From NCBI RefSeq assembly GCF_014643835.1, contig NZ_BMKD01000009.1, forward strand, positions 124,001 to 188,000: 64,000 nucleotides of DNA, written 5' to 3'. The notes under the pieces are model-generated. The model made no database searches. It was given only the letters and a program-made list of their open reading frames with translations, and was not told the origin of the DNA. Source of the DNA: Mucilaginibacter rubeus. Lineage in GTDB: Bacteria > Bacteroidota > Bacteroidia > Sphingobacteriales > Sphingobacteriaceae. Made by a program: the position numbers and the translations under genes. Positions 1 through 64,000 of the stretch are shown here, in pieces; within the stretch, counting starts at the first letter, position 1; every line of letters begins with the position of its first letter.

Positions 1-459
1 ATTGATAAAGTATTATCACGCGGCATCCATCACCAGGGCATTTTTTATAAACGCGGGATATTTAATTACACCGGTAAATACAACATAAAGTTTAAGGTAG
101 CTGCTGACTACCATTTAACATTGAAAGTATTTTGTAACCCCGTATTTAAAACCAAATACATCAATCTGGATATCGCGCGTTTTGGCGAGGCTGGTTTAAG
201 CTCATCAACTTATGACTATCGTTTTTTCAGTTATCATTATAAGTTTCTGTCAACACGTAAAGCCCTCGGCAATATCAATGATAAAGCCACATGTTTGCAG
301 CAATCAATTTACTGCTGCCTGTGGCTGGCGAAGGAAAAACAAAGCATAACTTTTGCCTGGTTCAATATTTTATACTACATAACTGGGTTAAACGGGCTGA
401 GCATTCCATTCAGGTTTAAAACATTTTTAAGAATGATGTACTGGAGTATGAAAAGGTAA
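1..459 (+). CDS. Glycosyltransferase family 2, C-terminal part
   Basis: The reading frame is open from the first base, so the N-terminal half lies outside the window. The visible part begins with an HHQGIFYKR segment and a VAADYHLTLKV segment. This resembles the region after the catalytic core in GT2 enzymes of the colanic-acid type, where HQ..FY and AADY motifs are usual. The DxD motif is not visible. It would transfer a sugar to a lipid-linked intermediate at the inner membrane. It heads a run of glycosyltransferases on the same strand. The GT2 assignment rests on motif memory only. Confidence 0.7.
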   Translation: MDKVLSRGIHHQGIFYKRGIFNYTGKYNIKFKVAADYHLTLKVFCNPVFKTKYINLDIARFGEAGLSSSTYDYRFFSYHYKFLSTRKALGNINDKATCLQQSIYCCLWLAKEKQSITFAWFNILYYITGLNGLSIPFRFKTFLRMMYWSMKR

Positions 460-501
460 GATGATAATACGCTTAGCTGTTGGAAGCCTCAAAGCAATAT
501 T

Positions 502-1443
502 TTGAAAAACCGAATTAAAACTATAAAATCAACGCTGTTTTACTTTTATAAATACGGTATACCATCCTATATCATTGCTTTTGGCGAATCGCTGGGCGAT
601 AATCTGCTGCTCACTGTATTAAGCCGGGAGCTCTACGGGCGCAGAAATAAAAATATCTGGGTAAAAAGTAACCAACAACAACTCTTTGAGCATAATCCGA
701 ATATCAAACTTATTTTACCTTTTGGGGCATTATTATCGGGTATGCTTCTTAAAGCCTTCAACGTAAAAACTGTTTTTCCAAAATACACAGTTTATCACCC
801 CGAAACCGACGGCGACGAAATACCCGAAAAGCATATCATTTTAAAAATGGCCGATGATTTACAGCTTAAAGGTAAAATAGATCTTAAGCCCGTTTTAATT
901 TTAACTGCTAATGAGCTGGAAGCAGCGCAGTGGGCAAAAAACCATATCGTAATAACAACATCCGGCTCAGCAGCATTGTTCCCGATGGGTAATAAAGAAT
1001 GGGACATTAAAAAATATCAACAGGTTGTTGATCTGCTTTGCCAAACCCACAAATTCATCCAGTTAGGTTCTCAAACAGATGCGCCGCTGAAAAACGTTAT
1101 CGATCTGCGCGGGAAAACTACTATCCGGCAAACAGCAGCCATATTAAGTAATGCCGCCCTTTTGGTATCACACGTAGGGTTTATGATGCATCTGGCACGC
1201 GCAGTCGACTGCCGGTCGGTAATCATATATGGTGGGCGCGAAAGGCCAGACCAATCGGGGTATATCAGTTTTAAAAATGTATACTCTGCGGTTGAATGCT
1301 CACCATGCTGGTTACATAATACCTGCCGTTACGATAAAAAATGCATGCAAATGATTTTACCTGGCACAGTTGAGGCGGCTGTAATAGAACAGTTGGCTTT
1401 AATTAACGAACCTTTACCTGCCGATATCTTATATAATGGCTAA
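502..1443 (+). CDS. Glycosyltransferase family 9 (heptosyltransferase-like)
   Basis: This 313-residue protein has the layout of ADP-heptose:LPS heptosyltransferase relatives. An early GESLGDNLLLT segment matches the GDxL-type N-terminal loop. A SHVGFMMHLARAVDC segment followed by VIIYGGRERP matches the C-terminal nucleotide-sugar site. A Cys-rich stretch (C-S-P-C ... C-R-Y-D-K-K-C) near residues 265-280 is typical of several GT9 proteins. The only reasonable start is TTG. The end overlaps the next gene by 8 bases, which suggests translational coupling. Its likely role is adding a sugar during surface polysaccharide assembly; donor and acceptor are unknown. Confidence 0.82.
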   Translation: MKNRIKTIKSTLFYFYKYGIPSYIIAFGESLGDNLLLTVLSRELYGRRNKNIWVKSNQQQLFEHNPNIKLILPFGALLSGMLLKAFNVKTVFPKYTVYHPETDGDEIPEKHIILKMADDLQLKGKIDLKPVLILTANELEAAQWAKNHIVITTSGSAALFPMGNKEWDIKKYQQVVDLLCQTHKFIQLGSQTDAPLKNVIDLRGKTTIRQTAAILSNAALLVSHVGFMMHLARAVDCRSVIIYGGRERPDQSGYISFKNVYSAVECSPCWLHNTCRYDKKCMQMILPGTVEAAVIEQLALINEPLPADILYNG

Positions 1444-2362
1444 ATTAAGCGTAATCATCCCTACTTATAACCCGGATACAGCAAGATTACAGCAAACGCT
1501 TTCGGCCTTAAAAAGCCAATCACTGCCTGCCAACCAATGGGAGTTAATCATTATCGACAATAATTCATCTAACAATTTCCGGCAGCAGCTTAATTTAAGC
1601 TGGCACCCTGCCGTTCAAATTATAGATGAAACAAAGCAAGGTTTAACCTATGCCCGGCTTAAGGGTTTCAATGAATCAACGGGCGATATTATAGTAATGG
1701 TTGATGATGATAATATGATTGAAGGCGGCTATCTTGAAAAAGTCCTTAATATATTTGGCCAAAATCCCAAAATGGGCGCTATAGGTGGTAAATCAATCCC
1801 ATTGTTTGAAACTAACCCTCCCGAATGGCTGTGGGAGTTTTACGGAAGCCTGGCCCTGCGCGACCTTGGCGATACCCCCTTAACAGCGGCATGGAATAAT
1901 CAATATCCAACAGCTGCACCCATAGGCGCAGGGATGGCTATAAAACGCGAAGCGCTATCATCCTATTTGGAAAAAATAACACAGGGCAAAAACAACATCA
2001 GCGATAGGTTGGGTAACTCCTTAAGCTCCGGCGGCGATAACGATATTGTGCTCGAGATCCTTAAAGGCGGCTGGCAGGTTGGTTATTTCCCTCAGCTCAT
2101 ACTACAACATATTATTCCTGCTCAACGTATGCACGCAGGTTACCTTGCACGTTTGCTTAACAATACCAATAAATCATGGGTGCAGCTACTGCAAAGCCAC
2201 GGTATAAACCCATGGCAACAAATTACAAAATCGGGGGCTACATTACGGAAAGCTAAAGCCTGGTTTACCTACAAAGCATGGAAAAATGCTGCGGCATATA
2301 TAAAATGGCAGGGCGCATGTGGTATGTATGACGGCCTTATAAAGAACAACCATGCTCAATAA
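1436..2362 (+). CDS. Glycosyltransferase family 2
   Basis: A GT-A fold GT2 enzyme of 308 residues. It starts with the signature LSVIIPTYN, has the DNNSSN nucleotide-binding loop near residue 41 and a metal-binding DDD at residues 90-92 inside MVDDDNMIEGGY. A conserved SSGGDNDIVLEI segment further on resembles the catalytic-base region (GGxDxE/D). It probably acts at the cytoplasmic face of the inner membrane in exopolysaccharide assembly. The ATG overlaps the end of the GT9 gene by 8 bases and the 3' end overlaps the next gene by 11 bases. Confidence 0.88.
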   Translation: MAKLSVIIPTYNPDTARLQQTLSALKSQSLPANQWELIIIDNNSSNNFRQQLNLSWHPAVQIIDETKQGLTYARLKGFNESTGDIIVMVDDDNMIEGGYLEKVLNIFGQNPKMGAIGGKSIPLFETNPPEWLWEFYGSLALRDLGDTPLTAAWNNQYPTAAPIGAGMAIKREALSSYLEKITQGKNNISDRLGNSLSSGGDNDIVLEILKGGWQVGYFPQLILQHIIPAQRMHAGYLARLLNNTNKSWVQLLQSHGINPWQQITKSGATLRKAKAWFTYKAWKNAAAYIKWQGACGMYDGLIKNNHAQ

Positions 2363-3206
2363 AATAAGCAATTCACTGGCTTATCGCTTACCAGTACTTT
2401 ACAGGAGCTTACTTAAATATAAGCCCCTTGTTGTAGGGCAGCCCAAAGCATCATCGGCTTATACTGTACTTATGATGACAGGCAAAAGCATCATAGATAT
2501 GACGCGCCTGGCCGTATATTCTATTGCAAAATATTGGGAAGAGATTCCTAAACTGATCATCGCATCCGACGGATCGTTATCTCCGGAAGAAATCAAAAGT
2601 AAATTTAAGTTTTGGCCGGGTGAGCTTATTGTTAAGCACTGGCAACAAAGCGCGGTATATCATCAGGGCAAAAACAGGATCAATCTTTTAAACTATGCCG
2701 AGAGCCATGTGCTTGGCAAAAAATTGGCTGTGATACTTCACCAGGCCGAGATCCAACCTGTAATATGGATAGACAGTGACATACTTTTTTACAAGGATTT
2801 TAAAAAATATATTCCCCAACATAACGGGTTTGTTTGCGGCGGAAGCCAGGAGGGACACTCAACTTATGATGACCGCGTTTTGAATTTCTACGGTAATAAC
2901 CTCTATGATACTTATACCTTCAGTTCGGGCTTATTAATTATTTATGGGCCCAGAATTTGCGAAGACTTTCGGCTGGAGGAATTATTGTTTCATGTAAGTA
3001 ACTATGTGCATTATTTTACCGAACAAACTATTTTTGCTCATATAGCAAGTTCATCAATTGGAATACCCTGGACAACAAAGATTATAAAAAACGATCACCA
3101 GGACAGCCAACAGATTAAGCCTATGAAAAAAAAAGGCATCGTGGGCAGGCATTATACTGCAAACGTCCGACATTTATTCTGGCGCGACTCGTTGTTTAAT
3201 TTATAG
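2352..3206 (+). CDS. GT-A-like glycosyltransferase, first of three tandem paralogues
   Basis: This 284-residue protein has no strong family signature at the start. It carries a TGK motif near residue 43, an ASDGSLS loop near residue 71 and a DSD metal-binding motif at residues 141-143 (VIWIDSDILFY), as in nucleotide-diphospho-sugar transferases of the GT8/GT24 type. The same landmarks recur in the next two genes. The gene ends with an RHY motif (VGRHYTANVRH) that may match the (L/R)HY near the ends of the paralogues. Donor and acceptor are unknown. It overlaps the upstream GT2 gene by 11 bases. Confidence 0.7.
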   Translation: MLNKISNSLAYRLPVLYRSLLKYKPLVVGQPKASSAYTVLMMTGKSIIDMTRLAVYSIAKYWEEIPKLIIASDGSLSPEEIKSKFKFWPGELIVKHWQQSAVYHQGKNRINLLNYAESHVLGKKLAVILHQAEIQPVIWIDSDILFYKDFKKYIPQHNGFVCGGSQEGHSTYDDRVLNFYGNNLYDTYTFSSGLLIIYGPRICEDFRLEELLFHVSNYVHYFTEQTIFAHIASSSIGIPWTTKIIKNDHQDSQQIKPMKKKGIVGRHYTANVRHLFWRDSLFNL

Positions 3207-3212
3207 CTTTCC

Positions 3213-4133
3213 TTGTTACAACAAGTCATTAATTTTTTATACCGCAATCCGCGTTCACAATTACAAAAATTCAGGCGTTTTGGTGGCTATTTCAATTACC
3301 GAAACATAATGAACGGGCGTAGGGAGATGGAACAGCGTTCGCTTGAGTTGCCCCCGGTAGTTTCACATACTAATGGGTTGCCGATTTACTTTTTAACAGG
3401 TAAAAACTACCTGTACCAAACGCTTTATTGCATCCAATCGTTAATTAAGTCAACTGCTGCGCAATTTAAATTCATATTGGTTGATGACGGCAGCTTTAAT
3501 GCTGCACTGGTGGAGAGGGTAGCAAAACAGCTGCCCGGCACACAGGTAATTACAGTGAAGCAAATCAGTGAAAACCTGCAAAACACATTGCCCGAAACAT
3601 GTTATCCGTACCTGCATAAAAAAAGAGCAGTATATCCTCACATTAAAAAACTAACAGATGTGCACACCATCCCAGGCGATGACTGGAAACTGGTACTGGA
3701 TTCGGACATGCTTTTTTGGCACGAACCCAAGGAGATAATTACCTGGCTTTACGCCCCGCAACAACCTTTGCACATGATTGATTGTACAGAAGCTTATGGA
3801 TATTCTCAGCAATTAATGGAACAACTGACCGGAGCACCTGTAAAACCGTTGCTTAATGTGGGGGCTATCGGATTAAAAAGCGAAGCTATTGATTGGGACA
3901 AGCTGGAAAACTGGGTTAAAACACTGGAGGAGCAGGAAGGAGCTTCTTATTATTTAGAGCAGGCGTTATCGGCCATGATGATAGCCGACACTGATGCTGC
4001 TGTTTTAAAAGCCGGAGATTATATTGTTAACCCCGGCCCGGATCAGATAAAAAACAAAACAGGCATTCTTCATCACTATGTCGACCTTTCAAAAGAAGGT
4101 TATTTTAAACAAGCCTGGAAACATTTTTTATAA
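3213..4133 (+). CDS. GT-A-like glycosyltransferase, second tandem paralogue
   Basis: This 306-residue protein is clearly related to the next gene. Both have an L-T-G-K/A motif near residue 61, a D-G-S/T loop near residue 92 and a DSDMLF motif at residues 163-168 followed by EPKE. The end contains an HHYVDLSK segment. DSD is the likely Mn-binding motif of a GT-A fold. No ATG is available near the 5' end; the start is TTG, 6 bases after the previous stop. It probably adds one sugar of the repeat unit made by this locus; specificity cannot be read from the sequence. Confidence 0.72.
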   Translation: MLQQVINFLYRNPRSQLQKFRRFGGYFNYRNIMNGRREMEQRSLELPPVVSHTNGLPIYFLTGKNYLYQTLYCIQSLIKSTAAQFKFILVDDGSFNAALVERVAKQLPGTQVITVKQISENLQNTLPETCYPYLHKKRAVYPHIKKLTDVHTIPGDDWKLVLDSDMLFWHEPKEIITWLYAPQQPLHMIDCTEAYGYSQQLMEQLTGAPVKPLLNVGAIGLKSEAIDWDKLENWVKTLEEQEGASYYLEQALSAMMIADTDAAVLKAGDYIVNPGPDQIKNKTGILHHYVDLSKEGYFKQAWKHFL

Positions 4134-4136
4134 CCC

Positions 4137-5069
4137 GTGTCATTAGGTAAAATAGCATACAAGTATTTTTTTAAACCAACCTTTTCTATAAGGTATCATA
4201 TCAGTCATTTCGGGCTGAAAGGTTGGCTGAGCATGCGGCGGGGCGAGCGGCAAATGAAAAAAGCAGCGCTGAAGTTATCCCCGGTAACATTATCTTCGGA
4301 TTATAAATTGGAGGTAAGTTATCTTACAGGTGCTAAATACTGGCACCAAACTATTTTTTGCGCCTATTCCCTTGCCAGGTTATTGAAAGGCCATGTACGC
4401 ATCAATGTTTATTCAGACGGCACTTTAAGCCCGGAACTAAGCGGATTTATCATCAAGGCGCTCCCTAATGTCAATATCATTAGCACTAAAGACCTGAGCA
4501 CACAAATTGACGAAGTATTGCCTGAAAAGGATTTTCCGCTGCTAAGGGCCTTACGCGAAGAGAATGCATTTTTCAGGAAACTGGTAGATATGCGCATCAA
4601 CAATCGTTATATCATACAGTTGGATAGCGATATGCTGTTTTTTAATGAGCCGAAAGAACTGATCGACGCTTACAGAAATAATGAAAACTACTTTATGCAG
4701 GATACCATACCTGCTTCTTATTACGTTTTACCAGAGGATGTTATCAGCAAGGACCTGAACATTTCCATGTGCAAAAAGATCAACAGTGGCATTCTTGCCT
4801 ACAATTCATCAAAAATAGATTGGCATTTTGTTGAACGTACCTGTGCATACCTTATGAAAAATGTACAGAATGTTCACCCCCCCATGTTTGAGCAAACATT
4901 AAACGCAATAATTATATCCTGGCTGGAGGGGAAGCCTTTAAACCAGCCGTACCGGATACTTTACGCCGATAAAAACGAAAAAACAAATTCGTCTGATATT
5001 GTTCGTCATTATATCTTCAAGGCTAAACTGCCTTATTTTACTACCGAGTGGAGACAAGTAATCCGATAG
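4137..5069 (+). CDS. GT-A-like glycosyltransferase, third tandem paralogue
   Basis: This 310-residue protein shares the paralogue landmarks: YLTGAKYWHQT near residue 62, YSDGTLSPEL near residue 92, and DSDMLFFNEPKE at residues 163-174. An RHYIF motif lies at the end. The start is GTG, 3 bases after the preceding stop. Its last 22 bases overlap the next GT2 gene. Equal spacing between the TG, DG and DSD motifs in this gene and the previous one supports a tandem duplication. Sugar specificity is unknown. Confidence 0.72.
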   Translation: MSLGKIAYKYFFKPTFSIRYHISHFGLKGWLSMRRGERQMKKAALKLSPVTLSSDYKLEVSYLTGAKYWHQTIFCAYSLARLLKGHVRINVYSDGTLSPELSGFIIKALPNVNIISTKDLSTQIDEVLPEKDFPLLRALREENAFFRKLVDMRINNRYIIQLDSDMLFFNEPKELIDAYRNNENYFMQDTIPASYYVLPEDVISKDLNISMCKKINSGILAYNSSKIDWHFVERTCAYLMKNVQNVHPPMFEQTLNAIIISWLEGKPLNQPYRILYADKNEKTNSSDIVRHYIFKAKLPYFTTEWRQVIR

Positions 5070-6010
5070 TTTCCGTTTGCATGCCCGTCTATAATGCAGG
5101 CAAATATATTGCAGAAGCCGTTGGTTCGGTGCTCAACCAATCGTATACCAGCTGGGAGCTGATCATTGTTAACGATGGCTCTACTGATGATACAGCCGCT
5201 GTACTTGATCAGTTTACCGATCCACGCATCAGCGTTCATCAGCAGGAAAACAGCGGGCAGTGCGTTGCAGCAAACAAGGCCTTTGGTCTTTCAAGCGGCC
5301 GGCTTATTAAATTTATGGATGCCGATGATGTTATCTCGCCCGGTTATATTGCCGAACAGGTTAAACGGATTGGAGATAACGATGATGTAGTAGCCTCAGC
5401 CGCCTGGGGCCGTTTTTATCACGATGATATTAGTTCCTTTAAAGTAAATGAAGACCTCATCAGGGAGGATTGTAACCCCATTGACTGGCTGGTATCGTCC
5501 ATGGATGGCAAACAGGCCATGATGCAATGCGCTCTGTGGTTAATTCCGAGAGCTGTGCTTGAAAAATCAGGATTGTGGGATGAGCGCCTGAGCCTGATCA
5601 ATGATTTTGAATTTATCATCAGGGTATTGCTCAATGCCAGCGAAATTCGTTTCGCCGAAAATTCGCTGCTCTATTATAGAAGCGGGCTGCAAAGCTCCTT
5701 GTCGTCATTAAAATCGACAAAAGGCGCCCAATCCGCCTATGATTCCATCAATATGGGTACTTCACACATGCTGGCTTTTGAACCCAGCACCCGCGTTAAA
5801 AAGGCATGCGCTTCCTGTTTTCAAAACTTTATATACTCTTTTTACCCCTTCCATAAAACACTTATTAAAGGGGCGGAACATAAGATAAAAGACCTTGGCG
5901 GCACAACTTCAACATTTCCGGCAGGCGGTTACACCCGCTTACTTCAAAAAATTATCGGCTGGAAAATCGTGAAAAAATTAAAATTGCTGCTATCAGACGC
6001 ACCCCAATAA
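5048..6010 (+). CDS. Glycosyltransferase family 2
   Basis: A classical GT2 enzyme of 320 residues: VSVCMPVYNAGKYI at the N-terminus, NDGSTDDT at residues 42-49 for nucleotide binding, and D91-A-D93-D94 (FMDADDVISPGY) for the metal. The central W-rich part (residues 160-190, ending DERLSLINDFEFIIRV) matches the acceptor/base region with its ND. Start GTG lies inside the end of the previous gene (22-base overlap). The stop codon shares one base with the next ATG (TAATG). It probably acts in assembly of the repeat unit on an undecaprenyl carrier. Confidence 0.9.
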   Translation: METSNPIVSVCMPVYNAGKYIAEAVGSVLNQSYTSWELIIVNDGSTDDTAAVLDQFTDPRISVHQQENSGQCVAANKAFGLSSGRLIKFMDADDVISPGYIAEQVKRIGDNDDVVASAAWGRFYHDDISSFKVNEDLIREDCNPIDWLVSSMDGKQAMMQCALWLIPRAVLEKSGLWDERLSLINDFEFIIRVLLNASEIRFAENSLLYYRSGLQSSLSSLKSTKGAQSAYDSINMGTSHMLAFEPSTRVKKACASCFQNFIYSFYPFHKTLIKGAEHKIKDLGGTTSTFPAGGYTRLLQKIIGWKIVKKLKLLLSDAPQ

Positions 6011-7008
6011 TGACGCGTTGCCGCATTTACTTATTTACTTATAAAAGGAACCACCTGTTGACGCGCGCTGTAAAAAGCCTGCTTAACCAAACTGTTACCG
6101 GTTGGGTCTGCGAAGTGCACAATGATTGCCCCGAGGATCCTTTCCCTGCGGCGTTTATTTCGTCATTAAATGACCATCGGTTTATCATGAAAAACCACGC
6201 TAAGAACCTTGGAGCTGTCGCTAGCTTTAACCTCGCTTTTGCCGGTTGCGATGAGCCATACGTCAGTATCCTGGAAGACGACAACTGGTGGGAGCCCGAC
6301 TTTTTGAAAGAGATGACGGCGGTTATGGATAACGATGCTAACATAAAAGTTTCATGGTGCAACATGGTACTTTGGCATGAAGAACCGGGTAACCTTTGGA
6401 CAAATACACATAAAACTATCTGGCCTGACGGGCAATCTCAATACTTTTGGTGGCCACAACACAGGCAGGCCATAAGTGCTTTACACTCGAACGGAGCTAT
6501 GTTGTACCGCGGGGAGCATGCATCAGCATACTTAGTGCCGCAGTCTATACTATTTAATGCAGTCGAACTGATCAGGGAGCGTTCTTTTGAGCATCCGATT
6601 TACCTTCATGGTAAACCATTAGCCAATTTTGCTGTTACCCTGGCTACGGCGCGCGATAACGATCGGTATAGCTGGATAGCTACACAGGTCATGCTGTTGG
6701 CAAGCTTCATTACGGCATCTCCAGACAAAACGAAAACCATGAAGGAAAGTCTTGCATACCACCGGCTGCAAAGACCAGTCCCTACGGCTACATTTTTCCT
6801 TGCCAATATCTTTATCCTGAAGGACAATCGAATATACAAATACTTTACCATTGCCGACTGGCTGCTGTTTGGAAAATGGCTACTTGGCAACGGCCGTCAA
6901 TTAAATTACATCAAACAATACATTGCATTGCACTCGGACACTTACCAGTTCCTCCTCAGACAAACCGGGTTAAGATACCGGGAAGCTGAGCAACACGCAC
7001 AAAATTGA
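6010..7008 (+). CDS. Glycosyltransferase family 2
   Basis: A GT2-type protein of 332 residues. It begins CRIYLFTYKRNHLLTRAVKS and has a VHNDCPEDPF loop in place of the usual NDGS motif. A SILEDDNWWEPDF segment near residues 80-92 supplies the acidic metal-binding site. Later Trp-rich stretches are unusual and may shape the acceptor site. The gene starts at an ATG that overlaps the previous stop, and its TGA overlaps the TTG start of the next gene. This continues the tightly coupled polysaccharide operon. Confidence 0.82.
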   Translation: MTRCRIYLFTYKRNHLLTRAVKSLLNQTVTGWVCEVHNDCPEDPFPAAFISSLNDHRFIMKNHAKNLGAVASFNLAFAGCDEPYVSILEDDNWWEPDFLKEMTAVMDNDANIKVSWCNMVLWHEEPGNLWTNTHKTIWPDGQSQYFWWPQHRQAISALHSNGAMLYRGEHASAYLVPQSILFNAVELIRERSFEHPIYLHGKPLANFAVTLATARDNDRYSWIATQVMLLASFITASPDKTKTMKESLAYHRLQRPVPTATFFLANIFILKDNRIYKYFTIADWLLFGKWLLGNGRQLNYIKQYIALHSDTYQFLLRQTGLRYREAEQHAQN

Positions 7009-8033
7009 AAATAGCCATTATAGTAAACCCGCTGATCCCGGTGCCTCCCGAGCAATACGGCGGCATCGAACGCATTGCTTTTATGCTGATCCAGGAACTT
7101 AAAAAAAAAGGCCACGATATTACCCTGTATGCCAATGAACATTCGCAGCCGGGCTGTAAACTCATTAGCTACCATGAATCGGCAAATTATGGCGTTAAAG
7201 ATCTGGTGAAAATTAACCGGCTTACATCAAAAATTGCTTTTCAGCATTTTGATATTGTACATACCTTCGGTCGCATGAGCAATATTGCGTTGCTAATGTT
7301 AAGCCGAATCCCAAAAATCGTATCCTATCAGTTGCCCCCTACCGTATCGCAGGTAAAAAAGGCAGTAAGTATCGCTCATAAAAACACATTGAAATTTACC
7401 GCTTGCAGCAATTACATAGCCAATCAAATCAATGCGTTTGCTGATGTAACTACTATTTATAACGGGGTGGATTTAAACGACTACGATTTTAATGCAGGTG
7501 TTCCCAATGATGCCCCCCTCGCTTTTTTAGGCCGGATCCAGCATGAAAAAGGGACAGCTATTGCTATACACACGGCAAAAAAAACAAATCAAAAACTGGT
7601 AATAGCAGGCAATGTACCCAATGAGCCAATACACCAGCAATATTTTAATGAACAGGTAAAACCCTATATTGATGGCGAGCAGATCAAGTACATAGGCCCG
7701 GTCAATAACCTTCAGAAAAATGACTTGCTTCGTAACTCAAAAGCTTTCCTGATGCCGGTAACCTGGGATGAGCCCTTTGGTATTGTAATGGCCGAAGCAC
7801 TGGCCTGTGGTACACCCGTTATCGGTTTTAATCGCGGCGCAATACCGGAGATAGTCATTAACGGGTCAAATGGCTTTGTATGCGCCACAGAAGCCGACAT
7901 GATAACGGCGATTAACAGCATTGACTCAATCAGCAGGGCCAACTGCCGGAAGATAGCGGAACAAAAATTTAGCGCCGGTGTACTGGCCAAACAATACGAG
8001 GAATTATACCAGCTGGCAACGCGTAAAGATTGA
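7005..8033 (+). CDS. Glycosyltransferase family 4
   Basis: A GT-B fold, retaining GT4 enzyme of 342 residues. The N-terminal domain has the acceptor-side PPEQYGGIERI segment. The C-terminal domain has AFLGRIQHEKGT and the E-x7-E signature in EPFGIVMAEALACGTPVIG. The start is TTG within TTGA, sharing 4 bases with the upstream stop; no ATG fits better. Its length is at the short end for GT4, but both Rossmann domains are present. Its role is transfer of a hexose from a nucleotide sugar during exopolysaccharide assembly. Confidence 0.88.
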   Translation: MKIAIIVNPLIPVPPEQYGGIERIAFMLIQELKKKGHDITLYANEHSQPGCKLISYHESANYGVKDLVKINRLTSKIAFQHFDIVHTFGRMSNIALLMLSRIPKIVSYQLPPTVSQVKKAVSIAHKNTLKFTACSNYIANQINAFADVTTIYNGVDLNDYDFNAGVPNDAPLAFLGRIQHEKGTAIAIHTAKKTNQKLVIAGNVPNEPIHQQYFNEQVKPYIDGEQIKYIGPVNNLQKNDLLRNSKAFLMPVTWDEPFGIVMAEALACGTPVIGFNRGAIPEIVINGSNGFVCATEADMITAINSIDSISRANCRKIAEQKFSAGVLAKQYEELYQLATRKD

Positions 8034-9247
8034 AAAACGTTACTTTTATAACTACCGGCCAGCCAACTACTAACCCTCGCCTCGTGAAGGAAGCCGAAAC
8101 TTTGCACAAGCTTGGTTATAATGTTAAAGTGATCTGCTGTTTTTACCAGCAATGGGCCCAAAAAACCGATGAAGCTTTAACAGGCAAATATCCCGGTATG
8201 TACATTTATTGCGGAGGCGATCCGGTGATACAAAAAGCAACTTACCTTAAAACCCGTATTCGCCAAAAGTTAAGTACGCTGCTGTTTAAATATACCCGGC
8301 ATTTCGATATACCTGAAAACGCTATCAGCCGCACACATACCGAAGCGTTGTCTATAGCTAAAAAAATAAAAACAGATCTTTATATCGCCCATAACCTCGG
8401 CGCCTTGCCCGCAGCCATACAGGCAGCAAAACATTACAACGTAAAAGTTGGTTACGATGCGGAAGATTTGCATTCGGGACAGTTTGCATCAACTCACAAT
8501 GAAAGTTACAAGCTCAATAAATACATTGAGGAAAAATACTTTCCTCATGTTGATTATTTTACTGCCGCCAGCCCGCTCATTGCAGAATTTTATCAACGCG
8601 AATACCGCTATTTAAAACCTGTTGTAATAAACAACGTGTTTCCTAAAACAGCGCTGCAAATCAGCCCTAATTATAAAGCTCACGAACCATTAAAACTGTT
8701 TTGGTTTTCGCAAACGGTAGGCCCCGAACGAGGACTGGAAGATGTAATTAAAGCGATAGCTGCTACAAATGGCCATGTTCGGTTACACTTGTTAGGCAGT
8801 AGCAATGAAACTTACAGATCTGCATTGTTGAACCTCGCCAAAGAATTTAAAATAAGTGATGATCAACTTTGGTTTCATGAGCCCATTGGAGCGGGCGAGA
8901 TTTTCGATTTCGCGAGCCAGTTTGATATTGGCATAGCCACCGAAACAGGCATTCCTTTAAACAGGGACATCTGCCTTACCAATAAGATCTTTACCTACAT
9001 ACAATGTGGACTGGCAATGATAGTGAGCGATACGCAGGCGCAAGCCTTATTTATGGAGCAATATCCGGATACAGGAAAACTATACCAAAAAAGCAACCTG
9101 CAATCACTAACGGATTGCATTAGCTTTTACCTCCAAAACCCGGATATTTTATACCAAACCCGTTTACAAAACTACCAGCTTGGCCAAACAGCATTAAACT
9201 GGGAAACCGAAAGCCGTACCTTTTTAAGTCTTGTTCAAAAAGTATAA
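8030..9247 (+). CDS. Glycosyltransferase family 4-like protein
   Basis: A 405-residue GT-B type protein. N-terminal landmarks are FITTGQPTTNPRLVKEAETL and a central YDAEDLHSGQF. The C-terminal Rossmann domain has LFWFSQTVGPERGLEDVIKA and a nucleotide-sugar region around LTNKIFTYIQCGLAMIVSD. The E-x7-E motif is degenerate, as in several Bacteroidota GT4 relatives. The TTG start overlaps the preceding stop by 4 bases. It fits the surrounding polysaccharide operon; the sugar is not predictable. Confidence 0.78.
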   Translation: MKNVTFITTGQPTTNPRLVKEAETLHKLGYNVKVICCFYQQWAQKTDEALTGKYPGMYIYCGGDPVIQKATYLKTRIRQKLSTLLFKYTRHFDIPENAISRTHTEALSIAKKIKTDLYIAHNLGALPAAIQAAKHYNVKVGYDAEDLHSGQFASTHNESYKLNKYIEEKYFPHVDYFTAASPLIAEFYQREYRYLKPVVINNVFPKTALQISPNYKAHEPLKLFWFSQTVGPERGLEDVIKAIAATNGHVRLHLLGSSNETYRSALLNLAKEFKISDDQLWFHEPIGAGEIFDFASQFDIGIATETGIPLNRDICLTNKIFTYIQCGLAMIVSDTQAQALFMEQYPDTGKLYQKSNLQSLTDCISFYLQNPDILYQTRLQNYQLGQTALNWETESRTFLSLVQKV

Positions 9248-9250
9248 AAA

Positions 9251-10534
9251 GTGAATAAAAAGCTGCTCATTATTTCGCCATACTTCCCGCCGGTAAATGC
9301 CGCGGATATGCAGCGTGTGAGGATGAGCCTTCCTTATTTTGCAACCTGCGGCTGGGATGCCGAAGTGGTGACCATTGATGCCCAGTATGCCGACCTGGCA
9401 AAAGACGAATTGTTGTTGCAAAGTCTCCCTCCGGAGATTAAAGTTCACAAAGTGAAAGCATTCCGCAAGGCACTCACTTCAAAAGTTGGTTTGGGCAGTA
9501 TTGCCATCCGCTCGTTATGGCATTACTGCAAAACGGTTAACCGCCTGCTGAAGGACAACAAATTTGATCTTATTTATTTCTCAACCACACAGTTCCCGGT
9601 TTGTACGTTGGGTGCATACTGGAAAAAGCGATTTGGGGTTCCCTACGTCATTGATATGCAGGATCCCTGGCATTCCGATTATTATATCAACAAACCTAAA
9701 AGCGAGCGGCCGCCAAAATATTGGTTCGTTTACCATTTAAATAAATACCTGGAGCCCATCGCCATAAAAAATGCGTACGGGCTTATCAGTGTATCTGCCG
9801 GTTACATTGATGAGCTCAAATTACGTTATCCGGTAATTCAAAAGCTTCCTGCCGCTATTATAACCTTCGGAGCATTTGAACCCGACCTGCAAATAGCTAA
9901 AACTAACCAAAAGCTTTTTGCAGGGTTGCTTGACGATGGCTTTATCAATGTGGTATATATCGGCCGCGGCGGGAAGGATCTTCACAAGGCCATTAGCCCG
10001 GTGTTCGATGCATTAAGGACCGGTTTGAATACCAATAAAGAGCAGTTTGAAAAAATCAAACTCTACTTCATAGGTACCAGTTATGCCCCTGCCGGACAGG
10101 GGATAACCACTATACTTCCCCTGGCAAAACAATATAATGTGGAAGAACGTATTGTTGAAATTACCGACCGTATCAGCTACTATCAAGCTTTGCTCACACT
10201 GCAGCAGGCCGACGCGCTTTTTATCCCTGGGTCAGATGATCCTAAATACACAGCTTCAAAAATATTTCCATACCTGCTCACAAAAAGGCCTGTTTTGGCC
10301 GTATTTAATGCCGCAAGCTCTGCTATACCTATTATGCAGCAGTATGGTGTAGAACATGTTTACAACTATGATGACGTTACCTCCGAAAACCTATTTATAT
10401 TTTTTGAGCAATTAATTAAGGGTAATTTCCAGACTGTTGAATATAATGCTGAAGCCATCGAAAAATATTCGGCACATGAAATGACACTGGCGCAGTGCCG
10501 GTTATTTGATAGAATTATTTATGAACGCCATTAA
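9251..10534 (+). CDS. Glycosyltransferase family 4-like protein
   Basis: This 427-residue protein begins LLIISPYFPPVNAADMQRVR, the N-terminal pattern of GT4 enzymes that act on long acceptors. A VIDMQDPWHSDYY segment near residue 135 is typical of this subgroup. The C-terminal domain contains VVYIGRGGKDLHK and a region ending KIFPYLLTKRPVLAVFN. Start GTG lies 3 bases after the previous stop. The 3' end overlaps the FkbM gene by 14 bases if that gene starts at its first ATG. It is predicted to transfer a sugar in the same pathway; specificity is unknown. Confidence 0.78.
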   Translation: MNKKLLIISPYFPPVNAADMQRVRMSLPYFATCGWDAEVVTIDAQYADLAKDELLLQSLPPEIKVHKVKAFRKALTSKVGLGSIAIRSLWHYCKTVNRLLKDNKFDLIYFSTTQFPVCTLGAYWKKRFGVPYVIDMQDPWHSDYYINKPKSERPPKYWFVYHLNKYLEPIAIKNAYGLISVSAGYIDELKLRYPVIQKLPAAIITFGAFEPDLQIAKTNQKLFAGLLDDGFINVVYIGRGGKDLHKAISPVFDALRTGLNTNKEQFEKIKLYFIGTSYAPAGQGITTILPLAKQYNVEERIVEITDRISYYQALLTLQQADALFIPGSDDPKYTASKIFPYLLTKRPVLAVFNAASSAIPIMQQYGVEHVYNYDDVTSENLFIFFEQLIKGNFQTVEYNAEAIEKYSAHEMTLAQCRLFDRIIYERH

Positions 10535-11411
10535 ACGAACTGTCGGCTTTATTTTAAAACATCCTTTGGGAAAAAAACATCCGGCAAAAGCCTTATGGCG
10601 GTTTGCCTGGTGGCAGGTACAGTCAAGGCTTTCAAGGGCGAAGTTCATTATAAAACCTTTTGTTGGTGATGTTAAGTTTTATGCAACCAGGGGATTGAGC
10701 GGTATTACCGGTAATATATACACGGGGTTACATGAATTTAATGATATGGCCTTTCTGCTTCATTTTTTAAAGCGGGACGATATCTTTTTTGACATTGGCG
10801 CGAATGTAGGTTCATATACACTGTTGGCTTCCGGCATAGCCAAAGCTAATAGTGTTACACTTGAACCTGTTAAAGCAACTTTTGATATTTTAAACAGCAA
10901 TATCGAGCTTAATTATTTGCAGGACGAAGTAAAGCTCATTAATGCCGGCGCCGGCGCAACAGCGGGCGAGATCAGATTTTCGGCTGATGAAGATACCGGA
11001 AACCATGTTATTACTAAAGATGAGAAAGGCAAAAACACTGTTATCGTACCTATAATCACTATTGATTCATTATTGGAAACATACAAACCCGCTCTTATCA
11101 AGATAGACGTGGAAGGATTTGAGACCGAAGTGCTTAAAGGAATGAGATCTACCCTTGATTCGCCCCTGCTGAAGGCCATTATCATTGAGCTTAACGGCAG
11201 CGGCGGCAGGTACGGTTTTAGCGATCAGGATATTCACAAGTTGTTACTGTCAAAAGGTTTTAGGGCTGTTGCCTATGATCCTTTTAAACGCGTTTTAACC
11301 GGGTTAGATACCTTTGGTGCATACAATACTATTTACTGCAGAGACATTGAATTGATAAACCATCGCCTTCAAAATGCAAAAAGTTTTAATATAATGGGCG
11401 AGACTATCTGA
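10521..11411 (+). CDS. FkbM family SAM-dependent methyltransferase
   Basis: The protein has the FkbM core: DDIFFDIGANVGSYTLLAS is SAM motif I, VTLEPVKATFDIL is motif II, and LIKIDVEGFETEVLKGM is the signature C-terminal motif. The ATG at 10521 is preferred to a TTG 15 bases upstream; it gives 296 residues and a 14-base overlap with the GT4-like gene. FkbM enzymes often O-methylate sugars in polysaccharide loci, and the position among glycosyltransferases supports that use. The next gene begins at the base after its stop codon. Confidence 0.88.
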   Translation: MNAIKRTVGFILKHPLGKKHPAKALWRFAWWQVQSRLSRAKFIIKPFVGDVKFYATRGLSGITGNIYTGLHEFNDMAFLLHFLKRDDIFFDIGANVGSYTLLASGIAKANSVTLEPVKATFDILNSNIELNYLQDEVKLINAGAGATAGEIRFSADEDTGNHVITKDEKGKNTVIVPIITIDSLLETYKPALIKIDVEGFETEVLKGMRSTLDSPLLKAIIIELNGSGGRYGFSDQDIHKLLLSKGFRAVAYDPFKRVLTGLDTFGAYNTIYCRDIELINHRLQNAKSFNIMGETI

Positions 11412-12569
11412 ATGAAAAATTTGGCCATAGTTATCACTCACCCCATACAGTATTATACACCGGTATTTAAGCTCCTGTATGAAAGGCAAAAAATAAACGT
11501 CATGGTATTTTATACCTGGGGCGAAGGCGGTTTGCAAAAATTTGATCCAGGCTTTGGTAAAACTATCACTTGGAACCTTCCGCTCCTTGAGGGTTATCCT
11601 TATGAGTGGGTAAAAAACATTTCGGCCGATCCCGGCTCGCACCATTCAAAAGGGATTGATAATCCTGACCTTATCAGTCAAATAAATAACTGGCAGCCCG
11701 ATGTTATTATGGTGTACGGCTGGTTTTACAAAAGCCATCTCAAAATCCTCAAATATTTTAAAGGCAGGGTACCTGTTATTTTCCGGGGCGATTCAACTTT
11801 ACTTGATGATAAAGGCGGTATCAAATCCGTATTGCGAAGCCAGTTTTTAAAGCGGATTTACCGCCATATTGATTATGCACTATATGCCGGGTCAAACAAT
11901 AAGGCTTATTTTAAAAAATGCGGTTTAAAAGAGACGCAGTTATTTTTTGCACCGCATACTGTAGATAATGATCGCTTTGCCGAAGACAGGACCAATGAAG
12001 CCCTTACCCTTCGCAAACAGTTAGGAATAGCTGATGATGAAAAACTCCTGCTTTTTGCAGGCAAGTTTGAGCATAAGAAAAACCCGCTGTCGCTGCTTGA
12101 AGCATTTATCGACATAACACAGCCGGGCACCCATCTGCTGTTTGCAGGAAATGGTATTTTGGAGGTAGAATTGAAAAATAAAGCAAGCTGGCATAAAAAC
12201 ATCCACTTTATTGATTTCCAAAACCAGCTTTATATGCCAGTGGTTTATCAGGCATGTGACATTTTTTGCCTCCCTTCAAAAGGGCCCGGTGAAACCTGGG
12301 GGCTGGCCATAAACGAGGCTATGGCCTGTGGCAAGGCCATATTGATATCAAACAAAGTAGGCGCGGGCACCGATTTGGTCAAGGATTATGAAAACGGACT
12401 GATCTTTAACGCGACCGACGGGATTGATCTAAAAAGCAAGCTAAAAACATTGCTACTCTATGATAAAACCGCTTTATTTACGATGGGGCAACAGTCCAGG
12501 GAAATTATTGAAGGTTGGAGCTTTGTCAAACAGGTTGAAGCGATAGAACAATTAGTGTTAAGTCAATAG
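11412..12569 (+). CDS. Glycosyltransferase family 4
   Basis: A 385-residue GT4 enzyme. N-terminal AIVITHPIQYYTPVFKLL is a well-known start for GT4 members of bacterial polysaccharide loci. LLFAGKFEHKKNPLSLLEAF opens the C-terminal Rossmann domain. GETWGLAINEAMACGKAIL is the E-x7-E nucleotide-sugar motif, followed by SNKVGAGTDLV. ATG directly follows the FkbM stop codon. A 104-base gap follows, the longest break in the operon so far, so a new transcript may start before the Wzy-like gene. Confidence 0.9.
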   Translation: MKNLAIVITHPIQYYTPVFKLLYERQKINVMVFYTWGEGGLQKFDPGFGKTITWNLPLLEGYPYEWVKNISADPGSHHSKGIDNPDLISQINNWQPDVIMVYGWFYKSHLKILKYFKGRVPVIFRGDSTLLDDKGGIKSVLRSQFLKRIYRHIDYALYAGSNNKAYFKKCGLKETQLFFAPHTVDNDRFAEDRTNEALTLRKQLGIADDEKLLLFAGKFEHKKNPLSLLEAFIDITQPGTHLLFAGNGILEVELKNKASWHKNIHFIDFQNQLYMPVVYQACDIFCLPSKGPGETWGLAINEAMACGKAILISNKVGAGTDLVKDYENGLIFNATDGIDLKSKLKTLLLYDKTALFTMGQQSREIIEGWSFVKQVEAIEQLVLSQ

Positions 12570-12673
12570 TAATAAATCTTAACTCACAAGTTTGGTTTCT
12601 GACCTTTTTTACTTATAACTTATTACTTCGGACTAATGGCTAAAAGGCATTTTATCAATAAAATAATTAATAA

Positions 12674-14083
12674 ATGCAGCAAAGCAAATCGATAGAACGA
12701 TATATTGTGTTGTTTATACCATGGCTGCTGGCACTGGCATGTAAAAGTGATAGTGTGTTATCCTATTTTATTGCATGGGGTGGCTCATTTTTTATATTCA
12801 TCATAACACTTACCGGCTGGGTACGTCCAATCCCCAACGACCGCCCTATGGCCGAACAGTTGATGAGGCCCTTATTTATCATCCAGATAATTTTTGCGGG
12901 GTACATGTGCAGTACATCCATCTTTTATTTTATGAATACCCTCGGCTATGAAAATTTCAAGCACGTATTTATTCATACGTTAAATGATAAAGATGCCCTG
13001 GGCTTAATTGCCCAATGCCAGCGTTATTACTGCCTTGGGCATGCTTCATTTGTGATGGGTATACTTATTTTCATGAACTATCCTGTAACTAAAAAATACT
13101 ATATCGAAACCGAAAGGCTGGCAAATCTGCTCATGATGTCGGCAATTATCAGTTTTCCGCTTTCGCTGTTATTTCTTAAGATACCAGGCCTTTCCCAATT
13201 TTATTACCAGTTTAGCTCATTGAGCTTTATTGCCGGTACATTGGCGCTGGCCTTTGCCATACCACTAAAAAAAGGGGCCAATACGCTCATCTGCCTTTTA
13301 CTATATGCCTTTAATTTTTACCAGGCGCTTACATCGGGATTTAAAGAGCCTATTATTATTAGCGTGCTGGTTTTAGGGATCTTCCTGTATCCTACCTATA
13401 AAAAATTAGTAACCATCGCCTTTGTCCCTATCATTGTTTTATTATTTACGGTTTTACCAACATATAACCATATTTTCCGGGCCAATGCATGGAATGGAGA
13501 TGCCGATAGCGGAGAAGCCTCACAACTGGCTCTTGACGCAGCGCTAAATAGCGATAACAGCGATGTTGACGAAACTAACTGGGATTTTTTAGTATATCGC
13601 TTAAGTGAAATCGATATGTTTACCCGTTTTGTGCAGTCGACACCTAAAAATGTGGATTTTTATGGATTGGATATTGTTAAACAATCGGCTATTGCGTTGG
13701 TGCCGCGGATTTTCTGGCCCTCTAAACCAATTACCGAAGCCATGATCATGCAGCGCGTTTATGATGCCGGAGTGGTTAACCGTAACTCTTCCGTATCAGC
13801 CAAACCTGCCTACATCGTTGATGCGTATCTTTCAGGAGGTGATTGGGGGATCTTTATTTTCCTTTTCGCTTACGGCGCCCTTGCACAACTAATAGCCGTT
13901 AAAGCCGAAAAACTTTTTGGGGGATATATATTAGGCACAGCACTTATATTTTCGGGCCTGTTTCAGATCATGTGGCGCGGCATCAGTTTTGAATTCTTGT
14001 TCAATACCATCTTCTGGAGCTATATCAGCATGCTGCTAATTCATAAGGCATTGTTAAATTCTAAAATTTTAAAAGAGATTTGA
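12674..14083 (+). CDS. Wzy-like polysaccharide polymerase, exosortase-associated type
   Basis: A 469-residue integral membrane protein with about 10-12 hydrophobic segments. There is a large polar loop near residues 270-330 (NHIFRANAWNGDADSGE onwards), a layout shared by O-antigen polymerases. A segment near residues 345-360 (SAIALVPRIFWPSKP) resembles the extracytoplasmic motif of Wzy-like proteins in Bacteroidota polysaccharide loci. An exosortase lies three genes downstream, and Wzy-like proteins paired with exosortases are known in Sphingobacteriaceae. It probably polymerises repeat units in the periplasm. No sequence search was possible, so the subfamily is inferred. Confidence 0.72.
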   Translation: MQQSKSIERYIVLFIPWLLALACKSDSVLSYFIAWGGSFFIFIITLTGWVRPIPNDRPMAEQLMRPLFIIQIIFAGYMCSTSIFYFMNTLGYENFKHVFIHTLNDKDALGLIAQCQRYYCLGHASFVMGILIFMNYPVTKKYYIETERLANLLMMSAIISFPLSLLFLKIPGLSQFYYQFSSLSFIAGTLALAFAIPLKKGANTLICLLLYAFNFYQALTSGFKEPIIISVLVLGIFLYPTYKKLVTIAFVPIIVLLFTVLPTYNHIFRANAWNGDADSGEASQLALDAALNSDNSDVDETNWDFLVYRLSEIDMFTRFVQSTPKNVDFYGLDIVKQSAIALVPRIFWPSKPITEAMIMQRVYDAGVVNRNSSVSAKPAYIVDAYLSGGDWGIFIFLFAYGALAQLIAVKAEKLFGGYILGTALIFSGLFQIMWRGISFEFLFNTIFWSYISMLLIHKALLNSKILKEI

Positions 14084-14157
14084 ATTACGCAAACGATCGA
14101 TATGATTTTGAAAGAGCTGCCTTAATTAAAAAATATAAAAATATGGATCCACAATAA
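14080..14157 (+). CDS. Possible 25-codon peptide
   Basis: A short frame starts at TTG within TTGA at the stop of the Wzy-like gene, the same 4-base overlap used by several genes of this operon. It ends at TAA just before the methyltransferase. The peptide begins LNYANDRYDFERAALIKK and is strongly charged. It may be a small coupled gene, a remnant of a longer protein, or chance. Only the coupling geometry and protein-like composition support it. Confidence 0.25.
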   Translation: MNYANDRYDFERAALIKKYKNMDPQ

Positions 14158-14164
14158 CCACCGC

Positions 14165-14788
14165 ATGAGCGCTTATAAAGATTACGATTATCCCGATGCA
14201 AGCCCCTGCCATGTATTTAAGGAGCTCGAGAAACCACTTATGTCGTTATTAAATGAGGATAACAACACCAGCATTCTCGACCTTGGCTGCGGCAACGGTC
14301 ACCTGGTAAATTATTTATTGGCAAGGGGATTTAACGCTTATGGTATCGATGCATCCAAACCAGGCATTGCTATTGCCGATAAAATAAATCCCGGCAGGTT
14401 TTTCGTTCATGATCTTTCGGTTGAAGGGTTACCGGAGCCCTTAAGAGCTATACAGTTTAACACCATTATATCAACTGAGGTTATTGAGCACTTGTACGAC
14501 CCCTACGCATTTATACGCCTTTGCCGGGATGTTTTAAGCGAATCAAAAGGTGAGCTCATCATTTCAACGCCTTATCATGGTTATTTAAAAAACCTGTTTT
14601 TGAGTATTTTAAATAAATGGGATAATCATATCAGCCCTTTGTGGCAGGGCGGGCATATCAAATTTTGGTCGGTTAAAACGCTGACACAAATCCTCAACGA
14701 ACATGGGTTTGAGGTAACAGCATTCAGGGGCTGCGGCAGGTTTCCCTATTTTTGGATGAGCATGATCATTAAAGCCAAACTTAAGTGA
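14165..14788 (+). CDS. Class I SAM-dependent methyltransferase
   Basis: A 207-residue protein with the methyltransferase core: ILDLGCGNGHLVNYL at residues 39-53 is motif I, AYGIDASKPGIAIA is motif II, and ISTEVIEHLYDPYAF is motif IV, as in UbiG-like enzymes. Late HIKFWSVKTLTQIL is common in sugar or lipid methyltransferases of polysaccharide clusters. ATG at 14165 is the first suitable start. The TGA overlaps the GTG start of the next glycosyltransferase. The substrate is unknown; O-methylation of a sugar or carrier lipid is a reasonable inference. Confidence 0.85.
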   Translation: MSAYKDYDYPDASPCHVFKELEKPLMSLLNEDNNTSILDLGCGNGHLVNYLLARGFNAYGIDASKPGIAIADKINPGRFFVHDLSVEGLPEPLRAIQFNTIISTEVIEHLYDPYAFIRLCRDVLSESKGELIISTPYHGYLKNLFLSILNKWDNHISPLWQGGHIKFWSVKTLTQILNEHGFEVTAFRGCGRFPYFWMSMIIKAKLK

Positions 14789-15648
14789 GCGAGAGCCTGG
14801 ATATTATTATCTTAACTTTTAACGAGGAAAAGAACATTGGCGACTGCCTGCGAAGCGCGGCGGTGCTAAAAGCCAATATCTATATTGTTGATTCAGGTTC
14901 AAAGGATACCACACTGGCTATTTGCCAAAGGTACACGCAAAACGTCTTCAGCCATCCGTTTGAAAATTATGCAACCCAGCGTAACTGGGCTTTGAATAAC
15001 CTGCCTTTAACAGGTACCTGGATACTTAACCTGGATGCTGATCACCGGGTAACACCAGAGCTTGCCGCCCAGCTTAACGATATTTTCTCCAAGTCCATAG
15101 ATGCTGAAACAAATGGCTTCCTGATCAGCAGGCGTACCCTATTTATGGGCAAATGGATCAAACATGGCGGCCACTATCCAACATACCACGCCAACCTGTT
15201 CAGGCGCGGCTTCGGGCATTGCGAAGAAAAATTGTATGATCAGCATTTTAAAGTTACCGGTAAAACGCAGGTACTTAAAACTGATATCATCGATGTAATA
15301 ACCGATTCGCTTACAAGTTTCATTGCCCGGCATAATCATTGGGCAACGCTGGAGGCGCAATACCTTGTTGAGCAGCAAAACGTCCCGGTTATTGACGATA
15401 ATGGTAAGCTGGTACATCCACGGTTATTTGGTAACCCGATGGAGCGCCGCCGGTATATGAAAAAACGATATGAGTCGTTTCCTTTATTCGTAAGGCCTGT
15501 AATTTACTTTACTATAAGATACTTTATAAAATTGGGTTTTTTAGATGGAAAAACCGGGCTGGTATTTCATTTTTTACAAGGTTTTTGGTTCAGGTTTTTG
15601 ATTGATGCTAAAATTTATGAGTTACGAAAGGAGAGCAAAAAACAATGA
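14785..15648 (+). CDS. Glycosyltransferase family 2 (WaaE/KdtX-like)
   Basis: A 287-residue GT2 protein. It begins LDIIILTFNEEKNIGDCLRS, has IVDSGSKDTT in place of NDGS, and LNLDADHRV for the metal site. The order (FNEEKNI, VDSGSxDxT, QRNWAL, LDADE/H) is that of the WaaE/KdtX group. The second half has the basic HGGHYPTYHANLFRRG segment that such enzymes carry. Start GTG shares 4 bases with the upstream stop, and the TGA overlaps the exosortase ATG. It likely transfers a sugar to a lipid-linked acceptor. Confidence 0.88.
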   Translation: MSESLDIIILTFNEEKNIGDCLRSAAVLKANIYIVDSGSKDTTLAICQRYTQNVFSHPFENYATQRNWALNNLPLTGTWILNLDADHRVTPELAAQLNDIFSKSIDAETNGFLISRRTLFMGKWIKHGGHYPTYHANLFRRGFGHCEEKLYDQHFKVTGKTQVLKTDIIDVITDSLTSFIARHNHWATLEAQYLVEQQNVPVIDDNGKLVHPRLFGNPMERRRYMKKRYESFPLFVRPVIYFTIRYFIKLGFLDGKTGLVFHFLQGFWFRFLIDAKIYELRKESKKQ

Positions 15649-16211
15649 AACAACCTGCTTTTTTAAATAACCCGGCGATACGGTTCATGCTGCTGTTTGT
15701 ATTGCTGTTTGCCATATTTTATAGCTTTAACATTTTCTTTTTCGGTATTACTAATTCCGGCGGGAATTATAACGCTTTCTTAGCCGAACACCTGAATTAT
15801 ATTGCGGCTTTGAGACAGGTTTTATTGGATTGTAGTGTCATGATCCTGAAGTGGCTTGGTTATGCTGCCATTGATAATAATTCCGAGTTACTGGTTGCAG
15901 GTAAAGGGACACTGGCCATAGTTTACAGCTGCCTGGGTTTAGGATTGATCAGCTTTTTTTCCGCCTTTGTACTGGCCTATCCATCTCCGTTGCGCTCAAA
16001 ATTGGTGTTCCTGTTTTCTGGGATCTTTGTTATCGAATTTTTAAACGTGATTCGTTTTGTTTTACTGGCCATCTTCTGGTCGAAAAAGGCAAACCGGATA
16101 GTTGATCACCATACCATTTTTAATATACTTCTTTACATTATTATAGCGTTTAGCCTGTATATTTGGATTAAACGTAATGATAAGCTTACCGGCGCTGATG
16201 TTCAGAACTGA
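15645..16211 (+). CDS. xrtY: Exosortase/archaeosortase family protein (exosortase Y-like)
   Basis: A 188-residue polytopic membrane protein with the invariant exosortase residues: Cys96 in VYSCLGLG, Arg137 in NVIRFVLL and His155/His156 in VDHHTIFN. In this family the Cys, Arg and His form a protease/transpeptidase-like site at the outer face of the inner membrane. The enzyme cleaves C-terminal sorting signals. Its place in a glycosyltransferase operon, with a Wzy-like protein three genes upstream, matches the exosortase-polysaccharide pairing of Sphingobacteriaceae. No protein with a C-terminal sorting signal is visible in this window. The symbol is a subfamily guess. Confidence 0.82.
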   Translation: MKQPAFLNNPAIRFMLLFVLLFAIFYSFNIFFFGITNSGGNYNAFLAEHLNYIAALRQVLLDCSVMILKWLGYAAIDNNSELLVAGKGTLAIVYSCLGLGLISFFSAFVLAYPSPLRSKLVFLFSGIFVIEFLNVIRFVLLAIFWSKKANRIVDHHTIFNILLYIIIAFSLYIWIKRNDKLTGADVQN

Positions 16212-16749
16212 CCTTTCAACTTATAATAATTATCCTTATCATCCGGGCGGCAATGTTTTAAAACGCATTTTGTGGTACTACTGTAATGCCATATTCTTTA
16301 AAACAAGCATTATACCCTCAAGCGCGTTCAAAGTATTTTTACTGAAGCTATTTAGTGCCAGGATCGGTAAAAATGTAACTGTTAAGCCCTGTGTAAACAT
16401 CAAATATCCATGGAATCTGCATATCGGCGATGAAAGCTGGATAGGTGAAAATGTATGGATAGATAGTTTAGTGCCCATCCATATCGGCGCGCATGTTTGC
16501 CTGTCGCAGGGGGCTGTGCTGTTAACGGGCAGCCACAATTACCAAAAAACATCCTTTGATTTGATAACCAAAGGCATAATTTTGGAAGACGGCGTGTGGA
16601 TCTGCGCCGGGGCTATGGTAAATCCGGGCGTGACGGTAGCATCGCACGCGGTATTGACCAGTGGTTCTATCGCTACAAAAAACATGGACGCGTACGGCAT
16701 CTATCAGGGCAACCCGGCGGTAAAGATCAGGGAACGGGAAATCAGTTAA
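16198..16749 (+). CDS. WcaF-like sugar O-acetyltransferase
   Basis: The protein has an N-terminal FRTDLSTYNNYPYHPGG segment typical of putative colanic-acid acetyltransferases. It continues with left-handed beta-helix hexapeptide repeats (IGKNVTVKP, IGDESWIGENVWID, IHIGAHVCLSQGAVLL). The catalytic His lies in GSHNY, and the CoA end is marked by IYQGNPAVKI. The ATG at 16198 gives 183 residues; another ATG at 16177 would add 7 residues. Either way the start lies inside the 3' end of the exosortase gene. It is predicted to acetylate a sugar of the polymer in the cytoplasm. Confidence 0.87.
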   Translation: MFRTDLSTYNNYPYHPGGNVLKRILWYYCNAIFFKTSIIPSSAFKVFLLKLFSARIGKNVTVKPCVNIKYPWNLHIGDESWIGENVWIDSLVPIHIGAHVCLSQGAVLLTGSHNYQKTSFDLITKGIILEDGVWICAGAMVNPGVTVASHAVLTSGSIATKNMDAYGIYQGNPAVKIREREIS

Positions 16750-16780
16750 AACTTAAACATCATCTGCTTAAAATAATTAT

Positions 16781-18352
16781 ATGCTGAAACAGAAACTACA
16801 AACCCACCAAATCATTTTATTGGTTATTAGCGGGATTGTTTTCATTATGGGTATTATGCTGATCATAGCCCCAGCCGCCATTTACCCCGACCCCAGCAAG
16901 GGTTTCCAGGTAATGCGTTCAATGGAACAGGGTTCAGCATTTAATGTCATGGTTAAACCAGATCAAAATGATATCAGCAAAAACACGTCAGAATTCCTCG
17001 CCTGGTGGTCGCCGGGGCAATACCTAGTGCCCTATTTCTTTAAACTTATTTTCAGCGTCAACACCGGTCGCGCTTCTTCAATAGTAACCCTGCTATTTTC
17101 GTTATCGGGCATTTTCGGCTTTTATTACTTCTTTAAAAAAGCGGGCTTTACGCCAATGATCTCGGCTTTAAGCGTACTGTTCATCGTAATTCAGTTATCC
17201 TTTTTTACGCCCTATGTATTTTATAACGGAGGCGAAGTACTACTTTTTGGTTACACCGGCTGGTTTTTATACGGGTGCATAGCCATTGAAAAAACTAACT
17301 GGAAACTGGCCGTATTCCTCTTTATAGGTGGAATATTAGGCTTCATTTGCAAATCGTCATTTTTATGGATGTATGCTGCCACTTGCCTTTTTTTATGGCT
17401 TAGGTTTTCAATGGGAACAAAAGACATCATTCGCTGGATAAAAAATGGCATATGGATAGGAGTCCCTGCGGTATTATCCTTATTTATGATCTATCATTTT
17501 TATCTTTCAAAAGGTGCTAACCCCTCATCGATAACCGGGGGCATAAAGCTGGTTTGGGAAACTTTTGGCTTTCCTTTGGCCTCGCCAATATTAACCGCTT
17601 TTTCGGTAGATGACCTTACAAACGGCCTTTTGTTTCATGATGACCCTCCCATGTTTACTTACTTTTGGGGGGTGATCATCGTGCTGATCTGTGCAGTATT
17701 AAGCATTTTATTAATTTGGTTTATTGCAAAAAAGGCGCCTCACAAAAATTATGCGCTGCTACTGGTGGTTTTTTATGTGGTATCGGTGTTGTTTTTCGGA
17801 CAATCATTTTTGAGACAAGCCAATATTTCATATGAAGCAAGGCATTTGAGACTCATCGGGCTCATTGCTGCACCCGGCATCATTTACCTGGTAAGCAGAT
17901 TGCAAACTGGTTATAAATACCTGTTTTATTTTATATGTTTTGTAATAGCTTACTCCAGCTACAAATACTTTGTGCCAAGCTACTTTCAAAATAAAAATAT
18001 CGGCGCAAGGGGATATTCGGGGATAGCACAGTTATTTATCGATCAGCCATCGCTAAACTATATCCACAACCTGGATAAGCAAAACAACAACGCCATTTTT
18101 GTATTTAACAGCCCTGATCTGAGCCTGGAAATTGAACGCAACCGCACTATAACCGTTGAAACCATTGGCGCTGAAGTGGCTATCGATTACGATGACTACG
18201 TATATAATGGGCACGCCGGACCACTGTACATAGTTTTGCCCGCCGATTACATCGGTCCAAAGTCAACTATCATGCGCAAATGTTTTCCTGGCTATACCGG
18301 CTTTAAAATGACGATGCTTAGTAATGACTACATTTTGTGGGAGGCTAAATAA
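16781..18352 (+). CDS. GT-C-like polytopic membrane protein
   Basis: A 523-residue protein with about ten to twelve hydrophobic segments and a long soluble C-terminal part from roughly residue 405. Acidic and aromatic residues in the first outer loop ([16 protein letters not shown], then [15 protein letters not shown]) resemble the GT39/PMT-like GT-C arrangement. The C-terminal part has no membrane spans and may be periplasmic. A lipid-linked sugar transferase is the best guess, but no family signature is decisive. It closes the polysaccharide operon, and its last 8 bases overlap convergent obgE. Confidence 0.6.
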
Positions 18353-19352
18353 CGCTGGAGTTGATCTCTTTCCAAAGCAGGTCTTTTAGCTGATCGATAT
18401 TTTTCTGGGCTACAGATGATATAAATATAGAGGGGATCCCATCAGGGATCTCCTTTTTCATTTCAGCCTGCAGTTCATCGTCGAGCATGTCGGTTTTGGT
18501 TATGGCCAATACACGAGGCTTGTGCATCAGTTCTGGATTATATTCTTCCAGCTCATGCAGCAGGATGCTGTATTCTTCTTTTATACTGCGCGATGTATCG
18601 GCAGGCACCATAAACAGCAATACTGAATTGCGCTCAATATGCCTCAAAAACCTAAATCCTAAACCTTTGCCCTGTGATGCGCCTTCAATAATGCCAGGAA
18701 TATCGGCCATTACAAATGAACGGCCGCCACGGTATGATACGATACCTAAATTAGGCACCAGTGTGGTAAAAGCGTAATCGGCAATTTCGGGCTTGGCAGC
18801 CGATACCACCGAAAGCAGGGTGGATTTACCTGCGTTAGGGAAACCTACCAAACCAACATCAGCCAGCACTTTTAGTTCGAGGATATTCCAGTCCTCACGG
18901 CCATCTTCGCCGGGTTGGGCAAAGCGGGGGGTTTGTTGGGTTGATGTTTTAAAATGCCAGTTACCCAAACCACCGCGACCACCGGGAGTAAGGATCTTGG
19001 TTTCACCATCTTTGGTTATTTCAAAAAGTACTTCGCCGGTTTCAGCATTTTTCACGGTTGTACCAAGGGGCACTTCCAATATTTCGTCGCGACCGGTTTT
19101 ACCGGTACGCAATGAGCTGCCGCCCGAATCGCCATCACCAGCAATTACATGTTTACGGTATTTAAGGTGCAGCATTGTCCACAGTTGAGCGTTACCTTTT
19201 ACAATAACATGGCCTCCCCTGCCACCGTCGCCACCATCAGGACCACCTTTTGATGTTAATATATCACGATGCAAATGGGCAGAACCAGCACCTCCGTGGC
19301 CTGAGCGGCAACAGATCTTCACATAATCAACAAAATTTGAACCCTGCGACAT
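18345..19352 (-). CDS. obgE: GTPase ObgE/CgtA
   Basis: A 335-residue Obg GTPase. The N-terminal glycine-rich Obg fold (residues 1-160, including [12 protein letters not shown]) is followed by the G domain: GFPNAGKS at residues 170-177 is G1, a DIPG motif is G3 and a TKTD motif is G4. Obg proteins bind the 50S subunit and couple ribosome assembly to nucleotide state. The variable C-terminal OCT domain is absent. The gene is convergent with the polysaccharide operon and overlaps it by 8 bases. It probably shares a transcription direction with adk, from which a 112-base repeat-bearing spacer separates it. Confidence 0.96.
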
Positions 19353-19366
19353 AATTTTTGATTTAG

Positions 19367-19460
19367 ACGGAAAGTCCGAAAGTCAATAAAGTCCGAAAGT
19401 TAAGAATTTTAATCTTCCTAACCTGCGGACTTTACTGACTTCCGGACTAAAGACTTCCGA
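19367..19460. repeat. Imperfect inverted repeat between adk and obgE
   Basis: The spacer is built from repeats of AAGTCCGAAAG-type sequence on the left and its complement (GGACTTTACTGACTTCCGGAC) on the right, forming a long imperfect hairpin. No gene is seen in it. It may act as an mRNA processing or stabilising structure between adk and obgE, or be a small non-autonomous repeat element. Confidence 0.6.
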
Positions 19461-19464
19461 ACGA

Positions 19465-20043
19465 CTATTTTTTATACTCTTCAATTACATTAACAATAGC
19501 ATCGAAGATTTCATCCACCGAACCTACGCCGTTAATGCTTTTAAATTTATTTTGATTTTGATAAAAACCAGCTACAGGAGCGGTTTTATCATTATACTCT
19601 TTAATACGCTTGCGGATCACCTCGGGATTGGCATCATCTGGTCTTCCAGATTCCTTACCACGCTCTAACAAGCGACGCTCCAGCTCATCATCGCCAACTT
19701 CAAGGGCAATCATACCCGAAATTGCCGATTGCTTTGATTCCAGTAACTGATCCAAAGCTTCTGCCTGAGCAACTGTACGCGGGAAACCATCAAAAATAAA
19801 ACCTTTGGCGTCTTTATTAGCATCAAGCTTATTGCTGATCATGCCAATAACCACGGCATCCGGAACAAGCTTTCCTTCATCCATCAGTTTTTTAGCTTCT
19901 AAGCCCAACGCTGTACCTTGTGTAATCTCGCCACGTAACAAATCTCCGGTTGAAAGGTGGATCAAATCGTATTTCTCAATAAGTTTTTTCGACTGAGTAC
20001 CTTTCCCGGCTCCGGGAGGGCCAAACAAAACCAGATTTAGCAT
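19465..20043 (-). CDS. adk: Adenylate kinase
   Basis: A 192-residue adenylate kinase. N-terminal FGPPGAGKGTQSKKL is the P-loop, IHLSTGDLLRGEI binds AMP, FDGFPRTVAQAEAL is the family signature, and GRPDD with RIKEYNDKTAPV forms the second nucleotide region. The LID is short with no Cys4 zinc site, as in short bacterial and eukaryotic cytosolic types. It interconverts ATP + AMP and 2 ADP in the cytosol. It lies just downstream of the tRNA-Arg gene on the same strand, separated by a terminator-like hairpin. Confidence 0.97.
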   Translation of the reverse strand: MLNLVLFGPPGAGKGTQSKKLIEKYDLIHLSTGDLLRGEITQGTALGLEAKKLMDEGKLVPDAVVIGMISNKLDANKDAKGFIFDGFPRTVAQAEALDQLLESKQSAISGMIALEVGDDELERRLLERGKESGRPDDANPEVIRKRIKEYNDKTAPVAGFYQNQNKFKSINGVGSVDEIFDAIVNVIEEYKK

Positions 20044-20059
20044 GCTCTTGATAAATTAA

Positions 20060-20089
20060 AAGCCTTTCGGTAATACAACAGAAAGGCTT
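20060..20089 (-). terminator. Intrinsic terminator after tRNA-Arg
   Basis: On the minus strand AAGCCTTTC pairs with GAAAGGCTT across a 12-base loop, followed by TTTTAATTT. It lies between the tRNA-Arg 3' end and adk. It probably ends the tRNA transcript and lies in the adk upstream region. Confidence 0.7.
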
Positions 20090-20141
20090 ACAGTTAATTT
20101 GCAACTGCGAAGGAAAAATCCCGGGCTGCAGTGCTTTGTTG

Positions 20142-20215
20142 TGCACTCGAAGGGAGTCGAACCCCTAACCTTCTGATCCGTAGTCAGATGCTCTATCCAA
20201 TTGAGCTACGAGTGC
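20142..20215 (-). tRNA. tRNA-Arg (anticodon ACG)
   Basis: A complete 74-nt cloverleaf can be drawn. The acceptor stem pairs GCACTCG with CGAGTGC. The D arm is GCTCAATTGGATAGAGC. The anticodon arm TCTGA-CTACGGA-TCAGA gives anticodon ACG, and the T arm contains GGTTCGACTCC. The discriminator is A. The 3' CCA is not encoded; the next bases read CAA. The A34 is expected to be converted to inosine to read CGU/CGC/CGA codons. It has its own promoter upstream and a terminator downstream. Confidence 0.97.
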
Positions 20216-20231
20216 TTTCCGAAATGGAATG

Positions 20232-20262
20232 CAAAGATAGATTTTTAAACTTTCGCTGCAAA
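20232..20262 (-). promoter_or_regulatory. Bacteroidota sigma-type promoter for tRNA-Arg
   Basis: On the minus strand a TTTG element is separated by exactly 19 bases from TATCTTTG, which fits the Bacteroidota -33 TTTG / -7 TAnnTTTG consensus fully. The -7 box ends about 17 bases before the tRNA 5' end. This leaves room for a short leader that RNase P would remove. Confidence 0.85.
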
Positions 20263-20274
20263 CTTTTATTCAAA

Positions 20275-20736
20275 TTATTTTACAATTTCGGCAATAGCCT
20301 CAAAATTTGGCAGTTGGCCGGCATCTTCAAGCACCTCCGCATAAATGATATTCTGCTCTTCGTCAATTACAAAGGCGGCACGCTTTGAAACACCCTTAAG
20401 CCCCATCACAAACTGATCATAAATAGCACCATAAGCCGTAGATACTTCTTTGTTAAAATCAGAAAGAAGATCGAACTGGTAATTGTTCTCTTCTTTAAAC
20501 TTAGCTAAAGTAAAAGGCGAATCAACAGAAATGCCCAATATAGTAGCGTTTAAACCATCATAGTATCCAAAGCTATCGCGCATGGTGCAAAGCTGCGTGG
20601 TACAAACGCCTGTAAAAGCTAAAGGAAAAAAGTGAATAACCACTTTACGGCCTTTAAAATCGGCTAACGAAACGCTTTTTAAGGCCGATGAAATTAAGAT
20701 GAATTGGGGAGCCGGCTGGCCTGGTTGTAATGACAT
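20275..20736 (-). CDS. Peroxiredoxin (AhpC/TSA family, AhpE/Bcp-like)
   Basis: A 153-residue thioredoxin-fold peroxidase starting at the ATG before SLQPGQPAPQF; an ATG 45 bases upstream would add a non-conserved extension. The peroxidatic Cys45 sits in FPLAFTGVCTTQLC, with Cys50 as a possible resolving residue. The PLAFTGVCTxxLC pattern is seen in AhpE-like and related one- or two-Cys enzymes. It reduces hydroperoxides in the cytosol. It is on the same strand as tRNA-Arg, whose promoter begins just beyond its stop codon. Confidence 0.92.
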   Translation of the reverse strand: MSLQPGQPAPQFILISSALKSVSLADFKGRKVVIHFFPLAFTGVCTTQLCTMRDSFGYYDGLNATILGISVDSPFTLAKFKEENNYQFDLLSDFNKEVSTAYGAIYDQFVMGLKGVSKRAAFVIDEEQNIIYAEVLEDAGQLPNFEAIAEIVK

Positions 20737-20914
20737 ACGTATTTGTTTTTGTAATGCAAATAAATGATAATTATACAGCATTTACTAATCAGGATTACCG
20801 CGCTGCTATATACAGTAAAAAAATATGCGGGTATCTGTATTAAATTTTTACAACTTATATTTTAATTATTTGAAATATTATTTTGATATTTAATTAACCA
20901 AACCCAATACACAA

Positions 20915-22483
20915 ATGAAACGGTTAATTACCAGGTATAATTTAAAAACAAAAAGCCTTTTATTTTCATTTCTCGCCATCTGTTCGATAATTGTTGTTTA
21001 TAGCTGTAAGAAGGAAAACCACACCAACAAAAACGCCGATCTTGCCAGCCCAGTTATATTAAGGGCAAAAAACTGGTACGAAAGTGTTTATCCACTGGTT
21101 TCCAAAACAAGTGTACTTTCAACAACGAACAATCCTGATTTAAGCCGGTTGGTAAGCCCGGACTGGGGCCGATCAAAAAACTACACCAGATACGACGATG
21201 ATGTAATAGAAGCACCTATCAACGAAGATGCTCAGCTTAATTTTGATTTATCAAACAACACAGGCCTTATTTACAATAATAAATACAGCCGAAGTTGGTT
21301 TTTATTGCTGAATAAGTTTGATAAATACAGTGCTTATGTCATGACCATTATAGCCGACTCGGCCTATGTAAAAAACAATCCCGATAAGCTTAAGCTGAAC
21401 AGTTATAATAAACACGATGCCAACTTTACAGGTATTGTGATATATAGTACGCCGCAGGGTAAATATGTAAACGGCTGGTTTTATAAAAACGGCGCAATAT
21501 CCGGCTATCTGCCCCCCGGCCAAACCACCGAAGCCGGTAACGGGGCAACCGTGCAAAACATAAAAACAAACGCGCTGATCACCGTAAAAACCTGCCAGGA
21601 TTTTATACAAAAAACTTATTACAACGGCCAATTGGTAGCCACTACGGTGCTGGCCACCTATTGCACTACTACAACTGTTGATGATGGAACCGGCAACGGC
21701 GGAGGAGGCGGCAGCATAGGCGGAGGTGGTGGCGGGAGCAGCGGCGGCTCGCCAAATACACCGCAATGTAATATACCTTATATTAATGATGCCGTAAAAA
21801 CGGTTAAAGTTAACAGCCTGCAAACCCAACAGGCCGCCCCGCCCGATGATGGCGGCTTTCCGCCTCCGGCAGATCCTATTCCTTGCCCGCCGCCGCCAGT
21901 GGTTAATTTGCCCCCGGTAACAACGATTATTACCAATAACGTTACGAATCCTTGTTTGAAGAAGATGGTAGATGCTACAATAATTTCGGGAATGAGCACT
22001 CAAATTAACAGTCTAATTAGGAATGTATTTGGAGGATCTACAAGCATAAATCTTGATTTTGAAGATGTTAATACTCTACCAAATTACGCTGATGGCAAGA
22101 CACTACCAAATAACGGAGTGGCTAACGGATCTCTTGATGCCCACATACAGCTTAACGTGAATTTGTTACCAAATTATTCCCAAGAATATGTAGCTCGGGT
22201 AATCATGCATGAGGCATTACATGCTTATATGGATTCGAAAGGAATTGTTGCCGATGAGGAACATGAAACTATGGTTATAAATTATGTGTCACAAATGGCC
22301 TCTTCTCTTAGAACTATGTTCCCGAATTTAAGTGAATCCGATGCCAAAAACCTCTCGTTAGGTGGATTGCAATTAACAAATACATTTCAAACTAAAATTG
22401 AAAATGATATTCAATTGTCCGGAAATTTTACAGCTATCAATTTAGCGTATTCGGTAGGTTCACTCGGTACAAGATGTCATTAA
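20915..22483 (+). CDS. Lipoprotein with Gly/Pro-rich linker and HExxH metallopeptidase-like tail
   Basis: A 522-residue modular protein. A lipobox ends at Cys31 (VVYSC), so it is probably anchored in an outer or inner membrane leaflet. Residues about 45-260 form a soluble domain I do not recognise. A Gly-rich stretch (GNGGGGGSIGG) and a Pro-rich linker (DDGGFPPPADPIPC) follow to about residue 337. The C-terminal 180 residues carry H432-EAL-H436 and a downstream EEHETM (448-453) that may give the third zinc ligand. From about 21940 the DNA turns visibly AT-richer, at the linker/tail joint. The same linker recurs twice downstream as orphans. The function is unknown; a polymorphic toxin-like lipoprotein is one possibility. 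Confidence 0.8.
   Translation: MKRLITRYNLKTKSLLFSFLAICSIIVVYSCKKENHTNKNADLASPVILRAKNWYESVYPLVSKTSVLSTTNNPDLSRLVSPDWGRSKNYTRYDDDVIEAPINEDAQLNFDLSNNTGLIYNNKYSRSWFLLLNKFDKYSAYVMTIIADSAYVKNNPDKLKLNSYNKHDANFTGIVIYSTPQGKYVNGWFYKNGAISGYLPPGQTTEAGNGATVQNIKTNALITVKTCQDFIQKTYYNGQLVATTVLATYCTTTTVDDGTGNGGGGGSIGGGGGGSSGGSPNTPQCNIPYINDAVKTVKVNSLQTQQAAPPDDGGFPPPADPIPCPPPPVVNLPPVTTIITNNVTNPCLKKMVDATIISGMSTQINSLIRNVFGGSTSINLDFEDVNTLPNYADGKTLPNNGVANGSLDAHIQLNVNLLPNYSQEYVARVIMHEALHAYMDSKGIVADEEHETMVINYVSQMASSLRTMFPNLSESDAKNLSLGGLQLTNTFQTKIENDIQLSGNFTAINLAYSVGSLGTRCH
21741..21923 (+). repeat. Linker repeat, copy 1 (inside the lipoprotein gene)
   Basis: This coding segment (GSPNTPQCNIPYINDAV through PPPVVNLPPV) matches 23078-23255 nearly base for base. 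Its Pro-rich core also matches 24598-24655. It lies exactly between the lipoprotein N-terminal part and the HExxH tail, so it is the natural crossover site for tail exchange. Confidence 0.85.
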
Positions 22484-22499
22484 TAAAAACAACACCATT

Positions 22500-23042
22500 A
22501 TGAAAACAGCTATTTATAATTTAATGCTCATTTTAGCCCTTTCCTTATTTATGAGGAGCAATGCTTTGGCCCATTTAAAGGCAAATAAGCCAAACAGCAG
22601 AGAATCCGATCTTCAATCGGATACTGACAATATTACAAGAAAAATCTCAAACGCAATTTACAATACGTATTATAATCCGGTTTATTGGAAGAAGAGTGAA
22701 AGGGCAACTTTTACCATTCTTAAAGTAGAAATCAATAAAATTGGTCAAATAGTGGATATTCGATTTTCAGATAGCGCAGACAGTGTTTTTACAGATACAT
22801 TTGTTAAAAATATTAACAATCAAGACTTCAAATCAGCTCTAACTGATTTGGTGAAAATTAAAGATTATAAAAATATTGCCATACTGATCCCTATTTATTA
22901 CGAGCCTAAATTTGAATTACACCCTTCCGTTGATTATAATCATATTGAACTTATGTTGAAATTTAATAAAAAAGGAGTATCAGGGAACACCGTTTTCTTA
23001 AAACCTGTAACGATCCGAGTACTTAGCAAAGGAAATAGTTAA
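22500..23042 (+). CDS. Small exported protein following the metallopeptidase tail
   Basis: A 180-residue protein with a signal peptide (AIYNLMLILALSLFMRSNALA). The body has alternating strand-like segments and resembles no family I can name with certainty; ATFTILKVEINKIGQIVDIRFS is vaguely like the beta-rich C-terminal part of energy-transducer proteins. It starts 17 bases after the lipoprotein gene and is AT-rich like the tail. By position it could be a periplasmic inhibitor or immunity partner of the tail. That is inference from synteny only. Confidence 0.6.
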   Translation: MKTAIYNLMLILALSLFMRSNALAHLKANKPNSRESDLQSDTDNITRKISNAIYNTYYNPVYWKKSERATFTILKVEINKIGQIVDIRFSDSADSVFTDTFVKNINNQDFKSALTDLVKIKDYKNIAILIPIYYEPKFELHPSVDYNHIELMLKFNKKGVSGNTVFLKPVTIRVLSKGNS

Positions 23043-23077
23043 AAAGCCATTTTATAACCTGTGCATCGATAGCAATA

Positions 23078-23985
23078 GTGGCGGCTCGCCAAATACCCCT
23101 CAATGCAATATTCCTTATATTAACGATGCCGTAAAAACAGTTAAGGTTAATAGCTTGCAAACCCAACAGGCCCCCCACCCGATGATGGCGGTTTTCCGCC
23201 GCCGGCAGATCCTATTCCTTGCCCGCAGCCGGTCGTTAATTTGCCCCCGGTAACTACAACATTAACGATTAAAACAGATAGCTTATCTAAAAATTTCCCG
23301 TGTGCAACTAAGTTGATCATCGATAATTTGGCTGGTTGTGGCGTTTATTCTGACTTGATAGCTGCATTTACTACCGAAAAAAAGCCAGACCTTAATTGGA
23401 ATAATGCCTCCTTGCCATGGGCTCCTAAAGGAAACTCAGGCACGATCGAATTGGGCCTCACAACGACGGACAAAGCACAAGGTACAGTTAACCGAAGTGC
23501 GACTGTTTCTTTAAACACAAATATATTGCGTAATAGTTCTCAATTAATGATCGCGGCTATTGCTATACATGAAACTTTACATGCTTACATTAACTATAAA
23601 ATAATTACTGGCGGCCCAACGTTTACCGCTCCTCCATACTACGATTCGAATAAACCCTGGTTATATTCAGTTGATGCGTATGCCTGGATGTTGGGGTTAC
23701 CAAGTAATTTCAGAGATCATTGGAGCATGCTTGACGAATATTTCGACAAGGCTGTCAAGTCTTTAAAGACATTTGATAATGGCGCTCACACAGATCAAGA
23801 ATATGCGATGACAATATTATATGGATTAAATAATGGAAGCGACTATTTGCCAATGCAGGGGCTCATTAACAGATGAATATAATAAGTTAATGACAAGATA
23901 TGGTATTACTCAGGCAAAGTTAGATGCTTTTTGGCCAACACAACTTTATGCAACAGCAAATAAATTGCCAAATAATTGTCAATAA
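23078..23985 (+). pseudogene. Orphan linker plus second HExxH tail, frameshifted
   Basis: This is a headless second copy of the lipoprotein module. 23078-23255 repeats the linker, but one base is missing near 23175 (GGCCCCCCACCC against GGCCGCCCCGCCC), which breaks the frame. The tail is open from about 23241 and carries HETLH (from 23568) followed by DHWSMLDEYFDKAVKSL. This parallels the EEHETM region of the first tail, but the two tails differ strongly overall. A second shift near 23865 ends the frame at 23876. The neighbouring frame continues TDEYNKLMTRYGITQAK to a stop at 23983-23985. No signal peptide or lipobox precedes it. It could be a decayed gene or a silent recombination cassette. 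Confidence 0.78.
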
Positions 23986-23986
23986 T

Positions 23987-24439
23987 ATGAAGATAGTTTT
24001 TTTGATTTCGATGTTTTTTACCACGTACACAGTAAACGCCCAAATCACCCCCAAAGCTGATTCTGCCTTTTATCTTTTGGACACAACTAAAACTTTAGCT
24101 TCGGATAAATTATGGCACACATACCGGGAAGGGCTTGTTAAATTTTATGAGTTGAAAATATATGCTTCATGCTCTGAATTGATGGATAAACCAACTTTTG
24201 CTTATAGTAGCCATTTTCAACAACCTGCTAAACTAAGCCCTGATAAACTTAAATTAATTAAGATATTTTCATTGGCTGAATTAATCTATAAATTGAAACA
24301 ATTTGCGGAAGAGGATAAAGCAACTAAATACGATGTTAAAAAGCCATTTTATTTATATTTTATCGAGCCAAACTCTGGTGGTTATACTTTAGTGAAAACT
24401 CAACTTGAAGGAAGTGGACCTAAATCCATTACTAAATGA
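23987..24439 (+). CDS. Small exported protein following the second tail
   Basis: A 150-residue protein starting at the ATG 1 base after the native stop of the second tail frame. A signal peptide (MKIVFLISMFFTTYTVNAQ) is clear. The rest is a helical, charged protein (DKLWHTYREGLVKFYELKIYA region) with no family I recognise. It holds the same position behind tail 2 that the 180-residue protein holds behind tail 1, although the two do not look homologous. A tail-specific periplasmic partner is a reasonable inference. Confidence 0.6.
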   Translation: MKIVFLISMFFTTYTVNAQITPKADSAFYLLDTTKTLASDKLWHTYREGLVKFYELKIYASCSELMDKPTFAYSSHFQQPAKLSPDKLKLIKIFSLAELIYKLKQFAEEDKATKYDVKKPFYLYFIEPNSGGYTLVKTQLEGSGPKSITK

Positions 24440-24597
24440 AATATAAAGTAGTGTTTTATACAATGAAACAGATCGTGATTATTTTAGCTTTTGGGAGATT
24501 ACGTTGTTATCGGCAGTAGCTCAGCTAAGTTAAACATTTATGGTGGAAAAATCATGATCAACTCTTGGGTTGTTGTATAGATTGTGATTCAGGGGAT

Positions 24598-24770
24598 CCC
24601 CGCCTGATGACGGCGGTTTTCCGCCGCCGGCAGATCCTATTCCGTGTCCGCCGCCTATCGACTGGCGCAAGTATGAGGGGCTGGAAGAGGGCAATGGATA
24701 CTCGTGTCATTTCTGCTTGTATCGTCGAAGAACGAAAACTTTCCGGACAAACATTTTAGCGCTAACTTAG
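24598..24770 (+). pseudogene. Third linker remnant fused to another short tail
   Basis: The frame reads GSPPDDGGFPPPADPIPCPP and then a new short tail, IDWRKYEGLEEGNGYSCHFC and further, to a TAG at 24768-24770. An in-frame stop lies just upstream, so no N-terminal part remains. The linker core matches the first two copies; the rest does not. The preceding stretch (24440-24597) holds only a 27-codon remnant with a signal-peptide-like start and no other recognisable gene. Confidence 0.6.
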
Positions 24771-24786
24771 CTTTCAACTACAATCT

Positions 24787-25773
24787 ATGAAAGCAATAGT
24801 GATCACCCAACCCGGCGGGCCCGAAGTTTTGCAGCTAACCGATAGGCCAAAACCCGTTATCGCCAACGATGAAGTGCTGATAAAAGTAATGGCCGCGGGT
24901 ATTAACCGACCTGATGTTTTTCAACGCAAAGGAAACTATCCGCCGCCGGCAGGTGCACCGGCGGATATCCCTGGCCTGGATGTGGCCGGTACTGTTATTG
25001 AAGTTGGCAAAGCCGTTACCCGCTGGAAACCCGGCGACAGGGTTTGCGCTTTGGTTGCCAGCGGTGGTTATGCCGAATATTGTAAAGCGCCCGATGGCCA
25101 GTGCCTGCCTGTTCCTGCCAGTTTAAGTTTCCCCGAAGCTGCTTCCCTCCCCGAAACATTTTTTACCGTTTGGAGCAATGTTTTTGATCGCGGTAGCCTT
25201 CAACCCGGCGAATCATTATTGGTACACGGTGGCTCAAGCGGCATTGGCGTTGCAGCTATTCAAATGGCCAAAGCTTTAGGCAGTACCGTTTACACAACGG
25301 CTGGTTCCGACGATAAATGCAGCTTTTGTGAGCAGCTTGGAGCTAATAAAGCCATTAACTATAAAACCGCTGATTTTAAAGAAGGGATCAAAGCACTCAC
25401 CAATGGCGCTGGTGTTAACGTGATATTGGATATGATAGGCGGCGATTACATGCCTGGCAATATTGATTCGCTGGCTGTTGAGGGGCGGCTGGTCATGATC
25501 AACGCAATGAATGGCCGCGAAGTACAGCTTGATTTGGGCAAAGTAATGGCAAAAAGACTGATCATTACCGGCTCGATGCTACGCAGTAGGAACACAGCTT
25601 TCAAAGCAGCCATCGCCCAAAACCTTGAACAAAAAATATGGCCATTGTTATCGTCAGGAAAAATCAGGCCTATAGTGTACAAAACTTTTGATGCCGGCGA
25701 GGCCGCCGAAGCTCATAAGCTTATGGAAAGCAGTACTCATACAGGCAAAATTGTATTGACTTTCGTGCAATAA
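24787..25773 (+). CDS. NAD(P)H quinone oxidoreductase (QOR/PIG3-like)
   Basis: A 328-residue zinc-free medium-chain dehydrogenase/reductase. Signatures are AAGINRPDVFQRKGNYPPP in the N-terminal domain, PGLDVAGTV, and a cofactor site VHGGSSGIGVAAIQMAKALG. NPVxQR-type and GGxxM motifs follow, as in the TIGR02824/PIG3 group. It is predicted to reduce quinones or alpha,beta-unsaturated carbonyls with NAD(P)H in the cytosol. It follows the decayed cassette array and is better preserved in composition, so it probably marks the return to core genome. Confidence 0.93.
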   Translation: MKAIVITQPGGPEVLQLTDRPKPVIANDEVLIKVMAAGINRPDVFQRKGNYPPPAGAPADIPGLDVAGTVIEVGKAVTRWKPGDRVCALVASGGYAEYCKAPDGQCLPVPASLSFPEAASLPETFFTVWSNVFDRGSLQPGESLLVHGGSSGIGVAAIQMAKALGSTVYTTAGSDDKCSFCEQLGANKAINYKTADFKEGIKALTNGAGVNVILDMIGGDYMPGNIDSLAVEGRLVMINAMNGREVQLDLGKVMAKRLIITGSMLRSRNTAFKAAIAQNLEQKIWPLLSSGKIRPIVYKTFDAGEAAEAHKLMESSTHTGKIVLTFVQ

Positions 25774-25823
25774 AAGCAAACAATTAGCAATGTTGAAATT
25801 ATCCTCCAAAAATCTTAAAACAC

Positions 25824-25856
25824 TATGTAAATAATTGGATAGAAATCTTAACTTTG
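25824..25856 (+). promoter_or_regulatory. Candidate promoter for atpD-atpC
   Basis: TAACTTTG at 25849-25856 matches the -7 consensus TAnnTTTG. A weak -33 element (TATG, 25824-25827) lies 21 bases upstream. It is about 90 bases before the atpD start, which implies a leader of roughly 85 nt. Confidence 0.5.
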
Positions 25857-25917
25857 CGCCTCTGAAATAGCATCTTATACATTCCTGTTACAAATGATGT
25901 ATGTTGCTGTTCAGTAA

Positions 25918-27453
<1,536 letters not shown>

Positions 27454-27476
27454 TAAGAAGCAAGAAAATAAGACTC

Positions 27477-27514
27477 AAGAATCAAGAACAGGAAAAGCCT
27501 GGCTCTTGATTCTT
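27477..27514 (+). repeat. Hairpin in the atpD-atpC spacer
   Basis: AAGAATCAAGA at 27477-27487 is the exact complement of TCTTGATTCTT at 27504-27514, with an inner CAGG/CCTG pair. It has no T-run. It may adjust the atpD:atpC ratio through mRNA processing, because far more beta than epsilon subunit is needed. Confidence 0.6.
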
Positions 27515-27535
27515 AAATCTTGAATCTCAAAAAGC

Positions 27536-27787
27536 ATGACATTAGAAATTCTTACTCCCGATAAAAAAGTTTACGAAGGCGAGGCCACCTCAGTAACCTT
27601 ACCTGGTGCTTTGGGATTATTTGAAATACTGAACAACCACGCCCCAATCATTTCCACCCTTCAGGATGGCAAACTTACCGTACGCGGTGGTGCAGCTAAA
27701 GAAGAAGTGTTTTTTATTAAAGGCGGTGTTGTTGAAGCATTAAACAATAAAGTAACTGTTTTGGCCGAAGGCATTCAGCACAAATAG
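27536..27787 (+). CDS. atpC: F1F0 ATP synthase subunit epsilon
   Basis: An 83-residue protein equal to the N-terminal beta-sandwich domain of AtpC: LEILTPDKKVYEGEATSVTL at the start and LGLFEILNNHAPIISTL in the middle. The C-terminal helical hairpin that inhibits ATP hydrolysis in Escherichia coli is absent, as is common in Bacteroidota. It joins the rotor stalk to the catalytic head. The gene follows atpD after 82 bases and is closed by a strong terminator. Confidence 0.96.
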   Translation: MTLEILTPDKKVYEGEATSVTLPGALGLFEILNNHAPIISTLQDGKLTVRGGAAKEEVFFIKGGVVEALNNKVTVLAEGIQHK

Positions 27788-27808
27788 GCGCTACTTTATA
27801 AATTTATA

Positions 27809-27841
27809 AAGCCCGGATAAGCTTTTATCCGGGCTTTTTTG
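27809..27841 (+). terminator. Intrinsic terminator of atpD-atpC
   Basis: A perfect 12-bp stem (AAGCCCGGATAA with TTATCCGGGCTT) and a GCTT loop are followed by a T-run (TTTTG). It lies 22 bases after the atpC stop. Confidence 0.95.
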
Positions 27842-27876
27842 TACCCTTTTTTGGGGAGGATACGTAAACGCCATTT

Positions 27877-27968
27877 TTGTAAAGTACGAAGCAATCTCCT
27901 ATTAGCAGAGCGGCCCATGCAAACAAACTACCCTGTAATTGCCCTGGGGATTGCTTCATACCTTACAA
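27877..27968. repeat. Palindromic GAAGCAATC-type repeat element
   Basis: The ends are imperfect inverted repeats of about 23 bases around TACGAAGCAATCTCC (left) and GGGGATTGCTTCATA (right). The same GAAGCAATC core occurs in palindromes at 36668-36751 and 48032-48234. No gene is seen in this spacer. Confidence 0.65.
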
Positions 27969-28009
27969 TCAATAATGACCTATATTTTTATCAATCATAA
28001 CCTTTCTCG

Positions 28010-29514
28010 TTAATGCGCTTGTTTCAAAGCCTTGTCAAGCTCTGCTGTAAGTGTATACCCGGATGATGGCCTTTCGCTGTTATTATTTACAATCTTGCCA
28101 TCGGTTCCGATTGTAATATAATGAGGGATACCTGTTACGTTATATTTTTGACATACCGGGTTTCTTGTCCAGCCCTCAGCAATGAGGTTGACACCACTTA
28201 TATTTAATGAGGCCAAACTACTTTTCCACGCTTTCTCGTCCGAATCAACACAGATGTTGAGGAACACTACATTCTTATCTTTATACCGCTCATGCAAAGC
28301 TGCAGTCGTGTTCTTTATTTCGTAAACGCAAGGGCCGCATCCTACGCCCCAAAAATCGATATACACTACTTTTCCCCGGAAGCTTTTCAAGGACACCACC
28401 TCACCCTTATCATTCTTCAAACTAAATTCAGGCGCCAGATTACCGGGTTTTAATTGCCGTACAGTTGCATAAAATTGCGCAAGAGTATCTGCATATCTTG
28501 GCGTTTTAACCTTAGTTTTAAAATCCTTGTAGATGTTCTCAGCATCGTCAAACGAATAGTAACCAAAATCCATCTCTATGGCTTTCGTTACAAACCAATC
28601 ACGAAGCTCAATTAAATGAAGATTGGCCAGGCCCAGATAATATTCATCCCACGCAGGAGCAAAAGGCGTCATTTTCTTATCCCAATCCGATCCTATTATC
28701 GTTGTATTATTCAATCCCTTATAAAATCGGACGTAGTTAAAAATAAATTCTTTGTAGCTATTGCTGTTTTTAAAAGAAAACTCTGATTGGGCGTGATATG
28801 CTCCGGCAGGAAATTGCTGATTGAGCGCTTTTCCTGTAGCAGAGGTGTCGTTTATATGCAACTCATATTTAGATAACAAGTGATGACTATTCAAAAAACC
28901 AACATACTGATAATAAACATCGGTAATTAACTTCTGACTTTCGGGATGATCAAGATGCACCGCAGCTGTCATCATCACTTTATTATATAACTTATTGATC
29001 TTCTCAAACTTTGCGGAATCGGTGAGTTTATTATCATATAAGGATTGTCCCAAATCCATCGACTCTTTACGGTAGAGATTATACATCAGCATCATGGTTT
29101 GCAACCGCTCGTTTGTATGCTGGAAAGGAGAGGTGATGCGGAATGTGCTTTTAAAGTCCTTATTATCCAACTAAGTACCAGGGTATCGTTCCTTTGGGCG
29201 CAAACGGTGATAGCATCATCATTGAGGTACAGATAGATATCTTCGGTATCTCCGTCAATATTTATAGCTGTATTGAAATTGCCGTCCTTATCAACCGGTA
29301 TTGTTAATGAGTAGTTAGTTAAATCGCCGGTTACAGCCATCTCCCAATATTTATCAGTAAAGTTTTTGACGTTCCCTTTAATTACAGCCGTGGCTTTTGG
29401 AGTTGAGACAATTAGCGGCTTATTTTCAGCAACAGCTTTAACAGGTTTCTTTTTTATCTGGGCATTTGCCGTTGCTACTAAGAGCAGTAGAATTATACAG
29501 GTTAGGTTTTTCAT
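28010..29514 (-). pseudogene. TlpA-like thioredoxin-domain lipoprotein/periplasmic protein, single frameshift
   Basis: Two frames together encode a protein of about 500 residues. The upstream frame starts at 29514 with a signal peptide (MKNLTCIILLLLVATANAQ) and a DUF4369-like N-terminal domain up to CAQRNDTLVLSW. It then needs a +1 base near 29166-29169 (TTGGAT where TTGGGAT is expected) to continue as DNKDFKSTF. The second frame (to 28010) holds a helical middle and a thioredoxin domain with a CGPC redox centre (DFWGVGCGPCVYEI). Such proteins are periplasmic thiol-disulfide enzymes. Without the shift both halves are intact, so a recent mutation or an assembly error in a G-run is possible. 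The downstream half could start at TTG 29170. Confidence 0.85.
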
Positions 29515-29658
29515 TCAGGGTGACAGGGTTAGATTATGTCAAATATAAAGAAATAAACTATTCGAATAAATCAACTCTTATTTTTAATTCTACAACTTAG
29601 GATTCATACTTACCATTTTACGGGGTGCAAATGTGCAGAATAATGGGGACTGAACTAT

Positions 29659-30048
29659 TTAAAGAGATTGAGGCAACATCAGCAAAAAAGGCAGAGCCGC
29701 AGAATAATCCAGCAACTCATATTCCAGTCCCAGCAGCCTGATGTTATTGATGGTCATAGTGATATTTTTCCGCTTGCAGGAACCAGGCTTTAGGACCGAG
29801 CTTTCGGATATGAACCATTTTTCAAACAGGCGTGCAGTACGTCCATTGCCATCTTCAAAAGGATGGATCTTCACAAACATCAAGTGGATCATTGAGGCAG
29901 AAAAGAATGCTTCCGGAACGGCCAACTTAGCTTGCAATAACAGCTCGATATCATTAAAAAGCGACTCCAGTTTTTGTTCGACCAAATCAGACGAAGCCTC
30001 GCTAAAGCAAATCACAGATTTCTTTGTAACCGTTGCTTTTAGCAGCAT
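29659..30048 (-). pseudogene. Fic family protein, truncated and internally frameshifted
   Basis: The frame retains the Fic AMP-transferase motif H62-PFEDGNGRTAR, and its end, NIRLLGLEYELLDY to LPFLLMLPQSL, fits Fic proteins of this family. The part before about residue 20 runs into the ankyrin gene, so the N-terminal half is missing. Between 29806 and 29747 the current frame reads nonsense, while the next frame reads KLGPKAWFLQAEKYHYDHQ, the expected Fic sequence. Two compensating indels therefore surround a 60-base block. An inhibitory (S/T)xxxE(G/N) helix is not visible. It is unlikely to make an active enzyme. Confidence 0.8.
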
Positions 30049-30709
30049 CGCAAATACTCACCCCATCCTTATTAATAAAGGTTTTATCGGCATGATGCTG
30101 TAGCAATAATTTAACTATTTCGGCCCGGCCCTGTTTAGCAGCTAAAAACAAAGCCGTTTAGCTATCCCGATTTACCGGGTTTGGATCGGCACCTTTTTCA
30201 AGCAGTAACTTTATCACATCATAGTGCCCCTTATAAGAGGCTATTAATAACGGGGTAGATTTATCTGCCGCTTTACAATTTACATCAACTCCTTTGGTTA
30301 ACAGCAAGGCAACCGTTGTTGCCTGTCCGTTTCTTGATGCTATAATGATGGGGTTCCAATTGTGCTCGTCTTTAGCATTAATATCTGCACCTTTTTCAAT
30401 CAGGTAGGCGGCCATTTCGGTACTGCCGCTTTGGCAAGCCACCATCAGGGGTGTCCAATTTGATTTTGGAACAAAGCTTAAATCAGCTCCCGCTTCCACC
30501 AACATCTTTACAGCTTTAAGATCGTTTTGCCCTACTGCTTTAAGCAAGGGTGTCATATCATTTTTACCTCTTATGTTTATATTCTTTGGTGATTTCAATA
30601 ATTCGGAAAGCTGATCGTAATTTTTGTTTTCGATGGCGGTAAATGCATCTTGCGAGAAACTTTTTGTTACGCTAAATAGCAGTAATGTCAGGATTAGGAT
30701 TTTGTTCAT
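30002..30709 (-). pseudogene. Exported ankyrin-repeat protein with in-frame stop
   Basis: A signal peptide (MNKILILTLLLFSVTKSFSQ) is followed by ankyrin repeats of about 33 residues, each with a TPLL/TPLM..A...G...V...L..GAD pattern. The frame meets a TAA at 30158-30160 after GADPNPVNRDS. The same frame then continues TALFLAAKQGRAEIVKLLL and ends naturally at 30002-30004. A single AAA- or CAA-to-TAA change explains it. The shortened product (183 residues) still has several complete repeats and may be stable. Ankyrin proteins in this position are periplasmic scaffolds of unknown partner. Confidence 0.8.
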
Positions 30710-31098
30710 TGTAAGTATATGATATTAATGCCTGAAACTAATCATTTATCAACTTCCATTAGCACAGCCGGATACTTTTTTTCTAAAGTTAAATTACCAT
30801 TCCTCCCATTTCAGGCAGAAAATCGACAACTTACTATGCATGCATAAAAAACATACCGAATACCGTTTTGAACTTTGGTATATTTCATTAAAAATTTTAT
30901 ATCCTTATTTTAAAATAAAACAGAATTAAATTTTATAAAATAAAAAAAATTAAAATAAACTACTTATTTCAAAAAATCAGTGCCTACTATTGCTATTGCC
31001 TGATGCTATGGCTACCTTACATATATTGATTTTCGATACCAAGTAAACCAGTATCATCAACAAAATTAAATACTAAAACTGTCTACATATCTAACAAA
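30710..31098. other. AT-rich 389-bp region between ankyrin gene and ilvD
   Basis: This stretch separates divergent genes and should hold promoters for both. It becomes very A/T-rich at about 30880-30975. I find no perfect TAnnTTTG box; GAACTTTG near 30870 is the nearest match on the + strand. No terminator-like hairpin lies directly before ilvD, so attenuation is not supported. Nothing else is recognised. Confidence 0.5.
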
Positions 31099-32805
31099 AT
31101 GAGTTCATCATCAGATACCACCAACGCTATAGAATTGAACAAGTATAGCAAAACCTTTACCCAGGACCCAACCCAGCCTGCTGCACAGGCCATGCTTTAC
31201 GGGATTGGCTTAACCGACGATGATATGCGCAAAGCACAGGTCGGCGTGGCCAGCATGGGTTACGATGGTAACACTTGCAACATGCACCTCAATGACCTGG
31301 CTAAGCTGGTTAAACAAGGTATCTGGGATGAAGACATGGTAGGCCTCATTTTCCACACTATAGGTGTAAGTGATGGCATGAGCAATGGTACCGAAGGTAT
31401 GCGTTACTCATTGGTGAGCCGCGATATCATTGCCGACTCAATTGAGGCTGTAACCGGCGCTCAGTATTATGATGGCTTAATTACACTACCGGGTTGTGAT
31501 AAAAACATGCCAGGTTCCATCATGGCTATGGGCCGTTTAAATCGTCCTTCAATCATGGTTTACGGTGGTACTATCAAACCAGGCCACTGGAAAGGTGAAG
31601 ACTTGAACATTGTATCTGCATTTGAGGCTTTGGGCAAAAAGATTGCCGGCCAGATAGATGATGTTGATTTTATGGGCGTTATTAAAAATGCCTGCCCAAG
31701 CGCCGGCGCCTGTGGCGGTATCTATACAGCGAATACCATGGCTGCCGCTATCGAAGCATTGGGTATGAGTTTACCGTATTCATCATCAAACCCTGCCCTA
31801 AGCGCTGAGAAAAAAGCAGAATGCCTTGCCGCCGGTAAAGCTATCAAGGTATTGTTAGAAAAGGATATTAAACCATCAGATATCATGACCCGTGAGGCAT
31901 TTGAAAATGCAATTGTTGTGATCATGGTATTGGGCGGCTCAACCAACGCTGTATTGCACCTGATTGCGATGGCAAAAAGCGTTGACGTTAAATTAACCCA
32001 GGATGATTTCCAGGCTGTAAGTAACCGGATCCCGGTATTGGCCGATATGAAACCAAGCGGTAAATACATGATGGAAGATCTGCACAACATTGGCGGTGTT
32101 CCGGCTGTAATGAAATATTGTTTAGAGCAGGGCTGGTTACATGGTGATTGCCTTACTGTTACCGGTAAAACCATTGCCGAAAACCTTGCCGAGATCCCGG
32201 CCCTGGAGTTTGAGACTCAAAAGATCATCAAACCGAAAGAAAACCCTATTAAAGCTACCGGTCACCTGCAAATTTTGTACGGAAACCTTGCCGAAGGTGG
32301 TAGCGTTGCCAAAATCACCGGTAAAGAAGGTGAACGTTTCACCGGCCCTGCCCGTGTATTTGACGGCGAGTTTGAACTGATTGCCGGTATCCAGAGTGGC
32401 CGTGTTAAAAAGGGCGATGTTGTGGTGATCCGCAACGTAGGCCCTAAAGGCGCGCCAGGCATGCCGGAAATGCTAAAACCAACCTCAGCCATATTCGGTG
32501 CTGGTTTGGGTAGTTCAGTTGCATTAATTACAGATGGACGCTTTAGCGGCGGTACGCATGGCTTCGTCGTCGGTCACATCACACCCGAGGCTTACGATGG
32601 CGGGTTTATAGCGATGGTAAAAGACGATGATATCATTAATATTGATGCTGTTGCCAATACTATAAACGTTTCGCTACCGCAAGAAGAAATAGCCGCACGC
32701 CGTGCCGCATGGCAAAAACCGGCGCTGAAGGTTACCAAGGGTGTGTTATACCGTTACGCTAAAAACGTAACTACCGCTGCCGAAGGCTGCGTTACCGACG
32801 AATAA
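31099..32805 (+). CDS. ilvD: Dihydroxy-acid dehydratase
   Basis: A 568-residue IlvD. Fe-S cluster cysteines lie in [21 protein letters not shown] and [10 protein letters not shown]. The C-terminal part has [11 protein letters not shown]. The enzyme converts dihydroxy-isovalerate and dihydroxy-methylvalerate into the 2-oxo acids that precede valine and isoleucine. It opens the branched-chain amino acid operon. The spacer to ilvB is 137 bases. Confidence 0.98.
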
Positions 32806-32942
32806 TTAATGAACAAAATGGCTCATAAAAAAGCCATGAATAAAATGAACACAAACTAAGCCCGTTCATTTTAGCAAATTAGAGACAGATAGAATAAATC
32901 AGTTTAGCACCAAAAAGTGCTGTGAATATAAAAAATACAGGT

Positions 32943-34679
32943 ATGGAAACTGCACAAGAAACCTTAACCGCGCCAGCCGCCACCGAAACCGTAAACGTTT
33001 CAGGATCGGTAGCATTATTAGAAGCATTGATAGCCGAAGGTACCGATACCATTTTTGGTTACCCGGGCGGCGCCATCATGCCCATTTATGATGCTTTGTT
33101 TGATTACAATGATAAACTGAACCACATATTGGTGCGCCATGAACAGGGCGGCATTCACGCCGGCCAGGGTTACGCGCGTACATCGGGCAAAGTGGGTGTG
33201 GTATTCGCTACCAGCGGTCCGGGTGCTACTAACCTGGTAACAGGGTTGGCCGACGCCCAGATTGACAGTACCCCATTAGTTTGTATCACCGGCCAGGTTT
33301 TCGCACACCTTTTAGGTACCGATGCCTTCCAGGAAACTGACGTAATCAACATCACCACCCCGGTTACCAAATGGAACTACCAGGTAACTGATGCCACCGA
33401 AATCCCGGAAGTTATTGCCAAGGCATTTTACATTGCCCGTAGCGGCAGGCCAGGTCCGGTATTGATAGACATTACCAAAAACGCGCAGATCCAGTTGTTT
33501 GATTTCGCAGGTTACAAACCATGCGATCATATCCGTAGCTACAGGCCGAAACCAATCGTTCGTCCGCAATATATTGAGCAGGCTGCTGCCCTAATCAACA
33601 GCGCTCAGAAACCTTTCATCCTGTTTGGTCAGGGTGTTATTTTGGGCGGTGCCGAGCAGGAGTTTAAAGCCTTTGTTGAAAAAAGCGGTATCCCTGCAGC
33701 ATGGACAGTGCTTGGTGCCGGTGCTATCCCTTCCGATCACCCGTTAAATGTTGGTATGTTAGGTATGCACGGCAACTACGGCCCTAACGTGTTAACCAAT
33801 GAGTGCGATGTATTGATCGCGATAGGTATGCGTTTTGACGACCGTGTAACCGGTCGCCTGGATAAATATGCTAAACAAGCAAAAGTTGTTCACTTAGATA
33901 TTGACCCTGCCGAGATCGACAAAAACGTAAAATCAACCGTACCGGTTTGGGGCGATTGCAAGGAAACACTTCCATTGCTGACCAAGGCCATCGAAAAGAA
34001 AGAACATACAGAATGGTTAGCTAAATTCAATGATTACACCCGCCAGGAAGTTGAGGCCGTTATCCATAACGAACTTAATCCAACTACGCCTGAAATGACT
34101 ATGGGCGAGGTAATCAAACAGCTTAACGAGATTACCAAAGGCGAGGCAGTTATCGTTACCGACGTAGGTCAGCACCAAATGGTAGCATGTCGCTACGCTA
34201 AGTTTAACAATACCCGCAGCAACGTAACCAGCGGTGGTTTAGGAACCATGGGTTTTGCATTGCCTGCTGCTATAGGTGCTAAATTTGGCGCTCAGGATCG
34301 TACTGTAGTAGCTATTATTGGCGATGGAGGTTTCCAGATGACCTGCCAGGAATTGGGTACTATTATGCAAAGCGGTATCGATGTAAAAATTATCATCCTT
34401 AATAACCGCTTCCTGGGCATGGTAAGACAATGGCAGGAATTATTTAATCAGCGCCGTTACTCATTTGTTGATATTCAAAGTCCGGATTTTGTGGCATTAG
34501 CCGCAGCATACCGCATCCCGGGCAAATTAGTTGATGACCGTGCAGATTTGACTGCAGCATTAAATGAAATGCTAAGCGCACCGGGATCATTCCTTTTAGA
34601 AATAATGGTTACCAAAGAGAACAACGTATTCCCGATGGTACCACAAGGATGCAGCGTAAGCGAGATCAGGTTAAAGTAA
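32943..34679 (+). CDS. ilvB: Acetolactate synthase, large subunit
   Basis: A thiamine-diphosphate enzyme of 578 residues. SVALLEALIAEGTDTIFGYPGG at the start holds the catalytic Glu region further on (VRHEQGGIHAGQGYAR). The cofactor motif is GDGGFQMT near residue 465, followed by LNNRFLGMVRQWQ. The ATG at 32943 is preferred to a GTG 21 bases upstream. It condenses pyruvate with pyruvate or 2-oxobutyrate and needs the ilvN subunit for feedback control. The spacer to ilvN is 20 bases. Confidence 0.97.
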   Translation: METAQETLTAPAATETVNVSGSVALLEALIAEGTDTIFGYPGGAIMPIYDALFDYNDKLNHILVRHEQGGIHAGQGYARTSGKVGVVFATSGPGATNLVTGLADAQIDSTPLVCITGQVFAHLLGTDAFQETDVINITTPVTKWNYQVTDATEIPEVIAKAFYIARSGRPGPVLIDITKNAQIQLFDFAGYKPCDHIRSYRPKPIVRPQYIEQAAALINSAQKPFILFGQGVILGGAEQEFKAFVEKSGIPAAWTVLGAGAIPSDHPLNVGMLGMHGNYGPNVLTNECDVLIAIGMRFDDRVTGRLDKYAKQAKVVHLDIDPAEIDKNVKSTVPVWGDCKETLPLLTKAIEKKEHTEWLAKFNDYTRQEVEAVIHNELNPTTPEMTMGEVIKQLNEITKGEAVIVTDVGQHQMVACRYAKFNNTRSNVTSGGLGTMGFALPAAIGAKFGAQDRTVVAIIGDGGFQMTCQELGTIMQSGIDVKIIILNNRFLGMVRQWQELFNQRRYSFVDIQSPDFVALAAAYRIPGKLVDDRADLTAALNEMLSAPGSFLLEIMVTKENNVFPMVPQGCSVSEIRLK

Positions 34680-34699
34680 GCCCTCTAAAAAACAGAATC

Positions 34700-35302
34700 A
34701 TGAGCGAAGCAGAAAAAAAACAGGAATTTAACATCACCATATATACCGAAAACCAAATTGGTTTATTAAGCAGGATAGCTATTATATTTACACGCCGTAA
34801 AATCAATATCGACAGCCTGAATACTTCTCCGTCGGAGATTGAAAGTATTCACCGTTTCAATATTGTAATTAACGAATATGAAGAGGTAGTACGTAAACTT
34901 ACCCGCCAGATAGAAAAACAGGTTGAGGTGTTAAAAGCATATTATCACACCAACGAAGATGTGATTTGGCAGGAATTAGCGTTATATAAGGTATCAACCG
35001 ATGTAATTGCCGAAAAGGTTAGCGTTGAGCGTTTACTACGCGAAAACGGTGCTCGCGCGGTAGTGATCCGTAAGGACTACACCGTGTTTGAAACCACCGG
35101 TCACCGCGAGGAAACCGATAACCTGATCAACATATTACAACCTTACGGCCTGATTGAGTTTGTACGCAGCGCCCGTGTTGCTATCATTAAAGACAGTGAA
35201 GGCTTTAACAGCAAACTGCGCGAATTTGAAAGGCTTGAACCAGGTGAAGAGGTAATCGAAAATGAATACCTTAACCAGGGTGAGAAGGTGTTTACGATGT
35301 AA
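34700..35302 (+). CDS. ilvN: Acetolactate synthase, small regulatory subunit
   Basis: A 200-residue regulatory subunit. An N-terminal ACT domain (ITIYTENQIGLLSRIAIIF, then NIDSLNTSPSE) is followed by a C-terminal domain with ENGARAVVIRKDYTVFETTG. ACT dimers bind valine and inhibit the IlvB catalytic subunit. The ATG at 34700 is preferred because the conserved sequence starts just after it. The length exceeds that of enterobacterial IlvN (about 90-100) and matches the IlvH-type long form. A 249-base repeat-filled spacer follows. Confidence 0.96.
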   Translation: MSEAEKKQEFNITIYTENQIGLLSRIAIIFTRRKINIDSLNTSPSEIESIHRFNIVINEYEEVVRKLTRQIEKQVEVLKAYYHTNEDVIWQELALYKVSTDVIAEKVSVERLLRENGARAVVIRKDYTVFETTGHREETDNLINILQPYGLIEFVRSARVAIIKDSEGFNSKLREFERLEPGEEVIENEYLNQGEKVFTM

Positions 35303-35396
35303 ACCCGCCGAAGGCGGAGAGATTAGTGATTGGAGAATAGAGATTAGTTGAGTTGGTTCATGGTTGATAGATCATGGTTCATAGCCGGAAGTCTTA

Positions 35397-35542
35397 ATCA
35401 GTGAAATCAACGTAATCAAAACCCATCAACGGTCAAAATCGGTGTAATCATCCAATAATCGGTGAAATCCCAAAAGAAAATAAATTACTCAATACAAATA
35501 AAATCGGTGAAATCACCACTAATCGGTGAAATCACAAAAATC
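35397..35542 (+). repeat. Degenerate direct repeats (ATCGGTGAAATCA type) before ilvC
   Basis: The motif AATCGGTGAAATC, or close variants (ATCAGTGAAATCA, ATCGGTGTAATCA), occurs at least five times. The last two copies flank CACCACT just before ilvC. The same motif is repeated at 41435-41508 before the second methyltransferase. The rest of the 249-base spacer (35303-35396) shows only low-complexity ATTAG/TTCATGG repeats. Confidence 0.7.
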
Positions 35543-35551
35543 AAAAAAACA

Positions 35552-36610
35552 ATGGCAAAACTAAATTTCGGCGGCACTGAAGAAAACGTAGTAACCCGCG
35601 AAGAGTTCCCTTTATCAAAAGCTCAGGAAGTATTAAAAGATGAAGTAGTAGCGGTAATTGGCTACGGTGTACAAGGTCCGGGCCAGGCCCTGAACCAAAA
35701 AGACAATGGTATCAACGTAATTGTTGGTCAGCGTAAAGGCACTAAAACTTGGGATAAAGCTATCAGCGATGGTTTTGTACCCGGCGAAACACTTTTTGAA
35801 ATTGAAGAAGCCTTGCAAAGGGGAACTGTGATTTGCTACTTATTGAGCGATGCAGCCCAGATTGCGTTATGGCCAACTGTTAAAAAACACTTAACTCCAG
35901 GCAAAGCTTTATATTTCTCTCATGGCTTTGGTATCACTTTCAACGAGCAAACTGGTATCGTTCCTCCTGCTGATGTTGACGTATTCCTGGTTGCTCCTAA
36001 AGGTTCAGGCACTTCATTGCGCCGTATGTTCCTGCAAGGCCGTGGCTTAAACTCAAGCTACGCTATCTTCCAGGATGCTACCGGTAAAGCATTTGATCGT
36101 GTTATCGCTTTAGGTATCGCTGTAGGTAGCGGTTACTTATTCGAAACTAACTTCAAAAAAGAAGTATACAGCGATTTAACCGGCGAGCGTGGCACTTTGA
36201 TGGGTTGTGTTCAAGGTATCTTCGCTGCTCAGTACGATGTATTGCGTAGCCATGGTCACTCTCCATCTGAAGCATTTAACGAAACTGTTGAAGAGCTTAC
36301 CCAATCATTAATGCCGCTTGTTGCTGAAAACGGTATGGACTGGATGTATGCTAACTGCTCAACTACTGCTCAACGTGGTGCCCTTGACTGGTGGAAAAAA
36401 TTCCGTGACGCTACTAAACCAGTATTTGAAGAGCTTTACGAAAGCGTTGCTACAGGTAAAGAATCTCAACGTTCTATTGACTCAAACAGCCAGCCAGATT
36501 ACCGTGAAAAACTGGATGCCGAACTGAAAGAATTACGCGAAAGCGAATTATGGCAAGCAGGCAAAACCGTACGCAGCTTACGTCCTGAAAACCAGGTTGT
36601 AGAAGCTTAA
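35552..36610 (+). CDS. ilvC: Ketol-acid reductoisomerase
   Basis: A 352-residue KARI. The dinucleotide site GYGVQGPGQAL lies near residue 42 and the NADPH-phosphate region includes GQRKGTKTW. The catalytic part has SHGFGITF, LVAPKGSGTSLR and DLTGERGTLMGC, with Mg-binding acidic residues, and ENGMDWMY further on. It isomerises and reduces acetohydroxy acids. The ATG at 35552 is chosen because conserved sequence (MAKLNFGGTEE) begins there; an upstream frame only runs through repeats. Codon use suggests high expression. Confidence 0.97.
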   Translation: MAKLNFGGTEENVVTREEFPLSKAQEVLKDEVVAVIGYGVQGPGQALNQKDNGINVIVGQRKGTKTWDKAISDGFVPGETLFEIEEALQRGTVICYLLSDAAQIALWPTVKKHLTPGKALYFSHGFGITFNEQTGIVPPADVDVFLVAPKGSGTSLRRMFLQGRGLNSSYAIFQDATGKAFDRVIALGIAVGSGYLFETNFKKEVYSDLTGERGTLMGCVQGIFAAQYDVLRSHGHSPSEAFNETVEELTQSLMPLVAENGMDWMYANCSTTAQRGALDWWKKFRDATKPVFEELYESVATGKESQRSIDSNSQPDYREKLDAELKELRESELWQAGKTVRSLRPENQVVEA

Positions 36611-36667
36611 TAAATTAGGTGAAAGCCGAAAGGTAAAAGGCGAAAGCCTTAAAATAAACTCACCAAC

Positions 36668-36751
36668 ACGTCATTGCGAGGCACGAAGCAATCCCAAACT
36701 TTACAGATCGGATCTGCTAATCGGGGATTGCTCCGTACCTCGCAATGACGT
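36668..36751. repeat. Palindromic GAAGCAATC-type repeat before leuC
   Basis: 84 bases with near-perfect inverted ends: ACGTCATTGCGAGGCACGAA on the left matches TACCTCGCAATGACGT on the right, with an inner AGCAATCCC/GGGGATTGCT pair. It would fold into one long hairpin between ilvC and leuC. It is related to the palindromes at 27877 and 48032. Confidence 0.85.
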
Positions 36752-36771
36752 TACTAAAGAAAAATAATAAA

Positions 36772-38184
36772 ATGGGACAAACATTATTTGATAAGATCTG
36801 GGATGCGCACGTCGTCAGCAGCAGCGAGGGGTTCCCGGATATTTTGTATATCGATACACATTTCATTCACGAGGTAACCAGTCCGCAGGCATTTGATGGC
36901 TTGCGTCAAAGAGGCTTGCCCGTTTTCAGGCCAAAACAAACTGTGGCCACTGCAGATCACAACGTTCCAACCATTGATCAGCACTTACCCATTAAAGAAG
37001 AACTTTCACGCTACCAGGTAGATATGCTCACCAAAAACTGTAAAGAGTTTGGTGTTGAGCTATATGGCTTAGGCCACCCGTACCAGGGTATCGTTCACGT
37101 TATAGGCCCCGAGCTGGGCATCACCCGTCCGGGTGGTACTTATGTTTGTGGCGACAGCCATACTTCAACCCACGGCGCTTTTGGTGCTATTGCCTTTGGT
37201 ATAGGTACATCTCAGGTTGAGCAGGTGTTGGCTACCCAATGTTTACTTCAATCGCGCCCAAAACGCATGAAAATTGAAGTGAACGGAAAATTGCAAAAAG
37301 GCGTTGGTGCCAAAGATATTATCCTTTACATCATATCGCAGATCTCGGCTGCCGGAGGTACCGGTTATGCTGTTGAGTATGCAGGCGATACCATCCGCTC
37401 ACTGAGCATGGAAGGCCGCATGACCATCTGCAACATGAGTATTGAGATGGGTGCACGTTGCGGACTGATTGCTCCCGACGAAACCACCATCAACTACGTA
37501 AAAGGCCGTGAATTTGCTCCTAAAGGCGAAGAGTGGGACAAAGCAGTTGCTTACTGGAAAACTTTATACTCGGATGCTGATGCATCTTTTGACGAAGTAT
37601 TATCCTTTAAAGCCGAAGATATTGAGCCGATGATCACCTACGGAACCAATCCGGGTATGGGCATCGGTGTTACACAACACGTTCCTGAAACAGCTTCATT
37701 TGAAGCCAAAGAGCAGGGATCATATAAAAAAGCCCTTGATTACATGGGCCTGCACGATGATGAAACACTATTGGGTAAACCAATTGATTACGTCTTCATC
37801 GGCAGCTGCACCAACTCGCGCATTGAAGACCTTCGTCAGGTTGCCGAGTTTGTAAAAGGCAAACACAAAGCTGATAATGTTACCGTATGGGTAGTTCCCG
37901 GCTCAAAACAAGTACAGCAGCAAGCCATAGCCGAAGGCCTCGATAAAATATTTAACGAAGCCGGTTTCCCACTTCGCGAACCAGGCTGCAGCGCATGCCT
38001 TGGTATGAACGAGGATAAAATCCCGGCAGGTAAATATTGCGTATCAACCTCAAACCGCAACTTTGAAGGAAGACAAGGGCCAAACAGCCGTACTTTCCTT
38101 GCCAGTCCGTTAACAGCGGCTGCGAGTGCAATTACGGGTGTGGTTACGGATATACGCGAGTTTTTGAAGGAAGAAGTTGTCTGA
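36772..38184 (+). CDS. leuC: 3-isopropylmalate dehydratase, large subunit
   Basis: A 470-residue aconitase-family protein. Fe-S ligands are in GSCTNSR and [10 protein letters not shown], and [13 protein letters not shown] marks the active site. It works with LeuD on the isomerisation of 2- to 3-isopropylmalate. The start at 36772 is preferred over an ATG at 36745 that lies in the upstream palindrome. The last codons GTC-TGA fall in the first bases of the GxxExxY element, so the stop codon belongs to the inserted unit. Confidence 0.97.
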
Positions 38185-38794
38185 ACCGGAATTAAATGAA
38201 TTTGTTGAATTACACGAATTTTAGAATTTATAAATTGGCTTTTGAAATTCGTGTAATTTGACAGATTCAGAGAAAAACGATAAATGGAAACTTTTAAGAA
38301 AACGCCTGAAGAATTTAAAGACTGCTCAAGCAAGATTATTGGTTGCGCGATGAGGGTTCATTCAGTTTTAGGGAATGGTTTTCAGGAAGCTATTTATCAA
38401 CGGGCATTAGAACTTGAAATGGCCCATGAAGGATTAGGATTTGTAAGGGAAATGGAGATGCCGATCTTTTACAGAAACGAGCAGATCGGGACGCGCCGGG
38501 TTGATTTCTTTGTTGAGGGCGAAATAATGGTTGAACTGAAAGCGATCATATTTTTGGAAGATGTTCACCTCGCCCAAGGCATTAATTACCTCGAAGCATA
38601 CAATATAAAAACTGGGCTGCTTATTAATTTTGGAAGTAAGAGCCTACAGTTTAAGCGATTATTGAATAAGAAGTATAATCCGGATAATGTCTGAACCGAA
38701 ATTAAGCGAATTAAGAAACCATCAGAATTAAAACTTGATTCAAAAAATTCTAAAATTCGTGTAATTCAAAAAATTCGACAAATTCCGGTTCAGA
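38180..38794. mobile_element. 615-bp unit with ~50-bp terminal inverted repeats carrying a GxxExxY gene
   Basis: The left end (38180 onward) and right end (to 38794) share TCTGAACCGGAATT as exact inverted copies, then 13 less conserved bases, then 23 identical bases (GAATTACACGAATTTTAG and on). That is about 45 of 50 positions. Each end is also itself palindromic (38180-38271 and 38690-38794), so the gene sits between two hairpins. The unit separates leuC from leuD, which normally are adjacent. No transposase is present. An IS-like or REP-like mobile unit is inferred; the repeat structure is directly visible. Confidence 0.75.
38284..38694 (+). CDS. GxxExxY protein (PD-(D/E)xK nuclease-like)
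   Basis: A 136-residue protein with the name-giving motif in LGNGFQEAIYQRALE near residue 35. RRVDFFVEGEIMVELKAI (residues about 73-90) supplies the D...ExK residues of a PD-(D/E)xK fold. The family (TIGR04256/PF13366 type) has no settled function; old NADH oxidoreductase labels are errors. The gene lies inside palindromic ends in the leu operon, and its own stop codon falls in GTCTGAACCG, the same sequence that ends leuC. A role in moving or maintaining the flanking palindromes is inference. Confidence 0.85.
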   Translation: METFKKTPEEFKDCSSKIIGCAMRVHSVLGNGFQEAIYQRALELEMAHEGLGFVREMEMPIFYRNEQIGTRRVDFFVEGEIMVELKAIIFLEDVHLAQGINYLEAYNIKTGLLINFGSKSLQFKRLLNKKYNPDNV

Positions 38795-38806
38795 AAAAAG
38801 AAAAAG

Positions 38807-39397
38807 ATGGCAACTAAAATATTTAAACACATTCAAACCACTATAGTTCCTTTGCCTATCGAGAACATCGATACTGATCAAATTATACCTGCAAGGTTTT
38901 TGAAAGCCACTACCCGCGATGGCTTTGGCAATAATTTATTCCGCGACTGGCGTTATGAAGGCGACGGCGCTCCTAAAGCCGATTTCGTGCTTAATGATCC
39001 AAACTTTAGCGGTAAAGTGCTGGTAGCAGGCAAAAACTTTGGTTGCGGCAGTAGCCGTGAGCACGCTGCATGGGCCATATCTGATTATGGTTTCGATGCA
39101 GTAGTGAGCAGCTTTTTTGCTGATATCTTTAAAGGCAATGCCCTTAACAATGGCTTATTACCGGTACAGGTAAGTGACGATTTTCTGAAAAAGATCTTCG
39201 ATGCCGTTTATGCCGATCACAAAGCTGAAGTAGAGATCGACCTTAAAAGTCAGACTATCAAAATCTCATCAACCGGCGAACAGGAAAGCTTCGAGATCAA
39301 CCCTTACAAAAAAGCTTGTTTAATAAACGGTTACGATGATATCGACTACATCCTAAGCCAAAAAGGCAAGATTGAGGAATTTGAAGTAGCCCGTTAA
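38807..39397 (+). CDS. leuD: 3-isopropylmalate dehydratase, small subunit
   Basis: A 196-residue swivelling-domain subunit with [15 protein letters not shown] at the start, [16 protein letters not shown] as the family signature, and [10 protein letters not shown]. It pairs with LeuC to form isopropylmalate isomerase. It starts 12 bases after the right end of the GxxExxY unit. Translation should be uncoupled from leuC by the insertion, yet the gene is intact. Confidence 0.97.
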
Positions 39398-39476
39398 GGT
39401 TAAAGGCGAAAGCTAAAAGGTCAGAAAAAATGGCTCAATGACCTAATGAAGCGCAGCAAAATGACAGAGTAACGCA

Positions 39477-40277
39477 ATGACAACAACCAATAAAGTAATT
39501 CAGCGAGAAGGTAAAGGTACCGCCAAATTATTCGACGAACGGAGTTTAGCGAATGATTATGCAACCCTTGCCCCCCTGCTTAGGCCTGGCCTGAAGGTAC
39601 TGGACGTTGGTTGTGGTACCGGCGCTATTTCTAAGGATATTGCCGCGTTGGTTGGTGAAAGCGGTCATGTTACGGGCATTGATAATACCGAATATTTTAT
39701 CCAGAGCGGTAAGGAAACTTATGCTTCGGTTCAAAATATGGAGCTCATTTATACCGATCTGTTCAGTTTTGAACCCGGAGAAAAGTATGACCTGATTGTA
39801 TCGGCTCGTGTTTTGCAATGGTTGAACAACCCAGTTGAGGCTTTGAGGAAAATGTATTCGTTGTTAAAACCTGGTGGCACAGTATCCATTTTGGATTATA
39901 ACCACGAGGCTTTGCAATGGCAGCCGCAGCCACCGGCAAGTATGCAGCGTTTTTATGCTACTTTTTTAAGGTGGCGGGGCGATGCAGGTATGAACAATCA
40001 TATTGCCGAAGACCTGCCCGAATATTTGCAGGAAGCTGGGTTTACCAATATCGAAGTATTTAATGCCGATGAGGTTTACCAAAAAGGCGAATATAACTTT
40101 GAAGGCAAAGCAGGCATTTGGGCAAAAGTAGCTCAATCAAAGCAAATGGTTGAGGAAGGCTACATCGACGATGAATCGCGCTTGCAGGCCATTGACGAGT
40201 ATACCCACTGGGTAGAAAACGAGGCCGAGCAAATGGTGATGAAACTAAAAGAAGTACGCGGTGTAAAACCCGAATGA
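39477..40277 (+). CDS. Class I SAM-dependent methyltransferase in the leu operon
   Basis: A 266-residue methyltransferase. VLDVGCGTGAISKDIA is motif I, VTGIDNTEYFI is motif II, and SARVLQWLNNPVEALRKM with LLKPGGTVSILDYN are motifs IV-V. It resembles UbiE/trans-aconitate-type small-molecule methyltransferases. It lies between leuD and leuB on the operon strand, 79 bases after leuD. The substrate is unknown; a carboxylic acid of the leucine pathway is possible but not shown. Confidence 0.85.
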   Translation: MTTTNKVIQREGKGTAKLFDERSLANDYATLAPLLRPGLKVLDVGCGTGAISKDIAALVGESGHVTGIDNTEYFIQSGKETYASVQNMELIYTDLFSFEPGEKYDLIVSARVLQWLNNPVEALRKMYSLLKPGGTVSILDYNHEALQWQPQPPASMQRFYATFLRWRGDAGMNNHIAEDLPEYLQEAGFTNIEVFNADEVYQKGEYNFEGKAGIWAKVAQSKQMVEEGYIDDESRLQAIDEYTHWVENEAEQMVMKLKEVRGVKPE

Positions 40278-40327
40278 AATAAAATCTATAAAAACAAAAA
40301 CCGCTGCCACAGGCAGAGATTAGGGTT

Positions 40328-41404
40328 ATGGGAATTAAAAAACATATATTAGTAATACCCGGCGACGGGATAGGCCCGGAGGTTACCACCTGGGGTAAAG
40401 CAGTTTTAGAAAAAATCGGTCAGGATTTTGGCCACGAATTTACGTTCGACGAAGCCCTGATGGGTCATGCGGGTATCGAGGCAACCGGTAATCCACTGCC
40501 TGATGAAACACTGGCTAAAGCTAAAGCAAGCGATGCTATCCTGTTTGGTGCTATCGGTCACATCAAATATGATAATGATCCGTCGGCCAAAGTGCGTCCG
40601 GAGCAGGGATTATTAAAAATCCGTAAGGAGCTTGGCTTATATGCCAACCTGCGTCCTATTATGCTGTTTGATGAGCTTCTGGATGCATCAAGCCTTAAGC
40701 CCGAGATATTAAAAGGTACCGATATCCTTTTCTTCCGCGAATTAACCGGCGACGTTTATTTCGGCGAGAAAAAACGTAGTGAAGACCGCAATACAGCTTC
40801 CGACCTGATGATTTACTCACGTTACGAAGTTGAGCGCATTGCTATTAAAGCATATGAGGCAGCCCGAGTACGTGGTAAAAGGTTATGCTCTGTTGATAAA
40901 GCAAATGTACTGGAGGCTTCACGCCTGTGGCGCGAGGTTGTACAGGAAATTGCCAAACAATACCCTGATGTTGAAACCGAGCACATGTTTATCGATAACG
41001 CAGCTATGCAACTGGTAAAAAATCCTAAAAAGTTTGATGTGGTATTAACTGCCAACCTTTTTGGTGATATCCTTACCGACGAAGCATCGCAAATTGCAGG
41101 TTCGATGGGTATGCTGGCTTCGGCTTCAGTAGGTGATGGCACAGGATTTTTTGAGCCTATCCATGGTTCGGCACATGATATTGCCGGTCAGGATAAAGCA
41201 AATCCGCTGGCATCAATATTATCAGTAGCTTTAATGCTTGAAATTAGTTTCGGCTTAAAAGAAGAAGCTAAAAAGATAACCGACGCTATTGATAAAACAC
41301 TGAAAGACGGCTACCGCACCGGCGATATCGCTGATGCTAATACCGATAAAGCCAAAATTTTAGGCACTACGGCAATGGGCCAAAAAGTACTGGAGTATTT
41401 GTAG
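40328..41404 (+). CDS. leuB: 3-isopropylmalate dehydrogenase
   Basis: A 358-residue beta-decarboxylating dehydrogenase. The start is ILVIPGDGIGPEVTTWGK. The substrate loop has RPEQGLLKIRKELGLYANLR and the metal/NAD region has LTANLFGDILTDEAS and GFFEPIHGSAHDIAG. It oxidises 3-isopropylmalate to 2-oxoisocaproate. It is in operon order, followed by a repeat-bearing spacer and a second methyltransferase gene. Confidence 0.97.
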   Translation: MGIKKHILVIPGDGIGPEVTTWGKAVLEKIGQDFGHEFTFDEALMGHAGIEATGNPLPDETLAKAKASDAILFGAIGHIKYDNDPSAKVRPEQGLLKIRKELGLYANLRPIMLFDELLDASSLKPEILKGTDILFFRELTGDVYFGEKKRSEDRNTASDLMIYSRYEVERIAIKAYEAARVRGKRLCSVDKANVLEASRLWREVVQEIAKQYPDVETEHMFIDNAAMQLVKNPKKFDVVLTANLFGDILTDEASQIAGSMGMLASASVGDGTGFFEPIHGSAHDIAGQDKANPLASILSVALMLEISFGLKEEAKKITDAIDKTLKDGYRTGDIADANTDKAKILGTTAMGQKVLEYL

Positions 41405-41434
41405 GCTGAGATTAGAGATCAGGCAGGGAACCGG

Positions 41435-41508
41435 TGAAATCATTAATCAATCGGTAAAATCCCAAAAAACAAAATCGGTGTAATCAAAAACATCGGTGTA
41501 ATCATATA
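41435..41508 (+). repeat. Degenerate direct repeats (ATCGGTGTAATCA type)
   Basis: Four copies of CGGTG(A/T)AATCA or a close variant in about 75 bases. They match the repeats in front of ilvC. No gene or hairpin is visible in the stretch. Confidence 0.65.
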
Positions 41509-41513
41509 AAACA

Positions 41514-42269
41514 ATGAAATGGAACGCTGATTTATACGACCAAAAGCATGCCTTCGTATTTAAATACGGAGAGGATGTACTTGAGTTGCTGGATGTGAAA
41601 CCCGGTGAGCGCATCCTCGATCTGGGTTGTGGTACAGGCCATTTAACTAAACAAATACAGGATAAAGGCGCTATCGTAAAAGGCACCGATTATTCGCCCG
41701 AAATGATAGCTCAGGCTAAACAGCTTTACCCTGACGTGGACTTCGCGGTAGAGAACGCGGCTGATTTTCACACCACAGAAAAGTATGACGCCGTGTTTTC
41801 GAACGCGGCCTTACATTGGGTGCTTGATGCCAACGGTGCTATTCACAGCGTAGCCAACAGCCTTAAAAAAGGAGGCAGGTTTGTTGCCGAAATGGGCGGC
41901 AAGGATAATGTTGAACGTTTGATTGAGGCTACCAAACTGGTGCTGCATAATCATGGTTACAATGAAAATGCCGACGCTAAAATATGGTATTTCCCTTCAG
42001 TTGGCGAGTATGCTACCAAACTGGAAGAGCATGGTTTCAGAGTGACCTACATGATTCATTATGATCGCAGAACCGAGCTACAGGATGGCGACCAGGGTGT
42101 AACCAAATGGATTACTATGTTTGGTGCACAGTTTTTAGAAGGCATTCCCGAGGATGAGAAAGAACAGATCCTGGCCGAGATCACTAAAAAGCTTGAACCT
42201 TTTTATAATGATAACGGCCAATGGTATGCCGACTATAAAAGGTTAAGATTTGTTGCAATTAAAAAGTAG
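41514..42269 (+). CDS. Class I SAM-dependent methyltransferase (trans-aconitate methyltransferase-like)
   Basis: A 251-residue protein starting MKWNADLYDQKHAFVFKYGE, a start typical of the Tam/UbiE-like group. ILDLGCGTGHLTKQI is motif I, GTDYSPEMIAQAKQ is motif II, and FSNAALHWVLDANGAI is motif IV. The Tam-like layout suggests methylation of a carboxylate, and its place between leuB and leuA fits an acid of this pathway as substrate. That role is inference. It is unrelated in detail to the other methyltransferase upstream. Confidence 0.85.
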   Translation: MKWNADLYDQKHAFVFKYGEDVLELLDVKPGERILDLGCGTGHLTKQIQDKGAIVKGTDYSPEMIAQAKQLYPDVDFAVENAADFHTTEKYDAVFSNAALHWVLDANGAIHSVANSLKKGGRFVAEMGGKDNVERLIEATKLVLHNHGYNENADAKIWYFPSVGEYATKLEEHGFRVTYMIHYDRRTELQDGDQGVTKWITMFGAQFLEGIPEDEKEQILAEITKKLEPFYNDNGQWYADYKRLRFVAIKK

Positions 42270-42523
42270 GACTTAGATATGAGACGTGAGATCTGAAAGC
42301 AGATGTGGGACGTGAGATTTGAGATATGAGACTTTTTGCTTAACTTAAATTTTAGTTTCCTCTAACAGATTGTAAATCTCAAGCGAAATAAAAATATAAA
42401 TAAAAGATGGATAAGATAAGGGTCTCAAATCTCATATCTAACATCTCAAATCTAATTAAAAAACTGATGTAAGGTAATGAGTCTCAAATCTCATATCTAA
42501 CATCTCAAATCAAAATAAAAGAT
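42270..42523 (+). repeat. Spacer before leuA with perfect 31-bp direct repeats
   Basis: The 31-base sequence at 42422-42452 recurs exactly at 42481-42511, 59 bases apart. Both begin GTCTCAAATCTCATATCTAA. Inverted relatives (GAGATTTGAGATATGAGAC) are at 42314-42332. No gene or clear promoter is visible in the 254 bases. The left and right parts could form a large stem. Confidence 0.8.
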
Positions 42524-43690
42524 ATGTTACACGATCCCAACCGCGTTTATGTTTTTGATACCACGCTCCGCGATGGCGAGCAGGTACCGGGTTGCCAGTT
42601 AACAACCCCCGAAAAGATTGAGATAGCTAAGGAACTGGAACTACTGGGCGTGGATATCATTGAAGCAGGTTTCCCGGTTTCAAGTCCGGGGGATTTTCAA
42701 AGCGTTGTTGAAATTTCAAAGGCCGTTAAAGAACCTACCGTTTGCGCACTTACCCGAGCCAACAAAGGTGATATTGACGCTGCTGTAGCATCTCTGCAAT
42801 ATGCCAAACGCCCGCGTATCCATACGGGTATCGGTTCGTCTGATATGCACATTAAACATAAATTCAACAGCACCCGCGAAGAAATTCTGGAGCGTGCCGT
42901 TGAAGCTGTTAAATACGCCAAAAAATCTGTCGAGGATATTGAGTTTTATGCCGAAGATGCCGGCAGGGCCGATGTGGTTTACCTGGCCCAAATGGTTGAG
43001 GCTGTTATTGCCGCCGGTGCTACTGTAGTAAACATTCCGGATACAAACGGTTACTGCTTACCAGACCAATACGGTGCTAAGATCAAATTTTTGAAAGAGA
43101 ACGTTAAAAATATTGATAAAGCTATTATCTCGGTACATTGCCATAATGATCTTGGTTTGGCTACTGCCAACTCAATAGCCGGTTTACAAAACGGCGCCCG
43201 CCAAATTGAAGGTACTATCAACGGTATCGGCGAACGTGCAGGTAATACTTCTATTGAAGAAGTGGTGATGATCCTAAAAACGCATCATACCCTGGGCCTG
43301 CATACCAATATCGATTCTAAACGATTCTATGAGTTGAGCCAGATGATCCGCACGCAAATGCGGATGCCGGTACAGCCTAATAAAGCTATTGTAGGTGCCA
43401 ATGCCTTTGCACACAGCTCAGGTATTCACCAGGACGGTTTCCTGAAAATGCGTGAAAACTATGAGATCATTCGCCCTGAAGATGTAGGCTTTCCGAGCGC
43501 CACAATAGTGCTAACCGCGCGCAGCGGCAGGCATGCTCTGAAATTCCATCTGGAGCGTTTAGGATACACGCTGGATAAGGAAGAACTTGCTTTTGTTTAC
43601 AATAACTTTTTAACGCTTGCTGATAGTAAGCTTGACATAAATGACCAGGATTTGCAAGGCCTTATGGCGCACCGACTGGTAAAAAATTAA
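42524..43690 (+). CDS. leuA: 2-isopropylmalate synthase
   Basis: A 388-residue LeuA. The N-terminal active site motif is [31 protein letters not shown] gives the metal-binding His residues, and [16 protein letters not shown] is the second family signature. The C-terminal leucine-binding allosteric domain (about 120 residues in enterobacterial LeuA) is missing, so classic feedback by leucine at that domain is not expected. It condenses acetyl-CoA and 2-oxoisovalerate. ilvA starts 2 bases after its stop. Confidence 0.95.
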
Positions 43691-43692
43691 CA

Positions 43693-44943
43693 ATGGAAAC
43701 TGATACAAAAAGCCAGCTTGATTTTGAAGCGGCATACCAGCGGATAAAGGACGTTGTGAAACGTACCCCGCTGCAATATAACGCCGGTCTTTCGGCAAAA
43801 TACGAGTGTGAGGTTTATTTAAAACGCGAAGACCTGCAGGTTGTTCGCTCCTATAAGTTGCGCGGCGCATACAACATGATCAGTCAGTTAAATGATGATG
43901 TGTTGAGCCGCGGCGTGGTTTGCGCCAGCGCGGGTAACCATGCCCAGGGCGTAGCCTTTTCGTGCAATAAAAAGAATATCAAAGGTGTAATTTTTATGCC
44001 CGAAATTACCCCCAAACAAAAGGTTAAGCAAACCGCCATGTTTGGAAACGGCAATATAGAGATCATACTCACCGGCGATACCTTTGACGATTGCCTGGCT
44101 GAAGCCCTCGCTTACACCGAAAAAAACCAGATGACCTTCATCCCTCCCTTTGATGACTACCGCGTTATTGAGGGTCAGGGAACCGTAGGCGTTGAAATAC
44201 TGCAGGACCTTCCGGATATTGAAGTAGCGATTATGCCTATCGGCGGTGGAGGCTTTGCATCGGGAACAGGTACTTATCTTAAAAATAATGTTCCAAACAT
44301 CCATCTGATAGGCGTTGAGCCTGAAGGTGCCCCATCAATGCTGGGTGCCATAAACCATGGTAAGCCCATTACGTTAGATGAGATAGACCGCTTTGTTGAT
44401 GGCGCCGCTGTTAAGCGCGTTGGCGCATTAACTTATGATATCTGCAAAGATATCCTGGATGATATGCTGCTGGTACCTGAAGGTAAAATTTGTACCACCA
44501 TACTGAAACTTTACAACGAGGACGCCATTGTGGTTGAACCCGCAGGTGCACTATCGGTAGCCGCACTTGACGCCTGCAAAGAGCAGATCAAAGGTAAAAA
44601 GGTAGTTTGTATTATCAGCGGCGGCAATAATGATATTGCCCGCATGCAGGAGATTAAAGAAAAATCACTCCTGTACGAAGGCCTGAAACATTACTTTATT
44701 GTACGTTTCCCGCAGCGTCCCGGTGCATTGAAACTGTTTGTGAACAGTGTATTAGGCCCCGGTGATGATATTACCCGTTTCGAATTCATCAAAAAGAATG
44801 AGAAAGAAAACGGTCCTGCACTGGTTGGTATCGAGCTAAAAAATGCCGAAGATTATCCTGCGCTGCTGCAACGCATGCATGCTCACCGTTTCAATGTTAT
44901 TGAACTGAATAAAGACCAGACTTTGTTTGAGTATTTGGTGTGA
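43693..44943 (+). CDS. ilvA: Threonine dehydratase (biosynthetic)
   Basis: A 416-residue PLP enzyme. RSYKLRGAYNMISQL holds the PLP lysine, SAGNHAQGVAFSC and GGGGFASGTGTYL bind the cofactor phosphate, and a C-terminal ACT-like domain (YFIVRFPQRPGALKLF onward) takes the last 85 residues. It makes 2-oxobutyrate for isoleucine, joining threonine to the ilv pathway. It is the last gene of the operon, followed by a perfect hairpin. Confidence 0.96.
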   Translation: METDTKSQLDFEAAYQRIKDVVKRTPLQYNAGLSAKYECEVYLKREDLQVVRSYKLRGAYNMISQLNDDVLSRGVVCASAGNHAQGVAFSCNKKNIKGVIFMPEITPKQKVKQTAMFGNGNIEIILTGDTFDDCLAEALAYTEKNQMTFIPPFDDYRVIEGQGTVGVEILQDLPDIEVAIMPIGGGGFASGTGTYLKNNVPNIHLIGVEPEGAPSMLGAINHGKPITLDEIDRFVDGAAVKRVGALTYDICKDILDDMLLVPEGKICTTILKLYNEDAIVVEPAGALSVAALDACKEQIKGKKVVCIISGGNNDIARMQEIKEKSLLYEGLKHYFIVRFPQRPGALKLFVNSVLGPGDDITRFEFIKKNEKENGPALVGIELKNAEDYPALLQRMHAHRFNVIELNKDQTLFEYLV

Positions 44944-44980
44944 TACACTAAATCTCAAACCTACCATTAAGTTCTCTATA

Positions 44981-45013
44981 AGACTTACGAAGTTTTAAAA
45001 ACTTCGTAAGTCT
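44981..45013. terminator. Perfect hairpin between ilvA and convergent ftcD
   Basis: A 15-bp perfect stem (AGACTTACGAAGTTT with its complement) and a TAA loop. It lies between converging operons and could stop transcription from both sides. There is no strong T-run, so it could also be an intergenic repeat. Confidence 0.65.
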
Positions 45014-45045
45014 GTCTTAAAATGACGTTTTGGAAGCAGCTTCGG

Positions 45046-46737
45046 TTACTCCAACCCTATTTTCTCATTCACCAACTCAATGATCTCCGCTTCCAGCGCA
45101 ATCGCTTTCCGCTCAATTTCATTGCCACGGTAAATAACGTCAATTACATAGCTTTTATCCTTATAGCCCGAAGCGTTGATCTTTACATTCATGAACGCGC
45201 CTAATACCGCAGTGCGGGCACAAAGGGCGGCCACTCCGGCATCGGTTATTGAATTGGGGTTACCGGTTAATGTCATTGCTTTTATTACTTCCATGCTGTC
45301 CAAAGCGGCTTCCATAACCTTAAAAGGAATTTCAATAGCATAGCGGGTAGCATCCTGAATAGCTTTATCACGGATTGCCCTTTCCTCGTCGTTTGATTTT
45401 GGAAGAGCAAACGACTCCATGATCTGATTAAAGGCTGTAGTATCCTGATCGACCAATGCTAACAGTTCATTCTTAAACTGCTGACCTTTTTGCGCCCAGT
45501 CGCTAAACTCCTGCCAGCGGTTGTCCCATCCTTTTTTATGCGAGCTCAGGTTAGCCACCATAGTAGCCAACGAAGCTCCCAAAGCGCCAACAGCTGCTGA
45601 TATTGAACCACCACCTGGCGCCGGGCTTTCGCTCGCGGTTTCATCGGCCAGATCGGTAAGGCTCATGTTAATAAGTTTACTGTCGGCTTTATCTTTCAGC
45701 AAATATTCAATGATCCGTTCTTCGGGTTTAAAGGGTGAAAGCTCATCAAGCCCCATCGATTTAATAGCTATCCTGATCAGTTCTTTTTCGCTTACACCTA
45801 CAGAACGCTGCTGCTTCTCTAAAAAATATTTGCCCGCATCAAGCATCGCCTTCAAGGGGATCAGGCCTACAAGCTCGCTGCCTGTTACCCTAATACCGCG
45901 CGCGGCAGCTTTGTCACACACTTCATCAAAGGCTTTATGTACCGGAGTAATATTGATATTGGTCAAATTCATCGAGATCTGGGCAACACCATATTCCTCA
46001 ATATACCAGCCAATGGCTTTTACTGCCTTTAGCGAACCCGGAATGGTTTTGGCTTTGCCAGGTTCGTCATATACTATTTTACCGTTGATCGGATCCCCCT
46101 CGCGCAGGGTACGGCCGGCTTCACGTACATCAAAGGCGATAGAATTTGCCCGGCGGACAGAAGTAGTATTCAGGTTAACGTTATAAGCCACTAAAAAATC
46201 ACGTGCCCCAATTACAGTTGCCCCGCGCTTAACATCGTTCTCCGCCGGACCGAAATCGGGTGCCCACTCGGGTTGTTTGATCTTCTTGAAAAAACCCTCA
46301 TACTCCCCTGCGCGGATCACTGAAAGGTTGCTCCGGCTTTTGTTAGGCTGCGCAGCCTCATACAAATAAACCGGGATCTGCAATTCCTCACCCACGCGTT
46401 TGGCCAATTGCTTAGCATATTCCGCAGTTTCCTCCATCGTAATATTACTGATCGGTATCAGCGGACAAACATCAGTTGCACCCATCCTTGGGTGTTCGCC
46501 TTTTTGCCTGCTCATATCAATCAGTTCGCCTGCTTTTTTTATGGCACGATAGGCGGCTTCAATCACTTTTTCCGGTTCGCCCACAAAAGTTACCACGGTT
46601 CGGTTAGTGGCCTTTCCCGGATCAACATTGAGTAGTCTTACCCCCTCAACAGATTCAACTGCATCTGTTATCTGTTTAATGATATCGAGGTTAACACCTT
46701 CGCTAAAATTGGGTACGCATTCTATTAATTTGGTCAT
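45046..46737 (-). CDS. ftcD: Bifunctional glutamate formimidoyltransferase / formimidoyltetrahydrofolate cyclodeaminase
   Basis: A 563-residue fusion. The N-terminal formiminotransferase domain (to about residue 330) begins LIECVPNFSEG and has GEHPRMGATDVCPLIPI. The C-terminal cyclodeaminase domain begins near residue 355, with the signature SPAPGGGSISAAVGALGASL. It moves the formimino group from histidine-derived formiminoglutamate to tetrahydrofolate. It is the last gene of the histidine-utilisation operon, after hutI. Confidence 0.95.
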   Translation of the reverse strand: MTKLIECVPNFSEGVNLDIIKQITDAVESVEGVRLLNVDPGKATNRTVVTFVGEPEKVIEAAYRAIKKAGELIDMSRQKGEHPRMGATDVCPLIPISNITMEETAEYAKQLAKRVGEELQIPVYLYEAAQPNKSRSNLSVIRAGEYEGFFKKIKQPEWAPDFGPAENDVKRGATVIGARDFLVAYNVNLNTTSVRRANSIAFDVREAGRTLREGDPINGKIVYDEPGKAKTIPGSLKAVKAIGWYIEEYGVAQISMNLTNINITPVHKAFDEVCDKAAARGIRVTGSELVGLIPLKAMLDAGKYFLEKQQRSVGVSEKELIRIAIKSMGLDELSPFKPEERIIEYLLKDKADSKLINMSLTDLADETASESPAPGGGSISAAVGALGASLATMVANLSSHKKGWDNRWQEFSDWAQKGQQFKNELLALVDQDTTAFNQIMESFALPKSNDEERAIRDKAIQDATRYAIEIPFKVMEAALDSMEVIKAMTLTGNPNSITDAGVAALCARTAVLGAFMNVKINASGYKDKSYVIDVIYRGNEIERKAIALEAEIIELVNEKIGLE

Positions 46738-46768
46738 TGGTTCATTAGTTCAATGGTTCATTGGTAGC

Positions 46769-46792
46769 TAAGCAAGTTGCAAAACTTGCTTA
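46769..46792 (-). repeat. Hairpin at the hutI stop codon
   Basis: TAAGCAAGTT pairs with AACTTGCTTA across a 4-base loop, and the arm includes the hutI stop codon. No T-run follows, and ftcD starts about 30 bases on. It may protect or cut the mRNA between hutI and ftcD. Confidence 0.6.
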
Positions 46793-48016
46793 ATCGTTAT
46801 TCTCTGCCGTCCAAACTTGGGCTGGTTTTAGTTTTCCCTGTTGGTATAAGATCTCACGGTAATCATTACATGAATAGGCCTGCATATCTGCAAGCTTACC
46901 TTTGGTTAATATACCGCGGTCATTTAGTTTTAATGCCTGTGCTGCGCGGTAGGTTAAACCTGCAAACACTTCAGCAGTGTTTAACTTCTCAGCCGTTGCC
47001 ATTACCGACGCCTGCATCAGCAGATCGCCCATTGGAGCCGAGCCGGGGTTCCAGTCGCTGGCAATGGCGAGGCAGGCTCCGGCATCAAGCAGTTTCCGGG
47101 CAGGGGCGTATCCCATTCCGAGGCCTAAAGAAGCACCGGGTAAAGTTACAGCAACAGTATCTGAATTGGCCAATAATTTTATCTCATAATCGCAGCTGGC
47201 CTCCAGATGATCGGCAGAAGCGGCCCTTGCCTTAACTGCGACTTCGCTCCCACCTGTTGTAAACTGATCTGCATGAACAGTAGCCTCAAATCCCATTTGC
47301 TTGGCCCTGCTTAAATAAAACAGCGCATCGCTGGTATTAAAAGCTCTTTGCTCAATAAAAATATCAACGCGGTTTGCCAGATCCTGCTGCTTTATCTTCG
47401 GCAACAGATCATTTAACAAATACTTCAGATATTCACTTTCAGTACCATCAAAATCTTTGGGTTTAATGTGCGCAGCGAGACAGGTTGATATAATATGAGC
47501 GCGAGTTTTGTTAGCAGCCTGATGAATAGCTTTAAGTTGTTTCAGCTCCTCCACCACAGACAAACCGTAACCGCTTTTAACTTCAACAGTTGTTACGCCT
47601 TCTGCCAAATGACGGGCTATCCGTTTCGTCAGTAAATTGCTTAATTCAGTTTCTGCTGCCGAACGGGTTTGCGTAACAGAATCCCAGATCCCGCCGCCCG
47701 AGGCTGCAATTTCCAGATAGCTTTTACCGGCATTGCGCATGGCATAATCCTTAGCCCGGCTACCTGCAAAACAGATATGCGTATGGCAATCCACAAAGCC
47801 AGGCAGCAAGATCTGATCGCCGGTTATTTCTTCTATTTGTGCCGATGGATAACTTTTGCGGAGCTTTTCAAAATTATCAACGGCCAATATCACCCCATCT
47901 TCAACCAATACTCCGCCGTTGGCAACAATCTGCAATTGCTCATCCTTCAGCGCACCTTTAAGCGGCAAGCCTGTTAAAGGCAGTATTTGAGTGAATGGAC
48001 CTGTTAGTTTTTTCAT
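46790..48016 (-). CDS. hutI: Imidazolonepropionase
   Basis: A 408-residue amidohydrolase. DQILLPGFVDCHTHICFAG gives the HxH metal ligands, and EVKSGYGLSVVEELKQL and VHADQFTTGGSEV are family motifs. ASDWNPGSAPMGDLL gives the late Asp. It hydrolyses imidazolone-5-propionate to formiminoglutamate. Between hutU and hutI lies a 235-base spacer with nested palindromes, so the operon may be transcribed unevenly. Confidence 0.96.
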   Translation of the reverse strand: MKKLTGPFTQILPLTGLPLKGALKDEQLQIVANGGVLVEDGVILAVDNFEKLRKSYPSAQIEEITGDQILLPGFVDCHTHICFAGSRAKDYAMRNAGKSYLEIAASGGGIWDSVTQTRSAAETELSNLLTKRIARHLAEGVTTVEVKSGYGLSVVEELKQLKAIHQAANKTRAHIISTCLAAHIKPKDFDGTESEYLKYLLNDLLPKIKQQDLANRVDIFIEQRAFNTSDALFYLSRAKQMGFEATVHADQFTTGGSEVAVKARAASADHLEASCDYEIKLLANSDTVAVTLPGASLGLGMGYAPARKLLDAGACLAIASDWNPGSAPMGDLLMQASVMATAEKLNTAEVFAGLTYRAAQALKLNDRGILTKGKLADMQAYSCNDYREILYQQGKLKPAQVWTAENND

Positions 48017-48031
48017 CTTTCTATATTAGAC

Positions 48032-48234
48032 CGTCATTGCGAGATTGCGAAGCAATCCCATGACATAATAAAAATCAAGGTCATGCTGAACTTGTTTCAG
48101 CACCCCACTCGCTAAGCGGCCATGCTAAGCAAAGCGGCCACCTGTCCTATGGGATGCCGAAATAAATTCGGCATGACGGTAGGCGTATGACATCTTCCTT
48201 CAAAGGTCGCGGATTTTAATTACTCGCAATGACG
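48032..48234. repeat. Nested palindromic repeats between hutU and hutI
   Basis: The outer ends CGTCATTGCGAG and CTCGCAATGACG match those of the element before leuC. Inside, at 48080-48177, a second inverted repeat has ends GTCATGCTGAAC... and ...TTCGGCATGAC. One repeat therefore appears to have inserted into another. No gene is present. Confidence 0.8.
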
Positions 48235-48251
48235 CTTTTATATTTTGTACT

Positions 48252-49925
48252 TTACCACACTTTCAACCCAAACTTATCCGCCCATTCTGCAGCTTTATCA
48301 TATCCCGCATCAGTATGCCTAAAGATACCCATAGCCGGGTCATTGTACAGTACCCGTTTCAGGCAGGTTGCTGCGCGATGGCTGCCGTCGGCGAGTACCA
48401 CCATGCCGGCGTGTTGAGAATACCCCATACCTACCCCGCCGCCGTGGTGGAACGAGATCCAGGTTGCTCCGCCTGAGGCATTAGCCATGAGGTTGAGCAG
48501 CGGCCAGTCAGATACCGCGTCCGAGCCATCTAACATGGCTTCAGTTTCGCGGTTGGGCGATGCTACTGAACCACAGTCCAGGTGGTCGCGACCGATCACT
48601 ATCGGGCCTTTTACTTTGCCTGATGCCACCAGTTCGTTAAATATCAGTCCGGCTTTTTCACGTTCGCCCATGCCCAGCCAGCAGATGCGGGCAGGCAGCC
48701 CCTGAAATGCAATTTTTTCCCGCGCTTTTTTAAGCCAGGTGATCAAAGGCTTATTTTCGGGAAAAGCTTCGATCAGCGCCTGATCGGTAGCATAAATATC
48801 CTCCGGATCGCCGGATAACGCTACCCACCTGAATGGCCCTTTGCCTTCACAAAACAGCGGACGGATATAAGCCGGCGTAAAACCCGGAAAATTAAAAGCA
48901 TCAGCTTCGCCACCCTGCCGCGCAAACTCGCGCAAGTTGTTGCCATAATCAAATGTTATGGCACCTCTTTTTTGTAGTTCCAGCATTAAGCTCACATGCC
49001 TTGCCATACTTTTTAGCGAAAGTCGTTTATATTCAACCGCATCGCTCTTTCTCAAAGCAGCAGCTTCATTTAATGAGAGATCATTTGGAATATAACCATT
49101 CAATGGATCATGTGCCGAAGTTTGGTCGGTAAGCATATCAGGGATGATATTATCTTTCAATAGTTTTTCGAGCAAATCACCGGCATCGCTTACTAATCCC
49201 ACCGAAAGCGGCTCCTTTTTGGCGATGGCTTCTTTTACCCAGGCGATAGCTTCATGATACGAATCCGTCATCCTGTCGATATATTTCGTATCAACCCGCT
49301 TTTGGATCCGTGACGCATCCACATCGGCACCTAAAAACACGGCGCCTGCCATGGTTGCCGCCAATGGCTGAGCACCACCCATTCCTCCTAAACCGGCGCT
49401 TACAATGAGTTTCCCGGCCAGGTCACCATTGAAACGTTGGTTGCCGCATTCTACAAAAGTTTCATATGTTCCTTGCAAAATGCCCTGCGTACCTATATAG
49501 ATCCAGCTGCCGGCGGTCATCTGCCCGTACATCATCAGCCCTTTTTCGCGCAGTTCATTAAAATGCTCCCAATTGGCCCATGCAGGCACCAGGTTACTGT
49601 TGGCTATCAAAACCCTTGGCGCTTCGGGGTGGCTGCGGATAATCCCAACCGGCTTGCCCGACTGGATCAGCAGCGAGTGATATTCGTCAAGTTCCAGCAG
49701 CAATTCAATAATTTTACGAAGTACATCAGGATTGCGGGCGGCCTGGCCAATGCCGCCATAAACAACCAATTCATCAGGATTTTCGGCTACCTGGCCGTCA
49801 AGGTTGTTAAGCAGCATCCTGAGCGGGGCCTCGGTTTGCCAGCTTTTAGCATGAAGCTGCATCCCACGCGGCGCTTTATACACCGGGTGGTTAGCGTAGG
49901 TTTTAATAAATTCCGAACTCGTCAT
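48252..49925 (-). CDS. hutU: Urocanate hydratase
   Basis: A 557-residue urocanase. Early residues include [11 protein letters not shown], and [19 protein letters not shown] binds the tightly held NAD. The catalytic-Cys region is [18 protein letters not shown]. It converts urocanate to imidazolone propionate. The start overlaps the end of hutH by 23 bases. Confidence 0.97.
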
Positions 49926-51462
49926 GACTTAAATCAATTTGGTGAGCAATAGCGGCTTCGCCTGCGGTTTTCAGCAGGGAGCCATCTGTAATCAGTTTAT
50001 GGAGGCTGTTAATATCATCGGCAAAAACACGGTCGTCCTGTATAAAAGCTACATGCTGCCTTACCAATTGATGGCAGGCTTCAATAACAGGGGTCGATTT
50101 TAACGGCCTGCGGAAATCCATGGCCTGGGCGGCATAAAGCAGCTCAATAGCCTGAATGTATTCAATGTTATCTATTACCTGATGCAGCTTACGCCCGCTG
50201 ATGGAACCCATGGATACATGATCTTCCTGTCCTAAGGAGGTAGGCACGCTATCGGCACTGGCGGGGAAACACAAGGTTTTATTTTCGGTAACGAGGGCAG
50301 CAGTAGTATACTGTGGGATCATTAAGCCCGAATTAAGCCCGGCATCATGCGTAAGCAGTTTGGGCAAACCGTAACGGCCTTCGCTCATCAGGTAGCAACG
50401 CCTGTCGGCAATGTTACCAATTTCGGCCGCTGCTGTGGTTGCATAATCAAGCGGCAAAGCAAGGGGCTGCCCATGGAAATTGCCCCCGCTAATCGTATCA
50501 TCGGCGTTAAAAATAACCGGGTTATCGGTAACCGAATTGAGCTCTATTTCGGTAAGTTCTTTCAAATGCAGCCATGCATTACGTGATGCACCGTGCACCT
50601 GCGGCATACAGCGCAACGAATATGGGTCCTGCACCCTGTCACAATTAATATGCGATGAATTGATCTCCGATCCGTCAAGTAAAGTAAACAGGCGGTGAGC
50701 TACCATCCTCGTCCCTTTAAAGGGACGAATATTATGCAGCCGCTCATCAAAAGGGCGGATAGAACCCATTAATCCCTCTAATGACATAGCACCAATCAGA
50801 TCCGCACGGTTCAGGGCGTCATCCAGTCGCTGCACAGCTTTAACTGCAAAAGCCAGGATAAACTGCGTGCCGTTGATCAGGGCGAGGCCTTCTTTGGGGC
50901 CAAGTGATAAAGGTTGTAAACCATGCTTATTTAATAACTTCGAAGCAGGTTGTCGCTCTCCATTTTCAAACACCTCTCCCAAACCAATTAATGGTAAAAA
51001 CAGGTGAGACAAAGGAGCCAGGTCGCCAGAAGCACCGACAGAGCCTTTTTCCGGAACCACCGGGATGATATCATTGTCAATATGCCAGATAATCCGCTCG
51101 AGCGTAGTAAGCGCAATGCCTGAATAGCCCTGCGCCAAAGCCTGCACTTTGGTAATCATCATGAGTTTGGCAATTTCCTGCGGGATAGGCGTGCCCACAC
51201 CTACGCTATGACTTTTAAGGATATTGCTTTGCAGCAAACTGGTATCCTCCTCCGAGATCCGGGTATCGCACAGTGGGCCAAAACCGGTATTGATCCCATA
51301 AACCGGATGGTGGCTATGCACAATCTTTTCTACCTCACGCCATGAAGATTTAATCATGTCGGCGGCTTCTTTGTTAATGATACCCCTGGTTTTGCCTGCT
51401 GCTATGTCAAGACAAATACCTATTGTAAGATGGTCGGTGCCGTAATTAAATATATTAGTCAT
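49903..51462 (-). CDS. hutH: Histidine ammonia-lyase
   Basis: A 519-residue aromatic amino acid lyase. The A144-S145-G146 triad in [14 protein letters not shown] forms the MIO electrophile. [21 protein letters not shown] and [13 protein letters not shown] are family motifs. It deaminates histidine to urocanate, the first step of the pathway. Its ATG overlaps the end of the MarR gene by 8 bases and its end overlaps hutU, so regulator and enzymes are co-transcribed. Confidence 0.97.
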
Positions 51463-51964
51463 TGCCGGCTGGTTTTAAATTGGTATTCAGTTTTTCAACA
51501 ATATTATCGGCCAACTTAGTTTGCCTGAAAGTATTTTCAAGCGCGCTTATGGCCGGCAGTAATTGTTTTGCAGTTTCGTCTTTAGCAACGAGTTCGGCCA
51601 TCGATAGACTGATAGCATCCCACACCGGTACTACCTGCTTTAGTAGTTCACGACCGTCGGCAGTAAGTGTAACCAGCTGCCGTCTGCCATCGTCGGTACA
51701 GGTATCGGTGCTTACCAGTCCCCGCTTTTTCAAATTAGTGATCAGCTGACTGGCAGCCGGATGTGATATCTCTATTTGTTCGCTTAATTCTTTGATAGAT
51801 AAAGCATCATTCTTTGATAGTAAATAAAACACGGGAAACCAGCTGGCATCAAAATCGATACCTGCAGTTTGATAAGCACGATTAATTTCGGCCAAAAAAG
51901 CTTCGCTCAACCGCCTCAAACGGCTACCCAAAACCAAATGACCGAGACTTTGATATAAATTCAT
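51455..51964 (-). CDS. MarR family transcriptional regulator
   Basis: A 169-residue winged-helix protein. The recognition-helix region is LSIKELSEQIEISHPAASQL and the wing is KRGLVSTDTCTDDGRRQLV. It is the first gene of the hut operon, overlapping hutH. A near-perfect palindrome overlies its promoter region, so autoregulation of the whole hut operon is likely. Use of MarR rather than HutC or HutP for hut control is inferred from context. Confidence 0.92.
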   Translation of the reverse strand: MNLYQSLGHLVLGSRLRRLSEAFLAEINRAYQTAGIDFDASWFPVFYLLSKNDALSIKELSEQIEISHPAASQLITNLKKRGLVSTDTCTDDGRRQLVTLTADGRELLKQVVPVWDAISLSMAELVAKDETAKQLLPAISALENTFRQTKLADNIVEKLNTNLKPAGND

Positions 51965-51967
51965 GAT

Positions 51968-52003
51968 GCAATTTATATAAGTGCTTATATAATTGCAAAT
52001 TTA
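51968..52003 (-). promoter_or_regulatory. Operator palindrome and -7 box of the marR-hut operon
   Basis: 51968-51996 is a near-perfect palindrome (GCAATTTATATAAG / CTTATATAATTGC) starting 4 bases upstream of the marR ATG. On the minus strand TAAATTTG (51996-52003) matches TAnnTTTG and touches its upstream edge. The operator thus covers the predicted start of transcription. A -33 TTTG is not clear. Confidence 0.7.
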
Positions 52004-52035
52004 TTTTGGAGTCGTTTAAATATTATGTTTTTGAA

Positions 52036-52135
52036 TGTAGAGACGCATCACATGCGTCTACCCTTGCAAATCCCCGGAGTTACTACCTTACAAAGCACCT
52101 TGTCCTAAAGGAGACGCCTGTGATGTGTCTCTACA
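52036..52135. repeat. 100-bp inverted-repeat element (TGTAGAGACGCAT type)
   Basis: The ends are inverted copies of a roughly 24-base sequence that starts TGTAGAGAC. The left end also holds a perfect 8-bp hairpin (AGACGCAT/ATGCGTCT). The element lies between the hut operator and the terminator of the OmpA gene and has no coding frame. Confidence 0.75.
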
Positions 52136-52193
52136 TACCTCTCAAATAAAATTTAAACAGCCTCATAATAACCGAAAGAAAAAACGTCCATAA

Positions 52194-52225
52194 CAAAAAA
52201 GCTCCCGGCGGTTATCCGGGAGCTT
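52194..52225 (-). terminator. Intrinsic terminator of the OmpA-family gene
   Basis: On the minus strand AAGCTCCCGG pairs with CCGGGAGCTT and is followed by a T-run (TTTTTTG). It lies just past the stop codon of the OmpA-like gene and closes the long respiratory gene run. Confidence 0.9.
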
Positions 52226-52231
52226 CATTTA

Positions 52232-53059
52232 TTACTTAGTGATCAGGTTGTATAACTCATCGAGCTTAGGGGTAAGCACGATCTCTATTCGCCTGTTCTT
52301 TGCGCGGGCTTCATCAGTACCAGAGGCATCTATCGGCTGGAACTCGCTCTTACCTGTCGCAGTAAGCCTGTGCGGGTCAACACCTTCAGTTTCGGTGAGG
52401 TAGCGGGTTACCGAGGTAGCACGTAGAACGCTTAAATCCCAGTTATCCTTGATCTGGCCAAGGTTCTTTACCTTCTTATCATCTGTATGGCCTTCAACCG
52501 CCATATTGATATCTGCTTCCTTGTTAACTACTACGGCAAGCTGTTTCAATGCCGCCTTACCCTTCTCGTCAATAATAATACTGCCCGAAGGGAACAATAA
52601 CTTATCAGCTAATGATACATAAACCTTGCCATTTCTGATATCTACCGTTAAACCGCTTTGTTGAAAGCCTAATAATGCTTTTTGCAATTTATCTTTCAAT
52701 GCGTTGGTAGCCTCATCACGTTTCTTTAAAATATCTTCTACTTCCTTTAAACGAGCTTCACGTTTTTTCAAATCAGCGGCCAGTCTTGAGGTTTGGGCGG
52801 CCAATTCGTTAGCTTTTGATGATGTTGCATCCAGGTTGCTGTTTAATACACTGTTGTTTTTGCGCAGATCGGCAAGCTGGTTGTGCAGGCGGGCTGTATC
52901 TGCCTGCAGCTGTGCAAGCTCTCCTTCAAGGTTTGTTGTGCGGTTAGCTAAAGAGTCACGTTCAGCAACAAGGGTTTTGTATGCTTTTGGAGACATTACC
53001 TTGCACGAGTACATTGTGAAACATACAGCAGCGGCTAAAAATGCATATCTAATTTTCAT
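52232..53059 (-). CDS. OmpA family lipoprotein with coiled coil
   Basis: A 275-residue protein. The lipobox ends at Cys19 (FTMYSC). Residues about 30-130 form a coiled coil of heptad-like repeats (SLANRTTNLEGELAQLQ onward). The C-terminal OmpA domain binds peptidoglycan: AVEGHTDDKKV and the late ARNRRIEI-type motif (RAKNRRIEIVL). It probably links the outer membrane to the cell wall. It lies downstream of the DUF2461 gene. Confidence 0.93.
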   Translation of the reverse strand: MKIRYAFLAAAVCFTMYSCKVMSPKAYKTLVAERDSLANRTTNLEGELAQLQADTARLHNQLADLRKNNSVLNSNLDATSSKANELAAQTSRLAADLKKREARLKEVEDILKKRDEATNALKDKLQKALLGFQQSGLTVDIRNGKVYVSLADKLLFPSGSIIIDEKGKAALKQLAVVVNKEADINMAVEGHTDDKKVKNLGQIKDNWDLSVLRATSVTRYLTETEGVDPHRLTATGKSEFQPIDASGTDEARAKNRRIEIVLTPKLDELYNLITK

Positions 53060-53083
53060 AGTTATTAAGGGGTTTATATCGAA

Positions 53084-53746
53084 TTAAGAAAGGGCGTTCT
53101 TCAAAAATACATTAAGCGGGTGGATCATAGCGCACACATCAGTAACCAGCTTTTCAGCACCAGCCGTTGTAAGTTCTCTATCTTCCAGCTTATGCCAGGC
53201 CACAAAGCTTTTAAGCTTCAGCAGGTCGATATTTTCATTGTCGGGTTCATATCCTTTGGGTACCGACTTAAGTTGCTCCTGCTTCCTGAAATCGCCGAAC
53301 AGCTTAACAAACGCCTTATCATCGATGATCTTTTTCAGATCGGCAGCATTGTAATCAATTTCCTGGCGAATGGCTTTCAGATGCGGTGCTTCCGGCATCC
53401 AATATCCGCCGCCGATAAATGAATTACCTGGCTGGATATGCAGGTAATACTCAACACCGCCGCCTTTTAAGCCCGAGGTTGGCAAGCTTACCCCAAAGTT
53501 ATTTTTATAAGGCGCTTTATTTTTACTGAAGCGTATATCGCGGTAAATACGCATCACACATTTTTTGGCATCGAGGTTCTCGTCCATCCCTGCTTCAATT
53601 TTACGAACACTGCCGAGCACTGTGGTTGTAAAATCAATTACATTTTCGCGGGCCTTATCGTAGCGCTCTTTATTGGCGGCAAACCATTCGCGGTTATTAT
53701 TTTCGGCGAGATCTTTCAAAAACTCAATACTTTCCTGGTATATCAT
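53084..53746 (-). CDS. DUF2461 (TIGR02453) family protein
   Basis: A 220-residue cytosolic protein of the TIGR02453 type: FLKDLAENNNREWFAANKERY at the start, RIYRDIRFSKNKAPYKNNFG, and YYLHIQPGNSFIGGGYWMPE. Its biochemical function is unknown. Its start overlaps the end of the DUF983 gene by 23 bases, so the two are probably co-translated. Confidence 0.9.
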   Translation of the reverse strand: MIYQESIEFLKDLAENNNREWFAANKERYDKARENVIDFTTTVLGSVRKIEAGMDENLDAKKCVMRIYRDIRFSKNKAPYKNNFGVSLPTSGLKGGGVEYYLHIQPGNSFIGGGYWMPEAPHLKAIRQEIDYNAADLKKIIDDKAFVKLFGDFRKQEQLKSVPKGYEPDNENIDLLKLKSFVAWHKLEDRELTTAGAEKLVTDVCAMIHPLNVFLKNALS

Positions 53747-54128
53747 CGGTATCTAAATAGCTTTGGTAATGTATCTTGGGTGATAGCCAATACAACAAAA
53801 ACACACGCGAATATCTGAAATTTACAGGAGCAAGTGCAAAGCAGCCAAAAATTATGGCACCAAGATATAACCATGGCGAATCCTGGTTATGAGTAATCAA
53901 ATAAGTAAGCCACGCAATCCCGAGGGCCTCGCCAACATTCAGTGCGTAACTAACGTACATGGCGGCATAAAAATAACCCGGCTCTATCTCAAAAAAGAGG
54001 TTACAATGCGGGCAGTTAAGATTTATTTTATTGGAGAAACTGTAAGGGCTACCCTTAAACATATCGCCGCGCCTGCAGCGCGGACATTTACATTTAAGCA
54101 TAGCCCATGACTTTGGTGTTTGAGACAC
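53724..54128 (-). CDS. DUF983 family protein
   Basis: A 134-residue protein. The N-terminal part has two Cys pairs (CKCPRCRRGDMF and CPHCNLFFEIEPGYF) that look like a zinc ribbon. Two or three hydrophobic segments follow. DUF983 genes often lie next to cytochrome oxidase genes, as here. The function is unknown. Confidence 0.85.
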   Translation of the reverse strand: MSQTPKSWAMLKCKCPRCRRGDMFKGSPYSFSNKINLNCPHCNLFFEIEPGYFYAAMYVSYALNVGEALGIAWLTYLITHNQDSPWLYLGAIIFGCFALAPVNFRYSRVFLLYWLSPKIHYQSYLDTDDIPGKY

Positions 54129-54181
54129 GGTAGTATCTTATAAGGTTACAAAAGCGGCTATTAAATAACCGCAGCTGCTTA

Positions 54182-54460
54182 TTAATTCAAATTAAGTTTT
54201 TCGCCGCGCATTTCAAGCTTTACATCCTTACGGCGGTATTTTTTATACCAGATGTAACCACCTAATGCTACAGCAAGATACGGCGCGCCCAATAAAAACA
54301 AGATGCCGTTATTTAAACCCCTCGTTTTTGAGCTGCCACTTTGGGCATTGGTTTCAACTGTGGCGGCACATTGCGCGCACTGAGCTTTTACGGGTTCACG
54401 AGCAATCAGCATAAGGCCAAGGGCCAGTACAAAAAGGATAACTTTAAAACCTTGTTTCAT
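54182..54460 (-). CDS. Small CxxC membrane protein of the cox locus
   Basis: A 92-residue protein with a signal peptide (MKQGFKVILFVLALGLMLIA). A C-A-Q-C pair at the mature N-terminus and one membrane span (ILFLLGAPYLAVALGGYIWY) are followed by a basic tail. The start at 54460 is chosen for the signal peptide; an ATG 18 bases upstream is also open. A periplasmic CxxC with a single span suggests copper or thiol handling for the oxidase. That is inference from context. Confidence 0.7.
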   Translation of the reverse strand: MKQGFKVILFVLALGLMLIAREPVKAQCAQCAATVETNAQSGSSKTRGLNNGILFLLGAPYLAVALGGYIWYKKYRRKDVKLEMRGEKLNLN

Positions 54461-54485
54461 AAATACAAATTTAACCAATTATAAA

Positions 54486-55061
54486 TTAAAAATGATAAAA
54501 TGGGCGGATCATTAAATAAACCACCACACCGCTTGCGGTAACGTAAAGCCAGATCGGGAATGCCCAGCGCACCAGTTTGCGGTGCTTTTCAACCTGCATT
54601 TGCAGGCCACGGTAAAAGCTCAATAATATCAACGGCAAAACAGCGGCCGCGAGTATAATATGAGGAGTTAAAATGGCCAAATATATTGTCCGTAAAGAAC
54701 CGGCAGATGCTCTTTCCGCTTCTGACAATTGTCCGTCGCCGTTAAGATCGCCGTAAATGATCTCGTTACGCATCAGGTAATGAAACAGGATATACGATAC
54801 AAGGAATAACGACGATAAACAGAACGTAACAATGTTAAGTCGTTTATGTAGTGTTATATTTCCTTGTTTAATTTGATATAACGACAAAAGAAGCAATAAG
54901 GTACAAGTGCCGTTAAGTACAGCATTAAGCATCGGCAGGTAGGGTGTAAAAGCGGGAGCTACAGCCGGACCCGGTATCAGGTGCCTGTTTAACAAAACAA
55001 CTACTGCAATTACAAATATGGTAACACCCGCAACAAAGCGGATTATAAATTTATCACTCAT
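54486..55061 (-). CDS. DUF420 family membrane protein with EF-hand-like loop
   Basis: A 191-residue protein with five hydrophobic segments. DUF420 proteins are found in cox loci and are distantly like CtaM. Between spans three and four lies DLNGDGQLSEAE, a perfect EF-hand-type DxNxDGxxxxxE loop, followed by SLRTIYLAILTPHII with the usual DUF420 His. It lies 6 bases upstream of the CxxC gene's reading direction and follows sco. Confidence 0.85.
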   Translation of the reverse strand: MSDKFIIRFVAGVTIFVIAVVVLLNRHLIPGPAVAPAFTPYLPMLNAVLNGTCTLLLLLSLYQIKQGNITLHKRLNIVTFCLSSLFLVSYILFHYLMRNEIIYGDLNGDGQLSEAERASAGSLRTIYLAILTPHIILAAAVLPLILLSFYRGLQMQVEKHRKLVRWAFPIWLYVTASGVVVYLMIRPFYHF

Positions 55062-55067
55062 GGCAAA

Positions 55068-55766
55068 TTAATATAACGGCTTATCAACTTTACGAAGCTC
55101 TTCGGCTATCAACACTTTTATCTCATCGTTAAGGCGGTTTACCTCTGGTGTTACCGCTGCTTTGTAATATCCACGAATCCGGTGTTCCTGATCAACCAGT
55201 ACAAAATCATCGCTGTAAACAAAGTCGTTACCGGCTTTTGCAGCATTTACATAGAGGCCATTACGGGCAAAATTGTAAACAGATGAAGTATCACCACCGC
55301 ACATCAGCCAGCGGTTTGATTCGGGCTTAAATGTTTGCAGGTATTTGTTTAATACTTCCTGAGTATCATGTTCCGGATCAACTGTGATGGTTAAAAAGTA
55401 AACCATCTTGTTTTTGTAATACGTACCCACCAGCCAGCTCATGTTTTTGTTGATGGTTTGACAAACCGTAGGGCAGTTAGCGTAAAAGAAATTAACTACA
55501 AAAATCTTTCCTTTCAGTGTGTTCAGTGTAACCGGCTTTCCTTCCTGATCGGTAAGTTTAAAATCAGGAATGGTGTGGTAAATGGTATCAGGAATGTACT
55601 TGCCGTGAAATTTATGACCTGTTTTGGCAACCACCTTTGGCCCAAAAACAGCGAGGGGCTTATACCTGTTTTTACCTTTAGCGGTAAGTAAATAATATAA
55701 AAATCCCGGTACCGCTAATATGAGTACCAGGATCAGGATCTTTTTTAATATAGAAGCCTTGTTCAT
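55068..55766 (-). CDS. Sco1/SenC copper chaperone for cytochrome oxidase
   Basis: A 232-residue protein anchored by one N-terminal span (ILKKILILVLILAVPGFLYY). The thioredoxin fold has CPTVC (FYANCPTVCQTIN) and a later His in the VDPEHDT segment, the copper ligands of Sco proteins. It delivers copper to the CuA site of subunit II. Its start shares one base with the subunit IV stop codon. Confidence 0.94.
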   Translation of the reverse strand: MNKASILKKILILVLILAVPGFLYYLLTAKGKNRYKPLAVFGPKVVAKTGHKFHGKYIPDTIYHTIPDFKLTDQEGKPVTLNTLKGKIFVVNFFYANCPTVCQTINKNMSWLVGTYYKNKMVYFLTITVDPEHDTQEVLNKYLQTFKPESNRWLMCGGDTSSVYNFARNGLYVNAAKAGNDFVYSDDFVLVDQEHRIRGYYKAAVTPEVNRLNDEIKVLIAEELRKVDKPLY

Positions 55767-56104
55767 TACCTCAGGTCAACCCAGTGGTGGCTTTCGTTTG
55801 TAAGTACCAGGATTAAACCGATTATAAATATTACCGGAATTGCTATTGACAATATGAGACCCATTTTCTCAAACTTCAAGTGCATGAAATATGCAACTAT
55901 ATAAAATGCTTTAAGCAAGGTTAAAACGATATATACAGGATTGGCATACTGTATCGGAAGAATTCCTTTAGGCACACATACAAGCGCGATAAAGAATTCG
56001 ATACAGGTAATAACAGTTAAGATACCTGCAACCTGCCATATCCGCTTTCTGCTCATGGTTTCATGATCACCATCGTGATGAATTTCGTGCGATTCTGCTG
56101 ACAT
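55766..56104 (-). CDS. Cytochrome c oxidase subunit IV (caa3 type)
   Basis: A 112-residue membrane protein with three hydrophobic segments and HHDGDHETMSRKRIWQVAG at the start. YIVLTLLKAFYIVAYFMHLKF is the family signature (prokaryotic COX4). It is an accessory subunit of the oxidase. It lies 13 bases after a subunit III gene. Confidence 0.92.
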   Translation of the reverse strand: MSAESHEIHHDGDHETMSRKRIWQVAGILTVITCIEFFIALVCVPKGILPIQYANPVYIVLTLLKAFYIVAYFMHLKFEKMGLILSIAIPVIFIIGLILVLTNESHHWVDLR

Positions 56105-56117
56105 ATGATAAATATTT

Positions 56118-56837
56118 TTAAACTAAGTAAAAGAATGTAAATACGAATACCCAAACAAGGTCTACAAAGTGCCAGTACAAACCAACCTTTTCAACCATTA
56201 AATAACTGCCTCGTTTTTCGTATGTGCCCATTAACACGTTTACTGTAATAATAATGTTGATAATAACACCTGTAAATACGTGGAAACCGTGGAAACCTGT
56301 GATGGTAAAGAACAAGTTAGCAAACTCCTGCGAAGTCATATGTTGCACAGCTTCGGTGCCGCCGGTAAATAACTTTTTAAGTTCTTCGGCAGGCGGAACA
56401 CTTCCCCACCAGAAACCTTCATGGTGTAAATGTCCCCATTCCAAAGCCTGGCAACCAAGGAACATGAAACCGCCTATCACTGTAGCTATCATCCAACCTA
56501 CTACCTCTTTTTTAGCATTACGATGGCCCGCCTCTACAGCCAATACCATAGTAACAGAACTTGCAATGAGGATGAAGGTCATTAAACCCACAAACACCAA
56601 TGGTGCACCGTGATCAACTAATCCGGGTACTGATTGAAAAACCTTATCCGCACCTGGCCATACGCTTGCGCTGAAACGCAATGAACCGTAAGCTATCAAT
56701 AACGATGAAAAGGTAAATGCATCCGAAAGGAGGAAAAACCACATCATTATTTTTCCGTACTCCACGTTGAACGGGGATCTTCCTCCCGACCAGGGCGAAG
56801 TTTTTACTTCGTCAATTTGTGAAACTGTTGTACTCAT
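56118..56837 (-). CDS. Cytochrome c oxidase subunit III (second copy)
   Basis: A 239-residue heme-copper oxidase subunit III with five or six spans. WFFLLSDAFTFSSLLIAYGS and TGFHGFHVFTGV are recognisable, and the end is YWHFVDLVWVFVFTFFYLV. It follows another, shorter subunit III gene, with 21 bases between them. Confidence 0.94.
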   Translation of the reverse strand: MSTTVSQIDEVKTSPWSGGRSPFNVEYGKIMMWFFLLSDAFTFSSLLIAYGSLRFSASVWPGADKVFQSVPGLVDHGAPLVFVGLMTFILIASSVTMVLAVEAGHRNAKKEVVGWMIATVIGGFMFLGCQALEWGHLHHEGFWWGSVPPAEELKKLFTGGTEAVQHMTSQEFANLFFTITGFHGFHVFTGVIINIIITVNVLMGTYEKRGSYLMVEKVGLYWHFVDLVWVFVFTFFYLV

Positions 56838-56858
56838 CTGTACTAATCTATGGGTGTA

Positions 56859-57443
56859 TTAATTATGATTCAAAAGTAAAAAAACATAGAGATAAATCCA
56901 TATAATATCGAGAAAATGCCAGAAAATGGAAGTTAATTCCATCTTAAACATATTCTTTACCTGGGGGATATTACGGTATGTACCTATAAGTGTATTTATT
57001 AGCAATAACAGCGCCGCAAAAATGTGTACCAAATGCGCGCCAACAAAAACATAAACAAAGGAGCGTGAAGCATTAGGATCAACAAAATAGATCTGCATTT
57101 TGAAGGTTAACACATAGCAGGCATAGATCTGTAAGGCAAAAAAAGCCAGCCCTAAGCCCAATGTGATCCATAAATACAGCTTCTGTTTGTCAAACTGCAA
57201 CGCCTTGGCAGCCTTTGACGCTAAAAACAACGAGCCGCTGCTTAACACTATAACAATAGTGCTATACAAAAACGACTGCGGCATGATCACATTTAAACCG
57301 TGCCCGCTGCCTCCCGAATAAACGATAAAGCCGCTGGTAAAAGCTGCAAAAAGCATAAATGATGTGAATATGAAGATCCACATATTAAACTTTTTGGCAC
57401 CAAGGTTCAGCCTGTCGTTATCTTGTTCCATCCTTGCCATCAT
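56859..57443 (-). CDS. Cytochrome c oxidase subunit III (first copy)
   Basis: A 194-residue subunit III homologue with five spans. KKFNMWIFIFTSFMLFAAF is the first span, GAHLVHIFAALLLLIN holds the conserved His, and FWHFLDIIWIYLYVFLL is the C-terminal signature. It starts 1 base after the ctaB stop. Two subunit III genes in a row are common in Bacteroidota caa3 operons; the division of labour is unknown. Confidence 0.94.
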   Translation of the reverse strand: MMARMEQDNDRLNLGAKKFNMWIFIFTSFMLFAAFTSGFIVYSGGSGHGLNVIMPQSFLYSTIVIVLSSGSLFLASKAAKALQFDKQKLYLWITLGLGLAFFALQIYACYVLTFKMQIYFVDPNASRSFVYVFVGAHLVHIFAALLLLINTLIGTYRNIPQVKNMFKMELTSIFWHFLDIIWIYLYVFLLLNHN

Positions 57444-57444
57444 C

Positions 57445-58311
57445 TCACTTAACTATAAAATCTACTAAAAACATTATCTGAACTACCGGCAGGTAAAAAA
57501 ACGAGCCGAACATTAATTTACGAGCCTCGGGTATTTGCCGGGTACGTAACAGCATAAATGACTGATATAAAAATATTAAGCTGCATATCAGCGATACACC
57601 GCCTACCCAGTAACCACCATAACCGTAAAAGATTGGCAATAAACTTACGGGTACTAAAACGATGGCAAATATAAACGTAATTACCGCACTTGTTAAATCT
57701 CTTTTACCTGACGGCAACAAGCGAAAACCTGCGAGCTTGTAATCATCATCCAAAACCCAGGCAATAGCCCAGAAATGAACAAACTGCCAGATAAACTGGA
57801 TAGAGAATAAGATTAAAGCTATTTCGTCTATCCTACCGTGAACCTGCGCAGCTACATAGCCTATAAGCGGCGGCAATGCTCCGGGGATAGCGCCAACAAA
57901 AACTGCTGCAATACCCGATTTGCGTTTCAAAGGCGTATACGCAAATGCATACAATAAAATCGAAAATACAGATAGTAAGCCGGTTAACAGGTTTAAGCTG
58001 CCTAACAAGTAAGTGCCGGCCATGCCCATGCCTAAACCTAATACTAATGCCTGCCCCGTGGTCATTTTGCCTGAAGGGATTGGCCTGTCCATAGTACGCT
58101 TCATCAGCCTATCCAAATCTTTTTCGATGATTTCGTTAAAGGCATTGGCTGCCGATGTAACCAGGAAACCACCTATAATAAGCTTTACCCAATCAATCCA
58201 AACAATATGGCCATTTGCGCGACATCCGATTAAAAATGATATCGACGCCGAAAATACCACCAAGGTAGTAAGTCTTGTTTTGATCAATTTTGAAAAATCA
58301 GCCCATTTCAT
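57445..58311 (-). CDS. ctaB: Protoheme IX farnesyltransferase (heme O synthase)
   Basis: A 288-residue UbiA-family enzyme with about eight spans. The prenyl-diphosphate site is NAFNEIIEKDLDRLMKRTMD, with the N-x3-D-x2-x2-D pattern. TPLKRKSGIAAVFVGAIPGA is the second family motif. It farnesylates heme B to heme O. The start overlaps the end of ctaA by 4 bases. Confidence 0.95.
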   Translation of the reverse strand: MKWADFSKLIKTRLTTLVVFSASISFLIGCRANGHIVWIDWVKLIIGGFLVTSAANAFNEIIEKDLDRLMKRTMDRPIPSGKMTTGQALVLGLGMGMAGTYLLGSLNLLTGLLSVFSILLYAFAYTPLKRKSGIAAVFVGAIPGALPPLIGYVAAQVHGRIDEIALILFSIQFIWQFVHFWAIAWVLDDDYKLAGFRLLPSGKRDLTSAVITFIFAIVLVPVSLLPIFYGYGGYWVGGVSLICSLIFLYQSFMLLRTRQIPEARKLMFGSFFYLPVVQIMFLVDFIVK

Positions 58312-59366
58312 CTGCTTACCTCCCTACCCTTAACACCCTGAAATAAATTCAAAAGCAAATAAAACTGTGCCCCAAATATTAAACTCGCCAATACAATATG
58401 TGCAGCCTGGGCAACAGGCGGCAATGCGAGATATGATAACAAGATCCCGGTAACTATCTGCAACGTGATCATTAAAAATGTAAAACTCATCAGCTGCTGC
58501 TGAATAGAATGCCTGTTAAAGCCTTTACGGATCAAAGCAAACAAAGCAACGTTCAATATCAACACCAAAATGGCTATATCCCTGTGATGTTGAAATATCT
58601 CGCCGGCATTAGTGATCCAATCTTTACGGTAACCTCCCTGAAAATGATTGGCAACCGCATCTATTTTCTCACGTACCTCGGTTCCGAAAGCAATTTGCAG
58701 AATACTTACAAACAGTGCAGCAAGCGTTATAACGTAAACCAAAGGTGACGACCCTGAAGTACTTTTACCCGAAATCCGCGCTACATGATAAGTGTAAATA
58801 CAAATAGCTAAGATAGCCAGCGCTAAAAGCATGTGTACGGTAACAATCCAGGCAATCAAATTGGTAGATACCACGATTGAGCCTAACCACGCCTGAAACC
58901 CCACAAGCACCAGATTAAAAATACTCAGGATGGCTATCCTCTTATCCGTTTTCCAGTAGCTGAATGAAAAAACAACCGAAAGCAAAAGAAAAAAGCCAGA
59001 TAAAGCACCAATAAGGCGGTTGATATACTCAGTCCATGTTTTGCCTGCATTAAACTCCTCAGGCACAAGGATAGAACGATCTTCGCGGATTCGTTTTGCC
59101 AGATCACTGTAACCAAATACATCAAGTGTTTTTGCAAAACGCTGGTTCTTTTCAACCCGTTTGGCTACGTATTTCTGTTTATAATCTTTAGGCAGATCAC
59201 TAATATCAGTAGGCGGAATATACCTTCCGAAGCATTTTGGCCAGTCTGGACATCCCATGCCTGAACCTGAGCTACGCACAACACCACCGGCAAGAATCAA
59301 AACAAAGAGCAGAACAATGGTTGTAATATTGATCTTTTGAAACCTATTTTTTCCGGCTGTGCTCAT
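58308..59366 (-). CDS. ctaA: Heme A synthase (COX15/CtaA)
   Basis: A 352-residue protein with about eight spans. GGVVRSSGSGMGCPDWPKCF is the conserved loop with two cysteines. EYINRLIGALSGF and later HHRD/VHMLLALA segments hold the heme-ligating His residues. It oxidises heme O to heme A. It follows ctaD across a spacer with a 101-base inverted repeat. Confidence 0.95.
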   Translation of the reverse strand: MSTAGKNRFQKINITTIVLLFVLILAGGVVRSSGSGMGCPDWPKCFGRYIPPTDISDLPKDYKQKYVAKRVEKNQRFAKTLDVFGYSDLAKRIREDRSILVPEEFNAGKTWTEYINRLIGALSGFFLLLSVVFSFSYWKTDKRIAILSIFNLVLVGFQAWLGSIVVSTNLIAWIVTVHMLLALAILAICIYTYHVARISGKSTSGSSPLVYVITLAALFVSILQIAFGTEVREKIDAVANHFQGGYRKDWITNAGEIFQHHRDIAILVLILNVALFALIRKGFNRHSIQQQLMSFTFLMITLQIVTGILLSYLALPPVAQAAHIVLASLIFGAQFYLLLNLFQGVKGREVSR

Positions 59367-59383
59367 CTAAATAGTTCTAAAAA

Positions 59384-59484
59384 TTTAGGGTACCTTGTTA
59401 AGTCGGAAGTTCTAAGTTTTAAGTTCAAAGCTGCTTAACTTAGGACTCAAAACTTCCGACTTAAGACTTAACCGGTACCCTAAA
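59384..59484. repeat. Imperfect 101-bp inverted repeat between ctaD and ctaA
   Basis: TTTAGGGTACC at the left is mirrored by GGTACCCTAAA at the right. Inner arms pair AAGTCGGAAGTT with AACTTCCGACTT. It would form one long hairpin in the transcript after ctaD. No gene is seen. Confidence 0.8.
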
Positions 59485-59503
59485 AGATCAGATAAGTATT
59501 AAT

Positions 59504-61393
59504 TTATTTTACTTGTTCGTTTGCTTTCAGCGTACTTGTAAACTTATTAAGTTCTTCCAAACCTGCAGGATTATCTTCAAAATCGTGCGGAAGGTTTGAG
59601 CTCATAGTTTGCGAGTAAGGAACAGTTTGAGGGATATAATCCTCTTCTGCACCTGGTTTGCTGTAATCATATGGCCAACGATAAACGGTTGGAATTTCGC
59701 CCGGCCAGTTGCCGTGTAAGTGCTCAACAGGAGTAGTCCATTCAAGTGTATTTGACTCCCATGGGTTTTGAGTTGCTTTTTGTCCTTTGAAGATAGATAC
59801 AAAGAAGTTATAAAGGAAACCAAATTGGGTAAGTGCGGCGATAATAGCAGCCCAGGTTACAAATGTATTGATGGTTAACCATTTTTGCATTGAAGCAAAT
59901 TCGGTGAAGGCATAATACCTACGTGGCACACCGTCAAGACCCATAAAGTGCATTGGGAAGAATACCAGGTAAGCACAGATAAATGTCAACCAGAAGTGCA
60001 GGTAGCCTAATTTCTCGTCCATCATACGGCCGAACATTTTAGGGAACCAATGGTAAACACCCGCAAGCATACCAAATATAGCAGCCGAACCCATTACCAG
60101 GTGGAAGTGGGCAACCACAAAGTAAGTATCATGTAAGTTGATATCCAAAGTAGCGTTACCCAGGAAGATACCCGTTAAACCACCAGAGATGAAGAACGAC
60201 ACCATACCGATAGCGAACAACATAGCAGGCGTAAACCTGATGTTACCGCGCCAAAGTGTAGCTAACCAGTTGAATGTTTTTACTGCTGATGGAACCGCAA
60301 TGATCAAAGTAGTGATCATGAACACACCACCCAGGAATGGATTCATACCTGTAACAAACATGTGGTGGCCCCATACGATAAACGATAATACCGTGATACC
60401 GATTAGAGAGTAAACCATCGCGTGGTAACCAAAGATTGGTTTACGTGAGTTTACCGACATTACCTCAGATGAGATACCCATCGCAGGCATAATAACGATA
60501 TATACTTCCGGGTGACCAAGGAACCAGAACAAGTGCTGGAACAGGATCGGGCTACCACCTTCAAATGGTTGCTGTACGCCGTTTAATACGATATCAGATA
60601 AATAGAAGCTTGTACCAACACTGCGGTCAAATATCAACAATACTACACCAGCAACTAAAACCGGGAATGCAAGGATACCTAATATAGCAGTAAGGAATAA
60701 AGCCCAGATAGTTAATGGCATTTTCCAAAGGTCCATGCCTTTTGTACGCATGTTTAATACAGTACTTACGTAGTTGATACCACCCATTAATGATGATGCA
60801 ACGAACAGTACCATACTGATCAGCCAAAGGGTCATACCCTCGCCTGAACCCGGCATTGCTTTTGGCAATGCAGATAATGGCGGATAGATTGTCCAGCCAC
60901 CGCTGGCAGGGCCTTTTTGTACAAAGAAAGATGACAACATGATAACGCTGGCTAAAAAGAAGAACCAGTATGAAAGCATGTTCATGAAAGGCGAAGCCAT
61001 ATCACGTGCACCTACCTGCAATGGAATTAATAAGTTGGCAAAAGTACCGCTCAACCCGGCAGTTAGTACGAAGAATACCATGATAGTACCGTGTATGGTA
61101 ACCAAAGCAAGGTAAAAATCGGGACTGATACGACCGTTAGGTGCAAAACGACCCAACAAAGTTGTTAACAGCGGGAATGTTTTATCAGGGTAAGCAAGCT
61201 GGATCCTAAACAGGATTGACAAAATCATTGCGATAACCGCCATCGTAATACCTGTAATCAGGAATTGCTTGGCAATCATCTTGTGGTCCATGCTAAATAC
61301 ATATTTAGACAGGAATGATTGGTCATGATGGTGTTCGTGACCGTGTTCGTCGTGGTGGGCTCCTGCGTGGTCGTGAACTGCTAATGTTGACAT
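59504..61393 (-). CDS. ctaD: Cytochrome c oxidase subunit I
   Basis: A 629-residue heme-copper oxidase subunit I with at least 12 spans. WFLGHPEVYIVIMPAMG contains the CuB His and the cross-linked Tyr. WGHHMFVTGMNP gives the next two CuB His residues, and HDTYFVVAHFHLVMG gives the heme a3 and a ligands. The N-terminus is His-rich (HDHAGAHHDEHGHEHHHD), which may bind metal. It reduces oxygen and pumps protons. Confidence 0.97.
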   Translation of the reverse strand: MSTLAVHDHAGAHHDEHGHEHHHDQSFLSKYVFSMDHKMIAKQFLITGITMAVIAMILSILFRIQLAYPDKTFPLLTTLLGRFAPNGRISPDFYLALVTIHGTIMVFFVLTAGLSGTFANLLIPLQVGARDMASPFMNMLSYWFFFLASVIMLSSFFVQKGPASGGWTIYPPLSALPKAMPGSGEGMTLWLISMVLFVASSLMGGINYVSTVLNMRTKGMDLWKMPLTIWALFLTAILGILAFPVLVAGVVLLIFDRSVGTSFYLSDIVLNGVQQPFEGGSPILFQHLFWFLGHPEVYIVIMPAMGISSEVMSVNSRKPIFGYHAMVYSLIGITVLSFIVWGHHMFVTGMNPFLGGVFMITTLIIAVPSAVKTFNWLATLWRGNIRFTPAMLFAIGMVSFFISGGLTGIFLGNATLDINLHDTYFVVAHFHLVMGSAAIFGMLAGVYHWFPKMFGRMMDEKLGYLHFWLTFICAYLVFFPMHFMGLDGVPRRYYAFTEFASMQKWLTINTFVTWAAIIAALTQFGFLYNFFVSIFKGQKATQNPWESNTLEWTTPVEHLHGNWPGEIPTVYRWPYDYSKPGAEEDYIPQTVPYSQTMSSNLPHDFEDNPAGLEELNKFTSTLKANEQVK

Positions 61394-61413
61394 ATCTCTA
61401 TTTCTTATCTTTA

Positions 61414-62601
61414 TTAATTATTTAACGCTAACCTATTTGTTGAAGCACCGCTTTGCTCGTTGTTTGCTGCCGCAAAATGAAGCTCTTTTCTTAAAGCATC
61501 ATTGAGGTAAGGCTTTTGCCTTGACAGCCATGACTGATATTCGGCTTCAGAAACAACACGTACAACTTTTTGCATGTTGTAATGGCTCCCACCGCATATT
61601 TTGTTGCAGTAAAGGGTATATTCAAATTTAGGGTCGTCTAATTTGGTACGCATTTCTGCGGTAGTAATAGTCGGGGTAAATTTAAAGAAGGTTGGTAAAC
61701 CAGGTACCGCGTTCAACTGAACCCTGAAGTGGGGCATATAAACGCTATGGATCACGTCCTGTGCAAGGATATTCAGCCTGATTGATTTGTTAACCGGCAG
61801 ATACATAGTATCAACCTTCAAGTCATCAAAACTGCTTTTCTTTTTAAAGTTAACACCTAACAAGTTAGCGCCTGTAACCAAACGGAAATCTTTGGGGCCT
61901 AATACACCATCTTTACCAGGGTAACGCAATTCCCAGGCAAACTGGTGACCGGTTACATCGATATTGATATCATCTTTAAGATTTTCGCTGTTCATGATCT
62001 TCTGCCAGGTAAAAAAACCAAACACAACCAGGATAGTCAGAACGATGGCTGGTGCAATTGTCCAAACTTTCTCAATGGTATTATTGTGAGGCAGGAAGTG
62101 TGCACGACGTTTATCGGAATGACGGTATTGGAACAGGAATGTAAACAGCAGGATCTGGGTAACAAAAAATACTATCATTGTTAAAACAGTAGTGACTGTA
62201 AACATCTCATCTATTTTAACGCCATGAGCCGAAGCGGCTTCAGGTAATGTCATACTGCCCTGTTCGGTAAATGACCAGTAAGCACCGTATAAACCTACAA
62301 AAAGGAAAACAATACAAATTACAGCCATCACGGTATTCCACTTAATGCCTTTTTTGCCCTGCATCTTTAAAGTAAGATCGTAGATCTTGAGGATTTTACC
62401 AACAATGGCAACGCCTAAGCAGATCAGGAAAAATATAAGCACATAATACGCAATCCCGGTCCAGTCAACCTTAGGAGCCTCTTCCTGGCCCGGAGCAGCA
62501 CCTGCCGCAGTTTGTGCCATCAGCAGGTTTGTGCCCAGGAGCATAAACGCAGCGAAGAACGATAGTAGTTTTTTAGAATTTATTAGTTTTCTGAATCCCA
62601 T
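61414..62601 (-). CDS. ctaC: Cytochrome c oxidase subunit II
   Basis: A 395-residue subunit II. An N-terminal signal-like span ending near MAQTAAG is followed by two more spans. The CuA domain has SVYMPHFRVQLNAVPG and CNKICGGSHYNM, with the two Cys, His and Met ligands. Lys stands where Glu is usual; that residue binds copper only through its backbone. No fused cytochrome c domain follows, so electrons must come from a separate carrier or from the adjacent complex III. The ATG at 62601 is preferred to 62637. Confidence 0.95.
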   Translation of the reverse strand: MGFRKLINSKKLLSFFAAFMLLGTNLLMAQTAAGAAPGQEEAPKVDWTGIAYYVLIFFLICLGVAIVGKILKIYDLTLKMQGKKGIKWNTVMAVICIVFLFVGLYGAYWSFTEQGSMTLPEAASAHGVKIDEMFTVTTVLTMIVFFVTQILLFTFLFQYRHSDKRRAHFLPHNNTIEKVWTIAPAIVLTILVVFGFFTWQKIMNSENLKDDINIDVTGHQFAWELRYPGKDGVLGPKDFRLVTGANLLGVNFKKKSSFDDLKVDTMYLPVNKSIRLNILAQDVIHSVYMPHFRVQLNAVPGLPTFFKFTPTITTAEMRTKLDDPKFEYTLYCNKICGGSHYNMQKVVRVVSEAEYQSWLSRQKPYLNDALRKELHFAAANNEQSGASTNRLALNN

Positions 62602-62649
62602 TTTAGTAAGCTGTTTGGTATTCTGTATATGGTGCAAATGTAATAATTA

Positions 62650-63918
62650 TTATATGTGATGATGAAGGCTTTCCTGTAAGAACGGGTGTTTTTTAGGAAC
62701 TAACGATTTGAACTTGGTTAAAGCTGTCATCGCAGTGAAGGTAAATAAACCTCCGAAACCTAAGAACACGCCTATCTCAATCGGGCCAATCTCAGTTAAC
62801 CACGATGAAGTTGGGCCAACTGTACCAGGCATGATCATCATAAAGTAATCTAACCAGTGACCAACAATCAGGATAATACACATAATCTCAACAGTACGAT
62901 AGATACGTTTAGAGTCACGTGACATCAACACTAATAAAGGAGTAAGGAAATTTACTACGATGTTGATCCAGAACCAAGGTTTAAACTCAGGCTCCCAGCG
63001 TTTAAAGAAGTAAACTGTTTCCTCAGGCATGTTAGCATAGTAAATCAACAAGAACTGAGCAAACCATACGTAAGTCCAGAAGATAGAGAAACCGAAGATA
63101 AACTTGGTTAAGCTATGCATATGATCTTCTGAAACCCATTCAAAGTAACCAATACGTTTTAACCTGATTAATGTAAGTGTAATAACAGATAAACCGCTAA
63201 CCCACATTGCTGCGAAGTTATACCAACCAAACATAGTTGAGAACCATTCTGCTTCTAATGACATGATGGTATCGAAAGCGTATATTGGTGTAGTAAAACC
63301 AAAGATCACCAGGAATAAGCATGACATGTTAAAGCTCTTTTTGTAGTAGAACATGCCGCCCAAATCATCTTCCGCTTCTGAATATTTAGCCAATAAACGA
63401 CCAAATATGCAATATGAACCAAGGAAGCAAATTAAACGGATTATAAATCCAACTTTATTCATGTAACCGGCTTTACCAGCTATAATGGCGTTGTAATTTT
63501 CGTTATGAGGATCAGTAACACCGGCAGCAGCCCAAATTTTGTACAGGTAAGGAGCTACAACCTGCTTACCTTCTTCGTTGGTTACTGTATGTGTTAATGA
63601 AAACCCTGCGATAACTACCACAATAAGAGTAATTGCTGCTATCGGCAAAACTTTACCAAAAGCTTGTGGAATCCTGATCATTGATGCAGACCAACCAGCT
63701 TGTGCTGCATATTGCACGGCGCAAAAGAAAATACCGCACATACAAACCGCTGCAAAGTAATAGGTCATTAGCAACAGGTTGGCAAAGGTACGCTCAGCAT
63801 AGCCAAGCGCAAAGCCACCAAGTATGGCAACCAAACCAATCACGATGCATATTAAGCTCCATGTTTTGGCTTTGCCGACAAATTCGTATTGCCCGTCAAA
63901 ATTATTATGAGTCTTCAT
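62650..63918 (-). CDS. actF: Alternative complex III subunit ActF
   Basis: A 422-residue protein with about ten spans, of the NrfD/PsrC-like group used in the quinol:cytochrome c oxidoreductase ACIII. FGRLLAKYSEAEDDLGG and the long hydrophobic run of spans match ActF rather than ActC. The ATG at 63918 begins MKTHNNFDGQYEF; an upstream ATG adds a basic 13-residue extension. It is followed by caa3 subunit II, consistent with an ACIII-caa3 supercomplex. Confidence 0.88.
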   Translation of the reverse strand: MKTHNNFDGQYEFVGKAKTWSLICIVIGLVAILGGFALGYAERTFANLLLMTYYFAAVCMCGIFFCAVQYAAQAGWSASMIRIPQAFGKVLPIAAITLIVVVIAGFSLTHTVTNEEGKQVVAPYLYKIWAAAGVTDPHNENYNAIIAGKAGYMNKVGFIIRLICFLGSYCIFGRLLAKYSEAEDDLGGMFYYKKSFNMSCLFLVIFGFTTPIYAFDTIMSLEAEWFSTMFGWYNFAAMWVSGLSVITLTLIRLKRIGYFEWVSEDHMHSLTKFIFGFSIFWTYVWFAQFLLIYYANMPEETVYFFKRWEPEFKPWFWINIVVNFLTPLLVLMSRDSKRIYRTVEIMCIILIVGHWLDYFMMIMPGTVGPTSSWLTEIGPIEIGVFLGFGGLFTFTAMTALTKFKSLVPKKHPFLQESLHHHI

Positions 63919-63931
63919 TAATATCTTTTTC

Positions 63932-64000
63932 TTATAAGGTTTGTAAATGGTGAACATACATGATCACTTTCCAGCGTTCTTCGGGAGCAAGCTGAGAAGC
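63932..64000 (-). CDS. actE: C-terminus of ActE-like cytochrome c (partial)
   Basis: The last 22 codons before TAA read AS-QLAPEERWKVIMYVHH-LQTL. This matches the end of a class I cytochrome c (PEERW..V.YV..L). It stands just upstream of actF, where ACIII has its monoheme cytochrome c ActE. The heme motif lies outside the window. Confidence 0.75.
   Translation of the reverse strand, partial: ASQLAPEERWKVIMYVHHLQTL

What the first reader, a model, noticed from the sequence alone, without database searches (positions are those of the whole stretch)
38180..38794. GxxExxY nuclease-like gene inside a 615-bp unit with ~50-bp inverted ends, inserted at the leuC stop codon
Seen directly: exact inverted 14-base ends (TCTGAACCGGAATT), then a further exact 23-base match, with the whole end about 45/50 alike. 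Each end is itself a palindrome. The only gene in between is GxxExxY, a family of unknown role with PD-(D/E)xK residues. No transposase is present. Inference: the GxxExxY protein may be the mobilising or maintaining nuclease of a palindrome-ended element, comparable to REP/RAYT pairs but with an unrelated enzyme.
Basis: partly seen in the sequence, partly recalled or inferred. Interest (0 to 1): 0.82.

Follow-up and report, generated by a model that had tools for sequence, protein, structure and literature searches.

The report
Nuclease gene inside mobile hairpin element
A small DNA-cutting-enzyme gene of unknown role sits between two matching hairpin ends inside a bacterial amino-acid gene cluster, and comparison with relatives suggests that the unit is a tiny mobile element that slips between neighbouring genes, probably with the help of its own enzyme.

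Summary
Confirmed: 38180-38794 is a 615-bp unit with 45/50 inverted ends around one gene, GxxExxY (TIGR04256/PDDEXK_3). Its left end supplies the leuC stop codon. It is not unique: 85 of 107 scored GxxExxY loci have flanking inverted repeats above the 99th percentile of controls. Three repeat classes (GAATT, GATT, ACCACAGA-like) follow the protein tree. Gene-free GAATT palindromes are dispersed (up to 77 half-ends per genome), mostly in genomes with the cognate gene, with five exceptions, among them G014 with no GxxExxY at all. The gene points the same way as both neighbours in 101 of 125 loci; the upstream reading frame runs into the repeat in 46 of 69. At leuC|leuD, presence needs 10 changes on a 35-row tree, and M. 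gossypii carries another lineage's element whose borders coincide closely with the element's. None of 30 tyrosine-transposase loci has these ends on both sides. Best reading: a mobile palindromic element whose likely enzyme is a stand-alone PD-(D/E)xK nuclease. It works like REP/RAYT but is not a member.

The parts
38180..38794 (+). Whole palindrome-ended unit (615 bp) between leuC and leuD
38180..38271 (.). Left palindrome; its left arm holds five GAATT iterons at a 9-bp period (38189, 38198, 38207, 38216, 38225)
   Evidence: sequence; fold z -5.9; lag-9 signal over 75 arms
38690..38794 (.). Right palindrome; its outer arm mirrors the left arm of the left palindrome
   Evidence: fold z -4.2
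38284..38694 (+). GxxExxY gene, 136 aa, PD-(D/E)xK nuclease family (TIGR04256 / PF13366); its stop TGA (38692-38694) lies in the right palindrome's TCTGAAC
36745..38184 (+). leuC (name from my knowledge of the sequence and from the finding); its stop codon TGA (38182-38184) is supplied by the left end of the element
38807..39397 (+). leuD, downstream neighbour, co-directional

Best explanation
The unit is one copy of a widespread family of small mobile elements. Each consists of an iteron palindrome (9-bp period in the TCTGAAC-type arms, class-specific motif) that carries a GxxExxY gene in its loop or, as here, between two palindromes. GxxExxY is a stand-alone PD-(D/E)xK nuclease with Cas4/RecB-like motifs (E35, D74, E84-x-K86, Q98-x3-Y102; the likeness of motifs is recalled). 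Inferred mechanism: it recognises the iterons of its own palindrome class and cuts DNA at or near the palindrome ends or at the unoccupied site; repair from an element-bearing copy, or template switching between shared TCTGAAC ends, then installs the element (homing-like copying). Gene-free palindromes would be non-autonomous derivatives. The element enters operons at stop/start junctions in the sense direction, so that it is transcribed by its host operon, and its end often replaces the upstream stop codon. Shown here: anatomy, repeat/protein co-variation, dispersal, turnover at leuC|leuD, one transfer tract that fits the element, and purifying selection. Inferred: recognition, cutting, transcription with the operon, and the route of copying. 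My separate odds: mobile element 0.9, GxxExxY as its cognate enzyme 0.75, homing-like cut-and-repair 0.4.
For: Inverted repeats above the 99th control percentile around GxxExxY in 85 of 107 loci (84 of 106 without repeated loci), and in 19 of 35 scored loci of other phyla and plasmids, some of them repeats of earlier loci. Repeat class follows the protein tree: 24 changes against a shuffled mean of 59, 0 of 200 as low. TCTGAACYSGAATT is abundant against a near-zero reversed control; 11 genomes with the cognate gene have 10-77 hits, 26 without have a median of 2 (p = 1.6e-5, not phylogeny-corrected). leuC|leuD occupancy: 10 changes on a 35-row tree, at least 8 forced by supported branches. In M. 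gossypii (element at 2946-3451 of L034) informative sites favour another lineage across 2951-3500 (130 to 16), while the flanks favour the window lineage (55:12 left, 66:12 right). Sense orientation relative to both neighbours in 101 of 125 loci (95 of 119 without repeated loci). Upstream frame enters the repeat in 46 of 69 (no control was run for this count). dN 0.016, dS 0.55 for the gene between window and L054. G32, E35, Y38, D74, K86, Y102, G111, N115 invariant in 60 of 60. 0 of 30 Y1 transposase loci carry these ends on both sides, against 58 of 109 GxxExxY loci by the same pattern.
Against: G014 (42 half-ends, single-contig genome) and G002 (10) have no GxxExxY at E <= 0.001; G026, G030 and G010 hold 15-23 half-ends without the GAATT-type gene. 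Independent pairs: only 4, on average 2.2 in the expected direction, 1.8 without difference, 0 against, not significant. No clear target-site duplication in 62 short palindromes. 22 of 107 and 16 of 35 loci show no repeat over threshold, although several of them visibly carry the motif. With a second pair of references (L054/L037) the element (123:12) and the right flank (53:11 for L054) of the M. gossypii tract agree, but the left flank leans the other way (34 to 58). Few palindromes could be mapped to orthologous sites (8 of 33 and 5 of 11), and 7 of these 13 were occupied in both. No cleavage assay and no structure.
Confidence: 0.6

Rival explanations
1. Passenger: the palindromes are mobile repeats moved by another enzyme (for example a tyrosine transposase) or by replication slippage, and GxxExxY merely rides in their loops.
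For: Genomes with many half-ends and no GxxExxY (G014, G002). No clear target duplication. Palindromes of other sequence families occur in the same genomes.
Against: 0 of 30 Y1 transposase loci from 16 genomes carry the ends on both sides; one has one on one side. Repeat class co-varies with GxxExxY clade, also where two classes share one genome (G001: L022 and L034; G029: L007 and L038). Only Y1 (PF01797) was searched genome-wide; other transposases were not.
Confidence: 0.2
2. Strict vertical inheritance with repeated loss: the element entered leuC|leuD once in the ancestor and was lost many times.
For: The GAATT-type proteins at leuC|leuD are related, and one gain with many losses could fit the presence pattern alone.
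Against: Protein tree and LeuC/LeuD tree conflict for M. gossypii, and the conflicting tract fits the element. Elements of the same class lie at other junctions. Insertion points and reading frames differ. Native-looking leuC ends are found in species nested among occupied ones (L143, L145, L156).
Confidence: 0.1
3. Regulatory hairpins: the ends are RNA hairpins that tune expression or decay of the operon mRNA, or of GxxExxY as a toxin or defence nuclease; mobility is incidental.
For: Hairpins at gene junctions; gene under purifying selection. Weak Cas4 similarity of two relatives in the defence library.
Against: The iteron sequence, not only pairing, is class-specific and is shared by gene-free copies elsewhere. 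The window protein has no match in the defence library at E <= 0.1. No Rfam match in 38000-39000 reaches its gathering score.
Confidence: 0.1

Closest known systems
REP/RAYT (REPtrons) and TIRtrons
   Same: Dispersed palindromes, an enzyme gene flanked by such palindromes or TIRs (PMC3733652, passages read)
   Different: Enzyme is a PD-(D/E)xK nuclease, not a tyrosine transposase; the window's ends are TCTGAAC + 9-bp iterons, not GTAG
Rpn / YhgA-like PF04754 nucleases
   Same: PD-(D/E)xK nuclease gene found in an operon junction, with independent insertions suggested at the same place (rpnC between panC and panD; PMC5350276, abstract, outline and sections 18 and 31 read)
   Different: Different Pfam family; no palindromic ends are named in the abstract and two sections read
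Rickettsia palindromic elements (RPE)
   Same: Mobile palindromes that become part of host coding sequence in frame (PMC10969869, passages read)
   Different: About 150 bp, and no enzyme gene is mentioned in the passages read; here the repeat forms the 3' end of the upstream gene and an enzyme gene sits in the loop
Free-standing homing endonuclease genes (recalled)
   Same: Small nuclease gene, recurrent occupation of one conserved site, transfer tract close to the element
   Different: Palindromic iteron ends and many gene-free copies; cleavage of the empty allele not shown
GxxExxY protein family (TIGR04256)
   Same: The gene is a member (131 bits, cut-off 35)
   Different: The three papers found that name the family or PF13366 say nothing of its function or flanks in the passages read

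Membership tests
GxxExxY (TIGR04256) / PDDEXK_3 (PF13366) | Profile score over the curated cut-off | tested here: met
   131.3 bits (cut-off 35) and 127.1 bits (cut-off 22)
GxxExxY (TIGR04256) / PDDEXK_3 (PF13366) | GxxExxY motif and PD-(D/E)xK-type residues | tested here: met
   G32 E35 Y38 D74 K86 Y102 G111 N115 invariant in 60 of 60; E84 and Q98 at 90% or more
REP/RAYT | HUH tyrosine (Y1) transposase gene in the unit | tested here: not met
   Only GxxExxY inside; Y1 loci in 16 genomes carry these ends on both sides in 0 of 30 loci examined
REP/RAYT | GTAG-tagged palindrome | tested here: not met
   The window's palindromes begin and end TCTGAAC / GTTCAGA; the 62 palindromes were picked by these letters and so are no independent test
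REP/RAYT | Many dispersed palindromes that match the gene's flanks | tested here: met
   up to 77 half-ends per genome
Insertion sequence / MITE | Terminal inverted repeats | tested here: met
Insertion sequence / MITE | Target-site duplication | tested here: not met
   no offset or length clearly above shuffles in 62 palindromes (best z 3.8 among 144 combinations)
Insertion sequence / MITE | DDE or other known transposase that recognises the repeats | not tested
   none inside the unit; only Y1 (PF01797) was searched genome-wide
Rpn (PF04754) | PF04754 domain | tested here: not met
   PF04754 is not among the 12 families matched by any of 60 members at E <= 1
Homing endonuclease gene | Cleaves the unoccupied allele and is copied into it | not testable with these tools
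   occupancy turnover and a transfer tract that fits the element agree, cleavage unknown

The most novel reading that the evidence does not exclude
GxxExxY elements are a separate class of prokaryotic mobile element: a stand-alone PD-(D/E)xK (Cas4/RecB-like) nuclease, without DDE, HUH, serine/tyrosine recombinase or reverse transcriptase, moves iteron palindromes, enters operons at stop/start junctions while often supplying the stop codon itself, seeds genomes with gene-free hairpins, and has done so with clade-specific repeat sequences in several bacterial phyla (loci with repeats over threshold came from records named Bacteroidota, Calditrichota, Chlorobiota, Ignavibacteriota, Gemmatimonadota and Alphaproteobacteria; many are metagenome bins).
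Probability: 0.45. Interest if true: 0.92.

Novelty: new variant of a known kind. Interest (0 to 1): 0.82.

Why it matters
GxxExxY is a named family without a function that I could find, with matches in 46 of 60 genomes sampled here and up to 20 matches in one. Tying it to clade-specific iteron palindromes gives the family a concrete hypothesis, offers a candidate mover for hairpin repeats that lack an identified one, and suggests how a selfish gene could live inside operons by supplying its neighbour's stop codon. The main steps are testable with one small protein and a 90-bp DNA.

Tried and rejected
Target-site duplications: 144 combinations of offset and length on 62 short palindromes gave nothing clear; a few of the 62 are the doubled ends of gene-bearing units and some overlap. 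Rfam: only sub-threshold miRNA and viral models. Solved structures: one chance hit, E 1.2. Defence library: none for the window protein, weak Cas4 and other models for two relatives. PHROGs: weak, mostly unnamed families. Phages, searched with an ACCAC-class relative (L005): no match. Orthologous mapping of palindromes between G032 and others: 8 of 33 and 5 of 11 mapped, 7 of the 13 occupied in both; in two cases, by my reading, a GAATT palindrome lies in place of one arm of a GATT palindrome. A first regex classification of repeats was too loose and was replaced by classification from the arms themselves. Tyrosine transposases as movers: rejected for these ends; one search had left out the 100 bp next to each match, so I repeated it up to the match itself, with the same result, 0 of 30 on both sides and 1 on one side. 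Sequence strings of the repeats in papers: no paper for the strings of 15 to 18 bases; the mixed strings gave 526 and 445 papers, of which 20 each were listed, none about these repeats by title. A search for papers with palindromic, Mucilaginibacter, repetitive and inverted repeats together found none. A search on palindromic repeats and Bacteroidetes listed 20 of 851 papers and one on Rickettsia palindromic elements 12 of 16; of these I opened PMC3733652 and PMC10969869 (passages). Of PMC8934634, PMC9756366 and PMC12085832 I saw one passage each.

Full report
WHAT IS THERE. The unit at 38180-38794 is real. The outer 50 bases of its two ends match at 45 positions as inverted repeats, in exact runs of 14, 6 and 25. 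Its score of 38 compares with a maximum of 17 at 398 places of equal geometry in the window. Each end folds as an imperfect hairpin (z -5.9 and -4.2). The gene inside (38284-38694) is GxxExxY, TIGR04256 at 131 bits, PF13366 at 127 bits. The leuC stop codon is the TGA of the left TCTGAAC, and the gene's own stop is the TGA of the right one. The left arm is a row of GAATT motifs at exact 9-bp steps (sequence). The window resembles Mucilaginibacter; its own assembly is not held.

THE PROTEIN. In 60 aligned relatives G32, E35, Y38, D74, K86, Y102, G111 and N115 are invariant; E84 and Q98 are present in at least 90%. D, ExK and QxxxY in this order are what I recall of RecB/Cas4-type PD-(D/E)xK nucleases; Pfam's Cas4 model matches 16 of 60 members weakly (best E 0.00075), and PADLOC Cas4 models match two of three proteins weakly, not the window's. 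No relative with a solved structure was found by sequence. Between the window and M. oryzae (L054) dN is 0.016 and dS 0.55, so the protein is kept by selection.

THE ENDS BELONG TO THE GENE FAMILY. A scan of genome contigs found 415 relatives, of which the tool kept the best 80; with 30 loci of the profile search these make 110. Without assuming any motif, I aligned the 350-bp flanks of each gene with each other as inverted repeats. 109 had flanks and 107 could be scored; 85 exceed 13.5, the 99th percentile of 279 shifted controls from the same loci (84 of 106 after removing a repeated locus). Three motif classes appear: TCTGAAC with GAATT, TCTGAAC or ACCG with GATT, and ACCACAGA-like. Over 75 TCTGAAC-type arms, chosen by pattern, self-matching peaks at lag 9 (0.51 against 0.30 in shuffles). 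In a looser first grouping, arms of one locus match each other better than arms of different loci of the same class (medians 20.5 against 17.5, 18.25 against 11.5, 15.5 against 10.0). On the protein tree (111 rows) the labels, with 22 rows 'none' counted as a label, need 24 changes; shuffles need 59 on average, 0 of 200 as low. Among 35 scored loci of other phyla and plasmids, some of them repeats of earlier loci, 19 pass the same threshold; three more could not be scored. They include Sphingomonas (fabD | GxxExxY | fabG), Gemmatirosa with a doubled palindrome-gene-palindrome arrangement as in the window, Bernardetia and Bacteroides (radA upstream). The plasmid loci of Treponema, Fusobacteria, Persicobacter and Prevotella, and the Chloroflexota and Poribacteria bins, do not pass. 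Several phylum assignments rest on metagenome bins.

GENE-FREE COPIES. TCTGAACYSGAATT occurs in 34 of 60 relatives, up to 77 times in one genome, while the reversed control is almost silent. Many hits pair up as gene-free palindromes of about 76-120 bp; 62 short palindromes of this type were collected, with flanking consensus (A)TTG...CAA(T) outside the letters they were picked by, and no clear target duplication. Within the genus, the 11 genomes with the GAATT-type gene (at least 73% identity; one, G032, in two pieces) have 10-77 hits; the 26 without have a median of 2, with five exceptions of 10 to 42. Mann-Whitney p is 1.6e-5, but only four independent phylogenetic pairs exist and they decide nothing. 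The counts include the elements' own ends, and G022's count is inflated by a 159-bp tandem array; I did not recompute without them. The end variant tends to match the resident element, as TCTGAACTCG to TCTGAACCGG counts: 17:1 (G001), 17:1 (G006), 53:11 (G018), 50:17 (G032), 12:9 (G034), 5:5 (G029) and 29:24 (G022, array) for CTCG elements; 0:10 (G036), 7:24 (G021) and 16:15 (G028) for CCGG elements; 1:6 in G027, whose element bears CCAG (element types; counts). So three genomes show no clear preference (G022, G028, G029). For the third class, ACCACAGA-N1-4-CACAGA occurs in 18 of 46 genomes with GxxExxY and 1 of 14 without (Fisher p 0.026).

MOBILITY. At leuC|leuD relatives are occupied or lack the element; short junctions such as L145 (leuC stop overlapping the leuD start), L153 and L156 exist. 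On a LeuC+LeuD tree of 35 rows (rows with identical LeuD dropped; 22 with GxxExxY, 13 without) presence needs 10 changes, at least 8 forced by supported branches, about what shuffled labels need (10.8). M. gossypii (L034) groups with the window and M. oryzae by LeuC/LeuD, but its element groups with M. gossypiicola and M. kameinonensis. The element spans 2946-3451 of L034. Informative sites favour the window over L033 by 55:12 upstream (2201-2950), L033 by 130:16 across 2951-3500, and the window again by 66:12 at 3651-4050. With L054/L037 as references the element (12:123) and the right flank (53:11) agree, but the left flank leans the other way (34:58). Elements of the GAATT class also lie at what I read as the ilvC end and a type III restriction res|mod junction (gene names there are my reading of the translations).

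HOW IT SITS. In 125 loci with neighbours of at least 120 aa on both sides the gene points the same way as both in 101, against both in 8, mixed in 16 (without repeated loci 95 of 119). Neighbour ORFs were called by length alone. In 69 loci with a TCTGAAC-type left end and a co-directional upstream ORF, the upstream reading frame runs into the repeat in 46 and stops before it in 23 (no control). Depending on frame the repeat gives an immediate TGA or a short tail such as SEPEFQELV, SEL or SLNQN. So the element often forms the 3' end of its upstream neighbour, and by inference is transcribed with the operon.

MECHANISM. The most economical reading is that GxxExxY recognises the iterons of its class and cuts, and that repair copies the element into the cut site (homing-like), while gene-free palindromes are non-autonomous relatives. 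Two cases where a GAATT palindrome lies in place of one arm of a GATT palindrome at shared ends (my reading) hint at template switching. None of the enzymatic steps is shown. Tyrosine transposases are unlikely movers: none of 30 loci examined, out of the longer list of matches, has these ends on both sides and one has one side, while the same pattern stands on both sides of 58 of 109 GxxExxY loci.

WHAT IS KNOWN. The held literature names GxxExxY in two papers and PF13366 in one; the passages say nothing of function or flanks. The repeat strings tried were found in no paper. The nearest systems are REP/RAYT and TIRtrons, Rpn nucleases with suggested repeated insertion between panC and panD, and Rickettsia palindromic elements. 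It works like the first and shares the nuclease fold class named for the second; it is a member of neither by the tests made here.

Noticed in passing
window 36670-36749 and 48033-48233: Palindromes with GTCATTGCGAG ends (4 exact matches; 0.72 expected by chance with one mismatch allowed), similar to the CGTC-tagged REPs that PMC3733652 says apparently lack a dedicated transposase; one lies between ilvC and leuC. Such sequences also occur in leuC|leuD junctions without GxxExxY (L143, L144, L157, L161, L162, L164).
   Followed up: partly
G022:C3:658012-659456 and G022:C13:17-1620: A tandem array with a 159-bp period that holds one TCTGAACCGGAATT per unit.
   Followed up: no
L041, L042, L047, L048: Element between two genes that I read as type III restriction res and mod: the left repeat codes the C-terminus of one and the right repeat appears to code the N-terminus of the other.
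   Followed up: partly
leuC|leuD in L146, L150, L157, L162, L163, L165: A small gene coding (M)ILEVA(I/V)LN near its start recurs in this junction with or without GxxExxY.
   Followed up: no
G032:C1 tiles and leuC|leuD in L154, L166, L168, L170: Other palindromes or spacers built of short repeated motifs (for example AAGGTAAAAGG and TCTCATATCTAAC types) in the same group, with no enzyme assigned.
   Followed up: no
L186 near 8900-9000 and L192: GAATT-class palindromes nested inside GATT-class palindromes, sharing the TCTGAAC end.
   Followed up: partly
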